The notes below the pieces were generated by a model, which was not told where the DNA came from, made no database searches, and saw only the letters and a list, made by a program, of their open reading frames with translations. This document shows, one piece after another, positions 1 through 64,000 of a stretch of DNA of 64,000 nucleotides (positions are counted from its first letter, which is position 1; each line of letters opens with the position of its first letter). The position numbers and the translations under genes are program-made. The stretch is from Gluconobacter vitians (GTDB lineage Bacteria > Pseudomonadota > Alphaproteobacteria > Acetobacterales > Acetobacteraceae): assembly GCF_015244565.1 (NCBI RefSeq), contig NZ_JABCQG010000012.1, forward strand, positions 1 through 64,000, in the 5' to 3' direction.

Positions 1-102
1 CTCAAGGAGTGGCGTGCAGTCGCGACCAGATACGAAAAAACAGCGGCGTCATTCCTTGCCGTCATACACATCGCTGCTGCTGCAGACTGGATCAAGTGCT
101 AA
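1..102 (+). mobile_element. C-terminal end of an IS5-family-like transposase (cut by window edge)
   Basis: Frame 1 reads from the first base to a TAA at 100-102 and encodes 33 residues ending ADWIKC. The pattern with RYEKTAASFLAV followed by an Ala-rich helix and a W near the end is the usual C-terminus of IS5-family DDE transposases, where Arg/Tyr/Glu-Lys residues follow the catalytic Glu. The remainder of the element lies outside the window. The element probably ends at about 108, next to a CTAG tetranucleotide at 109-112 (see findings). The family assignment rests on 33 residues only. Confidence 0.7.
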
Positions 103-108
103 CAGGCC

Positions 109-486
109 CTAGGATTTTTCCAGCAGGGCCTTGCAGCGCATCCAGGACATGCGGTCGCGGAAAATGAACAGGACATAGTAATCCAGCTCGCGGCTGCGGG
201 TTTTTGTGGTGCGGGTATAGAAGGGATAGACGTCGAACGGCCCCTGAAGCCCGGCGGGTGCGGGTTCGGACGGCAGGATGCAGTTGACCCGGAACAGGGG
301 CATATAGACCGCATCGTCCCCGGGGTTGCGCCGCACATGCCATAGATTGCGCCGGAACTTCTTCAGCCGTTCGGGCAGAAGAAAGACCATCGATTTCTCG
401 ATGAATCCTTCTCCGAAATGCTCCGGCCGGTAATACCGCATATCCTCGGGCATGTTGCAGAAATGGGGATGGTCCTGAACGATCAT
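109..486 (-). CDS. Hypothetical protein, 125 aa
   Basis: A 125-residue soluble protein without signal peptide or membrane segment, rich in aromatic and basic residues (HFCNMPEDMRYYRPEHF at the N-terminus). I do not recognise a family. The reading frame and its composition look like real coding sequence. The ATG is at 484-486. The stop codon TAG lies inside the CTAG at 109-112 that abuts the transposon end, so the C-terminus may have been changed by the insertion. It is encoded convergently to the transposase remnant. No function can be proposed. Confidence 0.6.
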   Translation of the reverse strand: MIVQDHPHFCNMPEDMRYYRPEHFGEGFIEKSMVFLLPERLKKFRRNLWHVRRNPGDDAVYMPLFRVNCILPSEPAPAGLQGPFDVYPFYTRTTKTRSRELDYYVLFIFRDRMSWMRCKALLEKS

Positions 487-545
487 GAACCATCCTTTAC
501 GGCATTGTGCCTGCCGTTGGGAGAGGTGCTCCGGTGTCTCAGGCC

Positions 546-1373
546 TTATTCGGCCTGAGCATTTTCCGAAGACGCCTCGTCAGCAGCCGGACCTGCGATT
601 TCCGCAGCGGCACGGCGCAGGATGGCCACGATCCGCCGCAGTTCTTCCGCATCTGCGCCACGGCGGGATTTCAGGGCGGTCTTCAGCGCAAAACGTGCGT
701 CATGGAATTCCTGTCCCAGTGTCGGGTCGAGGTCGTTGATGCCGGTGAAGGCGTCACGCACGTCCGCCATACGGGCACCGATCCGGCTCATGATGTCGAG
801 GATGCGGGCGGCCTCCTCTTTGTTGGCTTCGTGATGCGCCTTTCCCTCTTCCGTCAGGCTGTAGAGCTTGCGGTTGCCTTCCTGGGTAACGGCGGCCAGG
901 CCGGTCTCTTCCAGATAGGTGAGGGACGGGTAGATCACGCCGGGGCTGGGCTTGTAGAAGCCACCGGACCGTTCTTCGAGGCGCCGGATCAGCTCATAGC
1001 CATGGGCAGGGGCCTCTGCGAGCAGGGCGAGAATGACGAGCTGAAGCTCATCGGCTGTCAGCTTGCGGCCGCGTGTGAAGCCTTCGCTCCCCAGATCGCC
1101 GCCAAAGCCCTTGCCGAACCGGCCACCGGAGCGTCCACCCCCCATTCTGCTTCCGGGGCCACCACGTCCGCCGTGCCGACGGCCGAACTCGCCCTCGCCG
1201 CGGTCCATGCCGCGATGACGGCCACCGCGCTTTTCGCCACGGCCTTCGCCACGCTCTTCGCCTTCTGCGACGGGACGTCCCATGCGGGAAAGACCACGGC
1301 GATGGCCGCGATGGGGGCGCTGTCCGGCATCCGGACGGTCTGTGTTGAAGCGGTCAGTCTTGTGTTTGAACAT
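546..1373 (-). CDS. PadR-family transcriptional repressor, YqjI-like, with His/Gly/Arg-rich N-terminal extension
   Basis: Residues about 107-185 are a PadR winged-helix domain: ELQLVILALLAEAPAHGYELI, then the conserved KPSPGVIYPSLTYLEE wing region and the YSLTEEGK strand. It resembles E. coli YqjI, a nickel-responsive PadR repressor whose N-terminus is metal-binding and His-rich. Here the first 100 residues are Gly/Arg/His-rich (several H-R-G clusters) but lack the Cys residues of YqjI. The C-terminal 80 residues are an Ala/Glu/Arg-rich helix expected to dimerise. The start ATG at 1371-1373 has a GGAGAA site upstream. Two palindromes at 1388-1419 lie directly upstream, suggesting autorepression. 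Metal sensing is inferred, not shown. Confidence 0.85.
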   Translation of the reverse strand: MFKHKTDRFNTDRPDAGQRPHRGHRRGLSRMGRPVAEGEERGEGRGEKRGGRHRGMDRGEGEFGRRHGGRGGPGSRMGGGRSGGRFGKGFGGDLGSEGFTRGRKLTADELQLVILALLAEAPAHGYELIRRLEERSGGFYKPSPGVIYPSLTYLEETGLAAVTQEGNRKLYSLTEEGKAHHEANKEEAARILDIMSRIGARMADVRDAFTGINDLDPTLGQEFHDARFALKTALKSRRGADAEELRRIVAILRRAAAEIAGPAADEASSENAQAE

Positions 1374-1387
1374 TGTGTTCTCCTATT

Positions 1388-1419
1388 CGATATATCGAAC
1401 GATATAGTATCTTAAGATA
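1388..1419. promoter_or_regulatory. Two AT-rich palindromes, putative PadR operator
   Basis: CGATATATCG (1388-1397) is a perfect 10-base palindrome and TATCTTAAGATA (1408-1419) a perfect 12-base palindrome. A further half-site CGATATA lies between them at 1400-1406. They lie 15-46 bases upstream of the PadR start codon, where an autoregulatory operator would be. TATATC half-sites are of the kind bound by YqjI-type PadR proteins. Direct binding is inferred from position and symmetry. Confidence 0.55.
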
Positions 1420-1551
1420 TATCTTCAAGAGGAAAATGCAGCCGGATAATTTTTCCCTGAAGCCCTGTCCCTGCGGCAGGGGTGCCAGCATGAACTCCTG
1501 TTTACGTGCCCGCCCATAGCCGCGACGGCCTGCGGCTGGTATCGGGCAGGG

Positions 1552-2280
1552 ATGGGTAGCCCGATCTCTCTTCCTCCCGATCCGGAACTGCGTCGCACGC
1601 TGCGACAGCTCGTACCCTGGCGCGCCGCTTTGACGATTGGCGCGATGCTGGTGCTGGTGGCGGCCCTTCAGCGCCTGCCGTTCATTCATCACCTGCTGGA
1701 AAACGCGCCGCACTGGCACGAGACACCAGGCGCGCCGCTGTGGTTCCTGCTGCTGGCCGTGCCCTACAGCGCGTGCGGACTGCCGCGTCAGGCGCTCTGT
1801 GTGGCGGCAGGGCTGGCCTTCGGGTTGTGGGGCGGGCTTGTCCTGTGTTCGCTGGCCTATATGCTGGGGGCGGTTCTGGCCTATGGATGGGCGCGGGCGC
1901 TGGCTCCGGCCGCATTCCGGGCCCGGCTGCATGACAGGCTGGAAGCGGATTATACCGCTCTTGCCCGAACGCTCCATGCAAGGCCTTTCCGGGCAGTCCT
2001 GACACTGCGGCTGATGCCGGTGGGGTCCGCCCTGCTTGTTTCGACGGCGGCGGGGCTGTTTGAGCTGCCGTTGCTGCCATTTTCAGTCGCGACGTTTCTC
2101 GGAGGACTGCCCCAGACACTGATCTTCGTTCTGGTGGGATCGGGAACGCGGATCGGGCATGTCCTTCAGTTGGGGCTTGCGGGAATCCTGTTCGTCGTGT
2201 CCGGTGTGCTGGGTGCCGTTCTGCTCCGGCAGCATGGCCAGACCGTCCCAAAGGACAACGCAGACACTCCGGCTTCCTGA
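1552..2280 (+). CDS. TVP38/TMEM64-family (DedA/SNARE-associated) membrane protein
   Basis: A 242-residue integral membrane protein with an N-terminal helix (about 24-42) and helices near 62-80, 82-110, 140-165, 168-190 and 195-215. The GLPRQALCVAAGLAFGLWGG stretch and the later RLMPVGSALLVSTAAG and GGLPQTLIFVLVGS segments match the two halves of the TVP38/TMEM64 (SNARE-associated Golgi/VTT) domain with its re-entrant loops. Bacterial members are thought to move or scramble lipids or lipid-linked substrates; the substrate is unknown here. The ATG at 1552 follows a CAGGG site. The gene is divergent from the PadR gene and upstream of an efflux pump. Confidence 0.8.
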   Translation: MGSPISLPPDPELRRTLRQLVPWRAALTIGAMLVLVAALQRLPFIHHLLENAPHWHETPGAPLWFLLLAVPYSACGLPRQALCVAAGLAFGLWGGLVLCSLAYMLGAVLAYGWARALAPAAFRARLHDRLEADYTALARTLHARPFRAVLTLRLMPVGSALLVSTAAGLFELPLLPFSVATFLGGLPQTLIFVLVGSGTRIGHVLQLGLAGILFVVSGVLGAVLLRQHGQTVPKDNADTPAS

Positions 2281-2325
2281 AAAAAGCTTCCCACCACGCA
2301 ACCTGAATTGAACAGGCAGACGCGC

Positions 2326-3594
2326 ATGACAGACCAGAACATGACATTCAGACGGGGAGATCCCCTGCCCGCATGGCTGCCGGTTCTGCTGGGAATCTTT
2401 ACGGCTGTCGGGCCCGTCTCGACGGATGTCTACCTGCCGGCGCTGCCCGAAATGGAGCGTCAGCTTCATACGGCTGCGGGCTCGGGAAGTGCGACGATGG
2501 CGGCCTGGGTGATCGGGCTGGCCATCGGACAGATCACCATCGGCCCGATTTCCGACCGGTTCGGTCGCCGCTGGCCGCTGCTGATCGGGATGCTGGGTTA
2601 CACGCTGGGCGAAATCGGCTGTGCACTGGCGCCGAGCATGACGTTCCTGTGCATCTGCCGCGTTTTTTCCGCCATCATGGCCTCGGCCGGACTCGTGGTG
2701 CCAAATGCCTGCATCCGTGACCTGACGGAGGGTGACGCCTCCTCGAAAATGATGTCCCGTCTGATCGTCATTCAGGGTACCGTTCCAATTCTGGCGCCCA
2801 TGCTGGGCGGTTTTGCGCTGAAATTCGTGGACTGGCGCGTTATTTTCTGGGCCACGGCCGTCTATGGCGGGATCTGTACGCTTCTGCTGATGACGATTTT
2901 CCCCGAGACCCTGGCACCACATGATCGGCGGGATCTGCGACCCGTCTCCATCATCGAACGCTATATCTATATCCTGCGGACCCGTAGCTTCATCACGAAT
3001 GGTCTGGTCTGGAGCTTCCTGGGCTTCGTGACCTTCACCTATCTGACGGCCGCTCCCATGCTGTTCGAGGACGTGTTCGGCATGTCGCCGTTCCATTACG
3101 GCATGCTCTTCGGCCTGTTCGCGATCTGCATGATCGGCGCATCTGCCATCAACGGGCAGTTCGTGGGACGGGTCAGCACAGGCCGGATGCTGTTCTCCGC
3201 GCTGGGTGTCAGTCTGGCAGGCTGTGCCATCCTGCTGCTGCTGGCGCTGGTCTCGAACTATGATGTCGATCCGCAGGGCCATATCAAGGCGATGTTCCTG
3301 TGGCCGCTTATTGTCGCGCTCATCATCACGATGGCGCCCACGGGCATTATCGGTCCGAACTCCATGGTGGGCATTCTTTCCGAACAGTCGGACCGCGCCG
3401 GATCGGCCTCGGCTCTGGCGGGAACGATGCAGTATCTTTTCGGTGCCGTGGCCAGTGCCCTGTTCGGACTGGTGCCGTCAGGGACCGCCGTTCCCATGGC
3501 GCTCTTCCTGTGCTTTGCTTTCGTTGCGGCCATGGGGTTTGCCCTGCTGCGCCCCAACCTGCCTGCCGTGGCAGAACCATCGACCCATTCCTGA
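2326..3594 (+). CDS. MFS drug-efflux transporter, Bcr/CflA subfamily
   Basis: A 12-helix major facilitator of about 422 residues. The first helix carries FTAVGPVSTDVYLPALPEM, the signature of the Bcr/CflA (DHA1) drug/H+ antiporters. Motif A follows in the loop after helix 2 as GPISDRFGRR. It probably exports antibiotics or amphipathic compounds from the cytoplasm. I chose ATG 2326 (MTDQN). An in-frame TTG some 18 bases upstream and an ATG 15 bases downstream are alternatives, and none has a strong ribosome-binding site. It follows the TVP38-type gene by about 45 bases and may share its transcript. Confidence 0.88.
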   Translation: MTDQNMTFRRGDPLPAWLPVLLGIFTAVGPVSTDVYLPALPEMERQLHTAAGSGSATMAAWVIGLAIGQITIGPISDRFGRRWPLLIGMLGYTLGEIGCALAPSMTFLCICRVFSAIMASAGLVVPNACIRDLTEGDASSKMMSRLIVIQGTVPILAPMLGGFALKFVDWRVIFWATAVYGGICTLLLMTIFPETLAPHDRRDLRPVSIIERYIYILRTRSFITNGLVWSFLGFVTFTYLTAAPMLFEDVFGMSPFHYGMLFGLFAICMIGASAINGQFVGRVSTGRMLFSALGVSLAGCAILLLLALVSNYDVDPQGHIKAMFLWPLIVALIITMAPTGIIGPNSMVGILSEQSDRAGSASALAGTMQYLFGAVASALFGLVPSGTAVPMALFLCFAFVAAMGFALLRPNLPAVAEPSTHS

Positions 3595-3621
3595 GACAAT
3601 ATCCGTCATGAGGGCCCTGCC

Positions 3622-3972
3622 ATGAAAGCCTTGCTTGTCGAAGACGATGCCGCCATCGCCCTGGTGGTCGAGACGGTTCTGGTGCGCGAAGGCTGGAACG
3701 TGCGCCATGTCCTGGACGGTGCTGCGGCGCTGGAAGGGGATGAGGCGCCGGACCTTTTGGTGACGGATTTGAACCTGCCCGGCGCACAGAACGGTCTGGA
3801 AATCGCGCATCTGCTGCGCGAGCGTCGCCCGCAGATGGCCGTCGTGCTCATGTCGGGCGACTATGAAGAGAGCGCTATGGCACCGCAGGGCATGGCCGTC
3901 CTGCCCAAACCGTTCCGCAAAGCAGGGCTTCTTGCGGCCATCAAACAGGCCCAGGAGCAGGCTCAAGGTTAG
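3622..3972 (+). CDS. Stand-alone response-regulator receiver domain
   Basis: At 116 residues this is a single CheY-like receiver with no output domain. It has the acidic pair D8-D9, the phosphoacceptor D49 (in LLVTDLNLPG), S78 in the switch position and K96 in the LPKPF loop. Such proteins act by binding other proteins or as phosphate relays; no cognate kinase is adjacent. ATG 3622 lies 28 bases after the efflux-pump stop, so the two could be co-transcribed. The partner cannot be read from the sequence. Confidence 0.88.
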   Translation: MKALLVEDDAAIALVVETVLVREGWNVRHVLDGAAALEGDEAPDLLVTDLNLPGAQNGLEIAHLLRERRPQMAVVLMSGDYEESAMAPQGMAVLPKPFRKAGLLAAIKQAQEQAQG

Positions 3973-4060
3973 GCGTCCGGCGCAATCCGGACTTGAGTCG
4001 GGGGGGAGAGTCCCCTACATGCCGCGCTGTTTGCCATGACCAGATGAAAGCAGTGCCGCC

Positions 4061-4600
4061 ATGTCGTTTCAGGATCCCCAGCCCCTCGATCTCAAGAACT
4101 ACATTCGCGAGATTCCGGATTTTCCGAAGCCGGGCATCCTGTTCTACGACATCTCGACCCTGATCCGCTCGCCCGATGCCTGGCAGGTCGCCACCGCCCG
4201 TCTGGCCCGCGTGATCGCCGCCTGGCAGCCGGACATCCTGGCTGGAATCGAGAGCCGCGGCTTCCTGACAGCCGCTCCGCTCGCCCTGCGTCTGGGCTGC
4301 GGCTTCACGATGCTCCGCAAGCCGGGCAAGCTGCCGGGCAAGACCATTTCCCTGAAATACGGCCTCGAATACGGCGAGGACGAACTGCACATCCAGGCCG
4401 ATGCCATCAAGCCGGGCCAGCGCGTCGTGGTGCTGGACGATCTTCTGGCAACGGGCGGCACGCTTGCGGCTTCCATCGATCTTCTGCGCAAGGTCGGGGC
4501 CAAAGTCGTGGGTGCTTCCGTGCTCATCGAACTGGCGGACCTGAAGGGCCGTGAGAAACTGGACGTTCCGCTGAACGCTCTGATGACATACGACGAATAA
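4061..4600 (+). CDS. apt: Adenine phosphoribosyltransferase
   Basis: This enzyme salvages adenine with PRPP to give AMP plus pyrophosphate in the cytoplasm. The 179-residue length is normal. The N-terminal [17 protein letters not shown] is the family signature. The PRPP-binding loop [14 protein letters not shown] is at about 121-134 and the flexible-loop region RKPGKLPG at 86-93. The start is ATG 4061. It is followed 11 bases later by the nitroreductase gene, with a GGAAACACC spacer, so the two probably form an operon. The upstream 88 bases (3973-4060) hold no recognisable signal. Confidence 0.97.
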
Positions 4601-4611
4601 GGAAACACCAG

Positions 4612-5442
4612 ATGTCGGGCACCTCTTCCGAACGGATTTCCACGCTGTGGCAGACACGGTACCGCACGCCGGCGCCGAAAACCCTGCCGGACAACGCGGT
4701 GCTCGACCTGCTGCTGTCACATCATTCGGTCCGGGCCTATCTGCCCGACGCCCTGCCGGAAGGCACGCTGGAAGCCGGTATCGCTGCGGCGTCCTCGGCC
4801 GCTACGTCCAGCAATCTTCAGGTCTGGTCTGTCGTGGCCGTCGAAAATCCGGAAACGCGCGCCCGACTGGCCGAATTCTGTGGCAACCAGAAGCATATCG
4901 AGGTTGCGCCCCTGTTCCTGGCCTGGATCGTCGATCTGGCCCGGCTGGAGCGGATCGCCGAGCGGGCAGGGATGGGGCATGAGGCGCTCGACTATCAGGA
5001 GACGTTCCTCATGGCGACGCTCGATACTGGGATCGCTGCCCAGAACGCCGTGACTGCGTTCGAATCCCTTGGTCTGGGTACAGTCTATATCGGCGGCCTG
5101 CGCAACCATCCTGAAGAAGTCGCCAGTCTCCTGTCTCTTCCGCCACGTTCGGTCGCGGTCGTCGGGCTCTGTGTCGGTAAACCTGATCCCGCTGCCCAGA
5201 ACGGCTACAAGCCGCGTCTGGGACAGGATGTCGTCCTGCACCGCGAGCGTTACAGCACGGAAAACGAGGCCGAAGGAATCGCAGCCTATGATCGCATCGC
5301 GGATGACTACCAGAAGGAACAGGGCCTGACCTCCCGGGCCTGGTCGGAAACGGTGGCAAAACGGGTAGACAGCTTCAAAGGCCTGAGCGGACGACACGTC
5401 ATGCGCACGGTCCTGCACAAGCTCGGCTTTCCGCTCCGCTAA
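4612..5442 (+). CDS. NfsA-like flavin nitroreductase / NADPH oxidoreductase
   Basis: A 276-residue FMN-dependent oxidoreductase of the nitroreductase superfamily, closest to the NfsA group. Visible features are HHSVRAY near the N-terminus (FMN phosphate binding), SSNLQVW at about residue 67, the GLGTVYIGGLRNHPEEVASLL segment, VVGLCVGKP and the long C-terminal arm ending HKLGFPLR. The enzyme reduces nitroaromatics or quinones using NADPH. The physiological substrate is unknown. It is probably translated from the apt transcript (11-base spacing). Confidence 0.9.
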   Translation: MSGTSSERISTLWQTRYRTPAPKTLPDNAVLDLLLSHHSVRAYLPDALPEGTLEAGIAAASSAATSSNLQVWSVVAVENPETRARLAEFCGNQKHIEVAPLFLAWIVDLARLERIAERAGMGHEALDYQETFLMATLDTGIAAQNAVTAFESLGLGTVYIGGLRNHPEEVASLLSLPPRSVAVVGLCVGKPDPAAQNGYKPRLGQDVVLHRERYSTENEAEGIAAYDRIADDYQKEQGLTSRAWSETVAKRVDSFKGLSGRHVMRTVLHKLGFPLR

Positions 5443-5766
5443 ACGTGAAGCCCGGGTATGGAAAAGAAATTCCTTTTCCGTCGAAGTTTTAAAGAGGTTA
5501 AAGATCTGTTTTCTAGGGATTTGATGCAATTACTGGAAGCTGAAAATAAATCTTTTCTACGAAAACTTCTCATATGAAATATGCAAAGCAGGTTTTATTT
5601 TGAGCTTGCTTCCCAGCCAAATGTTCAGGCATATTCTGAGTGCAGCTGTTTTTCTGGCTGGAGAATATCGCCGATCGCTCATTCGCGTGATCGCACCTTC
5701 CCTCTCTGAAAAAACTGATTACGTGAATGTTTGCGCGTAAAGCTGCGTTATCAAAGGAGACCTGCA
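5443..5766 (+). other. AT-rich intergenic region and long leader of the cold-shock gene
   Basis: This 324-base stretch has no convincing gene and is visibly richer in A and T than its surroundings. Just after the nitroreductase stop there is a 7-base-pair hairpin, GGAAAAG (5460-5466) with CTTTTCC (5473-5479), followed by a T-containing tract; it could end the apt transcript. The rest fits the long structured 5' untranslated region common for CspA-type genes. A good ribosome-binding site AAAGGAGA is at 5753-5760. No specific promoter could be fixed. Confidence 0.5.
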
Positions 5767-5973
5767 ATGGCGACAGGTACAGTAAAGTGGCTCAACGCCA
5801 CGAAGGGCTTCGGTTTCATCCAGCCCAGCGACGGCACCACAGACGTTTTCGTTCACATTTCTGCTCTCGAAAAAGCCGGGTTGCAGAACCTGAATGAAGG
5901 CCAGCAGGTCTCTTACGAGATTGAAGACGGCCGTAACGGACGCAAGTCCGCAGGAAGCCTCAAGGCGCTCTGA
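5767..5973 (+). CDS. Cold-shock-domain protein (CspA family)
   Basis: A 68-residue single OB-fold cold-shock protein that binds single-stranded RNA/DNA and acts as an RNA chaperone. RNP1 is KGFGFI (13-18) and RNP2 is VFVHIS (27-32). The start ATG 5767 is set by the AAAGGAGA site 6 bases upstream and by the conserved MATGTVKW N-terminus; longer in-frame readings upstream have no homologous character. It is transcribed alone, with an AT-rich leader before it and a clear terminator after it. Confidence 0.96.
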   Translation: MATGTVKWLNATKGFGFIQPSDGTTDVFVHISALEKAGLQNLNEGQQVSYEIEDGRNGRKSAGSLKAL

Positions 5974-5976
5974 AGA

Positions 5977-6003
5977 AATGGTGGCTTCGGCCACCATTTT
6001 TCG
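5977..6003 (+). terminator. Rho-independent terminator of the cold-shock gene
   Basis: AATGGTGGC (5978-5986) pairs with GCCACCATT across a TTCG tetraloop and is followed by a run of T. It starts five bases after the stop codon of the cold-shock gene. Confidence 0.92.
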
Positions 6004-6086
6004 TTTCAGGCACTTTTCCACGCCATCGCTTTCGCGCCGACGCACGGTATAACAGCGGCTCTGATCTGCTGTGCCGGAGCCGCGCC

Positions 6087-8573
6087 CTGACTTTTACCCT
6101 TCCTCCCGAACTTCCCGTCACGGCCATCCTGCCGGAGCTTCTGGCAACATTGGAGACGCAGCCCAACGCTGTCCTCGTCGCCCCGCCCGGGGCGGGCAAG
6201 ACGACGCTGACGCCGCTCGCGCTTCTGGATGCGCCCTGGCTCGGAATGCAGCGCCTCATTCTTGTGGAACCCCGGCGCGTGGCGGTTCGTGGTGCGGCGT
6301 CGCGCATGGCGTCCTCGCTGGGTGAAAAGCCGGGCGGCATCGTGGGCTTCCGCACCCGCACCGATTCCGCCATGTCCGTCAGAACACGCATCGAGGTCGT
6401 GACCGAAGGGCTGCTCCTGCGCCGCCTGCTGACTGATCCGCTGCTCGATGGTGTGGGTGCGGTGCTGTTCGATGAAGTGCATGAACGCTCGCTGGATCTG
6501 GATGCGTCGTTGGCGTTCTGTCTGGACATGCAGCGCGAAATGCGGCCGGATCTGCGGGTTCTGGCCATGTCCGCCACGCCCGATGGCCGTGCCTTCACGA
6601 CGATGATGAACGCCCCGCTGATCGAGAGCGAAGGCCGCCAGTATCCCATCGACATCCGCCACACCCGCGACATTCCCCATATGCGGGACCTGCCCGAAGC
6701 CTGCGCCCGCGCGATCCGTCAGGCTCTGGCGGAAGAAGACGGCGACATCCTCGCCTTCCTGCCCGGCGTCGGCGAAATCCGCCGCACACAGGCGCTTCTG
6801 GAGGGCACGGTTCCAGTCTTTCCGCTGCATGGCGAACAGACCACCGAGGATCAGGACCGCGCCATCGCCCCGTCCGACACGCGCCGCGTCGTGCTGGCGA
6901 CGTCCATTGCCGAAACCTCCGTCACCGTTTCTGGCGTGCGGATCGTCGTCGATGGCGGCCTGCGCCGGGCCCCACGTCTTGATCCGAATACCGGCCTGTC
7001 GCGGCTGGAAACGCTGAAAATATCGCGTGCTACCGCGACCCAGCGCGCAGGCCGTGCGGGACGGCAGTCTCCGGGCATCGCCATCCGCCTGTGGTCGGAA
7101 ATGACGCAGCGCAGTTTGCGCCCTCAGGACGCGCCAGAAATCCTCGTCGCCGATCTTACGGATTTCGCGCTCGTGACGGCCGCATGGCAGGAGGTCATGG
7201 GGACAGCGCCTGACAATCTGCCGCTGCTGGATACACCTCCGTCCGGTGTGCTGGCCGGTGGGCGAGAACTGCTGCGCGATCTCGGGGCGCTCGATGACGC
7301 CAACCGTATCACCGTACTCGGCAAGCGCATGGCGTCTCTCGGCACGCATCCGCGTCTGGCCGCGATGCTCTGCGCGGCCCGGAGCCTGCCGGAGCGTGTG
7401 ACAGCGGCCTGTCTGGCGGCCCTGCTGGAAGAGCGTGACCCGCTCCGTCCGCGCCCGAACCGTCCTTCCGGCCCCGCGCCGGGCGCCGATATCCGCACAC
7501 GGCTCGCTTTATTCGAACGCGACGATCCCCGCGCGGATCGCGCCAGCCTGTTCCATATGCGTCAGTCCGCCAAACGCTTCCTGCGCCGCATGGGAGAGCG
7601 GGACGTGCCGCTCGCACCCCTGCCGGACCACGCAGGCGCGTTGCTTGCTGCCGGCTTCCCGGATCGTGTCGCGCAGGCAGCGGGCGAACTCGGGCGTTTC
7701 CGGCTGGCAGGCGGGGGGAGTGCCCGCGTTTCAGCCAATGATCCGCTGGCCCGCGAAAAGCTGCTGGCCGGTGCGGCATTCCATACGCGGACCTCAACGG
7801 AAATCACGCTCGCAGCCCCGCTGGACGCTGAAAATTTGCCGCAGACCCTGCTGGACCGGACCCGCGAGCAGGTTGAAACGACGCTGGACGGCACCTCCGG
7901 CCGCATCATCGCCCGCCGCAGGCTCCGTCTGGGCGCGCTGGTCCTGCGCGATCGCAATGGCGAAATCAGCCCCGAAGAAGCCCAGAAGCTCCTGATACAG
8001 CAGGTCGCCGCGAATCTGGCGCAGGCTCTGACCTGGACAGAGGCCGGGCGCCAGTTCCAGGCCCGCGTGGCCCATGCCCGCGCGACCTATGCGCCCCATC
8101 TGCCGGACATGTCCGATGACGGACTGGCTGCGTCGCTCGACTGGCTGGAGCCCTATCTGGCCGGGTGTGACCGCCTGTCGCAGGTCAAGGCGCTGGACCT
8201 GCTCTCCATTCTCCGCGCCCGTCTGGATTATGCCGATCTCGCCGCGCTGGACCGCAAGCTCCCGCCGCGTCTGACGCTGAAAGCCAGCACGCACGACATC
8301 GACTATACCGGCGCGGTCCCCACGGTCTCCGCCCGCGCGCAGGCTTTTTACGGCACGGCCCAGACGCCGCAGCTTGCCGATGGGCAGCTTGCCCTGCAAT
8401 GCGCGCTCCTGTCCCCGGCCGGGCGTCCGCAGGCGATCACGGCCGATCTGGCGGGATTCTGGAAAGGAAGCTGGGCCGATATGCGCCGGGACATGCGCGG
8501 ACGCTACCCCCGTCACGACTGGCCCGAGGATCCTGCGACCGCTGAGCCCCCCAAACCGCGCCCGAGGCGTTGA
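6087..8573 (+). CDS. hrpB: ATP-dependent helicase HrpB (DEAH family), probable CTG start
   Basis: A superfamily 2 DEAH-box helicase. With residues counted from TTG 6150, it has Walker A PPGAGKTT (12-19), DEVH (108-111) in FDEVHERSLD, the helicase-C motifs ATSIAETS and QRAGRAGR, and the HrpB-specific C-terminal half ending ..YPRHDWPEDP. The total of about 807-828 residues is normal. HrpB homology clearly begins before TTG 6150: the in-frame codons from 6087 read LTFTLPPELPVTAILPELL, as expected for the family. No ATG, GTG or TTG opens that part, but CTG 6087 is preceded by GGAG at 6076-6079 with 7-base spacing. I therefore place the start there. A single-base error upstream, where GTG 6071 is in another frame, is the alternative. 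Confidence 0.9.
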   Translation: MTFTLPPELPVTAILPELLATLETQPNAVLVAPPGAGKTTLTPLALLDAPWLGMQRLILVEPRRVAVRGAASRMASSLGEKPGGIVGFRTRTDSAMSVRTRIEVVTEGLLLRRLLTDPLLDGVGAVLFDEVHERSLDLDASLAFCLDMQREMRPDLRVLAMSATPDGRAFTTMMNAPLIESEGRQYPIDIRHTRDIPHMRDLPEACARAIRQALAEEDGDILAFLPGVGEIRRTQALLEGTVPVFPLHGEQTTEDQDRAIAPSDTRRVVLATSIAETSVTVSGVRIVVDGGLRRAPRLDPNTGLSRLETLKISRATATQRAGRAGRQSPGIAIRLWSEMTQRSLRPQDAPEILVADLTDFALVTAAWQEVMGTAPDNLPLLDTPPSGVLAGGRELLRDLGALDDANRITVLGKRMASLGTHPRLAAMLCAARSLPERVTAACLAALLEERDPLRPRPNRPSGPAPGADIRTRLALFERDDPRADRASLFHMRQSAKRFLRRMGERDVPLAPLPDHAGALLAAGFPDRVAQAAGELGRFRLAGGGSARVSANDPLAREKLLAGAAFHTRTSTEITLAAPLDAENLPQTLLDRTREQVETTLDGTSGRIIARRRLRLGALVLRDRNGEISPEEAQKLLIQQVAANLAQALTWTEAGRQFQARVAHARATYAPHLPDMSDDGLAASLDWLEPYLAGCDRLSQVKALDLLSILRARLDYADLAALDRKLPPRLTLKASTHDIDYTGAVPTVSARAQAFYGTAQTPQLADGQLALQCALLSPAGRPQAITADLAGFWKGSWADMRRDMRGRYPRHDWPEDPATAEPPKPRPRR

Positions 8574-8660
8574 TTCGACGCGATCTTTGCCATGATCTTA
8601 GGATGTGGAACAATTCTGTGTTAGCAGCATGGCTATGACGATGTTCCTGTCCTGTTTCCC

Positions 8661-9917
8661 ATGAACCGCGCCCTGCAGGCTGCTGCGATCGGTGCCGGAA
8701 CAGCCACTGTCGTGACGGTGGGGCTGATGCTGGCTTTGCGCGGCCATGGGAATACTGTGCAGCCGGTCCCGCATCCTGCGGAACAGCCGCAAAAACCGCT
8801 GGTCATGCAGGCGCCCGCGCCGAAAATGCTCCCGACGATCATCCCCGATCGCACGGTCGCGGGCGAAAACACGGACGCGCAGGGCATCCCGACACAGCCC
8901 GCCGTTGTTCCTGCGCCTGCGCCCGCTCTGCCGCCGCTTCTGGTCAAATACGGTCCGCTGAGCTTCGCCCCGCTGGTGCGGCAGGTGATCCCGGCGGTCG
9001 TCAACATCGCCATTACGCAGAACAGCCCGGACGGGCACGACCACATCCCGCCCCAGATTCGCGGCACTCCGCTCGAAAAGCGTTACCGGGACCGAATGAA
9101 GCGTCAGCAGGAAGAAATGGTTGGCGCCGGATCGGGCTTCATCGTCGATCCGTCCGGCATCATCGTCACGAACCGCCATGTCGTGGGCGGCGCGGACAAG
9201 GTCGTGGTCTCGCTGTCCAACGGGCATGAAATGCCGGCGCGTCTGCTGGGGGCCGATCCACTGACGGATATCGCGGTCATCAAGGTCGACAGCCCCGAGC
9301 CGCTTCCGCACGTCACCTGGGGTGACAGCCAGCAGACCGATATCGGGGACTGGATTCTTGTCGCGGGCAATCCGTTCGGGTTCGGGTCGTCCGTGACAGC
9401 GGGCATCGTTTCGGCGGTCGGGCGCGATCTGGGGATCGGCTCGCTCGACGATTTCATCCAGCTCGACGCCCCGATCAATCCTGGCAATTCGGGCGGCCCG
9501 GCCTTCAACATGCGCGGACAGGTCGTGGCCGTGAACGCTGCCATCGTAACCCCGGCGGGCGGTTCGGTCGGGATCGGTTTTGGCATCCCGTCCGAAATCG
9601 TGGCCCCGATCGTCGCGGAAATCGAGGCGACCGGCCATGCCGAGCATGGCTGGCTCGGCATCACGCTCGATGACAGCGATACGACCATCGGTATCGCCGG
9701 TGTCGATAATGGTGGCCCTGCACAGAAGGGCGGTCTGCGACGCGGGGATATCGTCACACAGGTAGATACTGTGCCTGTCACCAGCGCGCGGATGTTGCTG
9801 CGGAGTATTGCGGCGGCCCGTCCGGGCGTGGTTCTGACATTCCGGATCCAGCGGGGCAAACAGTCCCTGACGCTGCCCATCCATGTCGGCGCGCGTCCCC
9901 GCGATGCCGATGACTGA
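8661..9917 (+). CDS. HtrA/DegS-like trypsin-type serine protease with one PDZ domain
   Basis: A 418-residue S1C protease. An N-terminal signal-anchor (about 5-26) and a Pro-rich linker (32-95) precede the protease domain, indicating an inner-membrane-anchored periplasmic enzyme. The catalytic triad is H173 (in TNRHVV), D203 (in TDIAV) and S277 (in GNSGGP). A single PDZ domain occupies about 318-410. This is the DegS-like plan, unlike the two-PDZ DegP at 40866-42425. It overlaps the next gene by 8 bases. A role in envelope stress sensing or protein quality control is likely; the substrate is unknown. Confidence 0.9.
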   Translation: MNRALQAAAIGAGTATVVTVGLMLALRGHGNTVQPVPHPAEQPQKPLVMQAPAPKMLPTIIPDRTVAGENTDAQGIPTQPAVVPAPAPALPPLLVKYGPLSFAPLVRQVIPAVVNIAITQNSPDGHDHIPPQIRGTPLEKRYRDRMKRQQEEMVGAGSGFIVDPSGIIVTNRHVVGGADKVVVSLSNGHEMPARLLGADPLTDIAVIKVDSPEPLPHVTWGDSQQTDIGDWILVAGNPFGFGSSVTAGIVSAVGRDLGIGSLDDFIQLDAPINPGNSGGPAFNMRGQVVAVNAAIVTPAGGSVGIGFGIPSEIVAPIVAEIEATGHAEHGWLGITLDDSDTTIGIAGVDNGGPAQKGGLRRGDIVTQVDTVPVTSARMLLRSIAAARPGVVLTFRIQRGKQSLTLPIHVGARPRDADD

Positions 9918-10128
9918 GCCGCCATCCGGCAGAAAAATCCGCATGGGACTGTGTGGTGTCTTTCTGCTGGGTGCTCTTGCCGGATGCAGCGCCGTTCCCC
10001 CGTCACATGATCGCAGCGGCTACCGGGATGGACCGTCGGAAGCGTCCCCGTTCTCATGGGGCCCGATCAGCGCGTCCTCCCTGCGTGACGCGCAGCAGGA
10101 CGATTTCGACAACGCCATCCCGCGCTAG
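9910..10128 (+). CDS. Small predicted lipoprotein
   Basis: A 72-residue protein whose ATG 9910 overlaps the protease stop at 9915-9917. After a short basic start (PSGRKIR) comes a hydrophobic stretch MGLCGVFLLGALAGC with lipobox LAGC at about 22-25, so the mature protein is a lipidated peptide of some 48 residues, polar and without known domain. Translational coupling to the HtrA-type protease suggests a partner or substrate, but this is inference from position. Too short for family assignment. Confidence 0.65.
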   Translation: MTEPPSGRKIRMGLCGVFLLGALAGCSAVPPSHDRSGYRDGPSEASPFSWGPISASSLRDAQQDDFDNAIPR

Positions 10129-10229
10129 GCAGAGCTTTTCTGTAACAAGCGCCTTTGACGGCTCCGGCCAAGCCGGTATTCTTCCGCACGGGAACGGCAA
10201 GACTGCGTTCGGAAGGAAGAAAGACAACG

Positions 10230-10910
10230 ATGCGTATTCTGCTGGTCGAGGACGATCCGACTGTCCGTGCTTTCGTGCTCAAGGGCCTGCGGGAGGCCGG
10301 GCATGTCGTTGATGAGGCGGATAATGGCAAGGACGGCCTGTTTCTGGCCGTCAGCGAGAATTATGACGTCGTGATCCTGGACCGGATGCTGCCTGGCGGC
10401 ATTGACGGTCTGCGGATTCTGGAAACCCTGCGCGGGCAGAAGAATGCCACGCCGGTCCTGCTGCTCTCGGCGCTGGCGGATGTGGACGAGCGTGTGGCCG
10501 GTCTCAAGGCCGGCGGCGACGACTACATGACCAAGCCTTTCGCTTTCTCCGAACTTCTGGCGCGTGTCGAGGCGCTGGGCCGTCGTGGCCGCCCGGAAAG
10601 CGCGCCGCAGACGCGGCTTGTGGTTGGCGATCTGGAAATGGATCTGCTGTCCCGCACCGTCAAACGTGGCGGCGAGAAGATCGACCTTCAGCCCCGCGAG
10701 TTCCGCCTGCTGGAGTTCCTGATCCGTCATGCCGGGCAGGTCGTGACCCGCACCATGCTGCTCGAGCGCGTGTGGGACTATCATTTCGATCCGCAGACCA
10801 ACGTGATCGACGTACATGTCTCGCGCCTGCGCCAGAAAGTGGACAAGCCGTTCGACAAGCCCATGATCCACACGATCCGCAATGCCGGCTACATCCTGCG
10901 GGCGGACTGA
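10230..10910 (+). CDS. OmpR/PhoB-family response regulator
   Basis: 226 residues. The receiver domain has D8-D9, phosphoacceptor D51 (LDRMLPG), S80 and K102 (MTKPF). The C-terminal winged-helix DNA-binding domain (about 128-224) shows LQPREFRLLEFL and IDVHVSRLRQKVD. The start is ATG 10230, preceded by GGAAGGAAGAAAG. The longer in-frame reading upstream is not receiver-like. Its kinase partner follows within a few bases, so the two form a two-component operon. The regulon is unknown; nearby envelope genes make an envelope signal plausible. Confidence 0.95.
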   Translation: MRILLVEDDPTVRAFVLKGLREAGHVVDEADNGKDGLFLAVSENYDVVILDRMLPGGIDGLRILETLRGQKNATPVLLLSALADVDERVAGLKAGGDDYMTKPFAFSELLARVEALGRRGRPESAPQTRLVVGDLEMDLLSRTVKRGGEKIDLQPREFRLLEFLIRHAGQVVTRTMLLERVWDYHFDPQTNVIDVHVSRLRQKVDKPFDKPMIHTIRNAGYILRAD

Positions 10911-10916
10911 TTGTTG

Positions 10917-12335
10917 ATGCTGCGGCGCAAGGTCCGCTGTTTGGGACTGGTCCTGAAACGGCGCCTGCGCTGGCCGATCCGTTCGGCCGGACTGAACTTC
11001 GCTCTGGCTTATGGCCTCGTCTTCGTGATTTCGGCCGGGGCGTTCCTGTCCTTCATCTGGTGGAATACGACCGGCCAGCTCGACCATCAGGTTGAGGTTG
11101 CGGTACAGGTCGATGCCGCCGATTTGTCCCATCGCTGGGCGCAGGGCGGTCCCACCGCGCTCAGCCTCGCCATCCAGGACCGGCTGGACCAGAACGTCGA
11201 TGACGACGAACTGTATCTTCTGGTCGGTCCGGATGGACGGAAATATGCCGGGAACCTGCCGGGCTGGCCTGTCGTCATCACCCGGCTGGATACGTTTTAC
11301 GAACTGGCCATCAAGCGCGATGGGTTCCGCACCAACGCCAAGATGCACGCCTATCCCCTGACACATGGCTTCCGGATGATTGTCGGGCGCGATGTCCGCG
11401 GGCGACAGCTTGTCCGGCACGTCCTGACCGATACGCTGATCTGGTCCTGGATCATGGTGACATTGCTGGCAGCCGGTGGCGCACTGGCGATCCGGCGGAT
11501 CTTCCGGCAGGTCGTCCGCTCCATCGCCCGCACTACGGCGGCCGTCGCGCAGGGCGATCTGAGCCAGCGCATCCCGCTGACCGGCAATGAGACGGATCTG
11601 GTGGGTCAGACCGTCAACACCATGCTGGAGCGGATCAACCGCCTGATGGATGGCGTCAAACAGGTCTCCAATGCCATCGCCCATGATCTGCGCACCCCGA
11701 TCGCCCGCGCCCGCGCGCGCCTTGAGGACGCCAACCGTACTGCCACCTCCGCCGAGGAGCTTCACGCCGCCATCGACCGCGCAGTCATGGATCTCGACCG
11801 GGTCACGTCGATTTTCGAGGCTCTGCTAAGAATCGCTCAGCTCGAGGCCGGGGCCAGACGGGCCGCCTTCACGGTTCTGGACCTGCGCCCGTTGCTGGAA
11901 GGGCTGAGCGAACTTTACGAGGCCTCTGTCGAGGATGCAGGCCTGCGTCTGGTCTTCAGGGCAGGGCCGGTCCAGCCGGTCAACGGTGATCCGCACCTGC
12001 TGCAACAGGCCGTGGCCAATCTGCTGGACAACGCCATCAAGTTCGCCCCGCCCGATACGGTCATTACCCTTTCGGTGGAGATGCGGGGTGATCGTCTGGC
12101 GATTACGGTTGCAGATCAGGGGCCGGGGATGAACGAGGACGATCTGAGCCGTGCTTCAGAACGCTTCTTCCGTGCCGAAACGGCACGTAACACGCCGGGT
12201 GCCGGGCTGGGGCTTTCGCTAGTGCAGGCTGTCATGAGCCTGCACGGCGGCTCCCTGGAGCTGAAAGCCGGACAACCGGGTCTGTCTGCGACCCTCCTGC
12301 TTCCGGTCGTGCCTGTCGTATCAAAAAAGGGATGA
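10917..12335 (+). CDS. Sensor histidine kinase with HAMP domain
   Basis: About 472 residues. Two membrane helices (about 30-50 and 174-195) flank a periplasmic domain of some 120 residues. They are followed by a HAMP linker, the dimerisation/phosphoacceptor box with H256 (NAIAHDLRTPIARAR) and an HATPase_c domain with the N box NLLDNAIKFAPP and G boxes ADQGPGM and GAGLGLSL. It is the partner of the response regulator directly upstream. A TTG at 10911 adjoins the upstream stop; ATG 10917 is the more likely start. The signal it senses is not evident. Confidence 0.93.
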   Translation: MLRRKVRCLGLVLKRRLRWPIRSAGLNFALAYGLVFVISAGAFLSFIWWNTTGQLDHQVEVAVQVDAADLSHRWAQGGPTALSLAIQDRLDQNVDDDELYLLVGPDGRKYAGNLPGWPVVITRLDTFYELAIKRDGFRTNAKMHAYPLTHGFRMIVGRDVRGRQLVRHVLTDTLIWSWIMVTLLAAGGALAIRRIFRQVVRSIARTTAAVAQGDLSQRIPLTGNETDLVGQTVNTMLERINRLMDGVKQVSNAIAHDLRTPIARARARLEDANRTATSAEELHAAIDRAVMDLDRVTSIFEALLRIAQLEAGARRAAFTVLDLRPLLEGLSELYEASVEDAGLRLVFRAGPVQPVNGDPHLLQQAVANLLDNAIKFAPPDTVITLSVEMRGDRLAITVADQGPGMNEDDLSRASERFFRAETARNTPGAGLGLSLVQAVMSLHGGSLELKAGQPGLSATLLLPVVPVVSKKG

Positions 12336-12393
12336 CGGAAGTTTCATTCACGCCCCACCCTGCGCTTAGCAGGAATAGGTTACACACGCCGTG

Positions 12394-12738
12394 ATGCGCG
12401 TCTTCCTTCCTTCACCGACCGTTCTACCGGCCTTCTGCCTGCTCGGCTGTCTGGCTGCGTCACCGGCATTGCGCCCGGTTCAGCACCAGCCGTCGGGACG
12501 TTTGGATGACGCCATTCCGGTGACGTCCGAAAACGCGGAATACTGCGCTCGTCTGCGCAAAAACGTGGATGCCCGGCTGGCCGCTCCGCCCGCCGCCATT
12601 CCGCTAGGAATCATGGAAGACGCCCGCCATCTGCGCGCGCAGGGAGACCTTCTCTGCACGCAGGGCCATGTCCGCGCCGGGATCGAACGCCTGCGCCGCG
12701 CGTTGGTTCTGCTGAAACACGCTCCGGAACCGCGCTGA
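12394..12738 (+). CDS. Hypothetical secreted protein or lipoprotein, about 114 aa
   Basis: A small exported protein: a hydrophobic N-terminus with a possible lipobox LLGC near residue 18, followed by a polar, Ala/Arg-rich helical domain (ENAEYCARLRKNVDARL, then two Cys-containing helices). GTG 12391 directly precedes ATG 12394. It lies between the histidine kinase and the SIMPL-domain gene, all on the same strand. No known family is recognised. The helical periodicity and the final RAGIERLRRALVLLK suggest a small helical bundle, perhaps TPR-like. Confidence 0.6.
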   Translation: MRVFLPSPTVLPAFCLLGCLAASPALRPVQHQPSGRLDDAIPVTSENAEYCARLRKNVDARLAAPPAAIPLGIMEDARHLRAQGDLLCTQGHVRAGIERLRRALVLLKHAPEPR

Positions 12739-12782
12739 CGGCATTTCGGACGTCCTCAAGACACCTGTCCTCAGGAGACCTG

Positions 12783-13511
12783 ATGATCCGTTTTTCCCTG
12801 ACCCGGCCTGTTCCACTTCTGGCGGCTGCTCTGGCCTTTTCTCCCATCGCCCTGTCCGGAACAGGCGTATTTTCCACCGCACAGGCAGCCGACATGCAGC
12901 AGAACACCACCCAGCTTGATTTCAGCGTCATGGGCACTGCCCATGCGGTCCCAACGGAACTGACGGTCCGCCTTTCCGTCCGCTCCGACAGCTCGTCTGC
13001 TGCTGCGGCCCAGAAGGACGTGAACACCCGAATGGCTGCTGCCATGAAGCTGGCGGGCGGTCAGGACGGAATCGTGGCGAAGGCAGGCGGATACTCCATC
13101 TACGAAAACACGCCCGAGCATGGTCCCAAGAGCTGGACGGCCCGGCAGGAGCTTGAACTCAGCGGACAGGATTCCGTGCAGCTGCTCGGTCTGGCCGGAC
13201 AGCTTCAGTCGCAGTCCCTGATGCTGGAAGGCCTCGACTGGTCTCTCGACGATGCCACCCGGAACAGGCTTTTGCAGGAAGCCCGGACGGAAGCCTTGAA
13301 AAAGGTCCGCTCCCAAGCCGAACAGAGTGCGCAGACCCTGGGCCTGCGCCTTGCGCGCCTGAAGGAAGTCCGCATTTCCTATCAGGAACCGGGGCCGCGT
13401 CCCGTAATGCTCATGGCGGCGCGTATGGCCGATTCCGCACCGCCGCAGCGTAGCCCGGATGAACAGACCCTTCGCGTGAATGTCTCCGTGCAGGCGGAAC
13501 TGTCGCCATGA
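12783..13511 (+). CDS. SIMPL-domain (DUF541) periplasmic protein
   Basis: 242 residues with a signal peptide cleaved near AQA-AD (about 36). The mature part is a SIMPL/DUF541 domain. Evidence is the opening strand LDFSVMGTAHAVPTELTVRLSV, the middle SQSLMLEGLDWSLDD, the helix RNRLLQEARTEALKKVRSQAEQSAQTLGL and the closing LRVNVSVQAEL. Members are periplasmic or surface proteins, some linked to oxidative stress; the biochemical role is unknown. The start ATG 12783 has AGGAGACC just upstream. Confidence 0.88.
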   Translation: MIRFSLTRPVPLLAAALAFSPIALSGTGVFSTAQAADMQQNTTQLDFSVMGTAHAVPTELTVRLSVRSDSSSAAAAQKDVNTRMAAAMKLAGGQDGIVAKAGGYSIYENTPEHGPKSWTARQELELSGQDSVQLLGLAGQLQSQSLMLEGLDWSLDDATRNRLLQEARTEALKKVRSQAEQSAQTLGLRLARLKEVRISYQEPGPRPVMLMAARMADSAPPQRSPDEQTLRVNVSVQAELSP

Positions 13512-13539
13512 ACCGTCCGTGGCCGGAGCATTGCAGATC

Positions 13540-13887
13540 ATGGTGACGGTCTGGTTCGACGGCGGCTGTCCGCTCTGCCGGCGTGAGATCGCGCTAATGA
13601 AACGGCTGGACCGGCGTGGTGCCATCCGCTTCATCAATCTGGATTCGGCCCAGGGCTGCCCGCTGGACCGGGCCACTCTGCTGGCCCGGTTCCATGCCGA
13701 GGAAGACGGGCATCTTTACGAGGGTGCCGCTGCCTTCGCCGCCATGTGGCGCGCCATTCCCCTGCTGCGTCCTCTGGGGCTTGCAGCCCGAAATCCGATC
13801 GTTCTGGCCGTTCTGGAATGGGGATACAAAAAATTCCTGCACATCCGTCCGCTGCTGCAGCGCCTGACCCGCAGGCTGGAAGGCTGA
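13540..13887 (+). CDS. DUF393 (DCC family) thiol-disulfide oxidoreductase-like protein
   Basis: 115 residues from ATG 13540. It begins VTVWFDGGCPLCRREI, the DCC-family signature with a CxxC pair at C10/C13 in a thioredoxin-like setting, and continues with the family's IRFINLDS strand and the FHAEEDGHLYEGAAAFAAMW segment. Members are predicted thiol-disulfide oxidoreductases of unknown substrate. It follows the SIMPL gene by about 30 bases and probably shares its transcript. TTG 13531 is an alternative start. Confidence 0.88.
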   Translation: MVTVWFDGGCPLCRREIALMKRLDRRGAIRFINLDSAQGCPLDRATLLARFHAEEDGHLYEGAAAFAAMWRAIPLLRPLGLAARNPIVLAVLEWGYKKFLHIRPLLQRLTRRLEG

Positions 13888-13969
13888 ACCGCACAGCAGG
13901 ACAGGAAAACGGAGGATTTTAAGGGTTTCTTAGGAGGCGTCCGCTACGACGGAAAAAAAAGGAGCCTTC

Positions 13970-15484
13970 ATGCCCAACTCTTTCCGTTTGCTGGCGCAGG
14001 ACATTCTCGCTCTTGGTGAGGCAGGCGACATCCCGTCTGCGCTCGAAAAGCTGCATGAAGGCATCCAGACCCTGCCTCAGGATCCCCATTCCACGTTTCT
14101 GGCAGGATGTCTTTACGAACGCTTCAAAGACTGGCCGCAGGCGCGTAGCTTCTATCTCAAGAGCCTGCACCTGAATGTACAGGCCCCGAGAATCTGGCAT
14201 CGTCTGGGGATTGTCTGTCTGGAAGCCGGCGATCTGGACGGTGCGGAACGGGCGCTGAAAGTCGCGATCCAGCAGAAGCCTTCAGAAGCCCCCTATTACG
14301 TGGATCTCAGTCTGGTTCAGGCTCGCAAGGGACTGTTTGAAGACGCCCTTGAGAACGCCGTGACCGGCAATGCGCTCTGTCCCGATCATGTCCCGGCCAT
14401 CAATAATATCGCGCATGCCCTGCAGTGCCTTAACCGGAGCGAGGAGTCGCTGCCGTATTATGACAGGACCATCGCGCTGGATCCCGAAAATGGCGTCTGT
14501 CGTTTCGGACGCGCGGTCAGCCTGCTGAAAACCGGAAATTTCGATGCGGGATGGCGGGAGTATGAATGGCGCTGGCGCTGCTGCCAGATCCCGCGCACGG
14601 ACCTCACTATCCCGCAATGGGAAGGGGAAGACCTGAACGGCAAGACCATCCTGGTTCATCACGAACAGGGCTACGGCGACACACTCCAGTTCATCCGCTT
14701 CGTACCTCTGCTCAAGGCGCGCGGGGCCACGGTCGTGGTGCAGGTGCCCATCCCGCTGGTCAGGCTTCTGGAACGGGTGGAAGGGATCGATCAGATCGTC
14801 TCGGTGCTCGATCCCGCGCTGCATCTGGATCTGCACTGCCCGATGGTTGGCCTGCCATTCCGTCTGAAGATGACACCATCCACAGCGCCCGACTGTCCAT
14901 ACCTGTCCGTTCCCGCCGAAGAGCAGGTCCGGGAAGGAGGCGCACTTCGCCAGAGCCTGACAGAAAACACGGAGCGGCCCGATCTGATTGTCGGGCTCGT
15001 CTGGAACGGTGATCCACGGTCACATGATCCTGTCGCCACACAGATTGATCGCCGGCGGAGCGTCCCTCTGGAGAAACTCGCTCCCCTGATGGATGTGGGC
15101 GGCATCCGTTTCGTCAGTTTCCAGTTGGGCATGCCCAAAAACCAGATTGCCGAAACGGGCCTGCCCGTGATCGACGTGACGGACGGGATCACGGATTTCG
15201 CCGATACGGCGGCCCGGCTTTACGGTGTGGACCTGCTGATCAGTGTGGACACATCCATCGTCCATCTGGCTGGCGGGCTCGGCCTGCCGGTCTGGATGAT
15301 CTCACGCAGCGATGCGTGCTGGCGCTGGGGCGAAACCGCCACGACGACGCCCTGGTATCCGAGCATGCGGATCTTCCGCCAGCCCCGTTCGGGGGACTGG
15401 GAAAGCCCGGTTGCCGAGATCGCAGGAATGCTGCGGCAGTTTGTCGCGCTCTATCGGGCGAATCTCGAAGCCGAGGCCGCCTGA
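13970..15484 (+). CDS. TPR-domain glycosyltransferase (GT9-like C-terminus)
   Basis: 504 residues in two parts. The first 190 are about five TPR-type helical repeats (for example RIWHRLGIVCLEAGDLDGAERAL and YYVDLSLVQARKGLFEDALE). The C-terminal 300 resemble ADP-heptose/GT9-type glycosyltransferases, with ILVHHEQGYGDTLQFIRFVPLLKARGA, a VGLVWNGDP strand and DLLISVDTSIVHLAGGLGLPVWMI. TPR-glycosyltransferase fusions are common in alphaproteobacteria and sometimes glycosylate surface proteins such as flagellin; that target is only inferred here. A strong site AAAAGGAGCC precedes ATG 13970. A bidirectional terminator follows. Confidence 0.85.
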   Translation: MPNSFRLLAQDILALGEAGDIPSALEKLHEGIQTLPQDPHSTFLAGCLYERFKDWPQARSFYLKSLHLNVQAPRIWHRLGIVCLEAGDLDGAERALKVAIQQKPSEAPYYVDLSLVQARKGLFEDALENAVTGNALCPDHVPAINNIAHALQCLNRSEESLPYYDRTIALDPENGVCRFGRAVSLLKTGNFDAGWREYEWRWRCCQIPRTDLTIPQWEGEDLNGKTILVHHEQGYGDTLQFIRFVPLLKARGATVVVQVPIPLVRLLERVEGIDQIVSVLDPALHLDLHCPMVGLPFRLKMTPSTAPDCPYLSVPAEEQVREGGALRQSLTENTERPDLIVGLVWNGDPRSHDPVATQIDRRRSVPLEKLAPLMDVGGIRFVSFQLGMPKNQIAETGLPVIDVTDGITDFADTAARLYGVDLLISVDTSIVHLAGGLGLPVWMISRSDACWRWGETATTTPWYPSMRIFRQPRSGDWESPVAEIAGMLRQFVALYRANLEAEAA

Positions 15485-15495
15485 CGGACAAGCAT

Positions 15496-15534
15496 AAAAA
15501 AACCGGCCGATCCCGAAAGGGCGGCCGGTTTTTC
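15496..15534. terminator. Bidirectional terminator between the TPR-glycosyltransferase and infC
   Basis: AACCGGCCG (15501-15509) pairs with CGGCCGGTT (15522-15530). A-rich sequence lies on the left and T-rich on the right, so it can end transcripts from both converging genes. Confidence 0.92.
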
Positions 15535-15556
15535 ATGTGCGGGCTGAAAGCGCCCC

Positions 15557-16093
15557 TTAGCGGGGTGCGATCACCATCAGCATCTGGCGGTTTTCAAGGC
15601 GGGGCATCTGCTCCACCTTCGCCTTTTCTTCGACTTCCTGGCGGATACGCTCAAGCATCTTGATGCCGAGCTCCTGATGGGCCATTTCGCGGCCCTTGAA
15701 GCGCAGGGAAATCTTGACCTTGTCGCCTTCGTCAAGAAAGCTGTGAATGGCCTTGAGCTTGGTCTGGAAATCATGCTCGCCCGTACCGGGACGAACCTTC
15801 ACTTCCTTGATCTCAATGACCTTCTGCTTCTTGCGGGCTTCGTTCTTCTTCTTCTGCTGCTCATACTTGAACTTGCCGTAGTCGAGAATCTTCACGACAG
15901 GAGGAACAGCGGTCGGGCTGATTTCCAGAAGGTCGAGACCCACCGAAAACGCGCGCATCAGGGCGTCGCGGGTCGTCATGACACCCTGCATTTCGCCTTC
16001 TTCGTCAATCAGACGAACCTGCGGAACACGGATTTCCTCGTTGACGCGCGGTCCTTCACGGGTGGGCGCGGCCTGCATCGGCGGTCTAGCTAT
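15557..16093 (-). CDS. infC: Translation initiation factor IF-3, probable AUA start
   Basis: IF-3 binds the 30S subunit, prevents 50S joining and proofreads start codons. The N domain contains [20 protein letters not shown] and the C domain [19 protein letters not shown], ending [10 protein letters not shown]. An ATG occurs at 16076-16078 (173 residues) but it is about 21 bases from the only good Shine-Dalgarno, CAGGAG at 16100-16105. The in-frame ATA at 16091-16093 sits 6 bases from that site and adds IARPP. IF-3 genes typically use rare start codons (AUU in E. coli) for autocontrol, so I place the start at ATA. It lies downstream of thrS as in many bacteria. Confidence 0.9.
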
Positions 16094-16231
16094 GGTCAGC
16101 TCCTGTCATCAGTTTCTCTCGGGTCCGGTCACCGGCATCCGCCTTCACGAAGAAAGGCGGGATACGGCCATTTCCGATCCCGTTCCTTCTGCACATAGTC
16201 CTGCCTTACGCCCGGTGCAAGGGGATTACGT

Positions 16232-18169
16232 TCAATCCTTTGCAAAGCGCGCGATGTCGGGAGCCTGAGCCTCTTTCGCAAGCGCTGCAACGGCGTCGTC
16301 GAGCGACAGGATCTCCTGTGCCGCGCCGCCCAGACGGCGCATAGCGACCTTGCGCTCCTCGGCCTCGCGGCGACCCACGACAAGGATGACCGGAACGCGC
16401 GCAAGGCTGTGTTCGCGGATCTTGGCGTTGATCTTGTCGCTGCGGGTGTCGGTCTCCACCTGGAGTCCCGCGGCCTTGAGCGTTGCCGCGACTTCATTGG
16501 CGTAATCGGCGGCGTCGGAGACGATAGACGCCACGACAACCTGCGTCGGTGCCAGCCAGAGCGGGAACTTGCCAGCGTACTGCTCGATCAGGATGCCGAT
16601 GAAGCGCTCGAAACTGCCGAGAATCGCGCGATGCAGCATGACCGGTCGGTGACGGTTGCTGTCCTCGCCGATGTAAGATGCGTCCAGACGCTCCGGCAGG
16701 ACGTAGTCCACCTGAAGCGTGCCGCACTGCCAGTCACGGCCGATGGCATCCGTCAGCACGAATTCCAGCTTCGGACCGTAGAACGCGCCTTCGCCCGGAT
16801 TGTACTCGTATTCGACGCCCGCAATCTCACAGGCCTTCTTGAGCGAGCCTTCTGCCCGGTCCCACACCTCGTCCGAACCCGCACGCGTTTCCGGACGGTC
16901 GGAGAACTTCACGCGGAAGCTGTCGAATCCAAGGTCGGAATAGACCTCCGCCAGCATCTTCACGAACTTCGCGGTCTCATCCGCGATCTGGTCGTCCGTG
17001 CAGAAAATATGGGCGTCGTCCTGCGTGAAGCCGCGCACGCGCATGATGCCGTGCAGCGCGCCCGACGGCTCGTAACGGTGGCATGCGCCGAATTCCGCCA
17101 TCCGCAGTGGCAGCTCACGATAGGAGCGCAGGCCGTGACGGAAGATCTGCACGTGGCACGGGCAGTTCATCGGCTTGAGGGCAAGCGTCTTGTCCTCGTC
17201 CTCGACGGTCGCGACGAACATGTTCTCGCGATACTTGTCCCAGTGGCCCGAAGCCTCCCACAGGGCGCGATCCACGAGCTGCGGGGTGCGGACTTCCTCG
17301 TAGTTGTTCCGCTCCTGCGCGCGACGCATGTAGTCCTGCAGGACCGTGTACAGGCGCCAGCCCTTGCGGTGCCAGAAGATCTGGCCGACGGCTTCTTCCT
17401 GGATGTGGAAGAGGTCCATCTCGCGGCCGATGCGGCGATGGTCGCGCTTTTCGGCTTCCTCAAGGCGCAGGAGATGGGCGTCCAGCTCTTTCTTGTCGCG
17501 CCAGGCGGTGCCGTAGATGCGGGTCAGCATGGGGTTGCGGTGGTCGCCGCGCCAGTAGGCCCCAGCCACGCGCATCAGCTTGAACGCCGTGCCAACATCG
17601 CCGGTCGTGCGCAGATGCGGGCCACGGCACAGATCGAGCCATTCACCCTGACGGTAGATCGAGATCTGCTCGTCTTCCGGCAGGTCCTGAATGAGCTGTG
17701 CCTTGAAGTCCTCGCCCTTTTCTTCAAAGAAACGGATGGCTTCGTCACGATCCCAGACTTCACGGACGAACGGCGTATTGGCCGCCACGATCTCGCGCAT
17801 CTTGGCTTCAATGGCCGGGAAGTCTTCCGGGGTGAACGGCTTCTCGCGGGAGAAATCGTAATAGAAGCCGTCCTTGATGCTCGGTCCGATCGTGACCTGC
17901 GTTTCAGGCCACAGGGACTGCACGGCCTCGGCCAGAACATGCGCCGCGTCATGGCGGATCATCTCCAGCGCGTCCTCATCCTTGCGGGTGATGAACTTCA
18001 CGGACGCATCGCTGCTGATTTCGGTGCCGATATCGACGGGCTTGCCGTCCACTTCCATCGCCATGGCGGCTTTGGCGAGACCTGGCCCGATGGAGGCCGC
18101 GATCGTCGTGCCCGTCACCGTCCCGTCGAATGTGCGGACGCTTCCGTCGGGGAGTGTGATGGCGGGCAT
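16232..18169 (-). CDS. thrS: Threonyl-tRNA synthetase
   Basis: Class II synthetase of 645 residues, normal length. An N-terminal TGS domain is at 1-60. The editing domain contains [11 protein letters not shown] and is followed by the SAD region. The catalytic core has the zinc-ligand motif [10 protein letters not shown], motif 2 with [30 protein letters not shown], and motif 3. The anticodon-binding domain starts near [14 protein letters not shown]. It charges tRNA-Thr and removes mis-attached serine. infC follows 138 bases downstream, the classical thrS-infC order. No threonine-tRNA-like operator could be recognised in the 113-base leader (18170-18282). Confidence 0.98.
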
Positions 18170-18282
18170 GGAGATCGCTCCTGTGCGAGTGGGGACGGCA
18201 GATCGCTCTGCCGAAAAACGAACCGGTAAATGGCCTCAATCCCCGCCGCGCTGCAACCCCCAGACGGACAGACAGTCCGTTT

Positions 18283-19338
18283 TCAGGTCGCTTTGTCCAT
18301 CTGGAGCACGAGCGGCGGGACATTGCCGGGATCGGACTGCCGGCCTTCATCCCATCCGCAGGTCAGATAATGGATGAGCGGCCAGATCCCGTAATAGGCG
18401 TCCTGCGCCACGTCCGGGTTGTTCTGGGCATAGAAAACAGGATCGAACATCCGGTATTCGTGCTGCTGCCCGTCCTCCAGTGGCCGGTGTGCGACAAAGC
18501 CGGACGGGATGCTGAGGGGCGGATGCGGAACGTTGTCGCCTGTGCCCAGAAGGATATCCGGATCGACACCCAGTTCCCGCAGGCGCTGTGCAATCATCGG
18601 CGCATAGATATCCGGTGCCAGCCTGTAGCCGGCGAGAAAATCCTCGCGGCTGGCATTGAAATAGTAATGCAGATGCGTGCCGTCTTTCGGGTGTTCCAGC
18701 GGGGAACCCGTTTTGGCCGCATCCAGCTTCTGCCGCGCGAAGCGGCGGATTTCTTCATAGTCCGGGCGATTGTGCAGATGGAGATGCACGAACGGTGTGC
18801 GCACGTAACGCTCGGGATAGATGCTCTGCGGGTTATGAAACCCCCGGTCCAGACTGACGATTGTCTGCGCCCGGAACAGCCCGCGCCGCACGATCTGGGG
18901 TCTGTAGTAATCGGGTGCCAGCGGAACATTCAGCAGAAGCCGGTCCGTGATGAACGTGGCGTTTTCCTGCACCAGATAATCGAATTGCCGCCGGATGACT
19001 TCGGGATCGAGCGAAAGCTGATCCAGAAAGACCGTCAGGAATTCGTCGCAGTCCAGTGGGACGGCAAAATCGTACGCATCTTGTGCATCCCACTGCCGGA
19101 TGATCCCGGCAATGACGTCCCCCTTGTGCAGGAAATCCGTGGGAGACGCATGATCCCGGACGATCCGCACCCCTTTGTCTTCATACCGCGTCTGGATGTC
19201 CAGAACTGTCGGATCGGTCGAGCCATTGTCGATGATTGTCAGATTGGAGAAGCCGAAGATTGCCGCGTGCCACAGGATCCATGGCTCCAGCAGGGCCGCC
19301 TCGTTCTTCTGCATCATGACACAGCGGACCCGGGTCAT
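18283..19338 (-). CDS. Glycosyltransferase family 2-like protein
   Basis: 351 residues with a GT-A fold. CVMMQKNEAALLEPWILWHAAIFGFSN leads into a nucleotide-binding strand with D38 (TIIDNGSTD), and the metal-binding DxD is D96-C-D98 in VPLDCDEF. These are features of the Glyco_tranf_2_4 (DUF23/GT92-like) group. The C-terminal HEYRMFDPVFYAQNNPDVAQDAYYGIWPLIHYLTCGWDEGR resembles short repeats found in bacterial glycan-modifying proteins. The donor and acceptor are unknown. Its start overlaps the stop of the upstream GT9 gene by 4 bases, so the two enzymes are probably made together. Confidence 0.85.
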   Translation of the reverse strand: MTRVRCVMMQKNEAALLEPWILWHAAIFGFSNLTIIDNGSTDPTVLDIQTRYEDKGVRIVRDHASPTDFLHKGDVIAGIIRQWDAQDAYDFAVPLDCDEFLTVFLDQLSLDPEVIRRQFDYLVQENATFITDRLLLNVPLAPDYYRPQIVRRGLFRAQTIVSLDRGFHNPQSIYPERYVRTPFVHLHLHNRPDYEEIRRFARQKLDAAKTGSPLEHPKDGTHLHYYFNASREDFLAGYRLAPDIYAPMIAQRLRELGVDPDILLGTGDNVPHPPLSIPSGFVAHRPLEDGQQHEYRMFDPVFYAQNNPDVAQDAYYGIWPLIHYLTCGWDEGRQSDPGNVPPLVLQMDKAT

Positions 19339-20255
19339 CGGGAGAGCATCGCTTCCATGCAGGTCAGAACCCTGGATGTTGGCAGCATTGCCAGATCGGG
19401 CACCCCAATCAGGTCCGTCCGGCCTGCCGTGGGCGTGAGGGGAGCGGTGAGGCGTGGGTCACTGTCAGGACCGAAGAGCGTGATGCAGGGCGTGTCCATC
19501 GCGGCAGCCAGATGCATCGGTCCGGTGTCGTTCCCGATCACGATCTGCGCCCGGTCCAGTACGCCAGCCAGTTCCAGCAGCGTGGTCCGGCCCGTCAGGT
19601 CGAGGGCGGTGGGGCAGAGGCGCAGGATGTCCTGAGCCAGTGGTACTTCGCCCTGTGTTCCTACGATGACCGGGCGGATACCCTTTTCCGCAAGCGCATT
19701 GGCGATCTCGGCGAAGCGTGACGTGGGCCAGCGTTTCTGCGGACGATGGAATGCTGCACCCGGAACGAGCACGGCATAGGGGGCTGCAATTTCAGGCCCA
19801 TGTCCCTCAAGCCAGCGTGGAACACTGCGGGGCAGGGGTGTGACACCGGCGTCATGAAGCTGGTCGTCCAGACGGGCCAGCGTATGCATGTCATTGCGGG
19901 ACGGATTGCCGTGCGGATGGCAGCAGCCATCCGAGATACCGGACCAGTGCTCGGGTCGTCCTGCAAGGCGGAAATAGGTTTTCGAGCGGCCGGAGGTCTG
20001 AAGATCGAAGACCCGGTCATAGCCGCGGAGCTTTTTTGACAGCGCCCACAGTCCTAGCAGGTTGGCCAGGGACGGGCGGTCATCCGTGAGGATTTCGTCG
20101 AACCACGGCGCGGCGCGGGCCAGATCCACGAAGGGCGCGGTGGTCAGGAGGGTCAGTGTGGCGTGGGGAAAAGCGGCCCGGATGGACGCGAAAGCTCCGA
20201 ATGCCTGAACGAAATCGCCCAGGGCGCCGAGCTTTATGACAAGAATGCGACTCAT
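19335..20255 (-). CDS. Glycosyltransferase family 9 (heptosyltransferase-like)
   Basis: 306 residues. The N-terminal ILVIKLGALGDFVQAFGAFASIRAAFP is the hallmark of GT9 heptosyltransferases. The C-terminal donor site has VIGNDTGPMHLAAAMDTPCITLFGP. GT9 enzymes add heptose or related sugars to lipopolysaccharide core, or to proteins. It is first in a two-gene operon with the GT2-like gene. Substrate specificity cannot be read from sequence. Confidence 0.92.
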   Translation of the reverse strand: MSRILVIKLGALGDFVQAFGAFASIRAAFPHATLTLLTTAPFVDLARAAPWFDEILTDDRPSLANLLGLWALSKKLRGYDRVFDLQTSGRSKTYFRLAGRPEHWSGISDGCCHPHGNPSRNDMHTLARLDDQLHDAGVTPLPRSVPRWLEGHGPEIAAPYAVLVPGAAFHRPQKRWPTSRFAEIANALAEKGIRPVIVGTQGEVPLAQDILRLCPTALDLTGRTTLLELAGVLDRAQIVIGNDTGPMHLAAAMDTPCITLFGPDSDPRLTAPLTPTAGRTDLIGVPDLAMLPTSRVLTCMEAMLSR

Positions 20256-20278
20256 GCGCCGACTTTAGCAGGGTGTTG

Positions 20279-20336
20279 CGGAACGCCAACCATTCCCGGT
20301 TGCCGTTCCGCAAAGAAATCCCGGACGTGGGATTTC
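20279..20336. repeat. Two adjacent stem-loops between grpE and the glycosyltransferase operon
   Basis: Hairpin 1: CGGAACGCCAACC (20279-20291) pairs with GGTTGCCGTTCCG (20298-20310), 13 bases with one C/C mismatch. Hairpin 2: GAAATCCC (20315-20322) pairs with GGGATTTC (20329-20336). No T tract follows on the transcribed strand, so they may be mRNA-stabilising or weak termination structures, or a repeat element. Confidence 0.6.
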
Positions 20337-20357
20337 GGTCCTTATGCCAAGGGCATG

Positions 20358-20990
20358 TCAGGCCGTCTTGTCGACGCCCTGCGGTGCGGCCTGTGCGCCA
20401 CCCTTGGCGACCACGACCATGGCCGGCTTCAGCAGACGGCCCTTGAGCAGCCAGGCCGGTGTCCAGGACTGCATGACATGGCCCGACGGATGCTGGTCGG
20501 ACGGCTGTTCCGCCATCGCCTGATGCAGGTTGGCGTCGAACGGCTTGCCGGTCGGGTCTTCGCAGGTGATGCCGTGGCGTTCGAGGATGTTGAGGAAGGA
20601 GCGTTCCGTCCCCTCGATCCCTTCGCGCAGCTTGGTGATGAGCGTATCCTCGCCTTCGGTCTTCGGCGGCAGGGACGCCAGGCCGCGCTGCAGGTTCTCG
20701 GCAGCCTCGACCACGTCACGGGCGAATTTCTGGATGGCGTACTGGCGCGCATCCTCGATGTCGCGCTTGGCGCGGGCGCGGATGTTCTGGCTTTCGGCTT
20801 CGGAACGGACCCAGCGGTCCTTCAGTTCTGCGACTTCGGCTTCAAGAGCCTCGATCCGGGCTTCCGGCGTGGTTTCTTCCAGCGTTTCACCGCCGGTCTC
20901 GTTCATGCCCGGAGTCTCATGGCCGGAGGTCTCGACGCCCTGTTCAGGCACGTCGTGGGCCGTTTCCGGCGATGCGTTGTGGTCTGTCAT
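20358..20990 (-). CDS. grpE: Nucleotide exchange factor GrpE
   Basis: 210 residues. GrpE releases ADP from DnaK. The long N-terminal acidic region and coiled coil (EARIEALEAEVAELKDRWVRSEAESQNIRAR) is followed by the conserved dimer and beta-wing region (ILERHGITCEDPTGKPFDANLHQAMAEQPS and GRLLKPAMVVVAKGG). I place the start at ATG 20990 (MTDHNASPETAHD); upstream in-frame codons extend the frame but look non-conserved. A plausible heat-shock promoter lies upstream at 21046-21073. dnaK is not in the window. Confidence 0.94.
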   Translation of the reverse strand: MTDHNASPETAHDVPEQGVETSGHETPGMNETGGETLEETTPEARIEALEAEVAELKDRWVRSEAESQNIRARAKRDIEDARQYAIQKFARDVVEAAENLQRGLASLPPKTEGEDTLITKLREGIEGTERSFLNILERHGITCEDPTGKPFDANLHQAMAEQPSDQHPSGHVMQSWTPAWLLKGRLLKPAMVVVAKGGAQAAPQGVDKTA

Positions 20991-21045
20991 GTCACGACCT
21001 TCTTCTATGGGACGGGCCATCATGCGGCCCCGTACTTCTTCAGGA

Positions 21046-21073
21046 GATAACGCTGATTGTCTCAAAGACAAGG
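21046..21073 (-). promoter_or_regulatory. Candidate heat-shock (RpoH) promoter for grpE, with overlapping palindrome
   Basis: On the minus strand CTTG (21070-21073) and TTATCT (21046-21051) are 18 bases apart, similar to alphaproteobacterial RpoH promoters (CTTG, then CYTAT-type -10). The palindrome TTGTCT-CAA-AGACAA (21058-21072) lies over the spacer. A biologically apt match for grpE, but unproven. Confidence 0.4.
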
Positions 21074-21185
21074 GTTGCGCGGTCGCATAGCGACGCATCA
21101 TGTCATTGAAAAGCCTATTTTCCGCCATCATGGATCATGGGTTATAGGTAAAAAGCCGCAACAGTTTTCAGCAGACGGACCCCTC

Positions 21186-21956
21186 ATGGAGACGCCCCGA
21201 ACCCCCTACGCGCCGCCCTCGCCGGCTTCGCAGCCGCCGTCCGCAGCCTCCGCCGCGCCGATCATCGCGCTGGTGGATGACGACCGGAACATCCTCGCCT
21301 CCGTCCAGATGACGCTCGAAGCCGAAGGATTTACCGTCCACACCTATACCGATGGCGAAAGCGCGCTTCAGGGCATCACCTCGCGTCCCGTCAGCCTTGC
21401 GGTGCTGGATGTGAAGATGCCGCGCATGGATGGCATGGAACTGCTCCAGCGCCTGCGCGCGCGCTCGAATCTGCCGGTAATCTTCCTGACGTCCAAGGAC
21501 GAGGAACTGGACCAGCTCATGGGGCTGCGTCTTGGAGCGGACGATTACATCACCAAGCCGTTCTCCCAGCGCCTGCTGATCGAGCGTATCCGCGCCCTGC
21601 TGCGCCGTCAGGATGCCAGCCGCGCCGAGGCCACAGGGGCTGCGGCTGTGGGCTCCGCCATCGTGCGGGGCAAGCTCTCGCTGGACGAGACGCGCCACCA
21701 GTGTCTGTGGGATGGTCAGGACATTGCGCTGACGGTCACGGAGTTCCTGCTGGTCAAGGCGCTTGCCCTGCGCCCGGGCATGGTGAAGTCGCGCGACCAG
21801 CTCATCGATGCGGCCTATGGCGACAATATCTATGTCGATGACCGCACCATCGACAGCCACATCAAGCGCGTCCGCAAGAAGTTCCGTCAGGTGGATGACG
21901 AGTTCAACCAGATCGAGACGCTGTACGGCATCGGTTACCGCTACCGGGACGAGTAA
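21186..21956 (+). CDS. chvI: ChvI-like response regulator
   Basis: 256 residues from ATG 21186. A Pro/Ala-rich N-terminal tail of about 24 residues precedes the receiver: D31-D33, phosphoacceptor D75 ([11 protein letters not shown]), T102 and K124 (YITKPF). The winged-helix output has [12 protein letters not shown] and the end [10 protein letters not shown], typical of the ChvI branch. With ChvG it controls envelope, acid and host-related genes in alphaproteobacteria. The assignment rests on similarity, on the adjacent ChvG-like kinase and on the nearby hprK/PTS genes, a conserved neighbourhood. Confidence 0.9.
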
Positions 21957-21962
21957 GCGCGC

Positions 21963-23813
21963 GTGGATGACGATTCCGGTTCTTTCCCCACGGGTCACAT
22001 GCTCGATGCCGACCGGCTCGAACAGGGGCGCGACCGTCGTCGTGCCGAATCGGCCCGCCCTCGCATTGGGACGGGGTTCGTCGAATCGCTTCGGACCTTC
22101 TGGGTGCAGGTTCTGAACCGCCTGAAGCCGCGCCCGCTGTCGGAGATTTCTTTCTCCCGCCGGCGTCTGGCTTCACCGCTTCTGGTGCGGATCCTGCTGC
22201 TCAATGCCCTGCCGCTCGCGCTTCTGGCTGTCACGCTGCTGTTTCTGGACCAGTTCCAGAACGGCCTGCTGGAAACCGACGTCAACGCCCTGCGCGAGCA
22301 GGCCCATATCTATGCTGGCGCGCTCGGCCAGTCCGCCGTCCGGGTTGCGGCCCATGCGCCCGGCCATCCGGCGCCCGGTGGAAATCTGGAACTGGATGTC
22401 GCGCAGGCCCGTCCGCTTCTGGCCAGCCTGACCGAACCAAGTCCCAATGCCCATGCTCTGCTGTTCGATCCGGATGGCAAACTCGTTGTGGACAGCCGCA
22501 CGGCCTCACGCCGCAAGCAGGATCACACGGCGCCCGATGCGGTCGATGGCGGATCCTGGCAGCCGCCCCGGAACAATATCCTCGAAAGCTTCTATGACTG
22601 GCTGCTGTCGCTCCTGCCGCTGACCTCCAGCGAGGAAGTGACGCTCGACACCAACGACACCGCCATGGACGGCCCGCATGATGCGCAGCCGCTCCATTCG
22701 CAGGCCGAGCTGCCGCCTTTCATCCGGCGCACCAAGGACCATCAGCTTGTCGTGACAGTCGTGGAGCCTGTCGTGCGCGATGGTGTAACGGTTGGCGAGA
22801 TCCAGCTCACCCGTCACGCGCCGGAAGTGGACCGCACGCTTTTTGCCGTCCGCTCCTCGATCCTGTCGCTGGTGCTGGCGGCGCTGGTCGTGACGGTGCT
22901 GCTATCGTGGTATCTGTCGCTCACGATCGCCCGCCCGCTGCTGACGCTGGCGCGTGCGTCCAACGACATGCGCGAGACGGATGGCCGCAAGGACCTCGTG
23001 CCCGAGCGGCTGCTGGCCCGGCGTGACGAAATCGGCGTTCTGGCCCGCTCGCTCCGGGGCAGTGCGCTGGCGCTCTGGGCGCGGATGGACGACATCGAAC
23101 GCTTTGCCGCCGATGTCAGCCACGAGATCAAGAATCCGCTCTCCTCCATCCGCTCGGCGATCGAGACCCTGCCACGCATTCAGATCGCTGAACGGCGCGA
23201 ACGGTTGCTGGGCATCATCAACAGCGACGTCAAACGGCTCGACCGCCTGATTACGGACATTTCCGACGCCAGCCGCATTGACGCGGAACTCTCCCGCGTG
23301 CGTCCCGAACCCGTTTCGGTCGTCGCCCTTCTGTCCATTCTGGCGGAAATGCATCAGACGACGCGCCGTGAAAATGATCCTGTTCTGCGTCTCGATGTCC
23401 GCGATCAGGACCCGCCGCTGAAGGCGCTGGCCGTGGAGGACCGTCTGGTGCAGGTGCTGCGCAATCTGATCGGCAATGCGGTGTCGTTCTCGCCGCCAAA
23501 GGGCATCATCGCCCTGCATGCCAGCGCGCGCGACATTGCCGGGGAAGGACCCGGGACCGGCAGCGTGGTGGAAATCACCATCACCGATCAGGGTCCCGGC
23601 ATCCCGCCCGGAAAGCTCGACAGCATTTTTGACCGTTTCTATTCAGAGCGGCCCCAGACCGAAAACTTCGGCCAGCATTCCGGACTCGGCCTCGCGATCA
23701 GCCGGCAGATCATTCACGCCCTGCGCGGCAGCCTGTTCGCCGAGAACCGGATGGATGCGTCCGGGGCGATCCGTGGGGCCTGTTTCGTGGTGCGGCTCCC
23801 GCGCGCGCCCTGA
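21963..23813 (+). CDS. chvG: ChvG-like sensor histidine kinase
   Basis: 616 residues, GTG start 6 bases after the chvI stop. An N-terminal cytoplasmic part is followed by membrane helices at about 74-96 and 299-320 around a large periplasmic domain. Then come a HAMP domain, the phosphoacceptor H387 (FAADVSHEIKNPLSSIRSAIETL) and an HATPase_c domain with NLIGNAVSFSPP and ITDQGPGIPPGKLDSIFDRFY. The long periplasmic domain with an acidic insert (about 215-245) matches ChvG/ExoS-type sensors of acid or envelope stress. It forms an operon with chvI. Confidence 0.92.
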   Translation: MDDDSGSFPTGHMLDADRLEQGRDRRRAESARPRIGTGFVESLRTFWVQVLNRLKPRPLSEISFSRRRLASPLLVRILLLNALPLALLAVTLLFLDQFQNGLLETDVNALREQAHIYAGALGQSAVRVAAHAPGHPAPGGNLELDVAQARPLLASLTEPSPNAHALLFDPDGKLVVDSRTASRRKQDHTAPDAVDGGSWQPPRNNILESFYDWLLSLLPLTSSEEVTLDTNDTAMDGPHDAQPLHSQAELPPFIRRTKDHQLVVTVVEPVVRDGVTVGEIQLTRHAPEVDRTLFAVRSSILSLVLAALVVTVLLSWYLSLTIARPLLTLARASNDMRETDGRKDLVPERLLARRDEIGVLARSLRGSALALWARMDDIERFAADVSHEIKNPLSSIRSAIETLPRIQIAERRERLLGIINSDVKRLDRLITDISDASRIDAELSRVRPEPVSVVALLSILAEMHQTTRRENDPVLRLDVRDQDPPLKALAVEDRLVQVLRNLIGNAVSFSPPKGIIALHASARDIAGEGPGTGSVVEITITDQGPGIPPGKLDSIFDRFYSERPQTENFGQHSGLGLAISRQIIHALRGSLFAENRMDASGAIRGACFVVRLPRAP

Positions 23814-23948
23814 CGCCGGAATCCGCTCCGGCACCTGAACGGTGATGGCTGGCCCGGATTCCACCCCGTCTATCACGCCCGGTCCGAGCGTAGCCGCAAA
23901 AGGCAGCGCAAGGACCAGTACTGGCAGAAGATGTCGGGACATGGCCAT
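23643..23948 (-). CDS. Possible small exported protein overlapping chvG on the opposite strand
   Basis: The ATG at 23946-23948 overlaps the stop of the UrcA-family gene in a TGATG arrangement. The first 25 residues (MAMSRHLLPVLVLALPFAATLG) look like a signal peptide. The frame stays open to 23643 but its last 170 bases are antisense to the chvG 3' end, where the shadow composition of a GC-rich gene can keep frames open by chance. Included because of the coupled start; real status uncertain. Confidence 0.25.
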   Translation of the reverse strand: MAMSRHLLPVLVLALPFAATLGPGVIDGVESGPAITVQVPERIPASGRAREPHHETGPTDRPGRIHPVLGEQAAAQGVNDLPADREAESGMLAEVFGLGPL

Positions 23949-24307
23949 CACTTCCGGGCGGAAAGAGCAAGAAGTACATGTCCGTTCCGGCGCCGGGTGC
24001 GCTGCTGGTCCCGCAGGTCGTACAGGCTGTCGCGGGCGTTGGAAGCGGCATCCTGCTCGCAGTCGGTCACATCACTCGTGAACAGCCAGTTCTCATCCTG
24101 AAGCTGCTGACAGACGGCATGGGAGGCCTGACGGATCTTTTTCGTGGCTGCGTCCCAGTCCTGTGCGGAATTCAGATCCAGCGACGAGAGGTCGATTTCA
24201 GTGCTGGCTGTGCCCAAATCAGCGGGGCGGCCCTGAGCCGTCTGGAGCGGCAGGGCAATGCTGGCGACAGACAGGGTGCAGATCAGCAGGGTGGAAAAAC
24301 GGGTCAT
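23948..24307 (-). CDS. UrcA-family secreted protein
   Basis: 119 residues from ATG 24307. A signal peptide (TRFSTLLICTLSVASIALPLQTAQG) is followed by STEIDLSSLDLNSAQDWDAATKKIRQASHAVC and a second Cys in VTDCEQDAASNARDS. The strand, the WD...RI..A...C helix and the paired cysteines match the UrcA family (a small periplasmic family of unknown function, first noted in Caulobacter-related bacteria). It lies opposite to the chvG and PTS genes. An ATG 54 bases upstream gives a charged extension that would spoil the signal peptide. Confidence 0.65.
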   Translation of the reverse strand: MTRFSTLLICTLSVASIALPLQTAQGRPADLGTASTEIDLSSLDLNSAQDWDAATKKIRQASHAVCQQLQDENWLFTSDVTDCEQDAASNARDSLYDLRDQQRTRRRNGHVLLALSARK

Positions 24308-24477
24308 GGCACAAAGCTCCTGAAGAAAATTCCGACGCTTCTGGCGTCTGGAAATCTTCAATGCAGGAAGCGTGCCAGTTCTGAATTTCCAGTCTGGAAA
24401 ACTGTTTCAGAATCGTCCTGAAACCAGTTTTCTGATAAAAATAGTATTTCAGACCACACAGTGGCGGATCATGCCGA

Positions 24478-24828
24478 TTATTCGTGTGGTGTGGCGGTCA
24501 GGCTCAGGGCAATGCGCTGTTCGGGGAGGGGGAAGCGCTGCACGATCCGCAGGGTCAGTGCGGGTCTCGCCGATGCCAGCGCCTCGTTCAGGGCGGCCTG
24601 ACACTGGCTGAAAGTCTGGCCTTCCCGGATCATGGCGGCGACGTGCCGGGTATGGTCGAGGGTCAGGCCATGATCGGCAAGAGCCAGTGAAATGGCGGAG
24701 AGAGCGGCCTGACATTCATCCGACAGACGTCCGGGACGTTCCCCGTCCGGGCTGAATCCACTGAAATCAGTGCAGGTGACTTCGTCTCCATGTACGGTGA
24801 CGCTTTGGTGTGGGGAGGATGCGCCCAT
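24478..24828 (-). CDS. RidA/YjgF-like protein, divergent
   Basis: About 116 residues from ATG 24828. The order of strands and helices matches the YER057c/YjgF/RidA fold: VTCTDFSGFSPDG, ECQAALSAISLALADHGLTLDHTRHVAAMI, FSQCQAALNEALASARPALTLRIVQRFPLPEQRIALSLTA. The Arg in the ARPA segment would align with the catalytic Arg of RidA. RidA enzymes hydrolyse reactive enamine/imine intermediates, but this relative is divergent and its substrate is unknown. The 170 bases between it and the UrcA gene hold no gene. Confidence 0.6.
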   Translation of the reverse strand: MGASSPHQSVTVHGDEVTCTDFSGFSPDGERPGRLSDECQAALSAISLALADHGLTLDHTRHVAAMIREGQTFSQCQAALNEALASARPALTLRIVQRFPLPEQRIALSLTATPHE

Positions 24829-24920
24829 AGTGGTTCGTAGTCCTGATCCATGCCAGAGGTCCGTCATGCCCCTGTCCGACCCAAGGTCTTAGTCCGCTCC
24901 CGTGGAGGTCGCAATCCGTC

Positions 24921-25382
24921 ATGTCCGTGCTGTCTGCTTCGTCTGAGGGTTCGGTCCATGCGTCCTGTGTGGCGTGGAACGGGGAAGGCGTCCTGATTTC
25001 CGGCCCTTCGGGTTCGGGGAAATCGGAACTTGCGCTGCGGCTGATGGATGCGGGATTTGACCTCGTGGCGGATGACCGGGTGATGCTGGATGGCACTCTT
25101 GCTTCGGCCCCTGAACGGCTTGCCGGACTGATCGAAGTCCGGGGGGTCGGAATTCTCCGGACACCTTTTGTCATAAATGCGAGGGTCCGTTTGCGGGTCT
25201 GTCTGGGGGAGGGGCAGCCCCGTCTGCCCGAGCCGTGCCGGGACCCCTGGACGGGAGCGGTCATGCTGCGTCTGGAGCCCGGTTTTCCGGGAATGGTGGC
25301 GCGGATCAGGGCGGCGCTGAAGGCCTGCTGCGGGGTTTATGGCTGGGTCGCCGGAGCGGGAGAAAATGTTGCGGAAACGTGA
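24921..25382 (+). CDS. hprK: HPr kinase/phosphorylase, short alphaproteobacterial form
   Basis: 153 residues, only the C-terminal catalytic half of a Gram-positive HprK, as usual in alphaproteobacteria. It has H13 (SVHASCVAW), Walker A GPSGSGKS (28-35), the ADD motif (50-52) and the signature EVRGVGI (72-78). It should phosphorylate or dephosphorylate the regulatory serine of HPr (S56 of the ptsH product at 26849). Immediately downstream are rapZ, the EIIA gene, ptsH and ptsI on the same strand. Confidence 0.93.
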
Positions 25383-25431
25383 AGGTGCGAAATAGTTCCG
25401 CACAAAAAGAAAAACGGCTAGAGTGTGGCAC

Positions 25432-26397
25432 ATGGCATCGGCGAACCATCCCGAGTCTGGCTCTTTATCCGAATATGGTCATGGTTCCCGCCGGATCCTG
25501 ATCGTAACGGGTCTGTCCGGAGCGGGAAAATCATCCATATTGCGGGTTCTGGAAGATCTGGGTCATGAGGTCGTGGATAACCCACCCCTGAACCTGATCC
25601 AGGCGCTCGCGTCACGGGCCGGGCAGAATCTGGCCATCGGGATCGACGTCCGCAGTCGCGGGTTCGAAGCGTCCCGCGTACTGGAAGAGCTTGAACGCCT
25701 GCGACTTCTGCCGGACTGCTCGGTCCAGCTTCTTTACGCCACTGCCGAGCCCGAAATCCTCCTTCGCCGCTTCACCGCCACCCGCCGCCGCCATCCTCTG
25801 GTCACCAGCGGCACCATCCTTCCCGGAATCGAACAGGAAACCGCACTTCTGGCGCCGCTGCGGGCCAATGCGGATCTGGTCATCGACACGTCTGACCTGC
25901 CATCCCCCGAACTGCGCCAGTTGATCGAGACGCGCTTTGGCAGCACAGGCGGGGAAGGGCTGACGGTTGCGCTGATGTCCTTTGCCTATCCATCAGGTCT
26001 GCCGCGCGAGGCGGACATGGTTTTTGATGCACGTTTCCTGCGCAATCCCCATTATGATCCGGCCCTTCAGCCCATGACCGGGCTGGACGAGGCGGTGGTG
26101 CAGTACGTGAAGTCGGACCCGGCTTATTCAGCGTTTTTCGGCCATATCCAGAGCCTGCTGGAGCTTGTGCTTCCCCGTTTCGTGGCGGAAGGCAAGAAAT
26201 ACGCGACCATTGCCATCGGATGCAGCGGCGGCCGTCACCGCTCGGTGACGATCGTGGAAGAACTGGCGCGTATCCTTCCGAAAACTATGCCGGTCGGACC
26301 AATGATGGTCCTGCACCGTGAACTTGCCCGCAAGGGTCTGGCGTCCTGGCGCTGGGCCGTACCTCCCCAGGATTCCTCACAGGACAGAACGGTATGA
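25432..26397 (+). CDS. rapZ: RapZ-family P-loop protein (YvcJ-like)
   Basis: 321 residues from ATG 25432; GTG 25423 is an alternative. Walker A is VTGLSGAGKSSILRVLEDLGHEVVDN. The C-terminal RNA-binding/regulatory domain carries IAIGCSGGRHRSVTIVEELA. In enterobacteria RapZ controls glucosamine-6-phosphate synthase through small RNAs; in alphaproteobacteria the function is unclear but the position between hprK and the EIIA gene is conserved. The stop overlaps the EIIA start (ATGA). Confidence 0.93.
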   Translation: MASANHPESGSLSEYGHGSRRILIVTGLSGAGKSSILRVLEDLGHEVVDNPPLNLIQALASRAGQNLAIGIDVRSRGFEASRVLEELERLRLLPDCSVQLLYATAEPEILLRRFTATRRRHPLVTSGTILPGIEQETALLAPLRANADLVIDTSDLPSPELRQLIETRFGSTGGEGLTVALMSFAYPSGLPREADMVFDARFLRNPHYDPALQPMTGLDEAVVQYVKSDPAYSAFFGHIQSLLELVLPRFVAEGKKYATIAIGCSGGRHRSVTIVEELARILPKTMPVGPMMVLHRELARKGLASWRWAVPPQDSSQDRTV

Positions 26398-26834
26398 TCG
26401 GACTGATGCTGGTAACGCATGGACGTCTTGGCGATGTCCTGCTGGAAACGCTGGTCCATGTCGTGGGGCCGCAGGCACAGGTGGGTGTGGTCGGTGTGGC
26501 GGATGATGATGATCCCGCCATGCTGCGTCCGGCGGCCGAACGCCTGCTCCATCGGCTCGATACCGGCGAGGGCGTGCTGCTGCTGACGGATATTTTCGGC
26601 AGTTCGCCATCCAATCTGGCGCTGTCCCTGCGGGAGCCGGGACATGTCGAGGTCGTCTCGGGCGTGAACGTGCCGATGCTGGTCAAGCTGGCGAAAACGC
26701 GGCGGGATCTGGATCTTGCAGGCTGCGTGGAAAAGGCCACAATGGCGGGGCGGAAGTACATCGCCGTGGCGTCGCAGCTTCCCGATCCCTGCCTCCATGG
26801 AGGGCCGCGTGCCTGTACGCTGCCTGTTCATTGA
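26394..26834 (+). CDS. PTS EIIA component, mannose/fructose family
   Basis: 146 residues. The phosphorylated histidine is H9 in MIGLMLVTHGRLGDVLL. DIFGSSPSNLALS and GVNVPMLVKLAKTR are typical of ManX-type EIIA domains. No EIIB or EIIC is present nearby, so it probably acts as a regulatory end point of a phospho-chain from EI through HPr rather than in sugar uptake. The start overlaps the rapZ stop by 4 bases. Confidence 0.92.
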   Translation: MIGLMLVTHGRLGDVLLETLVHVVGPQAQVGVVGVADDDDPAMLRPAAERLLHRLDTGEGVLLLTDIFGSSPSNLALSLREPGHVEVVSGVNVPMLVKLAKTRRDLDLAGCVEKATMAGRKYIAVASQLPDPCLHGGPRACTLPVH

Positions 26835-26848
26835 ATTGAGTTCACTGA

Positions 26849-27148
26849 ATGAGCGATACGACCCTTTCTTCCGCGACCGTTGCCCCCCGCACCGTCTCCA
26901 TTGTCAATCATTTGGGCCTTCATGCCCGGCCCGCCGCCAAGATCGTCACCACAGCCGAGCGTTTTGACGCCGAGACCACGATCGCCCATGGCTCCAATGT
27001 CGTCTCCGCCCTGTCGATCATGGGACTGATGATGCTGGGCGCCGGTGAGGGCCAGACCGTCACACTCCGCGCCCATGGCCCGCAGGCCGAACAGGCGCTG
27101 GATGCTCTGGAAGCCCTGATCGCAGACGGGTTTGGTGAGCGTGACTGA
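26849..27148 (+). CDS. ptsH: Phosphocarrier protein HPr
   Basis: 99 residues. The active-site H25 is in NHLGLHARPAAK, and S56 (VSALSIMGLMML) is the position phosphorylated by HPr kinase. An N-terminal tail of about 12 residues before VSIVNHLG is longer than in E. coli HPr. Both phospho-sites are intact, consistent with the hprK gene nearby. It overlaps the ptsI start. Confidence 0.95.
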   Translation: MSDTTLSSATVAPRTVSIVNHLGLHARPAAKIVTTAERFDAETTIAHGSNVVSALSIMGLMMLGAGEGQTVTLRAHGPQAEQALDALEALIADGFGERD

Positions 27149-29012
27149 ACCGTCCTCAAGACCGTCCCGAAGCCGCTCTTCCCGTTCCTCCCGCCGCAGC
27201 ACACGTTCCGGCGTTTTCCTTCAGGGCAAGGCCATCACGCCCGGTCTGGGACTTGGGCCCGCCGGGCGGGTTGAGGAACTGCCCCTTCCCGATATCACCG
27301 AACGCTACAGCGCCATCGGGCCGGAAGCGGAAAATATCCGTCTGGACGAGGCCATTGCCCGGGCCTTCCATCAGATTGAGAAAATGCGGGACCGGCTTGT
27401 CGGACTGCCGGAAGAAGGTCGCGAGGAAATTGCGTCCCTTCTGACGGTTTATGAGCGGATGCTCGGCCCCTCTCGGCTGGTCCGTCAGGTCCGTGGTCGC
27501 ATTGCGGACGAGGGACTGTGTGCCGAAGCGGCCGTTTCGGAGGTCACGCAGGAACTGGCGTTGCAGGTCTCGCGCATGGCGCAGGCTGTGGCGCGCGAGA
27601 ACAACACGCAGGAAGCCGACGCCAATCTGCGTCTGGCGGGTGAGTTCGAGGAAATCGGCCGCCGCCTCGTTCGGAACCTGACCGGCATTTCCTATCGCGC
27701 GTTTTCCAGCCTGCCGCCTGGCTCCGTTCTGGTGGCCGAGCAGCTCCGTCCGGCCGATGTCGCCATGATCGACCCGGCCCGGATTGCGGCCGTGGTGACG
27801 CAGGGCGGTGGTGGGGCCGATCACACGGCCATCCTGCTGCGCGCGCTCGACATTCCCGCCATCCTGGCCGTGCCGAACCTCATGGCGCAGGTGCAGGAAG
27901 GCGAGATGGTGGTCGTGGACGGGCATCTAGGCACCGTCACGCTCTCCCCCAACGAGACCGAACTGCGTCTGGCGACGGAAGCGGCGCAGCGGGAAGTCAA
28001 GGAAAAGCGGGCTTTCGGACGCCTCAAGCGCCTCCCGGCCCAGCTCCAGAGCGGCGAGGACATCGAACTTTCAGCCAATCTGGAACTGCCGGCAGAACTG
28101 CCGATGCTGATGCGCAACGGCGCCAAGGGCATCGGTCTGCTGCGCAGTGAATTCCTGTTCGGCGAACGCGAGGACCTGCCTGACGAAGACGGTCAGACCG
28201 AGGCCTATCGCGCCATTGTCCAGGCGATGGACGGCCGGCCCGTCACGATCCGCGTGCTGGACTGGGGCGGCGAGAAGGGCCGTGCCTGTATGCGCAGACT
28301 TGGGCTGGCGGAGCAGGTTGCGGATGGCGACAATCCCGCGCTGGGTCTGCGGGGGATACGGCTTCTGCTCCGGGTACCGGATGTTCTTGAAACGCAGTTC
28401 GCCGCCATCCTGCGCGCGGCCGAACCGGAAGAAGGCGTTGCCATCGGCCCGGTGCGGGTCCTGCTGCCCATGGTCACGTCTTCGGACGAGATCGTGAGTG
28501 CACGGGAGATCTATGATCGGGTAGTACGGCGCCTGAAGCGCAAAGGACATGCGCTTCCCGATCCGCTGCCGCCCTTAGGGATCATGGTCGAGACGCCGGC
28601 TGCGGCACTCACGGTGGACACACTGGCCAGACATGCCGATTTCATGGCGCTCGGGACCAATGACCTGACGATGTACACACTCGCCGTGGACCGCGCGGAT
28701 TCCATGGTGGCAGACCGCTACAGCCCGCTTCATCCCGGCGTCCTGCGTTTGATTGCAGCGGCGGCGGATTCGGCGCTCCGGGCGCGCCGTCCGATCTCGG
28801 TCTGCGGGGAAATGGCATCCGATCCGCGGGTTGTGGGGCTGCTGATCGGTCTGGGTCTGCGGTCCTTTTCCATGAACTCCGCGTCTTTGCCGCGTGTGAA
28901 GCGGCTGATCCGGACCCTTACGCTCGAAGACTGTGACCAGCTGCGCCGGCAGGTCATGCTGGAAACCGACCCACTCGTGATCCGCGATCTGGTGCGGCAG
29001 TTCGCAACCTGA
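27135..29012 (+). CDS. ptsI: PTS enzyme I (phosphoenolpyruvate-protein phosphotransferase)
   Basis: About 625 residues. EI transfers phosphate from PEP to HPr. Residues about 28-150 form the HPr-binding part. The phosphohistidine is H231, numbered from TTG 27132, in GGGGADHTAILLRALDIPA. The PEP-binding barrel has VTIRVLDWGGEKG, GIRLLL and the late CGEMASDP motif. It lacks an NtrI-type GAF domain, so it is the sugar-type EI, not PtsP. The N-terminus holds an odd Ser/Arg-rich stretch (residues 7-27). Start choices are TTG 27132, GTG 27135 and GTG 27141, all overlapping the ptsH end. Confidence 0.95.
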   Translation: MSVTEPSSRPSRSRSSRSSRRSTRSGVFLQGKAITPGLGLGPAGRVEELPLPDITERYSAIGPEAENIRLDEAIARAFHQIEKMRDRLVGLPEEGREEIASLLTVYERMLGPSRLVRQVRGRIADEGLCAEAAVSEVTQELALQVSRMAQAVARENNTQEADANLRLAGEFEEIGRRLVRNLTGISYRAFSSLPPGSVLVAEQLRPADVAMIDPARIAAVVTQGGGGADHTAILLRALDIPAILAVPNLMAQVQEGEMVVVDGHLGTVTLSPNETELRLATEAAQREVKEKRAFGRLKRLPAQLQSGEDIELSANLELPAELPMLMRNGAKGIGLLRSEFLFGEREDLPDEDGQTEAYRAIVQAMDGRPVTIRVLDWGGEKGRACMRRLGLAEQVADGDNPALGLRGIRLLLRVPDVLETQFAAILRAAEPEEGVAIGPVRVLLPMVTSSDEIVSAREIYDRVVRRLKRKGHALPDPLPPLGIMVETPAAALTVDTLARHADFMALGTNDLTMYTLAVDRADSMVADRYSPLHPGVLRLIAAAADSALRARRPISVCGEMASDPRVVGLLIGLGLRSFSMNSASLPRVKRLIRTLTLEDCDQLRRQVMLETDPLVIRDLVRQFAT

Positions 29013-29068
29013 CGCCGTTTGCGCGCGCTCTCTCGGCAAAGCGCGATCGGGATGCCATATTGAGCGCC

Positions 29069-29623
29069 ATGCCGGATTCTGCTGCCATTGCTGACGCCCT
29101 GACCTTTTCGCCCGAGGTCACCCAACGCCTCGACCGCACGGCCGAATGGTGCCAGCGCAACGGGCAGCGCCTGACGGAGACGCGGCGGCAGGTGCTGGGC
29201 CTGATCCTGTCCAGCGAGAAGCCGTCCGGAGCCTATGATCTTCTGGCCAGACTGCGCCCCGCCCATCCAAAAGCCGCGCCCCCCACGGTTTACCGGGCGC
29301 TGGATTTCCTGCTGGAGCACAGTCTGATCCACCGTCTGGAACGGTTGAGCGCCTTTGTCGGCTGCTCCCATGCAGTGGAATGTCCGCATGGCTGCAATCA
29401 CCATGACGAAGGCGGAATGCACCGCGCGCAGTTCCTGATCTGCCGCGGCTGTGACCGGGCCTGGGAACTGGAGCAGGAAACCATTGCTCCGATCCTGACC
29501 CGTGCAGCGCAGGGCATGGGGTTCCGGGCCGAAGCGGCCACCGTGGAAATTGAAGGCCTGTGCGCGGACTGCCAGAAGGCAGGTGTCACGCCGGCGCGCC
29601 GCCCGAAAACCGCAGCAGGCTGA
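29069..29623 (+). CDS. zur: Fur-family zinc regulator, Zur-like
   Basis: 184 residues from ATG 29069 (TTG 29060 also in frame). The winged helix includes RLTETRRQVLGLILSSEKPSGAYDLLARL and PPTVYRALDFLLEHSLIHRLERL, the last being typical of Zur. The C-terminal half is rich in metal ligands: GCSHAVECPHGCNHHDE, QFLICRGCD and GLCADC; the CxxC pairs are the structural zinc site. It probably represses zinc-uptake genes when zinc is bound. None of its expected targets (znuABC) is in the window, and no clear Zur box was seen. Confidence 0.9.
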   Translation: MPDSAAIADALTFSPEVTQRLDRTAEWCQRNGQRLTETRRQVLGLILSSEKPSGAYDLLARLRPAHPKAAPPTVYRALDFLLEHSLIHRLERLSAFVGCSHAVECPHGCNHHDEGGMHRAQFLICRGCDRAWELEQETIAPILTRAAQGMGFRAEAATVEIEGLCADCQKAGVTPARRPKTAAG

Positions 29624-29628
29624 GACGG

Positions 29629-30084
29629 ATGGGCCGCCGTCGTTCCCCGTCGTCGGCATCCCTGTTCGAGCATCTGCCGAAATCCCGCCGCGAACGTCCG
29701 GAGACTGCTCCCACCCGCAGACCTGCCGCTCCACCGGAACAGCCCGACCTGCTCGGCTGGACGCCTCCGCCAACACATCTTCCCGCTGCGGATGTCGAAG
29801 CCAGCTTTCTGAACCCTGTCGGGTTCCGTCCGCCCGCAGGCGAGGCGTTTGTCTATCATCTGACGGATGTTACCACCGCCCGGAACTTCGTGCGGGATGG
29901 TCTGCCGCTGGCGGACGGCCTCATGTTCCGGACGGCTGCGCATCTTGCGGAAGATCTGGCGCATGTTTCGGCTGTTGATGACATGGGCGTGGTGCGGGTC
30001 CGCCGCCGCCTGATCCACCCCTGGCTGACGGAGGATCGCCAGGATGGCCGTCCGTGCTATGTGCTCGGCCCGGAACCGTCATGA
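29629..30084 (+). CDS. Uncharacterised protein with a possible ADP-ribosyltransferase-like core
   Basis: 151 residues from ATG 29629, 5 bases after the zur stop. The N-terminal 55 are basic and Pro-rich, likely disordered. The core 70-150 reads FVYHLTDVTTARNFVRDGLPLADGLMF followed by AAHLAEDLAHVSAVDDMGVVRVRRRL and a final strand. The H-x-T...GL pattern is reminiscent of the opening of several ART-fold families (DarT, KptA, DUF952-like), but the similarity is weak and the fold is inferred. No function is claimed. It probably shares a transcript with zur. Confidence 0.7.
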   Translation: MGRRRSPSSASLFEHLPKSRRERPETAPTRRPAAPPEQPDLLGWTPPPTHLPAADVEASFLNPVGFRPPAGEAFVYHLTDVTTARNFVRDGLPLADGLMFRTAAHLAEDLAHVSAVDDMGVVRVRRRLIHPWLTEDRQDGRPCYVLGPEPS

Positions 30085-30115
30085 CAGACACCACGAGAAA
30101 CAGGGGAACAATCAA

Positions 30116-31135
30116 ATGGCAGCACAGTCGGGCCTTCTGGCCGAGGTTACGCGCGGCGGACGGGTAGAATCCCATCATCTGGGCCGGGCTGTTGTGGTGG
30201 ATGCCGATGGTGGCGTGGTCTGGTCCTGTGGCGACGTGGACGCTGCGGTCTTTCCGCGTTCGACTGTCAAATCCCTGCTGGCCATCGAACTGGTGGAAAG
30301 TGGCGCAGCCGACCGTCTGGGTCTGAGCAATGACGCGCTGGCCCTGGCCTGCGCCTCGCATGGCGGCGAAAAGGCCCATGCCGAAATGGCCGCCACGATG
30401 CTGGCTTCCGTGGGGCGGGATGTCGGGTCTCTGGAATGTGGAACGCACTGGCCGACCTATGAACCCGCGGGCCGCGCTCTGGCCGCTGCGCATCAGGACG
30501 CCTGCCCGCTGCACAACAACTGTTCGGGCAAACATGCGGGCATGGTGTGCCTGTCCTGCGATCAGGGCATCGATCCGACCGGCTATATCGATCCGTCCCA
30601 CGAGATCCAGCGCCGCGTGACGGATGTGCTCGCCGCCATGATGGATACGCCGCATGACGACAGCAATCGCGGTATGGATGGTTGCTCCATGCCGACCTAT
30701 GCCGTGCCTCTGAAAGCGCTGGCGAAAGGTTTTGCAAGATTTGGTGCGGGAACCGGTCTGTCCGAAGGGCGTTTCCGTGCGGCTACACGACTTCGTGAGG
30801 CCGTGGCGGTCAATCCGTTCATGGTCGCAGGGACGGGACGCTACGACACGAAGATCATGGATCGCTTCGGGACAAGGGCTTTTGTGAAGATGGGTGCAGA
30901 AGGCGTGATGATCGCCTCGCTGCCGGAGCTGGGTCTCGGTCTGGCGATCAAGACCGATGACGGCGCCAACCGTGCGGCGGAGGTCGCGATGTCCGCACTG
31001 ATGCGTCGTTTTGGCAGTGAAATCCTGTGCAGGAATGAGGCAGACTGCGAGATTCTGGACGCAACATCCACCCAGATCCTGCGGAACTGGAACGGCTTTA
31101 CGGTGGGTGAAATCCGCTCTGCCCTCCCGCGATAA
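30116..31135 (+). CDS. Bacterial L-asparaginase II (rhizobial ReAV-type)
   Basis: 339 residues from ATG 30116. It belongs to the rhizobial asparaginase II family rather than the E. coli AnsA/B fold. Signatures are FPRSTVKSLLAIELVESGAADR, ACASHGGEKAHAEM and CPLHNNCSGKHAGMVCL, then the late VAVNPFMVAGTGRYDTKIM. It should hydrolyse asparagine to aspartate and ammonia. The start follows AGGGGAACAATCAA. Transcribed with the preceding gene or alone; 87 bases separate it from the sugar transporter. Confidence 0.9.
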   Translation: MAAQSGLLAEVTRGGRVESHHLGRAVVVDADGGVVWSCGDVDAAVFPRSTVKSLLAIELVESGAADRLGLSNDALALACASHGGEKAHAEMAATMLASVGRDVGSLECGTHWPTYEPAGRALAAAHQDACPLHNNCSGKHAGMVCLSCDQGIDPTGYIDPSHEIQRRVTDVLAAMMDTPHDDSNRGMDGCSMPTYAVPLKALAKGFARFGAGTGLSEGRFRAATRLREAVAVNPFMVAGTGRYDTKIMDRFGTRAFVKMGAEGVMIASLPELGLGLAIKTDDGANRAAEVAMSALMRRFGSEILCRNEADCEILDATSTQILRNWNGFTVGEIRSALPR

Positions 31136-31161
31136 GCGGATTTGTGTTATAGGTTACGGAT

Positions 31162-31190
31162 ATGACAGCCGGGTGACAGATTGATGTCAT
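31162..31190. promoter_or_regulatory. Inverted ATGACA/TGTCAT repeat upstream of the sugar transporter
   Basis: ATGACA (31162-31167) and TGTCAT (31185-31190) are inverted, with another direct TGACAG copy at about 31174. The set lies 33-61 bases before the transporter start and could be an operator; no regulator is identified. Confidence 0.25.
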
Positions 31191-31222
31191 TTTATGACTG
31201 AGTGAAAGGAACGCGCCACAAT

Positions 31223-32650
31223 ATGAATGATCAGGTCGGGACAAACGGGACCATTTCGCCACAGGATGACGCCACACCATCCATTTTCGACGCAACACGT
31301 TTCAAGATCATTGCGATCGGCGTGATTGCCGCCCTGGCTGGCCTCATGTCCGGACTTGATATTGGTGTTGTGGCCGGCGCGCTGGATCTTTTCGGCAGGG
31401 AATACCATGCCTCCACCGTCGCGCTGGAATGGGTCGTCAGCTCCATGATGGCCGGTGCAGCAGCCGGGGCGCTGAGTGCAGGCTGGATGTCCAAGACCCT
31501 TGGCCGCAAGCATTCCCTGATCGTGGGTGGTGCGATTTTCGTGATTGGCACGATCGGCTGTGCGATGAGCTGGTCGGTCGCATCCATGATTTCTTTTCGG
31601 GTGGTCATGGGCGTCGCAGTCGGGATTTCCGCCTTCACCGCCCCGCTGTACCTGTCGGAAATCGCCAGTGAGGATGCGCGCGGGGCGATGGTTTCGACCT
31701 ATCAGCTCATGGTGACGGTCGGCATTTTCATCGCGTTCCTGTCCGACACGTATTTTTCCTACAGCGGCAACTGGCGCTGGATGTTCGGCGTGGCGGGCAT
31801 TCCCGCCATTCTGTTCCTGACCGGCGTACTGTTCCTGCCCTACAGCCCGCGCTGGCTGATGGCGCAGGGGCGTCACAAGGAAGCACGGCAGATCCTGCTG
31901 GACCTGCGTGAGGATCCGCTGACGGCTGCCAGGGAAATCCGCGCCATCCGCGAGCAGCTCGAGACGAAGCAGGAGGGTTTCAAACTCTTCCGCACCAATC
32001 CCAATTTCCGCCGCTCCGTGGCGCTGGGCGTGATGCTGCAGATGATGCAGCAGCTCGCGGGCATCAACATCGTCATGTATTACGCGCCCAATATTCTCGC
32101 GGCCGCGCATTTCGATGAACAGTCGCAGATGTGGTGCACGGCGATCATCGGCCTGGTGAACATGCTCGCGACTTTCGTGGCGCTGGGACTGGTCGATCGC
32201 TGGGGCCGCAAGCCGATCCTTTATGCGGGCTTCACGGTCATGGCGCTCGGCATGGGTGTTCTGGCCATGCTGCTGCAGACCGGCATGACCACGCAGTCCT
32301 CGCAGATCGCGGCCGTCTTTCTGCTGATGATCTTCTGCGCCGGTTTTGCCATGTCGGCCGGTCCGCTGATGTGGGTTCTGTGTTCCGAAATCCAGCCGCT
32401 GGCCGGACGTGATTTCGGGATCGCCATCTCGACCTTCACCAACTGGATGACGAATCTTCTGGTGGGTGTGAGCTTCCTGACGCTCATGCAGACGCTGGGA
32501 ACGGCAGGCACGTTCTGGCTCTTTGCCGGACTGAACGCGCTGTTCCTGCTGCTGACAATCCTGTTCGTGCCCGAGACCCGGGGCATGTCTCTGGCCGTCA
32601 TTGAAAAACGGCTCATGCAGGGTGTGAAACTCCGCAAACTGGGCCGTTAG
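31223..32650 (+). CDS. Sugar:H+ symporter, MFS sugar-porter family (GalP/XylE-like)
   Basis: 475 residues, 12 membrane helices. Sugar-porter signatures are all present: GWMSKTLGRK after helix 2, PYSPRWLMAQGR after helix 6, QQLAGINIVMYYAPNI in helix 7, VDRWGRKP after helix 8 and PETRGMSLAVIE at the end. It probably imports a hexose or pentose by proton symport across the inner membrane. The start ATG 31223 was chosen over an earlier in-frame one because of the AAAGGAACGCGCC site and the hydrophilic tail. It ends in a strong terminator. Confidence 0.95.
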   Translation: MNDQVGTNGTISPQDDATPSIFDATRFKIIAIGVIAALAGLMSGLDIGVVAGALDLFGREYHASTVALEWVVSSMMAGAAAGALSAGWMSKTLGRKHSLIVGGAIFVIGTIGCAMSWSVASMISFRVVMGVAVGISAFTAPLYLSEIASEDARGAMVSTYQLMVTVGIFIAFLSDTYFSYSGNWRWMFGVAGIPAILFLTGVLFLPYSPRWLMAQGRHKEARQILLDLREDPLTAAREIRAIREQLETKQEGFKLFRTNPNFRRSVALGVMLQMMQQLAGINIVMYYAPNILAAAHFDEQSQMWCTAIIGLVNMLATFVALGLVDRWGRKPILYAGFTVMALGMGVLAMLLQTGMTTQSSQIAAVFLLMIFCAGFAMSAGPLMWVLCSEIQPLAGRDFGIAISTFTNWMTNLLVGVSFLTLMQTLGTAGTFWLFAGLNALFLLLTILFVPETRGMSLAVIEKRLMQGVKLRKLGR

Positions 32651-32681
32651 AGCTTTCCGGGCATCACCATCGAGTGACCAT

Positions 32682-32710
32682 GCGCCCGGCCCTTCTGGCC
32701 GGGCGTTTTC
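32682..32710 (+). terminator. Rho-independent terminator of the sugar transporter
   Basis: CGCCCGGCC and GGCCGGGCG form a 9-base-pair stem around CTTCT, followed by TTTTC. Confidence 0.9.
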
Positions 32711-32737
32711 ATGTAAACCTTCATCAAGGAAACGCGC

Positions 32738-33160
32738 TTGAGCGAATTCTCCAGATCCTCCCGTGACCTCAGCCGCAATGTGAGCAGGGGCGGCGTCCTG
32801 CTTGTCTATGCGCTTTATATCGCCCGCTTCTTTACGGGGATCAGCCTTCTGGCGGGTGTGGTCCTTGCCTATATTCTGCGCGGATCGAGCGTGGGCGTGG
32901 AGCGGGCGCATCTGAACTGGCTGGTGCGCCTGTTCTGGTATGACGTGGCGTTCATCATCGGTTCGGCCGCCCTGTTCCTGGCCTGCTTCATGACCGAACC
33001 GCCGGGAAGCTCCGGTCCCGGTCAGCTTCTTTTCCTGCTGCCGATCGGTATTTTTGTCCTGTGGAATATTGTTCTGCTGGTCTCACTGGTTGTGGGCCTG
33101 CGCGGTTTTCTGGCCGGGCGTGGTCCGCTGCCGGAACGCTTTCGGGTACTGGCGGAGTAA
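32738..33160 (+). CDS. Small four-helix membrane protein, paralogue 1
   Basis: 140 residues with TTG start 32738 and AAGGA site 7 bases upstream. Segment LLVYALYIARFFTGISLLAGVVLAYILRG is followed by ERAHLNWLVRLFWYDVAFIIGSAALFLACF and two further hydrophobic stretches. It resembles the DUF4870-type proteins of short multi-helix membrane topology. The next gene (33300) is a clear paralogue: both carry LLVYALYIA.FFTG and a downstream W-V-R-FWY motif. Function unknown. Confidence 0.75.
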   Translation: MSEFSRSSRDLSRNVSRGGVLLVYALYIARFFTGISLLAGVVLAYILRGSSVGVERAHLNWLVRLFWYDVAFIIGSAALFLACFMTEPPGSSGPGQLLFLLPIGIFVLWNIVLLVSLVVGLRGFLAGRGPLPERFRVLAE

Positions 33161-33299
33161 GGGTTTGTACGAACTGGCGTAATTCGCCATTTCCGGCTGT
33201 TTCAGATGGTTATCAATGCCGGAATGTCAGGAAATCCGCTTCTGGCACGATTCATGCATCGAGGTTGCTGTCGAGTTTTTCTCAGAGGAGTGTTCCCTC

Positions 33300-33725
33300 A
33301 TGTATGCATCCTATGCCCCTTATGAACCTGCCCGCCAGCATGACCGCAGAGGCGATGCCGACACCGGTCGTGATCTGGTTCTGCTGGTTTATGCGCTGTA
33401 CATCGCCGGCTTCTTTACGGGGGTCACGGCCCTGATCGGCGTCATCATCGCGCATAGAAGCCGCCGTTTCGCCACGGGTCTGAAGCGTGCGCAACTGGAC
33501 TGGCAGGTGCGGATGTTCTGGTATGGCGCGCTCGCACTGACGGTCATCGGGATGATCCATCTCATGGTCATGGGGCTGGGCGCCATCACGGGCGGTCTGG
33601 GTCTGGTGTTCATGGTGGTGCCGTGGGGGCTGACACTGGCCTGGGGCATTCTCACGGCTTGGGCGATCGCGCGCGGCGTTCATGCAGCACTCCTCAACCG
33701 CCCCGTCGCCTCTGCACAGTTCTGA
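33300..33725 (+). CDS. Small membrane protein, paralogue 2
   Basis: 141 residues from ATG 33300, with AGAGGAG about 12 bases upstream. It shares LLVYALYIAGFFTGVTALIGVIIAH and LDWQVRMFWYGALAL with the preceding gene, so the pair arose by tandem duplication. The N-terminal 20 residues (YASYAPYEPARQH...) are soluble and different. Three or four membrane helices, function unknown. The DUF4097 gene follows 19 bases later, probably in one operon. Confidence 0.75.
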   Translation: MYASYAPYEPARQHDRRGDADTGRDLVLLVYALYIAGFFTGVTALIGVIIAHRSRRFATGLKRAQLDWQVRMFWYGALALTVIGMIHLMVMGLGAITGGLGLVFMVVPWGLTLAWGILTAWAIARGVHAALLNRPVASAQF

Positions 33726-33744
33726 AGCCGGAAAGCCCCTTCCC

Positions 33745-34482
33745 ATGACCCGTTTTGCACTTTCCTTTTCTGTCCTCGCCCTTGGGACCGCACTGGCTTT
33801 TCCGGTCTGTGCGGCACCGATGAACCAGTCTTCAATTTCCGACGACATCTCTGAATCCACCCTTCCCGAGGGCGGAAAATTCGCCACCATCAGCGGAGAC
33901 GTCAGCATCGGAACATCCAGTGGCGCCCTGTCTGTCCGGACTGTCAGTGGCGACATTCATATCGAGCAGTCCAAAGGCCCGCTGGATGTCCGTACGGTCA
34001 GCGGAACACTGGATGTGGATCATGTCGGTGGATCTGCCGAAATTCGCAGTGCCAGCGGAAATGTGACGCTGGATCATGCCGATCAGAGCGTCTCCATCCG
34101 GAGCATGAGCGGCGAGAGCACAATCAATCATGCGGCCCGGGACGTCATGATCCACAGTGTCAGTGGCGACACGACCCTCACGCTGGATGCCGCAACGCAG
34201 GCGCGAACGATCGAGATCGGCACGGTCAGCGGTGACATAACGGTTCACTTGTCGCACGGTTTTGGCGGAACATTCGACATCCGCCTGAAACAGCGCCGGA
34301 CCGACAAGGCTCTGCCGCTGGAACAGTCCCTGGGTCTGACGGTGCAGACGGGGAACTGGGAAAAAGAATCCGCCGGATCAGAAGAGGTCCGGACGATCAC
34401 GGCCACCGGCAAGGTTGGTGATGGCCGGGATCATGTCGTGATCCGCAGCGTGACCGGTACTCTAAAGCTCATTCAGGACTGA
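33745..34482 (+). CDS. Exported DUF4097-type beta-repeat protein
   Basis: 245 residues with a signal peptide (TRFALSFSVLALGTALAFPVCA). The mature chain is built of a short repeat, each ending in a SG-containing turn: ISGD, VSGD, VSGT, ASGN, MSGE, VSGD, VSGD at roughly 15-25 residue intervals. This is the layout of DUF4097 right-handed beta-solenoids. Such proteins are surface or periplasmic, of unknown role. It overlaps the converging pseudouridine synthase gene by 10 bases. Confidence 0.85.
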   Translation: MTRFALSFSVLALGTALAFPVCAAPMNQSSISDDISESTLPEGGKFATISGDVSIGTSSGALSVRTVSGDIHIEQSKGPLDVRTVSGTLDVDHVGGSAEIRSASGNVTLDHADQSVSIRSMSGESTINHAARDVMIHSVSGDTTLTLDAATQARTIEIGTVSGDITVHLSHGFGGTFDIRLKQRRTDKALPLEQSLGLTVQTGNWEKESAGSEEVRTITATGKVGDGRDHVVIRSVTGTLKLIQD

Positions 34483-35270
34483 ACGGCGCTTTCACAACCC
34501 ATCGCCCGCAGGGTCTCCGCCATGAACTCCGGCGGGGGTGCCTGCGCGCTGAGCGTATCGGACGGCAGGTCCAGTTCCAGACTGCGGGCCAGAAGATGCA
34601 GTCCCGGCAGGCTTGAGCCATCCGGAGCAGGGGTTCCGTAAACCGGATCGCCAAGGATGGGCGTGCCCAGTTCCGCGCAATGGATGCGCGCCTGATGGGT
34701 GCGTCCCGTGAGCAGTTCCAGCTCTACCCAGCACAGACCCTTGCCACGCCCCAGAACCCGCCAGCGCGTGCGGGATTCATCGCCCTTCGGATCGACGACC
34801 ATCCGCCAGCCCGAAGCATCAGACTGACGCAGAAGCTGCGCGTCGATCTTGCCGCTGTCCTGCGGAAGGTCGCCTACCACGACGGCCCAGTACAGCTTGC
34901 GGACCTGCCGCTCCTGAAACGCCTTCTGCGCCTCGATCAGCGCCGTCTTGCGCCGTGCGACCAGCAGACAGCCGGACGTGTCCGCATCCAGCCGATGCGC
35001 CAGCCACGGCCCCCCGCGCGGATGCGGGAGCAGTCGTGTCTCAACGGAATCCTGCGTGGACGGACCGGGATGCACGGCCAGCCCAGCCGGTTTGTCCAGA
35101 ATCAGGAAGCGGGGTGTTTCCAGCAGGACGGGAATGTCCATGCCGGGGTGAAATGGGGTGCGCGGCCCTTCCGGGGCAGGGGAGGCGGCCTGTTGGGACA
35201 GGCGCCGGGGTTTGTGTGCGTTGCGCGCGGCTTTTGCGCGGCGGATCCGGTCTTTCCGGTCAGTCTTCAT
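34473..35270 (-). CDS. RluA-family 23S rRNA/tRNA pseudouridine synthase
   Basis: 265 residues without an S4 domain. The catalytic aspartate is in HRLDADTSGCLLVARRKTALIEAQKAF. Other motifs are LILDKPAGLAVHPGPSTQDS and ELLTGRTHQARIHCAELGTPILGDPVYG. It converts uridine to pseudouridine in rRNA or tRNA; which one is uncertain because it lacks the S4 domain of RluD. The first 20 residues are Lys/Arg-rich. The start overlaps the upstream ftsK stop by 11 bases, giving translational coupling. Confidence 0.9.
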   Translation of the reverse strand: MKTDRKDRIRRAKAARNAHKPRRLSQQAASPAPEGPRTPFHPGMDIPVLLETPRFLILDKPAGLAVHPGPSTQDSVETRLLPHPRGGPWLAHRLDADTSGCLLVARRKTALIEAQKAFQERQVRKLYWAVVVGDLPQDSGKIDAQLLRQSDASGWRMVVDPKGDESRTRWRVLGRGKGLCWVELELLTGRTHQARIHCAELGTPILGDPVYGTPAPDGSSLPGLHLLARSLELDLPSDTLSAQAPPPEFMAETLRAMGCESAVQS

Positions 35271-38004
35271 GCTCTTCCTTGCGGCGGATCAGGATCTCGC
35301 GTTTGCCCACATGGTTGGCAGCGCCGATGATGCCTTCCTTTTCCATCTGGTCGATCAGCTTGGCCGCGCGGTTATAGCCGATCGAGAGATGGCGCTGGAT
35401 GAAGCTGGTGGAGGCGCGGCCTTCACGCATGACGATGTCCACCGCCTGATCGAACAGGCTGCCTTCGCCGTCACCGCCCGAGCCGGCCCCTGCCGTCAGG
35501 CCGCCCGCGCTGTCATCATCCTGACCGGACACCACGTCATCGTTATAGATCGGATCGCCCTTGGAGCGCAGATCCGCCACCACGGCTTCGACTTCCTCAT
35601 CCGCCACGAACGGGCCGTGGACACGCGTGATGCGCCCGCCGCCCTGCATGAACAGCATGTCACCCTGACCCAGAAGCTGTTCTGCGCCCTGTTCCTGAAG
35701 GATGGTGCGGCTGTCGAACTTGCTGATGACCTGGAAGGAAATACGGGTCGGGAAGTTAGCCTTGATGGTGCCGGTGATGACGTCAACGGAAGGCCGCTGC
35801 GTTGCCATGATGACGTGAATGCCGGCCGCACGGGCCTTCTGGGCCAGACGCTGCACCGCTGTCTCGATTTCCTTACCAGCGACCATCATCAGGTCGGCCA
35901 TTTCGTCGATGACGACGACGATATAGGGCAGGTTCTCCGTCGCGACCTGCTGTTCGTCGAACACCGGACGGCCCGTCTCGGGATCGAAACCGGTCTGCAC
36001 CCGCTTGGTGACCATCTCGCCCGTGGCGCGAAGCTGGTTCACGCGCTCGTTGTAGCCGTTGATGTTACGGACCTGAAGCTGCGCCATCAGGCGATAGCGG
36101 CGGTCCATTTCCTGCACGGTCCATTTCAGCGCGCTGACGGCCTTGGTCGGTTCCGTGACAACCGGGGTCAGGAGATGCGGGATACCATCATAGATCGACA
36201 GTTCGAGGATCTTGGGATCGATCATGATCAGGCGGCACTCTTCCGGGCTGAGCCGGTAGAGCAGCGACAGGATCATGGCGTTCACGCCGACCGACTTACC
36301 CGAACCCGTCGTACCTGCGACGAGCAGATGCGGCATTTTCGCAAGGTCCGTATAGACCGGCACACCGGCAATATCCTTGCCGAGCGCGATCTGAAGACGT
36401 CCGGTTCCGTTCAGCCATTCCGGTGTGCGCAGCAGTTCGGAGAAATAGACCGTCTCGCGCTTGGCGTTGGGAACCTCGATACCGATCACGTTCCGGCCGG
36501 GCACGGTCGCGATCCGCACGCTCAGAACGGAGAGCGAGCGTGCAATGTCGTCGGCCAGTCCGATTACGCGGGACGACCGGATGCCCGGTGCGGGCTCCAG
36601 TTCATACAGCGTGACGACCGGACCGGCATGGATGTCGCCAATCGTGCCCTGCACGCCATAATCGGCCAGAACGCTTTCCAGCAGACGGGCATTAGATTGC
36701 AGGGTTTCCTGCGAAGGACCCGTTACGGCATGTGGTGGCGGCGGGTTCAGCAGGGCGAGAGAGGGCAGTTCCCAGCCGGTTGCCACGGCATTGCGCGGCG
36801 CGGCAGGGCGTGCGGGGACCGGCTCGGGCGGACGTTCCGCACGGCGCATCCCGAACAGGCCACGTTTCTGCGGCTCGGGTTCCGGCGGCGTGTCGATGCT
36901 GCTCTGCGGCAGATCCTCGTCCATTTCGTCGTCCATCTGCCGACGCAGCGCAGGCGGCGGCGCTTCACGCTGGCGGGCAATCTGCGCCAGACGCTCGGCA
37001 TAGGGATTGGACGGTGCGTCTTCTTCCTGCGGGGCTGCGGCCTGGCGGGCACGGTCAGCCGCGGCTTCCGTCTTGCTGGTCTGACGTTCAGCGGCTGGCT
37101 TGCCGTAGGTATCGTCCTGCGTTTCCATCGGCGGCTGCATCCAGCCGGTATTCTGCGGGACGAAGGGCGCCGGACGGGATCGCGGATCACTCTTGCCGAA
37201 GCTGCGGCGCAGGAAGGACAGGGGAGCTGCATCCGCGGCCGGAGCACTGCCAGCGGGGCTCGGCTGGAACTCGTACATCCGTGGGTCCGGGGCGGGGCGG
37301 TCGGAGGTCTGCGGACCGTTCATGCGCTTTGCGATGGCGAAAGGCTGGCGGCCCAGAAGCATGAGCGTCTGGCCAAGCGCGCGCCATTCGCGGGCTTCAA
37401 GACCCATGGCCAGTGGCAGCAGAAGTCCCATCAGCAGCAGAACCAGAATGACGGCAATGGCGTTGCCGGCAGCACCGGCTTCGGCATGAGCCGCAGCCAG
37501 AAGACGTTGTGCGCAGGATACGCCCATTTCTCCACCCAGACCGCTGGCGGTCGGCCAGGCGACCTGAAGGCCGGGGACGAGAAGCTGGAGCGTGCCGATA
37601 AAGGTGGCGCTGGCGGGCAGGAGGGCGAGGGCGGCCACGATCCGCAGGATCGGCAGGCTCATGCCGTGATGACGGACCATGCGCCAGGCCCAGGCGAGCA
37701 GAATGACGATCGGCATGCCGCTGCCAAGGCCGAGCCACTGGATCAGCCCGTCCGAAATGGTCGCGCCCGTGCGGCCCAGCAGGTTCGTCGGCTGCGTTCC
37801 GGTCGAGGTGTTGAAGGACGGATCGTGCGGATTGAAGCTCCACAGGGCGATCCCGACCGCCACGGCGAAGATCAGCAGGACAAGCCCGAGCAGCTCCATG
37901 CAGCGTGCGCGCAGGGCACTGCGCAGTTTTGGTGTCATGTGCCGGTCATGCGCGTCGCGGACGATGTTGCGCACTGTACTGGTCGATCGGCTGAACGCGG
38001 CCAA
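35260..38004 (-). CDS. ftsK: DNA translocase FtsK
   Basis: 914 residues. Four predicted N-terminal membrane helices (about 35-190) anchor it at the division septum. A Pro/Gln/Arg-rich linker (200-400) follows, then the RecA-type motor: Walker A GTTGSGKSVGVN near residue 566 and the Walker B-region VVVIDEMADLMMVAGKEIE. The C-terminal gamma winged helix (about 845-910) binds polar DNA motifs: GRASTSFIQRHLSIGYNRAAKLIDQMEKEGI. It moves chromosome termini during division. The pseudouridine-synthase gene overlaps its 3' end. Confidence 0.97.
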   Translation of the reverse strand: MAAFSRSTSTVRNIVRDAHDRHMTPKLRSALRARCMELLGLVLLIFAVAVGIALWSFNPHDPSFNTSTGTQPTNLLGRTGATISDGLIQWLGLGSGMPIVILLAWAWRMVRHHGMSLPILRIVAALALLPASATFIGTLQLLVPGLQVAWPTASGLGGEMGVSCAQRLLAAAHAEAGAAGNAIAVILVLLLMGLLLPLAMGLEAREWRALGQTLMLLGRQPFAIAKRMNGPQTSDRPAPDPRMYEFQPSPAGSAPAADAAPLSFLRRSFGKSDPRSRPAPFVPQNTGWMQPPMETQDDTYGKPAAERQTSKTEAAADRARQAAAPQEEDAPSNPYAERLAQIARQREAPPPALRRQMDDEMDEDLPQSSIDTPPEPEPQKRGLFGMRRAERPPEPVPARPAAPRNAVATGWELPSLALLNPPPPHAVTGPSQETLQSNARLLESVLADYGVQGTIGDIHAGPVVTLYELEPAPGIRSSRVIGLADDIARSLSVLSVRIATVPGRNVIGIEVPNAKRETVYFSELLRTPEWLNGTGRLQIALGKDIAGVPVYTDLAKMPHLLVAGTTGSGKSVGVNAMILSLLYRLSPEECRLIMIDPKILELSIYDGIPHLLTPVVTEPTKAVSALKWTVQEMDRRYRLMAQLQVRNINGYNERVNQLRATGEMVTKRVQTGFDPETGRPVFDEQQVATENLPYIVVVIDEMADLMMVAGKEIETAVQRLAQKARAAGIHVIMATQRPSVDVITGTIKANFPTRISFQVISKFDSRTILQEQGAEQLLGQGDMLFMQGGGRITRVHGPFVADEEVEAVVADLRSKGDPIYNDDVVSGQDDDSAGGLTAGAGSGGDGEGSLFDQAVDIVMREGRASTSFIQRHLSIGYNRAAKLIDQMEKEGIIGAANHVGKREILIRRKEEHED

Positions 38005-38093
38005 GTCTCGTCACCCCGTCGGTTTTCTGGATTAGCGGCTTGTAAAATTCACTCTGAACTATAGCCGACAGGGTACTGAATACAGAGGGAAAA

Positions 38094-38693
38094 TTAAGGA
38101 AAAGTGGAGGAATGCCTCCAGATCGTCACCTTCGCGGCCCCGAAACGACGCTCGCAGAGGATTTCTGGCGTCAATGTGGGCATAAAGTGTTCGGAAGGTG
38201 GCACGATGGGTGTGAATTCTTCCGTGGCCCCTGTCTCGGCCACGATCAGCGCGCCTTCCGCCAGCCAGCCGGTCCGCGCCAGCGCCCGCAGACCCGACTC
38301 GACCAGACCTTTGCCATAGGGCGGGTCCAGAAAAACCAGCGTGTAGGGCTCCGTAGCCTTGGGCGGATGCGTGACGCTGCAACTCAGGACACGGGAGCGG
38401 TCCCGCGCCTTGCAGATGTCCAGATTGGCGCGCAGGGCCGCAAGTGCGTTCCGGTCGCGCTCGATGAAGGCGGCCTTTTGTGCCCCGCGCGACAGGGCTT
38501 CGAGGCCCAGCGCGCCGGTTCCGGCATAGCAGTCCAGCACGAGGGCCTGTTCCAGCTCGTCCTGCCCATACCAGGGCGCATGGGCGAGCATATCGAAAAT
38601 CGCCTGTCGCGTGCGGTCCGATGTGGGGCGCGTGCTGGTTCCGGACGGCGCGGTCAGGGCGCGGCCCTTGTTGTCTCCTCCAACAATCCGCAT
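38094..38693 (-). CDS. rsmD: 16S rRNA (guanine966-N2)-methyltransferase RsmD
   Basis: 199 residues. The opening MRIVGGDNKGRALTAPSGTSTRPTSDRTRQAIFDML is the RsmD signature. The SAM-binding loop is VLDCYAGTGALGLEALSRGA, and catalytic DPPYGKG follows. It methylates G966 of 16S rRNA. The 3-base gap to the upstream RluB-type gene shows a tightly packed three-gene operon (39488-40234, 38697-39491, 38094-38693). Confidence 0.95.
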   Translation of the reverse strand: MRIVGGDNKGRALTAPSGTSTRPTSDRTRQAIFDMLAHAPWYGQDELEQALVLDCYAGTGALGLEALSRGAQKAAFIERDRNALAALRANLDICKARDRSRVLSCSVTHPPKATEPYTLVFLDPPYGKGLVESGLRALARTGWLAEGALIVAETGATEEFTPIVPPSEHFMPTLTPEILCERRFGAAKVTIWRHSSTFP

Positions 38694-38696
38694 GGA

Positions 38697-39491
38697 TCAG
38701 CGCGTCCGGTGACGCTTCGGCGCGGGAAGATCCGGCACCTGCTCGCGCAGCGTCTTGCCCGGCACTTCCTCAAGCTCGCGCGCTTTGAGCGAGCCAAGCT
38801 GGAACGGGCCATAGGACAGGCGGATCAGGCGGCTGACATGCAGGTTCAGACCTTCCATGACGCGCCGGATCTCACGGTTCTTACCTTCGCGCAGACTAAC
38901 CGTCAGCCAGGAATTGTCGCCCTTCGTGGAGTCCAGCGCGGCTTCGATGGAGCCGTAGCGCACGCCTTCGTACTCAAATCCGTCGATCAGCGAGGCCAGA
39001 CGCTTCTCGTCCACAACGCCAAAGACGCGTACGCGGTAACGGCGGACCCAGGAGTTGCCTGGAAGTTCAAGGCGGCGGGCCAGCTCACCGTCATTGGTCA
39101 GCAGCAGCAGGCCTTCGGAATTGATATCGAGGCGCCCGACGCTGATGACGCGCGGCATGCCCTCGGGCAGCGTGTCGAACACGGTCTGGCGGCCCTGCGG
39201 GTCCTTGTGCGTCGTCATCAGCCCATCGGGCTTATGATACCGCCACAGCCGCGTGCGCTCGGGGGAGTCTACGGGCTTGCCGTCCACCAGCACGATGTCG
39301 CCCGGCTGCACGAAGGTCGCCGGATGCGTGACGACCTGTCCGCCCAGCTTGATGCGGCCATCCTCGATCATGCGTTCGATATCGCGGCGGCTGGCCACGC
39401 CGGCGCGGGCCAGCGCCTTGGCGATGCGCTCGCCTTTCGGGCCTGAGGTTTCCATGTCGGGGGCGGTGTTTTCGGTATTGTCGTCGGTCAT
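38697..39491 (-). CDS. RluB/RsuA-family pseudouridine synthase
   Basis: 264 residues. An S4 RNA-binding domain is at about 20-65 (GERIAKALARAGVASRRDIERMIEDGRIKLGG). The catalytic region has VGRLDINSEGLLLLTNDGELARRLE and the final signature REGKNREIRRVMEGLNLHVSRLIRLSYGP. It is probably RluB, which modifies U2605 of 23S rRNA. ATG 39491 overlaps the upstream GATase stop in ATGA. Upstream in-frame codons are unlike the family. Confidence 0.93.
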   Translation of the reverse strand: MTDDNTENTAPDMETSGPKGERIAKALARAGVASRRDIERMIEDGRIKLGGQVVTHPATFVQPGDIVLVDGKPVDSPERTRLWRYHKPDGLMTTHKDPQGRQTVFDTLPEGMPRVISVGRLDINSEGLLLLTNDGELARRLELPGNSWVRRYRVRVFGVVDEKRLASLIDGFEYEGVRYGSIEAALDSTKGDNSWLTVSLREGKNREIRRVMEGLNLHVSRLIRLSYGPFQLGSLKARELEEVPGKTLREQVPDLPAPKRHRTR

Positions 39492-40222
39492 CGTGCAGTC
39501 TCCACAAGCGCCGCATACAGGCGACGGTCGCCGGGGTCGAGGGAGAATTCGGGATGCCACTGCACGCCAATGGCAAAACCGGGGCCTTCGAGCTCGATCG
39601 CCTCGATCGTTCCATCCGGCGCGCGGGCGCAGATTCTGGCGGATCCGGGGTCGCGTACGGCCTGATGATGCGAGGAGTTCACCGCCATGCGGTCCGCTCC
39701 CACGATCTGCGCAAGTTTCGTGCCGGGAACGATCTCGACGTCATGTCCAGGTTCGTGGCGCGGATTGGGCTGTTCGTGTTGCAGGTCCCCCGGTTGCTCT
39801 TCCGGCAGGTGCTGGATCAGCGTGCCACCGGCTTCCACGGCCAGAAGCTGCATTCCGCCACAGATGCCCAGAACCGGCTTGCCCTGCGCCAGTGCCGCCC
39901 GGAGCAGCGCGAGTTCGGCGGCCGTCCGGGTCGGGCGGGGGCTGGTCATCGGGTGTGACGGCTCACCATAAAGCGCTGGATCGACGTCGAATGCGCCGCC
40001 CGTGACGATCAGTCCGTCCAGCCGCGCCATCAGGGCTTCGGCATCGCAATCATAGCCCAGACAGACCGGCATCCCGCCCGCATCGCTCACGGCCGTCAGG
40101 TAGTTTTCCCGCAGTGCATGGAACGGATAGCGCGAGAACTGCCCCGGTCCGCCAGGTTCATGATCCAGCGTCAGACCGATCAGGGGCGCGCGGCGCGAAG
40201 GGGATGGACGGGGAAGGGTCAT
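39488..40222 (-). CDS. Gamma-glutamyl-gamma-aminobutyrate hydrolase-like class I amidotransferase (PuuD family)
   Basis: About 244 residues of the peptidase C26 / class I glutamine amidotransferase fold. The nucleophile Cys is in KPVLGICGGMQLLAVEAGG and the partner His-Glu in IGVQWHPEFS. The opening RRAPLIGLTLDH is typical of PuuD. It probably cleaves gamma-glutamyl compounds, with polyamine catabolism as one possibility; substrate is not fixed by sequence. I chose ATG 40222; ATG 40234 is an alternative. It is divergent from tadA. Confidence 0.88.
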   Translation of the reverse strand: MTLPRPSPSRRAPLIGLTLDHEPGGPGQFSRYPFHALRENYLTAVSDAGGMPVCLGYDCDAEALMARLDGLIVTGGAFDVDPALYGEPSHPMTSPRPTRTAAELALLRAALAQGKPVLGICGGMQLLAVEAGGTLIQHLPEEQPGDLQHEQPNPRHEPGHDVEIVPGTKLAQIVGADRMAVNSSHHQAVRDPGSARICARAPDGTIEAIELEGPGFAIGVQWHPEFSLDPGDRRLYAALVETAR

Positions 40223-40240
40223 GCGCCGCATCATCGCATC

Positions 40241-40747
40241 ATGATTCAGGGTGAGACAAGGATTCAGACGGATATCGGCCCGGCCATGCAGACCGCTTTG
40301 CAGGCCGCGCGCGAGGCGGCGTCATGCGGGGAAGTGCCGGTGGGTGCCGTCGTGCTTGCGCCCGACGGGCGCGTTCTGGCCGTTGCACGCAATCATGTGG
40401 AAGGCGCGCATGACGCCTCCGCCCATGCCGAGCTTCTGGCCATGCGCGAGGCTGCCACGCGTTTGAAAAGCCCGCGTCTGACGGACTGCACGCTGGTCGT
40501 GACACTTGAGCCGTGCCCGATGTGTGCGGCCGCGATCGTGCATTTTCGGATCGGGCGCGTCGTGTTCGGGGCCTATGATCCCAAGGGCGGCGGCGTGGAG
40601 CATGGGCCGCGTATTTTCGAGCGTCCGTCCTGCCTGCACCGCCCGGAAGTGATCGGCGGGGTCTGTGAGCGGGAGGCGTCGGAGATGCTGAAAGCGTTTT
40701 TCCGCAGGCTGCGCATTCCAGCCGGAACCCGTGTTTCAGAGGGCTGA
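40241..40747 (+). CDS. tadA: tRNA-specific adenosine deaminase TadA
   Basis: 168 residues from ATG 40241; a shorter start at ATG 40286 (MQTALQAAREAA) is the usual N-terminus of the family. Zinc and catalytic residues are HAE (in DASAHAELLAMREA) and PCPMC (VTLEPCPMCAAAI). It deaminates A34 to inosine in tRNA-Arg(ACG), an essential function. The start is only about 20 bases from the divergent GATase gene, so the promoters must overlap that gene's 5' end. Confidence 0.93.
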   Translation: MIQGETRIQTDIGPAMQTALQAAREAASCGEVPVGAVVLAPDGRVLAVARNHVEGAHDASAHAELLAMREAATRLKSPRLTDCTLVVTLEPCPMCAAAIVHFRIGRVVFGAYDPKGGGVEHGPRIFERPSCLHRPEVIGGVCEREASEMLKAFFRRLRIPAGTRVSEG

Positions 40748-40865
40748 ATTCACAGTCCGTCATGAACTTACGGATGTTTCACACGCCGGTCAGCTTGCGG
40801 AACGGGAACGGGGTCCATAGTTCAACGCTATAGCCATGATGTTTTCGTAACCAATCGGGATTGAC

Positions 40866-42425
40866 ATGACCTCACGTTTTCGCGCGTCCCTCTCCGCCCT
40901 TGCTGCCACCACGATGCTGGTTTCGGCGCCGTTCGCTTTTGCGGACACGCCCTCGGCCGCCCCCCAGGCCGGTGCCACGACAGCCGCCAGCGGAGCCATC
41001 AAGCCGCAGACGGGCGTTCAGACGCTTCCCAACTTCGTCAATCTCGTCAAACAGGTGAAGCCTGCCGTCGTCTCCATCACGTCCCACATCAAGGCGGATG
41101 TGGCCGATGAAGAGGAAAACGGTCCGGGCGGTGGCGGCGGGCAGGGCGGCGGCATGCCGTTCCCGTTCCCCTTCCCGTTCCAGATGATGCCGCAGCAGCA
41201 GCCTAACCGCACGGTCGAGGCCCGCGGCTCGGGGTTCATCATCTCGTCTGACGGCTATGTCGTGACCAACAACCACGTCGTGAATGGTGCGACCAAGGTC
41301 ACGGTCACGCTCGATGACGGCACGACGCTGCCCGCCAAGATCATCGGCCGCGACCCGAAGACGGACGTTGCCCTGCTGCGCGTCAAGCCGACCGGCAAGC
41401 TGCCGTTCATCGAACTGGGCGATTCCGATGAGGTCCAGCCGGGCGAATGGGTCATCGCCGTGGGCAATCCTTACGGTCTGGGCGGCACGGTGACGGCGGG
41501 TATCGTTTCCGCGCTGGGCCGTGATCTGCATTCTGGTGCCTATAACGACTTCATCCAGGTCGATGCGCCGATCAATCACGGTAACTCCGGTGGTCCGCTG
41601 TTCACGCAGGACGGCAAGGTCGTGGGCATCAACTCCATGATCATCTCGCCCAATGGTGGTGGCTCGATCGGTATCGGCTTTGCGATCCCGTCCGACACCG
41701 TGAAATCCGTCGTGAGCCAGCTTGAAAAGACCGGCCATGTCACGCGCGGCTATCTCGGTATCGAGGGGCAGGACATCTCGCCGACCATGGCGCAGGCCCT
41801 GAACCTCCAGTCTCCGGAGCCTAGTGCTCCGCCGCGTGGCACGCTGGTGGCGTCTGTTTCCAAAGGCAGCCCAGCCGAGAAGGCCGGCATCAAGAGCGGT
41901 GATGTCGTGACCACCCTGAACGGCAAGCCGATCAAGAACGGCCATGACCTCGCGGTGAAGGTTGTCTCCATCGCGCCGGGCACACCGGCGAAGCTCGGAC
42001 TGCTGCGGGATGGCAAGCCGATGACGGTGAACTTCACGGTCGGCAACCTGTCCGCTCAGGATCATTCCTCGGGCGATGCGACTGACAGTTCGCAGTCCGG
42101 TGCGGGCAAGCTGGGTGTGTCCCTGGCGTCGCTGACACCACGGGCGCGTCAGGAACTGGGTCTCGATGACAGTGTGCAGGGCGCGGTCGTGGCCGATGTC
42201 GTGCAGGGCTCCCCAGCTGATCAGTCCGGCATCCGTCCGGGTGACATCATCGTGGCGGTCGGCAACCATGTGACGCCGACTCCCAAGGCTGTCGTGGCGC
42301 AGGTGCATGATGCGCTGGGCCGCAAGCAGCCGCCGCTTCTGCGGATCCTGCGTGACGGACAGCAGCTCTTCGTCGCTGTCTCCCCGAACGGTTCGGACGA
42401 CGACAGCTCCGACGACGGCCAGTAA
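40866..42425 (+). CDS. Periplasmic serine protease DegP-like (Do family), two PDZ domains
   Basis: 519 residues with a signal peptide (about 1-26, ending AFA-DTP). A Gly-rich, Pro/Phe-rich loop (87-112, repeated FP) precedes the protease domain. The triad is H137 (TNNHVV), D167 (KTDVAL) and S241 (GNSGGP). PDZ1 is about 275-375, PDZ2 about 410-505. It degrades or refolds misfolded periplasmic proteins. It differs from the one-PDZ relative at 8661. The long repeat-like FPFPFPF is unusual. It ends at a strong terminator. Confidence 0.95.
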   Translation: MTSRFRASLSALAATTMLVSAPFAFADTPSAAPQAGATTAASGAIKPQTGVQTLPNFVNLVKQVKPAVVSITSHIKADVADEEENGPGGGGGQGGGMPFPFPFPFQMMPQQQPNRTVEARGSGFIISSDGYVVTNNHVVNGATKVTVTLDDGTTLPAKIIGRDPKTDVALLRVKPTGKLPFIELGDSDEVQPGEWVIAVGNPYGLGGTVTAGIVSALGRDLHSGAYNDFIQVDAPINHGNSGGPLFTQDGKVVGINSMIISPNGGGSIGIGFAIPSDTVKSVVSQLEKTGHVTRGYLGIEGQDISPTMAQALNLQSPEPSAPPRGTLVASVSKGSPAEKAGIKSGDVVTTLNGKPIKNGHDLAVKVVSIAPGTPAKLGLLRDGKPMTVNFTVGNLSAQDHSSGDATDSSQSGAGKLGVSLASLTPRARQELGLDDSVQGAVVADVVQGSPADQSGIRPGDIIVAVGNHVTPTPKAVVAQVHDALGRKQPPLLRILRDGQQLFVAVSPNGSDDDSSDDGQ

Positions 42426-42452
42426 GTCAGGCGTCCGGGCAGCAGCCTGAAG

Positions 42453-42484
42453 GGCGGGAAGGGTCAGACCTTCCCGCCTTTTTT
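42453..42484 (+). terminator. Rho-independent terminator of the DegP-like gene
   Basis: GGCGGGAAGG pairs with CCTTCCCGCC around GTCAGA and is followed by TTTTTT. Confidence 0.93.
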
Positions 42485-42517
42485 CATGTCTGTGCCCGGC
42501 GGCTGCCAGACAGAAGC

Positions 42518-43828
42518 TCAGGCCTTCGATTTGCCGATGCGGTCGTAGAAGAACCAGACGCCAAGGATCTGCGACAGCAGGATGGTCGCGTTGCAGACCG
42601 CCGTGGACAGGCATGCTCCGGCCAGTCCGAAGTGCCGAGTCAGAACGTAAAGCGCGGGGAAATAGACCGCCATGACGGCCGTACGGCTCTTCATGAGAAA
42701 CTTCACATGTCCGACCACGATCAGCAGTGGCTCCAGCGGGATAACCAGCAGGCTGAACACCGCCGCCAGCAGCATGATGGAAATATAAAGCGACGTATGA
42801 TGCACGTGGACATGCAGCAGGAAGCGGAAGATCGTTGAGCCGAAGAATGCTGACAGCAGCAGAAGCGCGAGGGACAGCGCACTCAGGACGCCGAACATTT
42901 TCCAGGTCACGCGCTTGAGGCCTCGCCAGTCCTGCCGGTCCCGCATCCTGACCAGTTCGGGATAGAGCACGGGCGAAATGAGCTGTGCAGGAGTGACAAT
43001 CCCGTCCGCGATCTGGCGGCAGACGCGGAAGACGGCCGCTTCCGCCGGTCCCAGCCCGTTGCCGACCAGCAGGGTCGCCACATGCCCCGAGATGTTGCCC
43101 AGCGTCTGGTTAACGCTTGCGGCGCGAGTGAACTGCCACATTCCCGGAAGCTGCCAGCGCCAGTGCCGGAACGCCCGGAAATACCGGAACTGGAACTTCC
43201 GGCGCAGGATATCCAGCGCGTAATGGATATAGAATCCGTAATCGATGATGATCGTCATCGCCCAGATGAACAGGAAATATCCGAGCTTCAGGTGCAAGAC
43301 GTAGCCTATGACGACGCCGAACGTCTTGGCGAGGGCAGCGCAGCTGTCGATGATCGGGACGAGATGGAATTTGCCCGCCATCCTGAGGATGCCGTTCGCC
43401 CAGCCGGAATACATCAGCGGGCTGACAAACATGTACAGGTCAGCCAGAAACCGCACATGAGCGGACCAGTGCGCGGTGTGCCCGTAGATCTGCACACCCA
43501 CCAGTCCGAACACGATGGCACACGCGGCCGAAATCGTGTCGAGGCGGATGCAGAAATGGATCACCCGGTGCAGGAGATCCGTATCACCATTGCCGAAGCT
43601 CTCACTGCCAAAACGGATCAGCGTTTGCCAGGACTGCATCCGCGACAGGACCGAACTGGTCGAAGCCAGCGAATGGATCAGGATCAGCAGCCCGAAATCG
43701 GACAGACCCAGCGCCCGGACGGCCAGCGCAATATAGATGAAACTGCACAGCGCATTGGCGATGCGGCCCAGGGTGAGAACACTGACATTTTTGAAAATGG
43801 ATCTGAAAACGGAGCGTTCGCCGGACAT
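42518..43828 (-). CDS. Polysaccharide flippase / oligosaccharide exporter (Wzx-like, MATE/MOP superfamily)
   Basis: About 436 residues with 12 or more membrane helices. The opening SVFRSIFKNVSVLTLGRIANALCSFIYIALAVRALGLSDFGLLILIHSLA is the N-terminal signature of MOP-superfamily polysaccharide flippases. It likely moves lipid-linked oligosaccharides across the inner membrane for surface polysaccharide assembly. I chose ATG 43828 (MSGERS); GTG-type upstream codons add a short tail. It is divergent from the glycosyltransferase at 44064, an appropriate partner. Exact glycan unknown. Confidence 0.85.
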   Translation of the reverse strand: MSGERSVFRSIFKNVSVLTLGRIANALCSFIYIALAVRALGLSDFGLLILIHSLASTSSVLSRMQSWQTLIRFGSESFGNGDTDLLHRVIHFCIRLDTISAACAIVFGLVGVQIYGHTAHWSAHVRFLADLYMFVSPLMYSGWANGILRMAGKFHLVPIIDSCAALAKTFGVVIGYVLHLKLGYFLFIWAMTIIIDYGFYIHYALDILRRKFQFRYFRAFRHWRWQLPGMWQFTRAASVNQTLGNISGHVATLLVGNGLGPAEAAVFRVCRQIADGIVTPAQLISPVLYPELVRMRDRQDWRGLKRVTWKMFGVLSALSLALLLLSAFFGSTIFRFLLHVHVHHTSLYISIMLLAAVFSLLVIPLEPLLIVVGHVKFLMKSRTAVMAVYFPALYVLTRHFGLAGACLSTAVCNATILLSQILGVWFFYDRIGKSKA

Positions 43829-44063
43829 GCGGGCCTTACTGACCACAAAGCCCCCGCACTGTCCATGCCGGTAGCGGAATGTCGCGCCTGAGGAAGGTCC
43901 TTGACAGGGTGAGGGCAGGAACTATGAAGAATTTGTTACACATATCGCTGCCAGGATTTCTGCAGATGGGGATCTCGCGGCGATCCGTCTTCTCCTGAAG
44001 GCCCTTATTCGGAAAAGCACAGGCTCAAAGCCCGTTTTTCAGGCAGGACGCAGCAGATCAGTC

Positions 44064-45179
44064 ATGAAAATCGCCTTCATTTATATTGCCGAGCCTTACC
44101 AGTGCTACCACACGGCCTCTGTTGCTAGTGCACTGGCCGCACTGCCGGGTCATGAGGTGGTCGAGTATTACAGCTTCCCTGAAACGGTCGATCATCTGCG
44201 GCGCATCCGTCAGGCGCTGGACGTTCCCGACCTGCCGCTGAAAGCCTTTCTGAAATCCTTGAAGGCCCGCCTTCTGAAGCGCGCAAGGCGGCTCGATCAG
44301 GAGCGGCTTGTGGTGCTGCGGGAGAACATTGCCGAGCTGAACCAGTATGATGCCGTCGTGGCGACGGAATATACCGGCGGTGTGCTCCGGGAGATGGGTC
44401 TGTTTGGTCCAAAGCTCATCCTGCTCATGCATGGCGCCGGGGACCGCTACGTCAATGACGAGCATCTCGTGCGCGAGTTCGATCTGACGCTTGTCTCCGG
44501 TCCCAAGATCGCGCGCTATTTCCAGGACAAGGATCTGCTGCGGCCGGAGAGCACACGGATTGTCGGCTATCCGAAGTTCGATGTGTTCGAGGCTGTGCAG
44601 CGGGAAAAGACGGTCTCGTTCGCAAACGGGCGCCCGTTTGCGCTGTATAATCCGCATTACCAGCGCAAACTGACATCGGCCTCAGGCTGGATGATGCCAC
44701 TGATCCGGGGCTTCAAGGCCCAGAGCGACTACAATCTTGTAGTAGCGCCGCATATCAAGACCTTCCACAGGGGCTTCGGCATCCGCGAACGTCAGCTCAA
44801 ACGCCAGCGCAGCCCGGAAGTAATGGTCGATACGGGATCGTCCGCCATGCTGGACATGACCTACACGTCCCAGGCCGCGCTCTATATCGGTGATGTCAGC
44901 AGTCAGGTTTACGAATTCCTGGCCATCCCGCGTCCCTGCGTCTTTCTGAACCCGCGAAAGCTCCCCTGGCAGGATGATCCGTATTTCCTGCACTGGACGC
45001 TCGGGGAGGTGGTGGAGGAACTTGACGATCTCATGCCCGCCATCGCCCGCGCGAAGGACCGTCACACGATCTATCGCCCGGCGCAGGAAAAGCTGTTTCG
45101 AGAGACCTTTGGCGAGCCCCTGCTCGGCGCGTCGCAGCGGGCCGCCGATGCCATCGCGCAGTTCATGGTCGCGGCCTGA
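44064..45179 (+). CDS. Glycosyltransferase / CDP-glycerol glycerophosphotransferase-like protein
   Basis: 371 residues, soluble. KIAFIYIAEPYQCYHTASVASALAALPGHEVVEYYS at the N-terminus forms a Rossmann-like domain, and the C-terminal domain has ETRIVGYPKFD-like and YTSQAALYIGDVSSQVYEFLAIPRPCVFLNP motifs. The latter, with D-V-S-S and an Asn/Pro-rich loop, resembles TagF/TagB-type CDP-glycerol glycerophosphotransferases and related GT-B enzymes. It may transfer sugar or glycerol phosphate onto a surface glycan. Substrate unknown. It is divergent from the flippase across 235 bases with no gene. Confidence 0.75.
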   Translation: MKIAFIYIAEPYQCYHTASVASALAALPGHEVVEYYSFPETVDHLRRIRQALDVPDLPLKAFLKSLKARLLKRARRLDQERLVVLRENIAELNQYDAVVATEYTGGVLREMGLFGPKLILLMHGAGDRYVNDEHLVREFDLTLVSGPKIARYFQDKDLLRPESTRIVGYPKFDVFEAVQREKTVSFANGRPFALYNPHYQRKLTSASGWMMPLIRGFKAQSDYNLVVAPHIKTFHRGFGIRERQLKRQRSPEVMVDTGSSAMLDMTYTSQAALYIGDVSSQVYEFLAIPRPCVFLNPRKLPWQDDPYFLHWTLGEVVEELDDLMPAIARAKDRHTIYRPAQEKLFRETFGEPLLGASQRAADAIAQFMVAA

Positions 45180-45185
45180 CCGCCC

Positions 45186-46544
45186 TCAACATTCAGGGAA
45201 ATTGACCGCTAGCCCGCCGAGCGATGTTTCCTTGTAGCGATGGTTCATGTCGCGGCCCGTTTCGGCCATCGTACGGATGACCTGATCGAGCGACACATGA
45301 TGCGCGCCATCCCCATGCATGGCGAGGGAGGCCGCATTGATGGCCTTGATCGCCCCGAAGGCATTGCGCTCGATGCATGGGATCTGCACCAGCCCCGCCA
45401 CCGGGTCGCAGGTCATGCCCAGATGATGCTCCATCCCGATCTCGGCGGCGTTCTCCACCTGAAGCGGCGTTGCGCCCAGAGCCGCCGCCAGCCCGGCAGC
45501 CGCCATTGAGGACGCCACGCCGACTTCGCCCTGACAGCCGACTTCCGCGCCTGAAATCGACGCATTGAGTTTGAACAGCCCGCCAATGGCTGCGGCAGTC
45601 AGCAGAAACCGACGCTGCCCGTCGAGCGAATATTCGGGACAGAATTCACGATAATAGCGCAGTACGGCCGGAATCACGCCCGCCGCCCCGTTGGTCGGTG
45701 CCGTGACGACGCGCCCGCCGGCGGCGTTTTCCTCGTTCACGGCAATGGCGAACAGGCTGATCCAGTCCATGATCCCGTGCGCGGAGGGCTGGTTGCTGCG
45801 GCGCTGTTCTTGCAGCCGTTCATACAGTGCCGCCGCCCGCCGGCGCACGTTCAGCCGTCCCGGCAGCGTGCCCGAACGGTGCAGCCCGGCCTGCACGCAG
45901 TCCATCATCACGGCCACGATCCGGTCCAGATACGCCTCGATTTCGGCGCGGGGCCGCAGCACGCTCTCATTGGCCAGAACTACGCCCGCGATATCGAGCC
46001 CCGTTTCCTGCGTGCGGGTCAGGAGTTCAGCGCCGCTGGTGAAGTCATACGGCATGTCGGGCTGGGCATAGGTCGCGGTTTCGGTCGCCTGTTCGGGGAC
46101 GATGAACCCGCCGCCCACTGAACAGAACCGCGCACAGGCCAGCAGGCGGTTTTCCGCATCGAAGGCCTCGAACTGGAGCGTGTTGGGGTGAACCGGCGGG
46201 ATGGTCTTCGTATCGAGAACAATGTCTGTTTCCGGATCGAACGGCATGGGATGACCGTTGAACGGAATCAGATGTCTGTCGGTGACGGACTGCACGATGC
46301 TGTCCGCCAGCGCCGGGTCCATCGTGTCGGGCTTTTCTCCCGCCAGCCCAAGAATCACGGCCCGGTCCGTCGCATGTCCCCGCGCCGTCCAGGCCAGCGA
46401 GCCGTAAAGCGTGACGCGCAGACGGGCCACGTCCGGCGTATGAAGCAGACTGTCCGCGAACCGGGCTGCCGCACGCATGGGGCCAACGGTGTGCGAGGAA
46501 GACGGGCCGATCCCGATCTTGAACAGGTCAAAGAGGCTGATCAT
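45186..46544 (-). CDS. sdaA: L-serine ammonia-lyase (4Fe-4S, single chain)
   Basis: 452 residues. It deaminates L-serine to pyruvate and ammonia. The N-terminal ISLFDLFKIGIGPSSSHTVGPMRAA is the beta-domain signature. The iron-sulfur ligands are C in GCQGEVG, CDPVAG and QIPCIERNAFGA. The start ATG 46544 abuts the stop of the threonine aldolase gene (TGAATG), so both are read from one message. It is convergent with the glycosyltransferase, 6 bases apart. Confidence 0.95.
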   Translation of the reverse strand: MISLFDLFKIGIGPSSSHTVGPMRAAARFADSLLHTPDVARLRVTLYGSLAWTARGHATDRAVILGLAGEKPDTMDPALADSIVQSVTDRHLIPFNGHPMPFDPETDIVLDTKTIPPVHPNTLQFEAFDAENRLLACARFCSVGGGFIVPEQATETATYAQPDMPYDFTSGAELLTRTQETGLDIAGVVLANESVLRPRAEIEAYLDRIVAVMMDCVQAGLHRSGTLPGRLNVRRRAAALYERLQEQRRSNQPSAHGIMDWISLFAIAVNEENAAGGRVVTAPTNGAAGVIPAVLRYYREFCPEYSLDGQRRFLLTAAAIGGLFKLNASISGAEVGCQGEVGVASSMAAAGLAAALGATPLQVENAAEIGMEHHLGMTCDPVAGLVQIPCIERNAFGAIKAINAASLAMHGDGAHHVSLDQVIRTMAETGRDMNHRYKETSLGGLAVNFPEC

Positions 46545-47609
46545 TCAGGCGGCAATCTCGGCCAGCAGGGCGTCAACGTCCTCTTCGCGGGTATAGAAGC
46601 TTGTCACGAGGCGGATCAGTGTGCCGGACACACCCTCGGGCGTCGGCCAGCGATAGAAGGCATATCCCGCGGCTTCCAGTTCCCCAACGAGGCGGTCGGG
46701 CAGGATGACGAAGATCTCGTTGCCCTGCGTTTCGAACGGAAGCTGGGCCCCGGCATGACGGCGCAGGCTCTCGACAATGCGCTGCGCCATGGCGTTGGCA
46801 TGCGCACTGTTTTTCAGCCAGAGATCGTCTTCCAGCAGCGCCAGAAGCTGTGCGCTCAGGAACCGTGCCTTGGACCACAGATGGCCGCTGCGCTTGATGC
46901 GCCGCTCGAAATCCTTCAGCGCCGGGCGCGTGCGGTCATTGACGAAGAATACGACCGCTTCCGCCGCCATCGCCCCACATTTCGTCCCGCCGAAAGACAG
47001 GACATCCACCCCGGTTTTCCATGTGACCTCGGCCGGTGTGCAGCCGAGATGCGCGATGGCATTGCTCAGCCGCGAGCCATCCAGATGCACGGGAATATCG
47101 TTCTCATGGGCGATACCGCACAGCGCCGCCAGATCCTTCAGCGCATAGACCGTGCCCCATTCGGTGGCCTGCGTCAGGGACAGCGCCTGGATGGGGGGCT
47201 TGAGAATCCCGCCCTGCGCATTGGCGCGCAGCCCGGTCCGCAGGGCCTCAGGGTTCATCCGGCCATCGGCGGAAGGCAGCGTAACAAGCTTGGCGCCATG
47301 CATAAAAAACTCAGGCGCACCGCCTTCGTCATTGCTGATATGCGCGCTCTGGTCACACAGGACCGCGCCATAAGGGGCCACGAGCGCGGAGAGTGCCAGG
47401 CTGTTGGCTGCCGTCCCCGTCACGATCGGGAAAACCCTGACCTCTGCTTCGAAAACCTCGCTGAACCGTGCGTTCAGCGTCTGGCTCATCGCATCGTTAC
47501 CATAGGAGCCGACGCAGCCTTCATTGGCACGCATCATGGCGTCCATAACGGCGGGGCATGCGGGGGAAACATTGTCACTGGCGAAGTTCTTGCGTATTTC
47601 GTCGGTCAC
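46545..47609 (-). CDS. Low-specificity L-threonine aldolase
   Basis: 354 residues from GTG 47609 (VTDEIRKNFASDNVSPACPAVM, the expected opening). It is PLP-dependent; the Schiff-base lysine is K210 in SFGGTKCGA. SQSAHISNDEGG-like substrate residues are seen at about 88-97. It splits threonine or allo-threonine to glycine and acetaldehyde. Longer readings upstream are unlike the family. It is divergent from folD across 83 bases (47610-47692). Confidence 0.93.
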   Translation of the reverse strand: MTDEIRKNFASDNVSPACPAVMDAMMRANEGCVGSYGNDAMSQTLNARFSEVFEAEVRVFPIVTGTAANSLALSALVAPYGAVLCDQSAHISNDEGGAPEFFMHGAKLVTLPSADGRMNPEALRTGLRANAQGGILKPPIQALSLTQATEWGTVYALKDLAALCGIAHENDIPVHLDGSRLSNAIAHLGCTPAEVTWKTGVDVLSFGGTKCGAMAAEAVVFFVNDRTRPALKDFERRIKRSGHLWSKARFLSAQLLALLEDDLWLKNSAHANAMAQRIVESLRRHAGAQLPFETQGNEIFVILPDRLVGELEAAGYAFYRWPTPEGVSGTLIRLVTSFYTREEDVDALLAEIAA

Positions 47610-47692
47610 GAGACCATCCTCAATTCCTGCGACCGTTACGGCCTGTCCGCAAGCGTAACTGAAACGCCTGCCTGTTGTCATCCGGAGAGCCC

Positions 47693-48610
47693 ATGAACAC
47701 GTTGTCCCCCGAGAAGTCTTCCGATCCGGCATCCAAGATCATCGACGGCAAGGGTATTGCCCGCGCCCTGACCGATCAGGTGGGCCGCGAAGTGGCAAAA
47801 TTCGTCGAGCAGGGCAATACCATTCCCGGTCTGGCCGTCGTTCTTGTAGGTAACGATCCGGCGTCTGAAGTCTATGTGAAGAACAAGGCGATCCAGACCC
47901 ATCGCGTGGGCATGCGCTCCTTCATGCACATGCTCCCGCAGAGCACGTCGCAGGACGAACTGCTGGACCTGATCGCCCAGCTCAACGCCAACCCGAAAAT
48001 CCACGGCATTCTGGTGCAGCTTCCGCTCCCGGCGCAGATCGACCCGGTTGTGGTGACGAACGCCATTGCCCCGCACAAGGACGTGGACGGTCTGGGTGAG
48101 GTCAATGCCGGGCGCCTGTCGCTCGGGATCGACGGGATCGTGCCCTGCACGCCGCTGGGCTGTCTGATGCTGCTCCAGTCCGTTCATGAGGACATGACGG
48201 GCAAGCATGCCGTGGTGATCGGCGCGTCCAACCTTGTGGGCAAGCCGATGGCACAGCTTCTGCTCAAGGAGAACTGCACGGTCACGGTCGCGCATATCCA
48301 CACGCGCAACACGAAGGAACTGGCCCGGGAAGCGGATATTCTGGTCGTGGCGACGGGCAAGAGCGGACTGGTCCGCGGAGACTGGATCAAGCCGGGCGCG
48401 ACCGTGATCGATGTCGGCATTACCCGTGTTCCGGCCGAAAACGGCAAAACCCGTCTGGTGGGTGACGTGGCGTTCGACGAGGCGTTCCCCATCGCCGGTC
48501 ACATCACGCCGGTTCCGGGCGGTGTGGGCCCCATGACCATTGCCTGCCTGCTGCACAACACGCTTCAGGCCGCGCGTGCGACGCAGGCTGCTTCGGAAGC
48601 GTCTTCATGA
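47693..48610 (+). CDS. folD: Bifunctional methylenetetrahydrofolate dehydrogenase/cyclohydrolase
   Basis: 305 residues. FolD interconverts 5,10-methylene-, methenyl- and 10-formyl-THF with NADP. Motifs are [46 protein letters not shown] and the NADP site [18 protein letters not shown], ending [16 protein letters not shown]. The start is ATG 47693. The next gene overlaps it by 4 bases, forming a C1 operon. Confidence 0.97.
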
Positions 48611-49359
48611 CCCGCGTCTCGGTCGAACTGGTCCCGCGCTCCGCCGAGGCCCTGCTGGCGGATGTGCAGACCGTCCGTGACGTCCTGCCACAGGTCCGCA
48701 CACTGAATGTTCCGGATCTGATGCGTTTTGACCTGCGCAGTCATGATGCCGCCTCGCTGGTCACGAAGCAGACGCCGTTCGAGGTCATCCCGCATATCCG
48801 TGCCGTCGATATCGCGCCGGGCACGCCGCTGCCGGGTGCGGACCGTCCGGAGCTGACGTCCATCCTCGTGGTCGCCGGCGATCCTCCGCCGGCCGGAAGC
48901 GACTGGAAGGTCTATCCCAACACGTCGGCGCAGATCATCGAACGCTACCGCCGCGAAGCGCCGCATCTGAAGGTCTATGCGGTGTTCGACCCCTATCGCC
49001 GCGCGCCATATCAGGAACTCGAAGATATCGCCCGCAAGCGCGACGCCGGGGCCTGCGGGTTCTTCACACAGCCACTCTTCGATATTCCGATGCTCGAATA
49101 CTGCATGGACTGGCTGCGGGACGACATGGTGTTCTGGGGCATTTCGCCCGTTCTGGGTGACAAGTCGCGTCGCTACTGGGAGCGCGTGAACCACGTGGTC
49201 TTCCCCCGCGACTATGACGGAACGCTGGACGGCAACATCGCTTTTGCGCGCCGGATGCTGGGCGTTATCCGCGAGAAAAACGACAATGCGTATCTGATGC
49301 CGCTGAAAGTTGACCTGGCATCCTATCTGGGAGCGCTCAGCGATATTATAACGGGATAA
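48607..49359 (+). CDS. Methylenetetrahydrofolate reductase-like protein (short)
   Basis: 250 residues, shorter than typical MetF (about 290-300). Visible elements are [35 protein letters not shown] and [28 protein letters not shown], matching the flavin-binding TIM barrel, then [13 protein letters not shown]. Its start overlaps folD, so it probably reduces methylene-THF to methyl-THF or acts on a related folate. Full activity cannot be concluded because the N-terminal part is short. Confidence 0.8.
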
Positions 49360-49390
49360 CATCGAACCACGAATGGAGGGTCCGTCCCGG

Positions 49391-51391
49391 ATGTCTGTGC
49401 GCCTTTTTCTGCTTCCCCTGCTGGGAGGCGTGCTCGTTCCCGCCGCCCTGCTGCCCGAGACGGCCTCTGCGAAAACCCTTGCCGACCCCGCAGCCGTCTT
49501 CGCTCCCCTGACGCTCCCCGATGCGCCGAATGTCTATCGTTCGGGCTCGGGCCTTCCCGGCCCGCAGTACTGGCAGAACCGTACGGACTACGTCATCCAT
49601 TCGCGGATCGACACGCAGACCCATGTGCTGCACGGCTCCGAAACCGTGACCTACAGCAACAACAGTCCCGAGACACTGGACGTCCTTTGGCTCCAGCTCG
49701 ATCAGAACATTTACCGCGCGGATACGCGCTCTGCGATCGGCGCGGTTGCCAGCAGCCACAATCTGGCCGGCAACCACACCGACGGCATGGCGATCGAGCG
49801 TGTTTCGGTCGTGCAGGGCGGGCGCGAAGTGGACGTGACACCCCTGATCTCTGACACGCGGATGCAGCTCAAGCTACCGCGCACGATCGATCCGCATGGC
49901 GTGGCTTTCGTGAAGATCGACTGGCACTACACGCTGCCCGGCCCGTGGGGCGGACGGACTGCTGTTACGCCGTCCCGCGAAGGCGATATCTATGAAGTCG
50001 CGCAATGGTATCCGCGGCTGAGCGTTTATGATGATCGCCGTGGCTGGAACACGCTGCCCTATCTGGGGCAGGAGTTCTTTCTGGAATATGGCAGCTTCGA
50101 TTACAGCGTCACCGTGCCGTGGAACTACACGCTCGTGGGCTCCGGCGCGCTGCTCAATCCCGAACAGGTCCTGACCTCCGTCGAGCGCAACCGTCTGGCG
50201 CAGGCGGCGCAGAGCGATACGCGCGTCATGATCCGCACGCTTGATGACATTACTGATCCCAAAAGCCATCTGAAGCAGAGCGGCGAAGTCACCTGGCATT
50301 ATGCCATGCGCAACACGCGTGACGTGGCCTTCGCGGCCTCGCCGGCTTTCGTCTGGGATGCCGCGCGGATCAACCTGCCGCCGATCGTGCCCTGGGCGAA
50401 CTATCATCCCGTGCCCCGGCTTGCGATGTCGGTCTATCCGCGTGAGGGGATCGGGCCGCATGGCTGGGACCGTTCAACGGATTACGTCAAACACGCCATC
50501 GAGTATTTCTCGTCACAATGGTTCGAGTATCCCTGGCCGAACGCCGTCAATCTGGGCGGTCATGGTGCGGGCATGGAATATCCGGGCATTGTCTTCGACG
50601 GCATGAGCGACCGCGATCCGGAACTGTTCTGGATTACGACGCATGAACTGGGCCATGGCTGGTTTCCGATGATCGTGGGCACTGATGAGCGTCGCAATGC
50701 CTTCATGGATGAGGGCTTCAACACGTTCATCGACGTCTATGCGTCCGACCATTTCAACAACGGCGAGTTTGCCCCCAAGCGTGATTCCGAATTCGCGCCC
50801 AAGACCGGCAACCCTGCGCAGGACATCGTTCCGGTTCTGACTGATCCGAACGCGCCCGTGCTCATGACGGCGGCAGACAGCGTCTCTGAAAAATACCGCC
50901 ATAGCGTGACCTATTTCAAAGGCGCCTATGGACTGAAGCTGCTGCGTGAACAGATCCTCGGCCCGGTCCGGTTCGACGCAGCCTTCCGGCGCTATATTTC
51001 CGAATGGTCGTTCAAGCACCCGTCCCCGTCGGACTTCTTCCGCCTGATGAGCAGCGAAGCGGGCGAGGATCTGGGCTGGTTCTGGCGTGGCTGGTACTTC
51101 ACCAATGCCGCCCCGGACTATGCGCTGGGTGATGTGCATCACGATGCCGGAAAGCCGGTGACCGTACAGGTGCGCAATTACGGAGCCCTTCCGCTTCCGG
51201 TGCTCGTGCGGGCGGAGTATGCGGACGGTAAATCGGACGAGCTGCGCATCCCGACGGAAGCCTGGCGTCAGGGCAGCGATATCGTTGTTTCACTGCCGGC
51301 CCATGATGGCCTCAAGGCGGTCACGCTGGACCCGGATCATGTCATCCCGGACATCGACCGCTCTGATAACCGGGTGGCAATTACACCCTGA
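49391..51391 (+). CDS. Exported M1-family zinc metallopeptidase (aminopeptidase N-like)
   Basis: About 666 residues with a signal peptide (SVRLFLLPLLGGVLVPAALLPETASA). The active site is H418-E419-L-G-H422, with E441 18 residues later as the third zinc ligand (HEXXH-X18-E). A proton-donor Tyr is expected further on. Upstream, GHGAGMEYPGIV is the GxMEN-type exopeptidase motif variant (MEYP), so the peptidase may not be a classic aminopeptidase N. It is periplasmic or secreted. A terminator follows. Confidence 0.9.
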   Translation: MSVRLFLLPLLGGVLVPAALLPETASAKTLADPAAVFAPLTLPDAPNVYRSGSGLPGPQYWQNRTDYVIHSRIDTQTHVLHGSETVTYSNNSPETLDVLWLQLDQNIYRADTRSAIGAVASSHNLAGNHTDGMAIERVSVVQGGREVDVTPLISDTRMQLKLPRTIDPHGVAFVKIDWHYTLPGPWGGRTAVTPSREGDIYEVAQWYPRLSVYDDRRGWNTLPYLGQEFFLEYGSFDYSVTVPWNYTLVGSGALLNPEQVLTSVERNRLAQAAQSDTRVMIRTLDDITDPKSHLKQSGEVTWHYAMRNTRDVAFAASPAFVWDAARINLPPIVPWANYHPVPRLAMSVYPREGIGPHGWDRSTDYVKHAIEYFSSQWFEYPWPNAVNLGGHGAGMEYPGIVFDGMSDRDPELFWITTHELGHGWFPMIVGTDERRNAFMDEGFNTFIDVYASDHFNNGEFAPKRDSEFAPKTGNPAQDIVPVLTDPNAPVLMTAADSVSEKYRHSVTYFKGAYGLKLLREQILGPVRFDAAFRRYISEWSFKHPSPSDFFRLMSSEAGEDLGWFWRGWYFTNAAPDYALGDVHHDAGKPVTVQVRNYGALPLPVLVRAEYADGKSDELRIPTEAWRQGSDIVVSLPAHDGLKAVTLDPDHVIPDIDRSDNRVAITP

Positions 51392-51447
51392 GGATATGAA
51401 GAATTGCGGGTGCCAAAACGCCCCGCAGTTCTCTGTCCATTACGGCA

Positions 51448-51485
51448 TAAAAAAGGGCGCCTGGCTGAGCCAGCGCCCTTTTTTG
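51448..51485 (+). terminator. Rho-independent terminator after the M1 peptidase
   Basis: GGGCGCCTGGCT and AGCCAGCGCCC form a GC-rich stem with a single-base asymmetry, flanked by AAAAAA on the left and TTTTTT on the right. The A/T tracts make it suitable for both strands. Confidence 0.88.
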
Positions 51486-51535
51486 GTAGATGGAAGGTCG
51501 TGCGGATTTGAGAGAGCAGTCGGTTCCGCGAGAGT

Positions 51536-51964
51536 TCAGCCTACGAGTTCCAGCGAAGAGGAAGGAGCGTTCGTGGTATAGGCACCCTGAGGTGCCGCCG
51601 GTGCGATGCCCTGAACTGTGGAGGCGGAGGCTGTCAGGCCCTCGATCATGTCATTGTTGACATCGATCAGCGGCTGCAGATCCCTCGGAGCATTGAAAGC
51701 AGTGTTGGAATAACACATTGCCCATGATCCGATCTTGATCAGGTCATCACGCAGAACGGGCGGAAGAGGGCAGTCGACCCGCTCGACGCTCATCGAAAGA
51801 ATGCTCCACAGCTTCAGATTGGCTGCCAGAGCCGCGACCCTTTTTTCATGATCGCCAGCCTGGGACAGCAGCGTGTTGACGTGCCGGAACGCCATGACCT
51901 CGACTTCCCGGGAGGAAAGGTAGCTTCCGGACTGTTTTTGATACTGTGAGAATGCGTAAGTCAC
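51536..51964 (-). CDS. flaF: Flagellar biosynthesis regulator FlaF
   Basis: 142 residues of the FlaF family: TYAFSQYQKQSGSYLSSREVEVMAFRHVNTLLSQAG, then WSILSMSVERVDCPLPPVLRDDLIKIGSWAMCYS. In Caulobacter FlaF works with FlbT in flagellin synthesis. It lies directly downstream of the flagellin gene on the same strand. FlbT is not seen nearby. The C-terminal 25 residues are a Ser/Ala-rich tail. Confidence 0.9.
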   Translation of the reverse strand: MTYAFSQYQKQSGSYLSSREVEVMAFRHVNTLLSQAGDHEKRVAALAANLKLWSILSMSVERVDCPLPPVLRDDLIKIGSWAMCYSNTAFNAPRDLQPLIDVNNDMIEGLTASASTVQGIAPAAPQGAYTTNAPSSSLELVG

Positions 51965-52068
51965 GAAGGCAAACTCCTTGCGGAAAAGACTGTTTCAAAA
52001 GCCTCTGCAGAATGGAACAGCGGGCTTCTGAAGCAGTCCTGCGCATGGCAGGGGCGGAAGGTCCGGGA

Positions 52069-52101
52069 CCGGGGGGTACCGGATAGACCGGTACTCCCCG
52101 G
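52069..52101 (-). other. Strong stem-loop between the flagellin gene and flaF
   Basis: CCGGGGGGTACCGG (52069-52082) pairs with CCGGTACTCCCCGG (52088-52101) around ATAGA: a 14-position stem with one G/T wobble, which becomes a C/A mismatch in the minus-strand transcript. No U tract follows. It may reduce read-through into flaF or stabilise the flagellin message. Confidence 0.7.
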
Positions 52102-52109
52102 AAACCTGA

Positions 52110-53675
52110 TCAGCCGCGGAAGAGGCTGAGCAGGGTGGAGGACTGCGAGTTTGCAATCGACAGCGACTGGACAGCCAGCTGCTGCTTCGTCTGAAGCGAG
52201 GTCAGCTTGGCGCTTTCCGCTGCCAGATCGGCGTCCGTCAGGGCGCCGACACCCGTCGTCAGGGCGTCAGACAGGCTGGACGTCGTGGTCTGCAGGTTCG
52301 AGACCGTCGTGGTGGAATAACCGATCGTGGAAGCCGTCCGCGTCACGCTGGAAATAGCTGCCTGAACGACAGCACTGACAACAGATGCCCCGGTGACGGA
52401 TGTTGCCGCGTTAGAACCTGTGAACGCACCCGCCGAGACGGTACCCAGGTTCGTGCTGGTTGCATCAATGGAATTGCCAGCAATCGTCAGGGTGTTGTCG
52501 GAATCGCGGGACACACCGAAGCCCTGGTACTCCATGGCCTGCGTCATCAGATCGACCTGCTTGACGCTCTGGGCACTCGACGAGCCGCCCGTGGCACTGA
52601 GGGAGGAGGCGGACGACATGTCGACGTCCGTCACAACGGTCTTGGCCGTGACATTGCCGTTGGCATCAAATGCCGTATTGGCGGTGAAGACGGAGTTGCC
52701 GTTGCCGTCCTTGGACTGCACCAGGCTATCTCCGTTGGACAGGGAATAGGTGATCGATCCGTCCGATGCTGTTGTCTGGGATTTGATTGTGACGTCTGAA
52801 GAGTCGCCTGCTTTCAATGTGCCGTCTGTTTGCATTGTAAATGCGGCAGTGACGCCATCCGAACCGCCCTCAGTAGTGGGAGCTTTGCTGAAAGCAGCGC
52901 CTACCATGGCCAGAGCCGTCGTTTGGCTGTTATTGGTGGTGGTCGTGCTGCCGGAAGTCGTAGACTTGCTGTCAGCGACAAAGTTGTATGTGACAGACGG
53001 ATTGGACGCACTGACCGTACCACCTGTTCCGGCTGCAGCTTCATTCTTCAGCTGAAGAACGCTCTGGGAAGTCGGCGTAGTACCGTCACTCGTCAGTGTA
53101 TTGGAAGCGCTGGTGCCCAGCGCCAGCGAGGAGCCGGACATTTCCATGCTCAGGTTCGTCAGGCCAAGACCGGCGGACGTCATGTTGAAGCCGTTCTGGG
53201 TGAACATCGTGCCCTGGGAGTCCATGGCGGTGGACAGGGTCGTGTAGGTCGTGCCGTTGCCCGTCTGGCCGGACAGCAGGTTCACGCCCTGGAACTTTGC
53301 ACCTGCAGCAGCGGAGTCGATGGCGGACAGCGTCTGTGTGATGGCGTCGTTCAAGGTCGAGTTGTTGACGCCCGTGGTGTTCGTGCCGAGAGTCGTGGCC
53401 AGGGACTGCAGGGAATCCGAGATGCTCGACAGGCCCTTCGTTGCCGTATTCAGCACCTGAGCGGAGAACTGAAGACCCGTGGAGACGCCCGACAGGGTCG
53501 AGATCTGGGCGGTCATGTTCTGGGCAATGGAGTACATTGCGGGATTGTCAGACGCCGAGTTGACCGACTTGCCCGTCGAGACCGCATTTTCGGTCTTGGT
53601 CAGGTCAGATGTCGTCTGGCTGAGGCTCTGGAGTGCGGCCATTGCCGCAGTGTTCGTATTAATTGACAATGACAT
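52110..53675 (-). CDS. Flagellin
   Basis: 521 residues. The N-terminal D0/D1 coiled region ([53 protein letters not shown]) and the C-terminal part ([54 protein letters not shown]) are classical flagellin ends. They flank a long Ser/Thr/Gly-rich variable region (about 190-430). It forms the flagellar filament. The variable part is visibly less GC-rich than the ends. It is divergent from the radical-SAM gene at 53854 and followed by flaF. Confidence 0.96.
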
Positions 53676-53728
53676 TGAATTCGTTCTCCGTCGGTGCAGG
53701 TTTGCGGCTTCAGGATAGGGGGGAGTGG

Positions 53729-53756
53729 TTAACGGAAACTGAATCCGGACCGTTAA
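53729..53756. promoter_or_regulatory. Inverted TTAACGG/CCGTTAA repeat in the flagellin/radical-SAM intergenic region
   Basis: TTAACGG (53729-53735) and CCGTTAA (53750-53756) are inverted, 14 bases apart. TAACGGAAA at 53730-53738 recurs as TAACGGAAA near 53776. It lies between two divergent promoters. No known sigma-28 or sigma-54 site could be assigned with confidence. Confidence 0.35.
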
Positions 53757-53853
53757 AAAAAACCTGCCCGAAATAACGGAAAACCGGGAAACAACTGGTT
53801 AAATTCACGTTTTCTCTTGCGCTCCATACTTCGGAACGAAATAAGAACACGCA

Positions 53854-55086
53854 ATGAAGAAATCACTCTCCCAGCGCCTGGCGATTCTGTCCGATGCGGC
53901 GAAATACGATGCGTCCTGCGCGTCGAGCGGCTCCGGACGCAGGGACTCGGCCAAAAGCGGGGGACTGGGATCCACGACGGGAAACGGCATCTGCCATGCG
54001 TTCACGCCGGACGGGCGCTGCGTGTCGCTGCTCAAGATCCTGCTGACCAATTTCTGCGTATATGACTGTGCCTACTGCATCAACCGCTCGTCCTCGAATG
54101 TGGAGCGCGCGCGGTTTACGCCTGAGGAGGTCGTGTGGCTGACGCTGGAGTTCTACCGGCGCAACTGCATCGAAGGGCTGTTCCTGTCTTCGGGCATCAT
54201 CCGCTCGTCCGATCACACGATGGAGCAGCTCGTGCAGGTGGCGCGGGATCTGCGGCTGAAGCATGGCTTTAGGGGCTACATCCATCTCAAGACCATCCCC
54301 GATGCGTCTCCGCGCCTGCTGGAAGAAGCGGGGCGCTATGCGGACCGTCTGTCGATCAATGTGGAAATGCCGACCGTCGCCGGGCTGGAGCAGTATGCGC
54401 CGCAGAAAAAGGCGGGCGGTATCCGGCAGGCCATGGGTGAAATGCGTCTGAAAATCGATGCGGGCCGGGAGCGCAGCCATACCGGCCGCCGGGCTGAGCG
54501 CTTCTCGCCGGGCGGGCAGAGTACGCAGATGATCGTGGGAGCTGATGCGGCCTCCGATCAGGATATTCTGGCCAGCAGCGCCAATCTTTATGGCTCCTAC
54601 GGGCTGCGGCGGGTCTATTATTCGGCCTTCAGTCCCATTCCCGACGCTTCCGCATTGTTGCCAGCGAAAAGCCCGCCGTTGCAGCGTGAGCACCGGCTTT
54701 ACCAGGCAGACTGGCTGTTCCGGTTCTATGGATTTGCGTTTGGAGAGTTGACGGCCGGTCGCGCGGACGGGATGCTCGATCTGGAGCTGGACCCCAAGCT
54801 GGCCTGGGCGCTGGACAACCGGGCGCTGTTTCCGGTCGATCTGAACCGGGCGTCGAAGGAAATGCTGCTGCGGGTGCCGGGGCTGGGGGTCAAGGCTGTG
54901 GCCGCCATTCTCAGGGCGCGGCGGCATCAGGCGGTACGGCTGGAGGATCTGGCGCGGTTGAATGTCTCCATCCGCAAGGTACGCCCGTTCGTGCAGACGC
55001 CGGGCTGGAGCCCCGCCCGCCTGACCGATCGACACGATCTGCGCAGCCTGTTCAGCCCCGCGCCGCAGCAGATGAGCCTTCTGTGA
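53854..55086 (+). CDS. Radical-SAM DNA-associated protein (UDG-linked, SPL-like)
   Basis: 410 residues. The 4Fe-4S SAM-binding motif C68-x3-C72-x2-C75 is in NFCVYDCAYCINRSSSN. It then has HLKTIPDASPRLLEEAGRYADRLSINVEMPT (radical-SAM barrel) and a C-terminal helix-hairpin-helix near 330-360 (LNRASKEMLLRVPGLGVKAVAAILRARR), which suggests DNA contact. This matches the family known as rSAM_link_UDG, found next to UdgX genes, and is related in style to spore photoproduct lyases. The downstream UdgX fusion overlaps it by 4 bases. The reaction is unknown. Confidence 0.9.
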   Translation: MKKSLSQRLAILSDAAKYDASCASSGSGRRDSAKSGGLGSTTGNGICHAFTPDGRCVSLLKILLTNFCVYDCAYCINRSSSNVERARFTPEEVVWLTLEFYRRNCIEGLFLSSGIIRSSDHTMEQLVQVARDLRLKHGFRGYIHLKTIPDASPRLLEEAGRYADRLSINVEMPTVAGLEQYAPQKKAGGIRQAMGEMRLKIDAGRERSHTGRRAERFSPGGQSTQMIVGADAASDQDILASSANLYGSYGLRRVYYSAFSPIPDASALLPAKSPPLQREHRLYQADWLFRFYGFAFGELTAGRADGMLDLELDPKLAWALDNRALFPVDLNRASKEMLLRVPGLGVKAVAAILRARRHQAVRLEDLARLNVSIRKVRPFVQTPGWSPARLTDRHDLRSLFSPAPQQMSLL

Positions 55087-56585
55087 CGCGGTATGTCCTG
55101 ACGCTTGAGGACAGTGCCGCGTTTGAACCCTGGCGGAAGATGGCACGGGCGGCTTTGCAGCGCGCGATCCCGCCCGAAGCCCTCGACTGGCGCATCCGGG
55201 GTGGGGAGACAGATCTTTTCGGCCAGATCACGGATGATGGCGCTGGACTGGAGGCGCTGACAGCCCTGCCTGTCGTGAAAACCGTAACCTTGCGAGCGTC
55301 CTGCATCGCGCTGCTGCGGGACCTGCTGTGCCATTCCGATCCCGCTCGGTTCGCGCTGGCCTACCGGATCGTCTGGCGGATGCAGGGCAATCCGCATCTG
55401 CTGGAAGTGGTGACGGATGCCGACATCGCCAGGGCGCGGGTCATGGTGCGGCAGAACCGGGATGACTGCCATAAGATGGCGTCTTTCCTCCGCTTCCGGG
55501 AAGAACCGGTCCAGCAGGGCGAAGGACAGGACAGGAGGCGGCGACGGTTCCTCGCCTGGTTCGAGCCGCAGCATCATATTCTCGAACGCATCGCCCCGTT
55601 CTTCTCGAAGCGCTTTACGGACATGGACTGGATGATCCTCACCCCGCGCGGATCAATCCGCTGGGATGGGAAAGAGCTGGTGTGCAGTCCGGAGCCCTGC
55701 GAGCGGCCAGAGCTGGATGATGGGTTCGGGGAGCTGTGGGACACTTATTATGCCTCGACCTTCAATCCGGCCCGTGTGCGCACGAAAGCCATGCGTCGGG
55801 AAATGCCCGGCCGTTACTGGAAGAACCTGCCGGAAACCCGCCTGATCCCGCAGCTCGTTGCTGGAGCCGAAGCACGGGTGCGGGCGATGGCGGAACAGGA
55901 ACTCCAGCCCGCCCCGGCCTTTCATGAGCGCCTGCGGGCCCGTGAGCAGCTTCCGGCCGAACCGATGGCGGATGTGGCGGAAAATCTTGAGGGTCTGGCC
56001 GCTCAGATCCGGACCTGTACGGCCTGTCCGCTGCACTGCTCGGCGACGCAGGCGGTTGTGGGAGAGGGGCCGGCAGACGCGCGCATCATGGTCGTCGGAG
56101 AGCAGCCGGGCGATCAGGAGGATCTGGCAGGGCGCCCCTTCGTCGGTCCGGCAGGACAGCTTCTACACGCGACGCTTGGAGAGGCCGGGGTCGATCGTGG
56201 CGCGCTGTATCTGACGAACGCCGTCAAGCATTTCCGCTTCCGTCTCCAAGGCCGCCGCCGCATCCATCAGAGCCCGGATGCAGGGCATGTGGCGGCCTGC
56301 CGTCCCTGGCTGGAGCAGGAAATTGCACTGATCCGTCCGAAACTCATTGTCTCGCTGGGTGCCACGGCGCTCAGGGCGCTGGATGGTCCGGGCATGGCGA
56401 TGTCGGATGTCCGCGGGACCTCATGGACCGTGGGAACTGGCGAAAATGCCGTCCGGCGTCTGGCACTCGCCCATCCATCCTGGCTGCTGCGGCTTGGGGA
56501 AGGGGCGCAGGGGGACAGTGAGCGACGGAACTTCGGTGAGGGTCTCTCCCGTCTGCGGGACTTTCTGGATCAGCCAGGGGCGTAA
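55083..56585 (+). CDS. DUF4130-UdgX fusion: suicide uracil-DNA glycosylase
   Basis: 500 residues. Residues about 1-260 are a DUF4130/SAM_7_link-type domain (RVWRMQGNP-like core, ILTPRGSIRWDGKEL). Residues 300-500 are a UdgX-type uracil-DNA glycosylase: CTACPLHC (312-319), active-site GEQPGDQEDLAG (339-350), KHF (382-384) and R-loop RRRIHQSP (391-398) with H395, the residue that in mycobacterial UdgX forms a covalent bond with the abasic DNA. ALAHPSWLL (461-469) is the late motif. It overlaps the radical-SAM gene. Confidence 0.92.
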   Translation: MTRYVLTLEDSAAFEPWRKMARAALQRAIPPEALDWRIRGGETDLFGQITDDGAGLEALTALPVVKTVTLRASCIALLRDLLCHSDPARFALAYRIVWRMQGNPHLLEVVTDADIARARVMVRQNRDDCHKMASFLRFREEPVQQGEGQDRRRRRFLAWFEPQHHILERIAPFFSKRFTDMDWMILTPRGSIRWDGKELVCSPEPCERPELDDGFGELWDTYYASTFNPARVRTKAMRREMPGRYWKNLPETRLIPQLVAGAEARVRAMAEQELQPAPAFHERLRAREQLPAEPMADVAENLEGLAAQIRTCTACPLHCSATQAVVGEGPADARIMVVGEQPGDQEDLAGRPFVGPAGQLLHATLGEAGVDRGALYLTNAVKHFRFRLQGRRRIHQSPDAGHVAACRPWLEQEIALIRPKLIVSLGATALRALDGPGMAMSDVRGTSWTVGTGENAVRRLALAHPSWLLRLGEGAQGDSERRNFGEGLSRLRDFLDQPGA

Positions 56586-56660
56586 GGGACGGGGCTGGCG
56601 GGAGAATGGAAACGGGTCAGTTTTTTGCGTCTTGAAGCTTATGAGACGATATGTCATGGA

Positions 56661-56679
56661 TGACCGAACCGATCGGTCA
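56661..56679. promoter_or_regulatory. TetR operator upstream of the emrA-like gene
   Basis: TGACCGAACCGATCGGTCA is an imperfect palindrome located 78 bases before the pump start codon. It matches 18 of 19 bases with the site at 60146-60164 next to the TetR gene. Confidence 0.75.
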
Positions 56680-56756
56680 GTAGAGGGTTTTCCAAGGCCC
56701 GCACAGCACATCCGGTCATGATCTGACAGACCTGTTTTCAAAGCGAGACAAACATT

Positions 56757-57863
56757 ATGGCGCAAGGCGATCAGGCCGATCACGCGCAGGATGACACGAC
56801 ATCCGACAAGAACGGAAAGCCGCAGAAAAAGCGTCATCCCCTTGTCCGGGTCGCGCTGATCCTGCTGGTGGTTCTGGTTCTCGTGGGTATCGGGGCCTAT
56901 CTTTTCCTGACCCGCAACAATATCGAGACGGATGACGCCTACACGGCCGGTCGCAAGATCGCCATTGCGCCCCACGTCAACGGTTACGTTACGCAGCTTC
57001 TGGTGAACGACAACCAGTTCGTTCATACCGGTGACCTGCTCGTGCGGATCGACAGCCGGGACTATGTGGCCTCCCTGAACAAGGCCGAAGCCGCCGTCTC
57101 GCAGGCGAAAGCCAATATCGACGCCTATCAGCTGATGCTGGCTGTGGCGCACAAGAACTTCCCCGGACAGCTCGTCACCGCGCAGGGCAATCTTGCCGCA
57201 GCACAGGCTCAGCTCGTCAAGGCCGAGGCCGATTACCGCCGCCAGCGTTCGGTGGCCCGCGCCGCGACCTCGCAGCAGGATATCGATTATGCCCGCGCCG
57301 CGTTGGATCAGGCGAAAGCCCGCGTGCTTCAGGCCCAGGGTCAGTTGACACAGGCCGAGCCGGTCAAGGAAAACGTGGCCAATGCCGATGCCCGCGTCAC
57401 GCAGGAACGGGCCGCTCTCGCTTCGGCCAATGCGGATCTGACGCAGGCCCGCCTGAACCTCGAATGGACGGAAGTGCGTGCGCCGCATGACGGCTGGATT
57501 TCCCAGCGTAACGTCGAGCGCGGCAACTTCGTGCAGACCGGTCAGCAGATGTTCTCCATCGTCGAGCCGGAAGTCTGGATCGTGGCGAACTACAAGGAAA
57601 CGCAGCTCACCCATATGCGTCCGGGCCAGAAGGTGGATGTCGAGGTCGATGCCTATCCGCAGCTCGAACTGCATGGCCATGTGGATTCCATTCAGCTCGG
57701 CTCGGGTGAATCCTTCAGCGCCTTCCCTCCCGAGAACGCGACCGGCAACTTCGTGAAGACGGTGCAGCGTATTCCGGTGAAGATTGTGCTGGACAGCGGT
57801 CTTGATCCGAACATCCCGCTCGCCCTTGGTCTGTCTGTCGTGCCGACGGTTTATGTGAAATGA
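56757..57863 (+). CDS. HlyD/EmrA-type membrane-fusion protein
   Basis: 368 residues. A Lys-rich cytoplasmic tail, one membrane helix (about 35-56: VRVALILLVVLVLVGIGAYLFL), then the MFP core: TDDAYTAGRKIAIAPHVNGYVTQLLVNDNQFV (lipoyl half 1), a long alpha-hairpin coiled coil (105-235), and TEVRAPHDGWISQRNVERGNFVQTGQQMFSIV (half 2). It links the inner-membrane EmrB-type pump to an outer-membrane channel. It is first in the operon, and the TetR operator is upstream. Confidence 0.95.
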   Translation: MAQGDQADHAQDDTTSDKNGKPQKKRHPLVRVALILLVVLVLVGIGAYLFLTRNNIETDDAYTAGRKIAIAPHVNGYVTQLLVNDNQFVHTGDLLVRIDSRDYVASLNKAEAAVSQAKANIDAYQLMLAVAHKNFPGQLVTAQGNLAAAQAQLVKAEADYRRQRSVARAATSQQDIDYARAALDQAKARVLQAQGQLTQAEPVKENVANADARVTQERAALASANADLTQARLNLEWTEVRAPHDGWISQRNVERGNFVQTGQQMFSIVEPEVWIVANYKETQLTHMRPGQKVDVEVDAYPQLELHGHVDSIQLGSGESFSAFPPENATGNFVKTVQRIPVKIVLDSGLDPNIPLALGLSVVPTVYVK

Positions 57864-59437
57864 GCGATACTGCCGGGCATCAGGACTGGAAACCCAGTCA
57901 CAATCCGTGGCTTGTGGCCGTCACGGTCACGCTGGCGGCCTTCATGGAGGTGCTGGACACCACCATCGTCAACGTGGCGCTGCCGCATATCGCGGGATCG
58001 CTCGGCAGTTCGTATGATGACGCCACCTGGGCGCTCACGTCCTATCTGGTGGCAAACGGAATCGTCCTGACGATTTCGAGCTGGCTATCGCGGCTGTTCG
58101 GCCGCAAACGCTACTTCCTGATCTGCATCACGATGTTCACCGTCTCGTCTTTCCTATGCGGACTGGCGACGTCGCTGCCCATGCTCGTGGTGTTCCGTCT
58201 CATGCAGGGCTTCTTCGGGGGCGGCCTGCAACCGAGCCAGCAGTCCATCATCCTGGACACGTTCCCGCCTGAAAAGCGTGGCGCGGCGTTTGGCCTGACC
58301 GCCATTGCCACCATTGTCGGCCCGGTTCTGGGTCCGATGCTGGGCGGGTATCTGACGGACAATTTCTCCTGGCGCTGGATTTTCTTCGTCAACGTGCCGT
58401 TCGGCATCATCACCGTCATGGCCGTGACGGCGTTCGTTGAGGATCCGCCATGGGAGCGCCAGAAGCGCGAGAAGGTGGACGTGATCGGCATCAGTCTGAT
58501 CACGCTGGGTCTCGGCTGCCTTGAGGTCATGTGTGACCGTGGTGAAGATGACGACTGGTTTGGTTCGCCCTTCATCACCAGCATGGCCGTTCTCGGTGCG
58601 ATTGGCGTGATCGGTGCGATCCTCTGGCTGTGCTATGCGAAGAACCCGCTGGTCCGTCTGACGGTTCTCAAGGACCGCAACTTCGCGACCGGCATGCTGC
58701 TGATCTCGATGGTCGGTGCCACGCTGTACGCGTCCGCCATTATCGTTCCGCAGTTCGCCCAGCAGGTGCTCGGCTATACCGCGACGAATTCGGGCCTGCT
58801 GCTCGCTCCTGGTGGCGTGGCGGTGATCTGCCTGATCCCGATCGTGGGGCGGCTGATGAAGTTCATCCAGATGCGCTACATCATCGCTTTCGGGTTCTTC
58901 GCGATGGGCATGGCCATGTTCCAGGCCTCGAACCTCTATTCCGGGACCGATTTCAAGCATCTGATGTTCTATCGCATCAGCCAGACGGCCTCGCTGGCGT
59001 TCCTGTTCGTGCCGATCTCGACAATCGCGTATTCGACCCTGCCGCGCGAGATGAATTCGGACGCCTCGGCCCTGTTCTCGATGGCCCGGAATTATATCGG
59101 CTCTCTGGCGATCTCGCTCGCCACGGCGGCTATCATCGAGACACGGCAGCGTCACCAGACCTATGTGACGGACCACATGACGCCGGCCAATCCGGAGTTC
59201 AACGCCTATATCGCCAATGCGCAGCAGGTCGCCCAGGCCCACGGTCTGCCAGCCGCGCAGGCGCATGATTTCGCCATCTACCGGCTGTTTGAGGAGTTCA
59301 CCTCGCAGGTCGCCATGCTGGCCTATAACGAGGTGTTCGACTGGATCGGCGTTATCGCACTGTTCGTGGTGCCGCTGTGCTTCCTGCTGTCACCCAACGG
59401 CAAGAAGGAGGCCCAGGCCTCGGGCGGCGGTCACTGA
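57860..59437 (+). CDS. EmrB/QacA-family (DHA2) 14-TMS multidrug efflux pump
   Basis: 525 residues, 14 membrane helices. Signature LDTTIVNVALPHIAGSLGSS in helix 1 and the motif A-like loop SRLFGRKRYF are present, together with GPVLGPMLGGYLTDNFSWRWIFFVNVPFG (motif C / DHA2). It exports drugs or organic acids coupled to protons, together with the adjacent MFP. The start overlaps the emrA-like stop by 4 bases; the stop overlaps the convergent TetR gene by 7 bases. Confidence 0.96.
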   Translation: MSDTAGHQDWKPSHNPWLVAVTVTLAAFMEVLDTTIVNVALPHIAGSLGSSYDDATWALTSYLVANGIVLTISSWLSRLFGRKRYFLICITMFTVSSFLCGLATSLPMLVVFRLMQGFFGGGLQPSQQSIILDTFPPEKRGAAFGLTAIATIVGPVLGPMLGGYLTDNFSWRWIFFVNVPFGIITVMAVTAFVEDPPWERQKREKVDVIGISLITLGLGCLEVMCDRGEDDDWFGSPFITSMAVLGAIGVIGAILWLCYAKNPLVRLTVLKDRNFATGMLLISMVGATLYASAIIVPQFAQQVLGYTATNSGLLLAPGGVAVICLIPIVGRLMKFIQMRYIIAFGFFAMGMAMFQASNLYSGTDFKHLMFYRISQTASLAFLFVPISTIAYSTLPREMNSDASALFSMARNYIGSLAISLATAAIIETRQRHQTYVTDHMTPANPEFNAYIANAQQVAQAHGLPAAQAHDFAIYRLFEEFTSQVAMLAYNEVFDWIGVIALFVVPLCFLLSPNGKKEAQASGGGH

Positions 59438-60099
59438 TGGCGCGGTTCGTAGATCTTCAGGAAGCTGTCGGCGGTAAAGGCGGCGAACTCCGCGATGGCG
59501 GCATCGCTGTCATCGACCGGCAGTCCGAAGCGGCGGCGCTGCACGATGCGGGCCTGGCACATGAGCATGAACTGCTCGGCCGACAGGCGCGGATCGGCGA
59601 TGTCCAGCTCTCCGCGGGCCACGACGCGCGTCAGGTATTCCGTGAGGTTGCTGAGCTTCCGGTCGAAGCCATAGCGCCAGAACGTGTCGGCCAGATTGGG
59701 GAATTTCTCGACCTCGCCGACGATGATGCGGTACAGCCCCAGCGCCATCGGGGAAATCAGCATATGGACCGCCATTTCCGCAAACCGGATCAGGGTGAGG
59801 CGGACGGACTGTTCATCATCGCGCCACAGCGCCTCGATGGGCGCGAGGCGGCTGCGGGCCTGCTCTTCGAAGAATGCGGAAAACAGGGACGCCTTGCCGT
59901 CGAAATGGTTGTAGAGCGTTCCCTTGGAGACACCCGCCATCTGCGCGATCTGGGACATAGACGCCCCTTCATACCCGTTTGCCAGAAAGACCGTTCCGGC
60001 GCCTTTGAGGATCTGTTCGCGCTTGGTGCATCCCGCAGGATCGGCGCCGCTGGCCCCGTCGGGAGTGCCTGCGCTGCCGTCGTCCATGATGCCCGTCAT
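59431..60099 (-). CDS. TetR-family repressor of the efflux pump
   Basis: 222 residues. The helix-turn-helix is TKREQILKGAGTVFLANGYEGASMSQIAQMAGVSKGTLYNHFDGKASLF (about 25-75). The C-terminal ligand domain is of the AcrR/TetR_C type. It probably represses its own gene, the outer-membrane gene and the emrAB-like operon, through operators at 60146-60164 and 56661-56679. The ligand is unknown. An alternative start is ATG 60087. Confidence 0.93.
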   Translation of the reverse strand: MTGIMDDGSAGTPDGASGADPAGCTKREQILKGAGTVFLANGYEGASMSQIAQMAGVSKGTLYNHFDGKASLFSAFFEEQARSRLAPIEALWRDDEQSVRLTLIRFAEMAVHMLISPMALGLYRIIVGEVEKFPNLADTFWRYGFDRKLSNLTEYLTRVVARGELDIADPRLSAEQFMLMCQARIVQRRRFGLPVDDSDAAIAEFAAFTADSFLKIYEPRHQ

Positions 60100-60145
60100 G
60101 TAAGCGAGAGATCCTTCTGTCCGTCAGGTCAAGTTCCTGACATGC

Positions 60146-60164
60146 TGACCGAACCGGTCGGTCA
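60146..60164. promoter_or_regulatory. TetR operator between tetR and the outer-membrane efflux gene
   Basis: TGACCGAACCGGTCGGTCA lies in the 98-base divergent intergenic region, 34 bases before the outer-membrane gene start and 47 bases before the tetR start. It differs from the 56661 site by one base. Confidence 0.78.
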
Positions 60165-60197
60165 CCGCAAGATCATTTCCGCCTCAGGAGTTTCTTT

Positions 60198-61775
60198 GTG
60201 AGCGCAGCCTTCACTTCCCGCGCGCTGCTGTCCGGCTGCGCCCTGTTCACCCTGTCCGGCTGCCTCATGGTGGGGCCTGTATATCATGCGCCGAAACCCT
60301 GGTCGCCGGCACATTACACGGACCATACGGCCGGCGCGCCTGACAGCATCATCAGCGAGATGAAGGCCGACAGTCACTGGTGGCAGGTTTTCCACGATCC
60401 GGAACTGACGTCACTGGAAGACCGTCTGGTCAACCAGAACCTGTCCTTCCGCCTGGCGACGGCCAATTTGGCGCAGAGCCGCGCGCAGCTCATCATGGCG
60501 GGTGCCGAGCGTTTCCCAGCGCTGAGTGCCACGGGCTCGTACCAGCGCAGCCAGTACAGCACCAAGCAGTTGCAGGAAATCATCGGCCATGTCGCGGGCG
60601 GTATTGCCAAATCCGAAGGCGGCACGATCGGCAGCACGGTCGGCCCGCTGCTTCAGAATGCGGCTGGCGGTGCCAACATTCCGCTGCTGAACCAGTGGCG
60701 CAGCGCGATTGACGCGACTTACGAAATCGATCTGTGGGGCCGTGTGGCGCATCAGTACGATGCCGCCAAGGCCGATCTTCAGGCCTCGGATGAAGAGCGC
60801 CGCTCCGTCCTCATCGCCCAGCAGGCTGACATGGCGCATGGCTATATGAGCCTGCGTGGTGACCAGCAGCGTCTGAAAATCCTACGCGATAACATCCAGA
60901 TCCTCACGCAGATCGCCAACATCGCGCAGGAACGCTATCGCGGCGGTCTGGTGACGGAGCTGGACGTGGATTCCGCCCAGGCCCGCCTGCACGACACGCA
61001 GGGTCAGGAAGCGCAGCTCGAACAGGCCGTAGCGCAGGAAGAGAACGCGCTGGCCCTGCTTCTGGGTGCGCCGCCGGAAAGCCTCAATACCGAGCTGGAG
61101 AAGAACGCCGGCGTACCGGTCGTCCCGCCGATCGTGCCTGTGGGCATTCCGTCGGAACTGGCCCATCGCCGTCCGGATATCCGCGAGGCCGAAGCCCGTC
61201 TGCGCGGTGCCGTTGCCGAAGTGGGCGAGGCCACAGCGGATTTTTATCCGAAGGTCACGATCAACGCCGATTTCGGCTTCCAGACCCTGTCCTTCCGCGA
61301 TCTGGGCTTCTGGAACGCGCGTGCCTGGAACGTGGGCCCGTCCATCTCCCTGCCGATCTTCCAGGGCGGCCGTCTGTACGGGCAGCTTGAGCTGAAGAAA
61401 TATGCCCAGAAGGCTGCGGCGATTTCCTATCAGCAGACGGTCATCAAGGCCTGGCATGATGTGGATAACGCGCTGATCGCCTATCGCGACGAGCAGCTTC
61501 ACCGTCAGGGCCTGCAGAACGCCGTCAACGACAACAGCAAGGCGCTCATGCTGGCCCAGAGCCAGTATCGCAGCGGTCTGACGAACTACCTGAACGTCCT
61601 GAACGCACAGGCGCAGCTCCAGTCCGCCCAGCTTGACCTCGCCAACAGCGATGCCACGCTGGCGACGAACCTGACGCGGCTTTACAATGCGCTCGGCGGC
61701 GGCTGGGAAGACGCGCTTCCCGACAGCCGCGATGTGGCCAAGGCGCAGCTCGCTTCCGCCACGCCCGGCCCCTGA
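60198..61775 (+). CDS. Outer-membrane efflux lipoprotein (NodT/OprM family)
   Basis: 525 residues, GTG start after GGAGTTTCTTT. The signal peptide carries the lipobox LSGC (about 19-22). The OEP repeats follow: WWQVFHDPELTSLEDRLVNQNLSFRLATANLAQSRAQL, and the second half starts with GGLVTELDVDSAQARLHDTQ. The late motif SNTYRSGLTNYLNVLNAQ-like (QYRSGLTNYLNVLNAQAQLQSAQ) is typical. It forms the outer-membrane channel of the tripartite pump with the emrAB-like genes, although the repressor lies between them. Confidence 0.95.
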   Translation: MSAAFTSRALLSGCALFTLSGCLMVGPVYHAPKPWSPAHYTDHTAGAPDSIISEMKADSHWWQVFHDPELTSLEDRLVNQNLSFRLATANLAQSRAQLIMAGAERFPALSATGSYQRSQYSTKQLQEIIGHVAGGIAKSEGGTIGSTVGPLLQNAAGGANIPLLNQWRSAIDATYEIDLWGRVAHQYDAAKADLQASDEERRSVLIAQQADMAHGYMSLRGDQQRLKILRDNIQILTQIANIAQERYRGGLVTELDVDSAQARLHDTQGQEAQLEQAVAQEENALALLLGAPPESLNTELEKNAGVPVVPPIVPVGIPSELAHRRPDIREAEARLRGAVAEVGEATADFYPKVTINADFGFQTLSFRDLGFWNARAWNVGPSISLPIFQGGRLYGQLELKKYAQKAAAISYQQTVIKAWHDVDNALIAYRDEQLHRQGLQNAVNDNSKALMLAQSQYRSGLTNYLNVLNAQAQLQSAQLDLANSDATLATNLTRLYNALGGGWEDALPDSRDVAKAQLASATPGP

Positions 61776-61778
61776 AAT

Positions 61779-61819
61779 CCGGCAACCTGTTCAGGAGGCC
61801 GGAGCCTCCTGAACGCCGG
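61779..61819. terminator. Convergent-gene stem-loop, terminator-like
   Basis: GTTCAGGAGGC (61789-61799) pairs perfectly with GCCTCCTGAAC (61804-61814) around CGGA; the flanking CCGGC and GCCGG extend it. No T tract. It separates the efflux gene from the converging aldolase gene. Confidence 0.65.
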
Positions 61820-61824
61820 TCCCG

Positions 61825-62901
61825 TCAGGATTTGCGGGCGACGGACCGACCCTTGGAGCCCAGGATCTCGAAGGCTTCATCCAGCCGTTCGACAATGGAT
61901 TTCTCGCCCACGCGCAGCCATTTGCGCGGATCGTAAAGCGACTTCATCGGCTTGTCGGTGCCAGGCTCGATCTGGTGCTGGAAGGCCACCGGATGTTCCA
62001 GAACGTAGCTGCCCACACCTTGGGCAAAGGCGAACTGGATGTCGGTGTCGAGGTTCATCTTGAACACGCCATAGGACACAGCCGCGTCGATTTCCGCGAT
62101 CGTGGACCCTGAGCCGCCATGGAAGACGAGCGGCAGCGGCTTGGGGCCGCTCTGCGTCGCCTTCTGAACGGCATCCTGCGAGTTCTTCAGGATTTCGGGG
62201 CGAAGCTGCACGTTCCCCGGCTTGTAAACGCCATGAACATTGCCGAAAGACGCAGCAATCGACACGGTTCCGATCGGGGAGAGCAGTTCCCAGGCCTTCA
62301 GCACATCCTCGGGCTGCGTGTAGAGATGCGCGTTATCCGCACCCTCTTCGAGGTCATGGCCGATGCCATCTTCCTCGCCACCCGTAACGCCCAGTTCGAT
62401 TTCCAGCCCCATGCCCAGCGGTGCAAGACGCTTCAGCATGGCGGCCGAAGTCGCAAGGTTCTCTTCCAGCGGTTCCGTGGAGAGATCGAGCATGTGGGAC
62501 GTGAACAGCGGTTTGCCGGTTGTTCTGAACTCATCCTCGCTCATTGTGATGAGGTCGTCGAGCCAGGGGATCAGCTTGCGATCGGCGTGATCGGTATGGA
62601 GAATGACGGCGATACCGTATTCCTTCGCCAGAAGATGGACATGACGCGCCATGGACGCCGCGCCAAGCACGCGGGCACGATGGGCATCCGGCAGGCCTTC
62701 GCCGGCATAAAAGCGCGCGCCGCCGTTGGAGACCTGGATGATAACGTCCGATCCGTTGCGGGCTGCGGCTTCCAGAACCGCATTGACGCTGTCGGTGCCA
62801 ACGACATTGATGGCGGGGAGGGCATAGTCCCCCTCGTGGCAGGCCTTGATCAGGGCCGTATAACTGGCGCCACTGACGACGCCGGGGGAAACTCGTGACA
62901 T
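61825..62901 (-). CDS. Class II fructose-bisphosphate aldolase
   Basis: 358 residues from ATG 62901. It cleaves fructose-1,6-bisphosphate into DHAP and glyceraldehyde-3-phosphate with zinc. Zinc ligand motif HTDHAD lies in VILHTDHADRKLIPW. The later HGGSGST and GVFKMNLDTDIQFAF contain the phosphate-binding and metal-binding residues. It belongs to the FbaA class IIA group. A 5-residue longer reading exists upstream. An inverted repeat is present in its leader. Confidence 0.95.
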   Translation of the reverse strand: MSRVSPGVVSGASYTALIKACHEGDYALPAINVVGTDSVNAVLEAAARNGSDVIIQVSNGGARFYAGEGLPDAHRARVLGAASMARHVHLLAKEYGIAVILHTDHADRKLIPWLDDLITMSEDEFRTTGKPLFTSHMLDLSTEPLEENLATSAAMLKRLAPLGMGLEIELGVTGGEEDGIGHDLEEGADNAHLYTQPEDVLKAWELLSPIGTVSIAASFGNVHGVYKPGNVQLRPEILKNSQDAVQKATQSGPKPLPLVFHGGSGSTIAEIDAAVSYGVFKMNLDTDIQFAFAQGVGSYVLEHPVAFQHQIEPGTDKPMKSLYDPRKWLRVGEKSIVERLDEAFEILGSKGRSVARKS

Positions 62902-62914
62902 GGGCGACTCCAAC

Positions 62915-62963
62915 ACAACGCATGAAACGGGCCAGCAGAACGGGCATGGCCGTGATGCGTTGT
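62915..62963. promoter_or_regulatory. Inverted repeat in the aldolase leader
   Basis: ACAACGCAT (62915-62923) and ATGCGTTGT (62955-62963) are perfect 9-base inverted repeats 31 bases apart, starting 14 bases upstream of the aldolase start codon. They could fold in the leader or mark an operator. Confidence 0.4.
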
Positions 62964-63071
62964 ATTGTACGTTGCTAATCCGTTTTCGTCATGAGCGCTA
63001 AAGTAGCGGGAACACTTGCTGTCAGGATTTGTTGCTTGTGATGCCAACCCAGTGGAGACTATGGAAAAGAC

Positions 63072-63839
63072 ATGGTGCCAAATCTTTCTGACCCCGATCT
63101 TCCCGCCCGTATTCTCGTCGTCGAAGATGACGCGGGCATGCGGACCCTCATTCTCCGTGCCCTTCAGGGGGGCGGTTTCCGTGCCCGTGGCGTTGCCTGC
63201 GGGGACGAGATGTGGGCTGCGCTTGAAGTGGCTCCCGTCGATCTCATCATCATGGACATCATGCTGCCGGGCAAAAGCGGCATCGAACTGTGCCGTGCGC
63301 TGCGCAGCGGACAGGGTGCTACGCATGAAAACGAGACCCCGCCGGCCCAGGTGCCGATCATCATGGTCTCGGCCCGTGGCGAGGAACGCGATCGCGTGAA
63401 CGGTCTCGAATCGGGCGCGGATGATTACGTTCCCAAGCCTTTCGGTCAGCGCGAACTTCTGGCGCGCGTGCGTGCGGTGCTCCGCCGTGGCATCGCCACC
63501 GGTGCTCCGCAGGAGCGCGTGCGTCGCGAGACGCTGCGTTTCGCAGGCTGGACGCTCGATCTGCGCCGCCGTGAACTGACGGACCCGTCCGGGGCCACCG
63601 TCGATATTTCCGGTGCCGAACACGATCTTTTGACGAGCTTTCTGGACAATCCGCAGCGGGTTATCGCCCGTGACCGGCTTCTGGAACTGTCGCGGACCCG
63701 TCTGGGCGATGTCTCGGACCGCAGCATCGACGTGCTCGTCAGCCGTCTGCGCCGCAAGCTGGGTTCTGATACCGATCAGCTGATCCGCACAGTCCGTGGT
63801 CTGGGCTACATCTTCGTGGCTGAGGTTGAACGCGTCTGA
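63072..63839 (+). CDS. OmpR/PhoB-family response regulator
   Basis: 255 residues. Receiver: D19-D20, phosphoacceptor D62 (IIMDIMLPG), S100 and K122 (PKPF). A loop of about 14 extra residues (GQGATHENETPPAQ) sits after alpha-3. The winged-helix output includes ISGAEHDLLTSFL and SIDVLVSRLRRKLGSDTDQLIRTVRGLGYIF. The histidine kinase following it starts within its stop codon. No regulon is visible. Confidence 0.94.
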   Translation: MVPNLSDPDLPARILVVEDDAGMRTLILRALQGGGFRARGVACGDEMWAALEVAPVDLIIMDIMLPGKSGIELCRALRSGQGATHENETPPAQVPIIMVSARGEERDRVNGLESGADDYVPKPFGQRELLARVRAVLRRGIATGAPQERVRRETLRFAGWTLDLRRRELTDPSGATVDISGAEHDLLTSFLDNPQRVIARDRLLELSRTRLGDVSDRSIDVLVSRLRRKLGSDTDQLIRTVRGLGYIFVAEVERV

Positions 63840-64000
63840 ACATCCAGAACCGCATTCTGCTATGGCCGCTGGGGCTGGTCGGGCGCGTCTGCGTTGTCCT
63901 GACCGTCGCAGTGACACTGGTGTTCCTGACGAACGCCATTTTCTACGGTCAGGCAGAGACCTACATTGTCGATGACGTGCGCATCGCCCAGCTGGGCGAG
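63836..64000 (+). CDS. N-terminus of a sensor histidine kinase, probable CTG start (cut by window edge)
   Basis: The frame opens after a TGA at 63827-63829 and reads NIQNRILLWPLGLVGRVCVVLTVAVTLVFLTNAIFYGQAETYIVDDVRIAQLGE: one membrane helix followed by the start of a periplasmic domain, as in an EnvZ-type kinase. No ATG, GTG or TTG occurs in frame before the helix. The CTG at 63836-63838 overlaps the upstream TGA (63837-63839) in a CTGA arrangement and has GAGG at 63822-63825 upstream. It is probably the partner of the preceding regulator. The kinase domain lies outside the window. Confidence 0.7.
   Translation, partial: MNIQNRILLWPLGLVGRVCVVLTVAVTLVFLTNAIFYGQAETYIVDDVRIAQLGE

Follow-up and report, generated by a model that had tools for sequence, protein, structure and literature searches.

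A radical-SAM gene overlapping a DUF4130-UdgX fusion gene in Gluconobacter vitians: a candidate SOS-induced module for DNA-lesion processing

What a radical-SAM protein might do beside a UdgX domain is the question raised by a gene pair of Gluconobacter vitians, found in the 64,000-nucleotide (64-kb) stretch of DNA that was analysed here and is called the window below. UdgX is in use as a uracil-DNA tool; to our knowledge its biological purpose is unsettled, and we know of few radical-SAM enzymes that act on DNA. An earlier note on this DNA had read the two genes as a repair or defence pair, in which the radical-SAM protein may process the lesion or release trapped UdgX. We give an even chance to the reading that they form an SOS-induced two-protein module processing DNA lesions, with the radical-SAM and DUF4130 proteins as its core and UdgX as an optional end step. 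The locus is laid out as follows.

52110-53675, minus strand: flagellin-like ORF, divergent from the gene pair
53834..53848, plus strand: LexA (SOS) box GAACGAAATAAGAAC of the alphaproteobacterial GAAC-N7-GAAC type, at a position conserved in relatives
53854..55086, plus strand: radical-SAM gene of family TIGR03916 (rSAM_link_UDG), ATG start, 410 aa (ORF and NCBIfam/Pfam match)
55083..56585, plus strand: DUF4130-UdgX fusion gene, GTG start, 500 aa (ORF and NCBIfam match)

The two reading frames share the four nucleotides GTGA (55083-55086), as had been described before, and very probably form one operon, judged by this overlap and by the shared strand of the radical-SAM and DUF4130 genes in 38/38 surveyed loci. 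The flagellin-like ORF indeed lies on the opposite strand. No RNA element was matched by Rfam at gathering scores within the 64-kb window. Among the matches listed, the closest relative of the radical-SAM protein is that of Gluconobacter sp. P1C6_b (L094), with 99% identity.

Only 5 nt separate the LexA box GAACGAAATAAGAAC from the start codon of the radical-SAM gene. An exact box of the lineage's type (GAAC-N7-GAAC or GTTC-N7-GTTC in the window's class, CTG[TA]-N8-[AT]CAG in other classes) is found at most 200 nt upstream of the radical-SAM gene in 35 of 38 Pseudomonadota loci (36/39 with the window), a box also precedes the gene in 75 of the 80 nearest loci (the best 80 of 590 confirmed) and in 28/30 loci of a smaller survey, and these locus sets (L042-L079, L094-L173 and L001-L030) overlap in genomes or species, L075 and L130 for instance lying on equally long contigs, so that their rows are not independent. 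Background windows of the 30 loci contained the alpha type at 0.19% and the E. coli type at 0.99%. Exact boxes are missing from L047, L061 and L079 among the 38 loci and from L095, L134, L146, L164 and L170 among the best 80 of 590; L079, L095, L146 and L170 have boxes with one mismatch. The motif alone proves little, since three exact boxes occur in the 64-kb window where 1.59 are expected, and 121 in the whole genome compared to 21 for the reversed pattern; it is position and conservation that carry the argument. Of 102 alpha-type boxes, 63 begin 15-22 nt upstream of the start codon, including 40 exactly at -17, which suggests an overlap of box and promoter and possibly a leaderless radical-SAM message. 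The organism's own lexA is preceded by GAACCTATAAGGAAC, at a distance of 87 nt from where its family match begins; for recA, the 300 nt ahead of the match contain GAAC-N6-GAAC but no N7 box with at most one mismatch. With a lineage-type box at the putative promoter, the pair probably belongs to the LexA regulon and its genes are candidate SOS genes, in line with the previous suggestion that they are regulated independently of the flagellin gene.

The radical-SAM protein matches TIGR03916 (NCBIfam) with 549.9 bits (cut-off 343.5) over positions 1-392 of the 415 of the profile, and the Radical_SAM family of Pfam above its cut-off. Three features were located in its gene.

53917-53919, 53992-53997 and 54019-54021 (span 53917..54021), plus strand: C22, C47-H48 and C56, a candidate second metal site, present in 122/123 homologues
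54055..54078, plus strand: CxxxCxxC motif of the radical-SAM cluster, C68/C72/C75, present in 123/123 homologues
54835..54927, plus strand: helix-hairpin-helix region, residues 328-358, a probable DNA contact (Pfam HHH_3, E 6.8e-5, below curated cut-off)

The three cysteines claimed earlier are thus in place, within NFCVYDCAYC, and the C-terminal helix-hairpin-helix of the earlier note is likely but not formally assigned, as its HHH_3 match (E 7e-5) reaches 23.3 bits against the curated 27. Structure predictions, which had been proposed as a check, gave pLDDT 84.3 and pTM 0.81 for the radical-SAM protein (52 sequences), and pLDDT 90.9 and pTM 0.61 for the fusion protein (AlphaFold2, 71 sequences). 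Foldseek relates the former, at modest TM values of 0.3-0.4 (by query length), to MgmA, HydE, the PFL-activating enzyme, biotin and lipoyl synthases and viperin; the best 50 of 1174 PDB matches include no radical-SAM enzyme that acts on DNA. Together with the helix-hairpin-helix score below cut-off, this weakens the case for contact of the radical-SAM protein with DNA.

C22, C47, H48 and C56 are of ligand type and probably form a second metal site, which could hold either an auxiliary Fe-S cluster or zinc. The single exception among the 123 homologues, from Gemmatirosa (L089), is without all four residues; it scores 302.3 against TIGR03916, under the cut-off of 343.5, and no DUF4130 was detected within its 13-kb locus. 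Covariation of the site rests on this one outlier and is therefore thin evidence. A plasmid search for relatives of L089 returned 158 records, the same number as the plasmid-labelled records mentioned below. The model is poorly predicted at residues 23-44 (pLDDT < 50), as might be expected if this region is ordered by a metal, which the prediction does not include.

The fusion protein, which had been described as joining DUF4130 to UdgX, contains both domains above cut-off in NCBIfam (TIGR03915 'SAM_7_link_chp', 187.5 bits, cut-off 112.25; TIGR03914 UDG_fam_dom, 284.9 bits, cut-off 189.95), and the DUF4130 and UDG families in Pfam.

55116..55838, plus strand: DUF4130/TIGR03915 domain, residues 12-252 (NCBIfam, Pfam, invariant residues)
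55842..56549, plus strand: UdgX/TIGR03914 domain, residues 254-489 (NCBIfam; Foldseek match to M. smegmatis UdgX)
56265..56267, plus strand: codon of H395, equivalent of the crosslinking H109 of M. smegmatis UdgX, present in 29/30 aligned UdgX-bearing sequences

The signature of UdgX comprises a Gln in motif A (GEQPG), the KRRIH R-loop with R107 and H109, and motif B (HPS..LR), and H109 is the residue of the M. smegmatis enzyme that crosslinks to DNA (PMC10359453). It is complete in the fusion protein, with GEQPG (both Glu and Gln), RRRIH and HPSWLLR intact, so that the UdgX assignment stands and H395 lies in RRRIHQSP where it had been placed; the one sequence of the 30 that is without its equivalent is the frame-disrupted L046. 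After excision of uracil, the protein would be expected to bond covalently to DNA through H395. Foldseek aligns the UdgX half with M. smegmatis UdgX at 46% identity over ~200 columns (rmsd 2.0). No fold relative of DUF4130 was recognisable in the best 50 of 589 PDB matches or the best 50 of 353 viral matches to the fusion protein, which was folded whole; these matches came without aligned ranges, and almost all were polymerases, members of the UDG superfamily or proteins without a name. A profile search of solved sequences matched the UDG half, apart from one chance-level hit (E 0.29).

How tightly the three parts belong together was surveyed in 249 Pseudomonadota genomes, of which 39 have TIGR03916 over cut-off, 41 TIGR03915 (these 39 and also G200 and G217) and 38 TIGR03914. 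DUF4130 is over cut-off in all 39 genomes with the radical-SAM family versus 2/210 others (Fisher p 1e-43), so that the co-occurrence for which a survey had been suggested is present. UdgX and the radical-SAM family occur together in 29 genomes, the latter alone in 10, UdgX alone in 9 and neither in 201 (Fisher p 1e-21); UdgX accompanies the radical-SAM family in 26/28 genomes of the window's class and in 3/11 outside it. The ten genomes with radical-SAM and DUF4130 families and without an over-cut-off UdgX are G023, G046, G074, G082, G099, G183, G190, G196, G225 and G237; six of them (G046, G082, G099, G183, G196, G225) have weaker UDG-family matches below cut-off, and since in some genomes, including G196, at most 11 candidates were scored for UdgX, one might have been missed there. 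In 26 of the 38 loci, and in the window, UdgX is fused in one frame to DUF4130; the others are L046 with its disrupted frame, L070 at a contig edge, and ten without UdgX. The gaps between radical-SAM and DUF4130 genes are mostly of a few nt, and of 2.8-3.0 kb in L048 and L071. Among the 80 nearest loci (best 80 of 590), DUF4130 was found in 79, the remaining one (L144) leaving only 114 nt downstream, and the fusion in 72, with three frames short (L095, L136, L161). In Acinetobacter, Fusobacterium, Phocaeicola and a faecal phage-labelled scaffold (L090-L093), the radical-SAM gene adjoins DUF4130, which is over the NCBIfam cut-off in the first three, and no UdgX was found in the 6-kb flanks. The control genome of Bacteroides ihuae was positive for TIGR03916 and TIGR03915 and not among the TIGR03914 positives, and that of Caulobacter vibrioides was positive for all three. 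This distribution suggests that the radical-SAM and DUF4130 proteins are the core and UdgX an optional part.

The lesion-processing module that we propose builds, as far as the sequence goes, on the LexA box, the overlap, the radical-SAM motif, the residues C22/C47/H48/C56, the DUF4130 partner and the UdgX active-site motifs. DNA damage would remove LexA and switch on the pair; the radical-SAM protein, presumably tethered to DNA through its helix-hairpin-helix and the DUF4130 domain, could then subject a damaged base to 5'-deoxyadenosyl-radical chemistry, and its second metal site would serve as auxiliary cluster or structural zinc. The fused UdgX might excise a uracil-type base, whether this is the initial lesion or arises from the radical-SAM step, and stay covalently on the sugar via H395, shielding the site until strand repair. 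Going further, and only tentatively, one may see in the radical-SAM and DUF4130 proteins an uncharacterised class of lesion-processing radical enzyme with two metal sites, spread over several phyla and reversing or rewriting a damaged base, to which fusion would have added UdgX, chiefly in Alphaproteobacteria, in order to excise and covalently cap a uracil-type product. If this core is the usual partner of UdgX yet exists without it, the purpose of UdgX becomes testable, namely through the lesion that the core handles and whether UdgX acts on what the core makes of it; and an additional DNA-acting radical-SAM enzyme with a second metal site would, if true, interest enzymologists.

Alternatively, the radical-SAM protein could be a maturase that modifies DUF4130, for example at an invariant Trp, Tyr, Arg or Glu, and it would be DUF4130 that then acts on DNA. 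The top folds of the radical-SAM model include enzymes acting on proteins (MgmA, PFL-activating enzyme), and UdgX proteins that stand apart from a radical-SAM gene bear on this possibility. A second UdgX encoded by this genome (C2:173521-174783) carries a DUF4130-like region at its N-terminus (E 3.7e-14). Searches of 9 kb and of 16 kb around its gene gave no radical-SAM hit, and between 300 nt upstream and 150 nt downstream of its start there is no exact LexA box. Full-length relatives were found in 9 further genomes of 60 Acetobacteraceae searched, with no radical-SAM hit in the 5-10.5 kb around each, and the LexA box is absent from 10/10 of these paralogues. They retain 7-17 of 27 DUF4130 invariants (7 in the organism's own copy, a count that depends on the alignment, H130 and R137 being kept in one and not in two others), compared to a mean of 26.7 of 27 in 118 radical-SAM-linked proteins, one of which has 16. 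As five of the ten paralogues retain at least 12 invariants, the erosion is partial: A158, F174, F227 and N228 are retained in none, E161, Y222, P229 and E251 in one, and P188 (10/10), P250 (9 or 7 by alignment) and T187 (8/10) in most, while the six UdgX active-site residues checked are kept in 10/10. Part of the conserved surface of DUF4130 would seem to serve the radical-SAM partnership and not UdgX. Such erosion outside the partnership speaks for the lesion-processing module as well as for a maturase, its partial extent counting against the former; the probable helix-hairpin-helix of the radical-SAM protein, however, points to DNA. Moreover, two genomes, L080 and L081, have a LexA box upstream of DUF4130-UdgX and no radical-SAM gene, and since they keep 27/27 and 23/27 invariants, respectively, DUF4130-UdgX may act without it, which tells against the lesion-processing module too, although the loss in L080 may be recent. 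Taken together, we regard a maturase as unlikely.

The earlier note's own model, that the radical-SAM protein releases UdgX or processes its crosslink to DNA, we consider improbable. It draws on the operon and fusion link and on the presence of an over-cut-off UdgX in 29/39 radical-SAM genomes (26/28 in the window's class), but has to explain a radical-SAM and DUF4130 core without such a UdgX in 10/39 genomes (six of these with the weaker UDG-family match), and this disfavours release as the main job of the family. Conversely, 9/38 UdgX genomes are without the radical-SAM family, and the second UdgX described above has no such gene around it. In genomes with a fused UdgX, release might still be a secondary function. 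A further reading is that the pair contributes to damage tolerance or mutagenesis, rewriting thymine or another base or aiding abasic-site tolerance with SOS polymerases (the reading of PMC3765255); it agrees with the SOS-type boxes upstream and with a gene-neighbourhood inference already in print (PMC3765255), and we hold it to be quite improbable.

Anti-phage defence is highly improbable: copies occur on 158 plasmid-labelled records (some chromosome-sized) and radical-SAM relatives in 10 phage-labelled ones, but neither protein matches a PADLOC family at E up to 0.1 and the LexA box is of the lineage's type. Of the former alternative of repair or defence, it is repair that agrees with the box and the family names. 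Eight of the 10 phage-labelled records with a radical-SAM relative are unannotated faecal scaffolds; a DUF4130 relative was found in 11, and scans of viral contigs gave one locus and two loci, two of the three on the same contig. A phage origin was rejected, PHROG matches being only weak (E 4e-4 and 9e-6).

Returning to the SOS-induced lesion-processing module, we compared it with known systems. Spore photoproduct lyase (SplB) is likewise a radical-SAM protein tied to DNA repair and the SOS response, but the protein studied here does not appear to be one, as no spore-photoproduct-lyase family occurs in its 10 NCBIfam matches or in the best 50 of 1174 Foldseek PDB matches. M. smegmatis UdgX (PDB 6ajo, 6iod, 8iie) shares the signature motifs at the 46% identity given above, while its crystal chains of 205-229 residues are too short for a DUF4130 domain; in the main text of two UdgX papers (PMC10359453, PMC10776899) neither 'radical' nor 'operon' occurs. 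In the open-access literature that was covered, we found no biochemical study of the radical-SAM or DUF4130 protein. COG4277 we take to be the TIGR03916 radical-SAM family. The nearest known arrangement is the COG1573-COG4277 operon under LexA of Verrucomicrobia, Alphaproteobacteria and Bacteroidetes, in which a UDG gene likewise stands beside a COG4277 gene under SOS control (PMC8565304). Its authors propose removal of misincorporated ribonucleotides, and the passages available to us are silent on UdgX crosslinking, DUF4130 and the function of COG4277 (PMC8565304). The protein linked to the UDG has been described, from gene neighbourhood, as SplB-like, a 'predicted mutagenesis-related enzyme ... 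which might modify thymines' (PMC3765255). As to the families TIGR03916, TIGR03915 and TIGR03914, the locus is a member of all three, far above cut-off and with no material difference; NCBIfam labels both the radical-SAM and the DUF4130 family putative DNA repair, and the descriptions of the three do not mention the second metal site, the LexA box or the division into core and optional part. The linkage of radical-SAM and UDG proteins was therefore already known (NCBIfam names; PMC3765255), as was LexA control of the UDG-COG4277 operon (PMC8565304); what we add are the conserved positions of the LexA box, the split between a radical-SAM and DUF4130 core and an optional UdgX, the candidate second metal site and the erosion of DUF4130 in the paralogues.

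In three of the homologous loci (L047, L134 and L164, the latter two from Xanthomonas and Pseudoxanthomonas), the palindrome GTCTCA-N5-TGAGAC lies 39 nt upstream of the start of the radical-SAM (rSAM) gene. These are its only occurrences in the 1.29 Mb of loci searched, all at -39, and all three belong to rSAM loci without the usual LexA box; the palindrome may be a lineage-specific operator. In the window, 178 bp separate the first start codon of the rSAM/DUF4130-UdgX pair from that of a divergent neighbor:

52110-53675, minus strand, flagellin-like ORF

A small ORF of 158-197 aa, hemerythrin-like (HHE-type) on by-eye reading of its translation, separates rSAM from DUF4130-UdgX within the operon in L069, L071 and L158; in L125 an opposite-strand pair and a further ORF, assigned by eye as HigBA-like and nucleoside-deaminase-like, respectively, are located at this position. 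In L080 and L081 (genomes G200 and G217) rSAM is absent, and DUF4130-UdgX and the LexA box are retained. The UdgX frame of L083 (G071) starts with just the final 35 residues of the DUF4130 domain, a remnant which is the footprint of the loss of the remainder of that domain.

A second UdgX gene is encoded in the genome of the window:

C2:173521-174783 (L082:3022-4284; L239:7522-8787), second UdgX gene

Its N-terminal domain is DUF4130-like and eroded, and neither an rSAM gene nor a LexA box was found at this locus. Full-length relatives exist in 9 further genomes among the 60 Acetobacteraceae searched.
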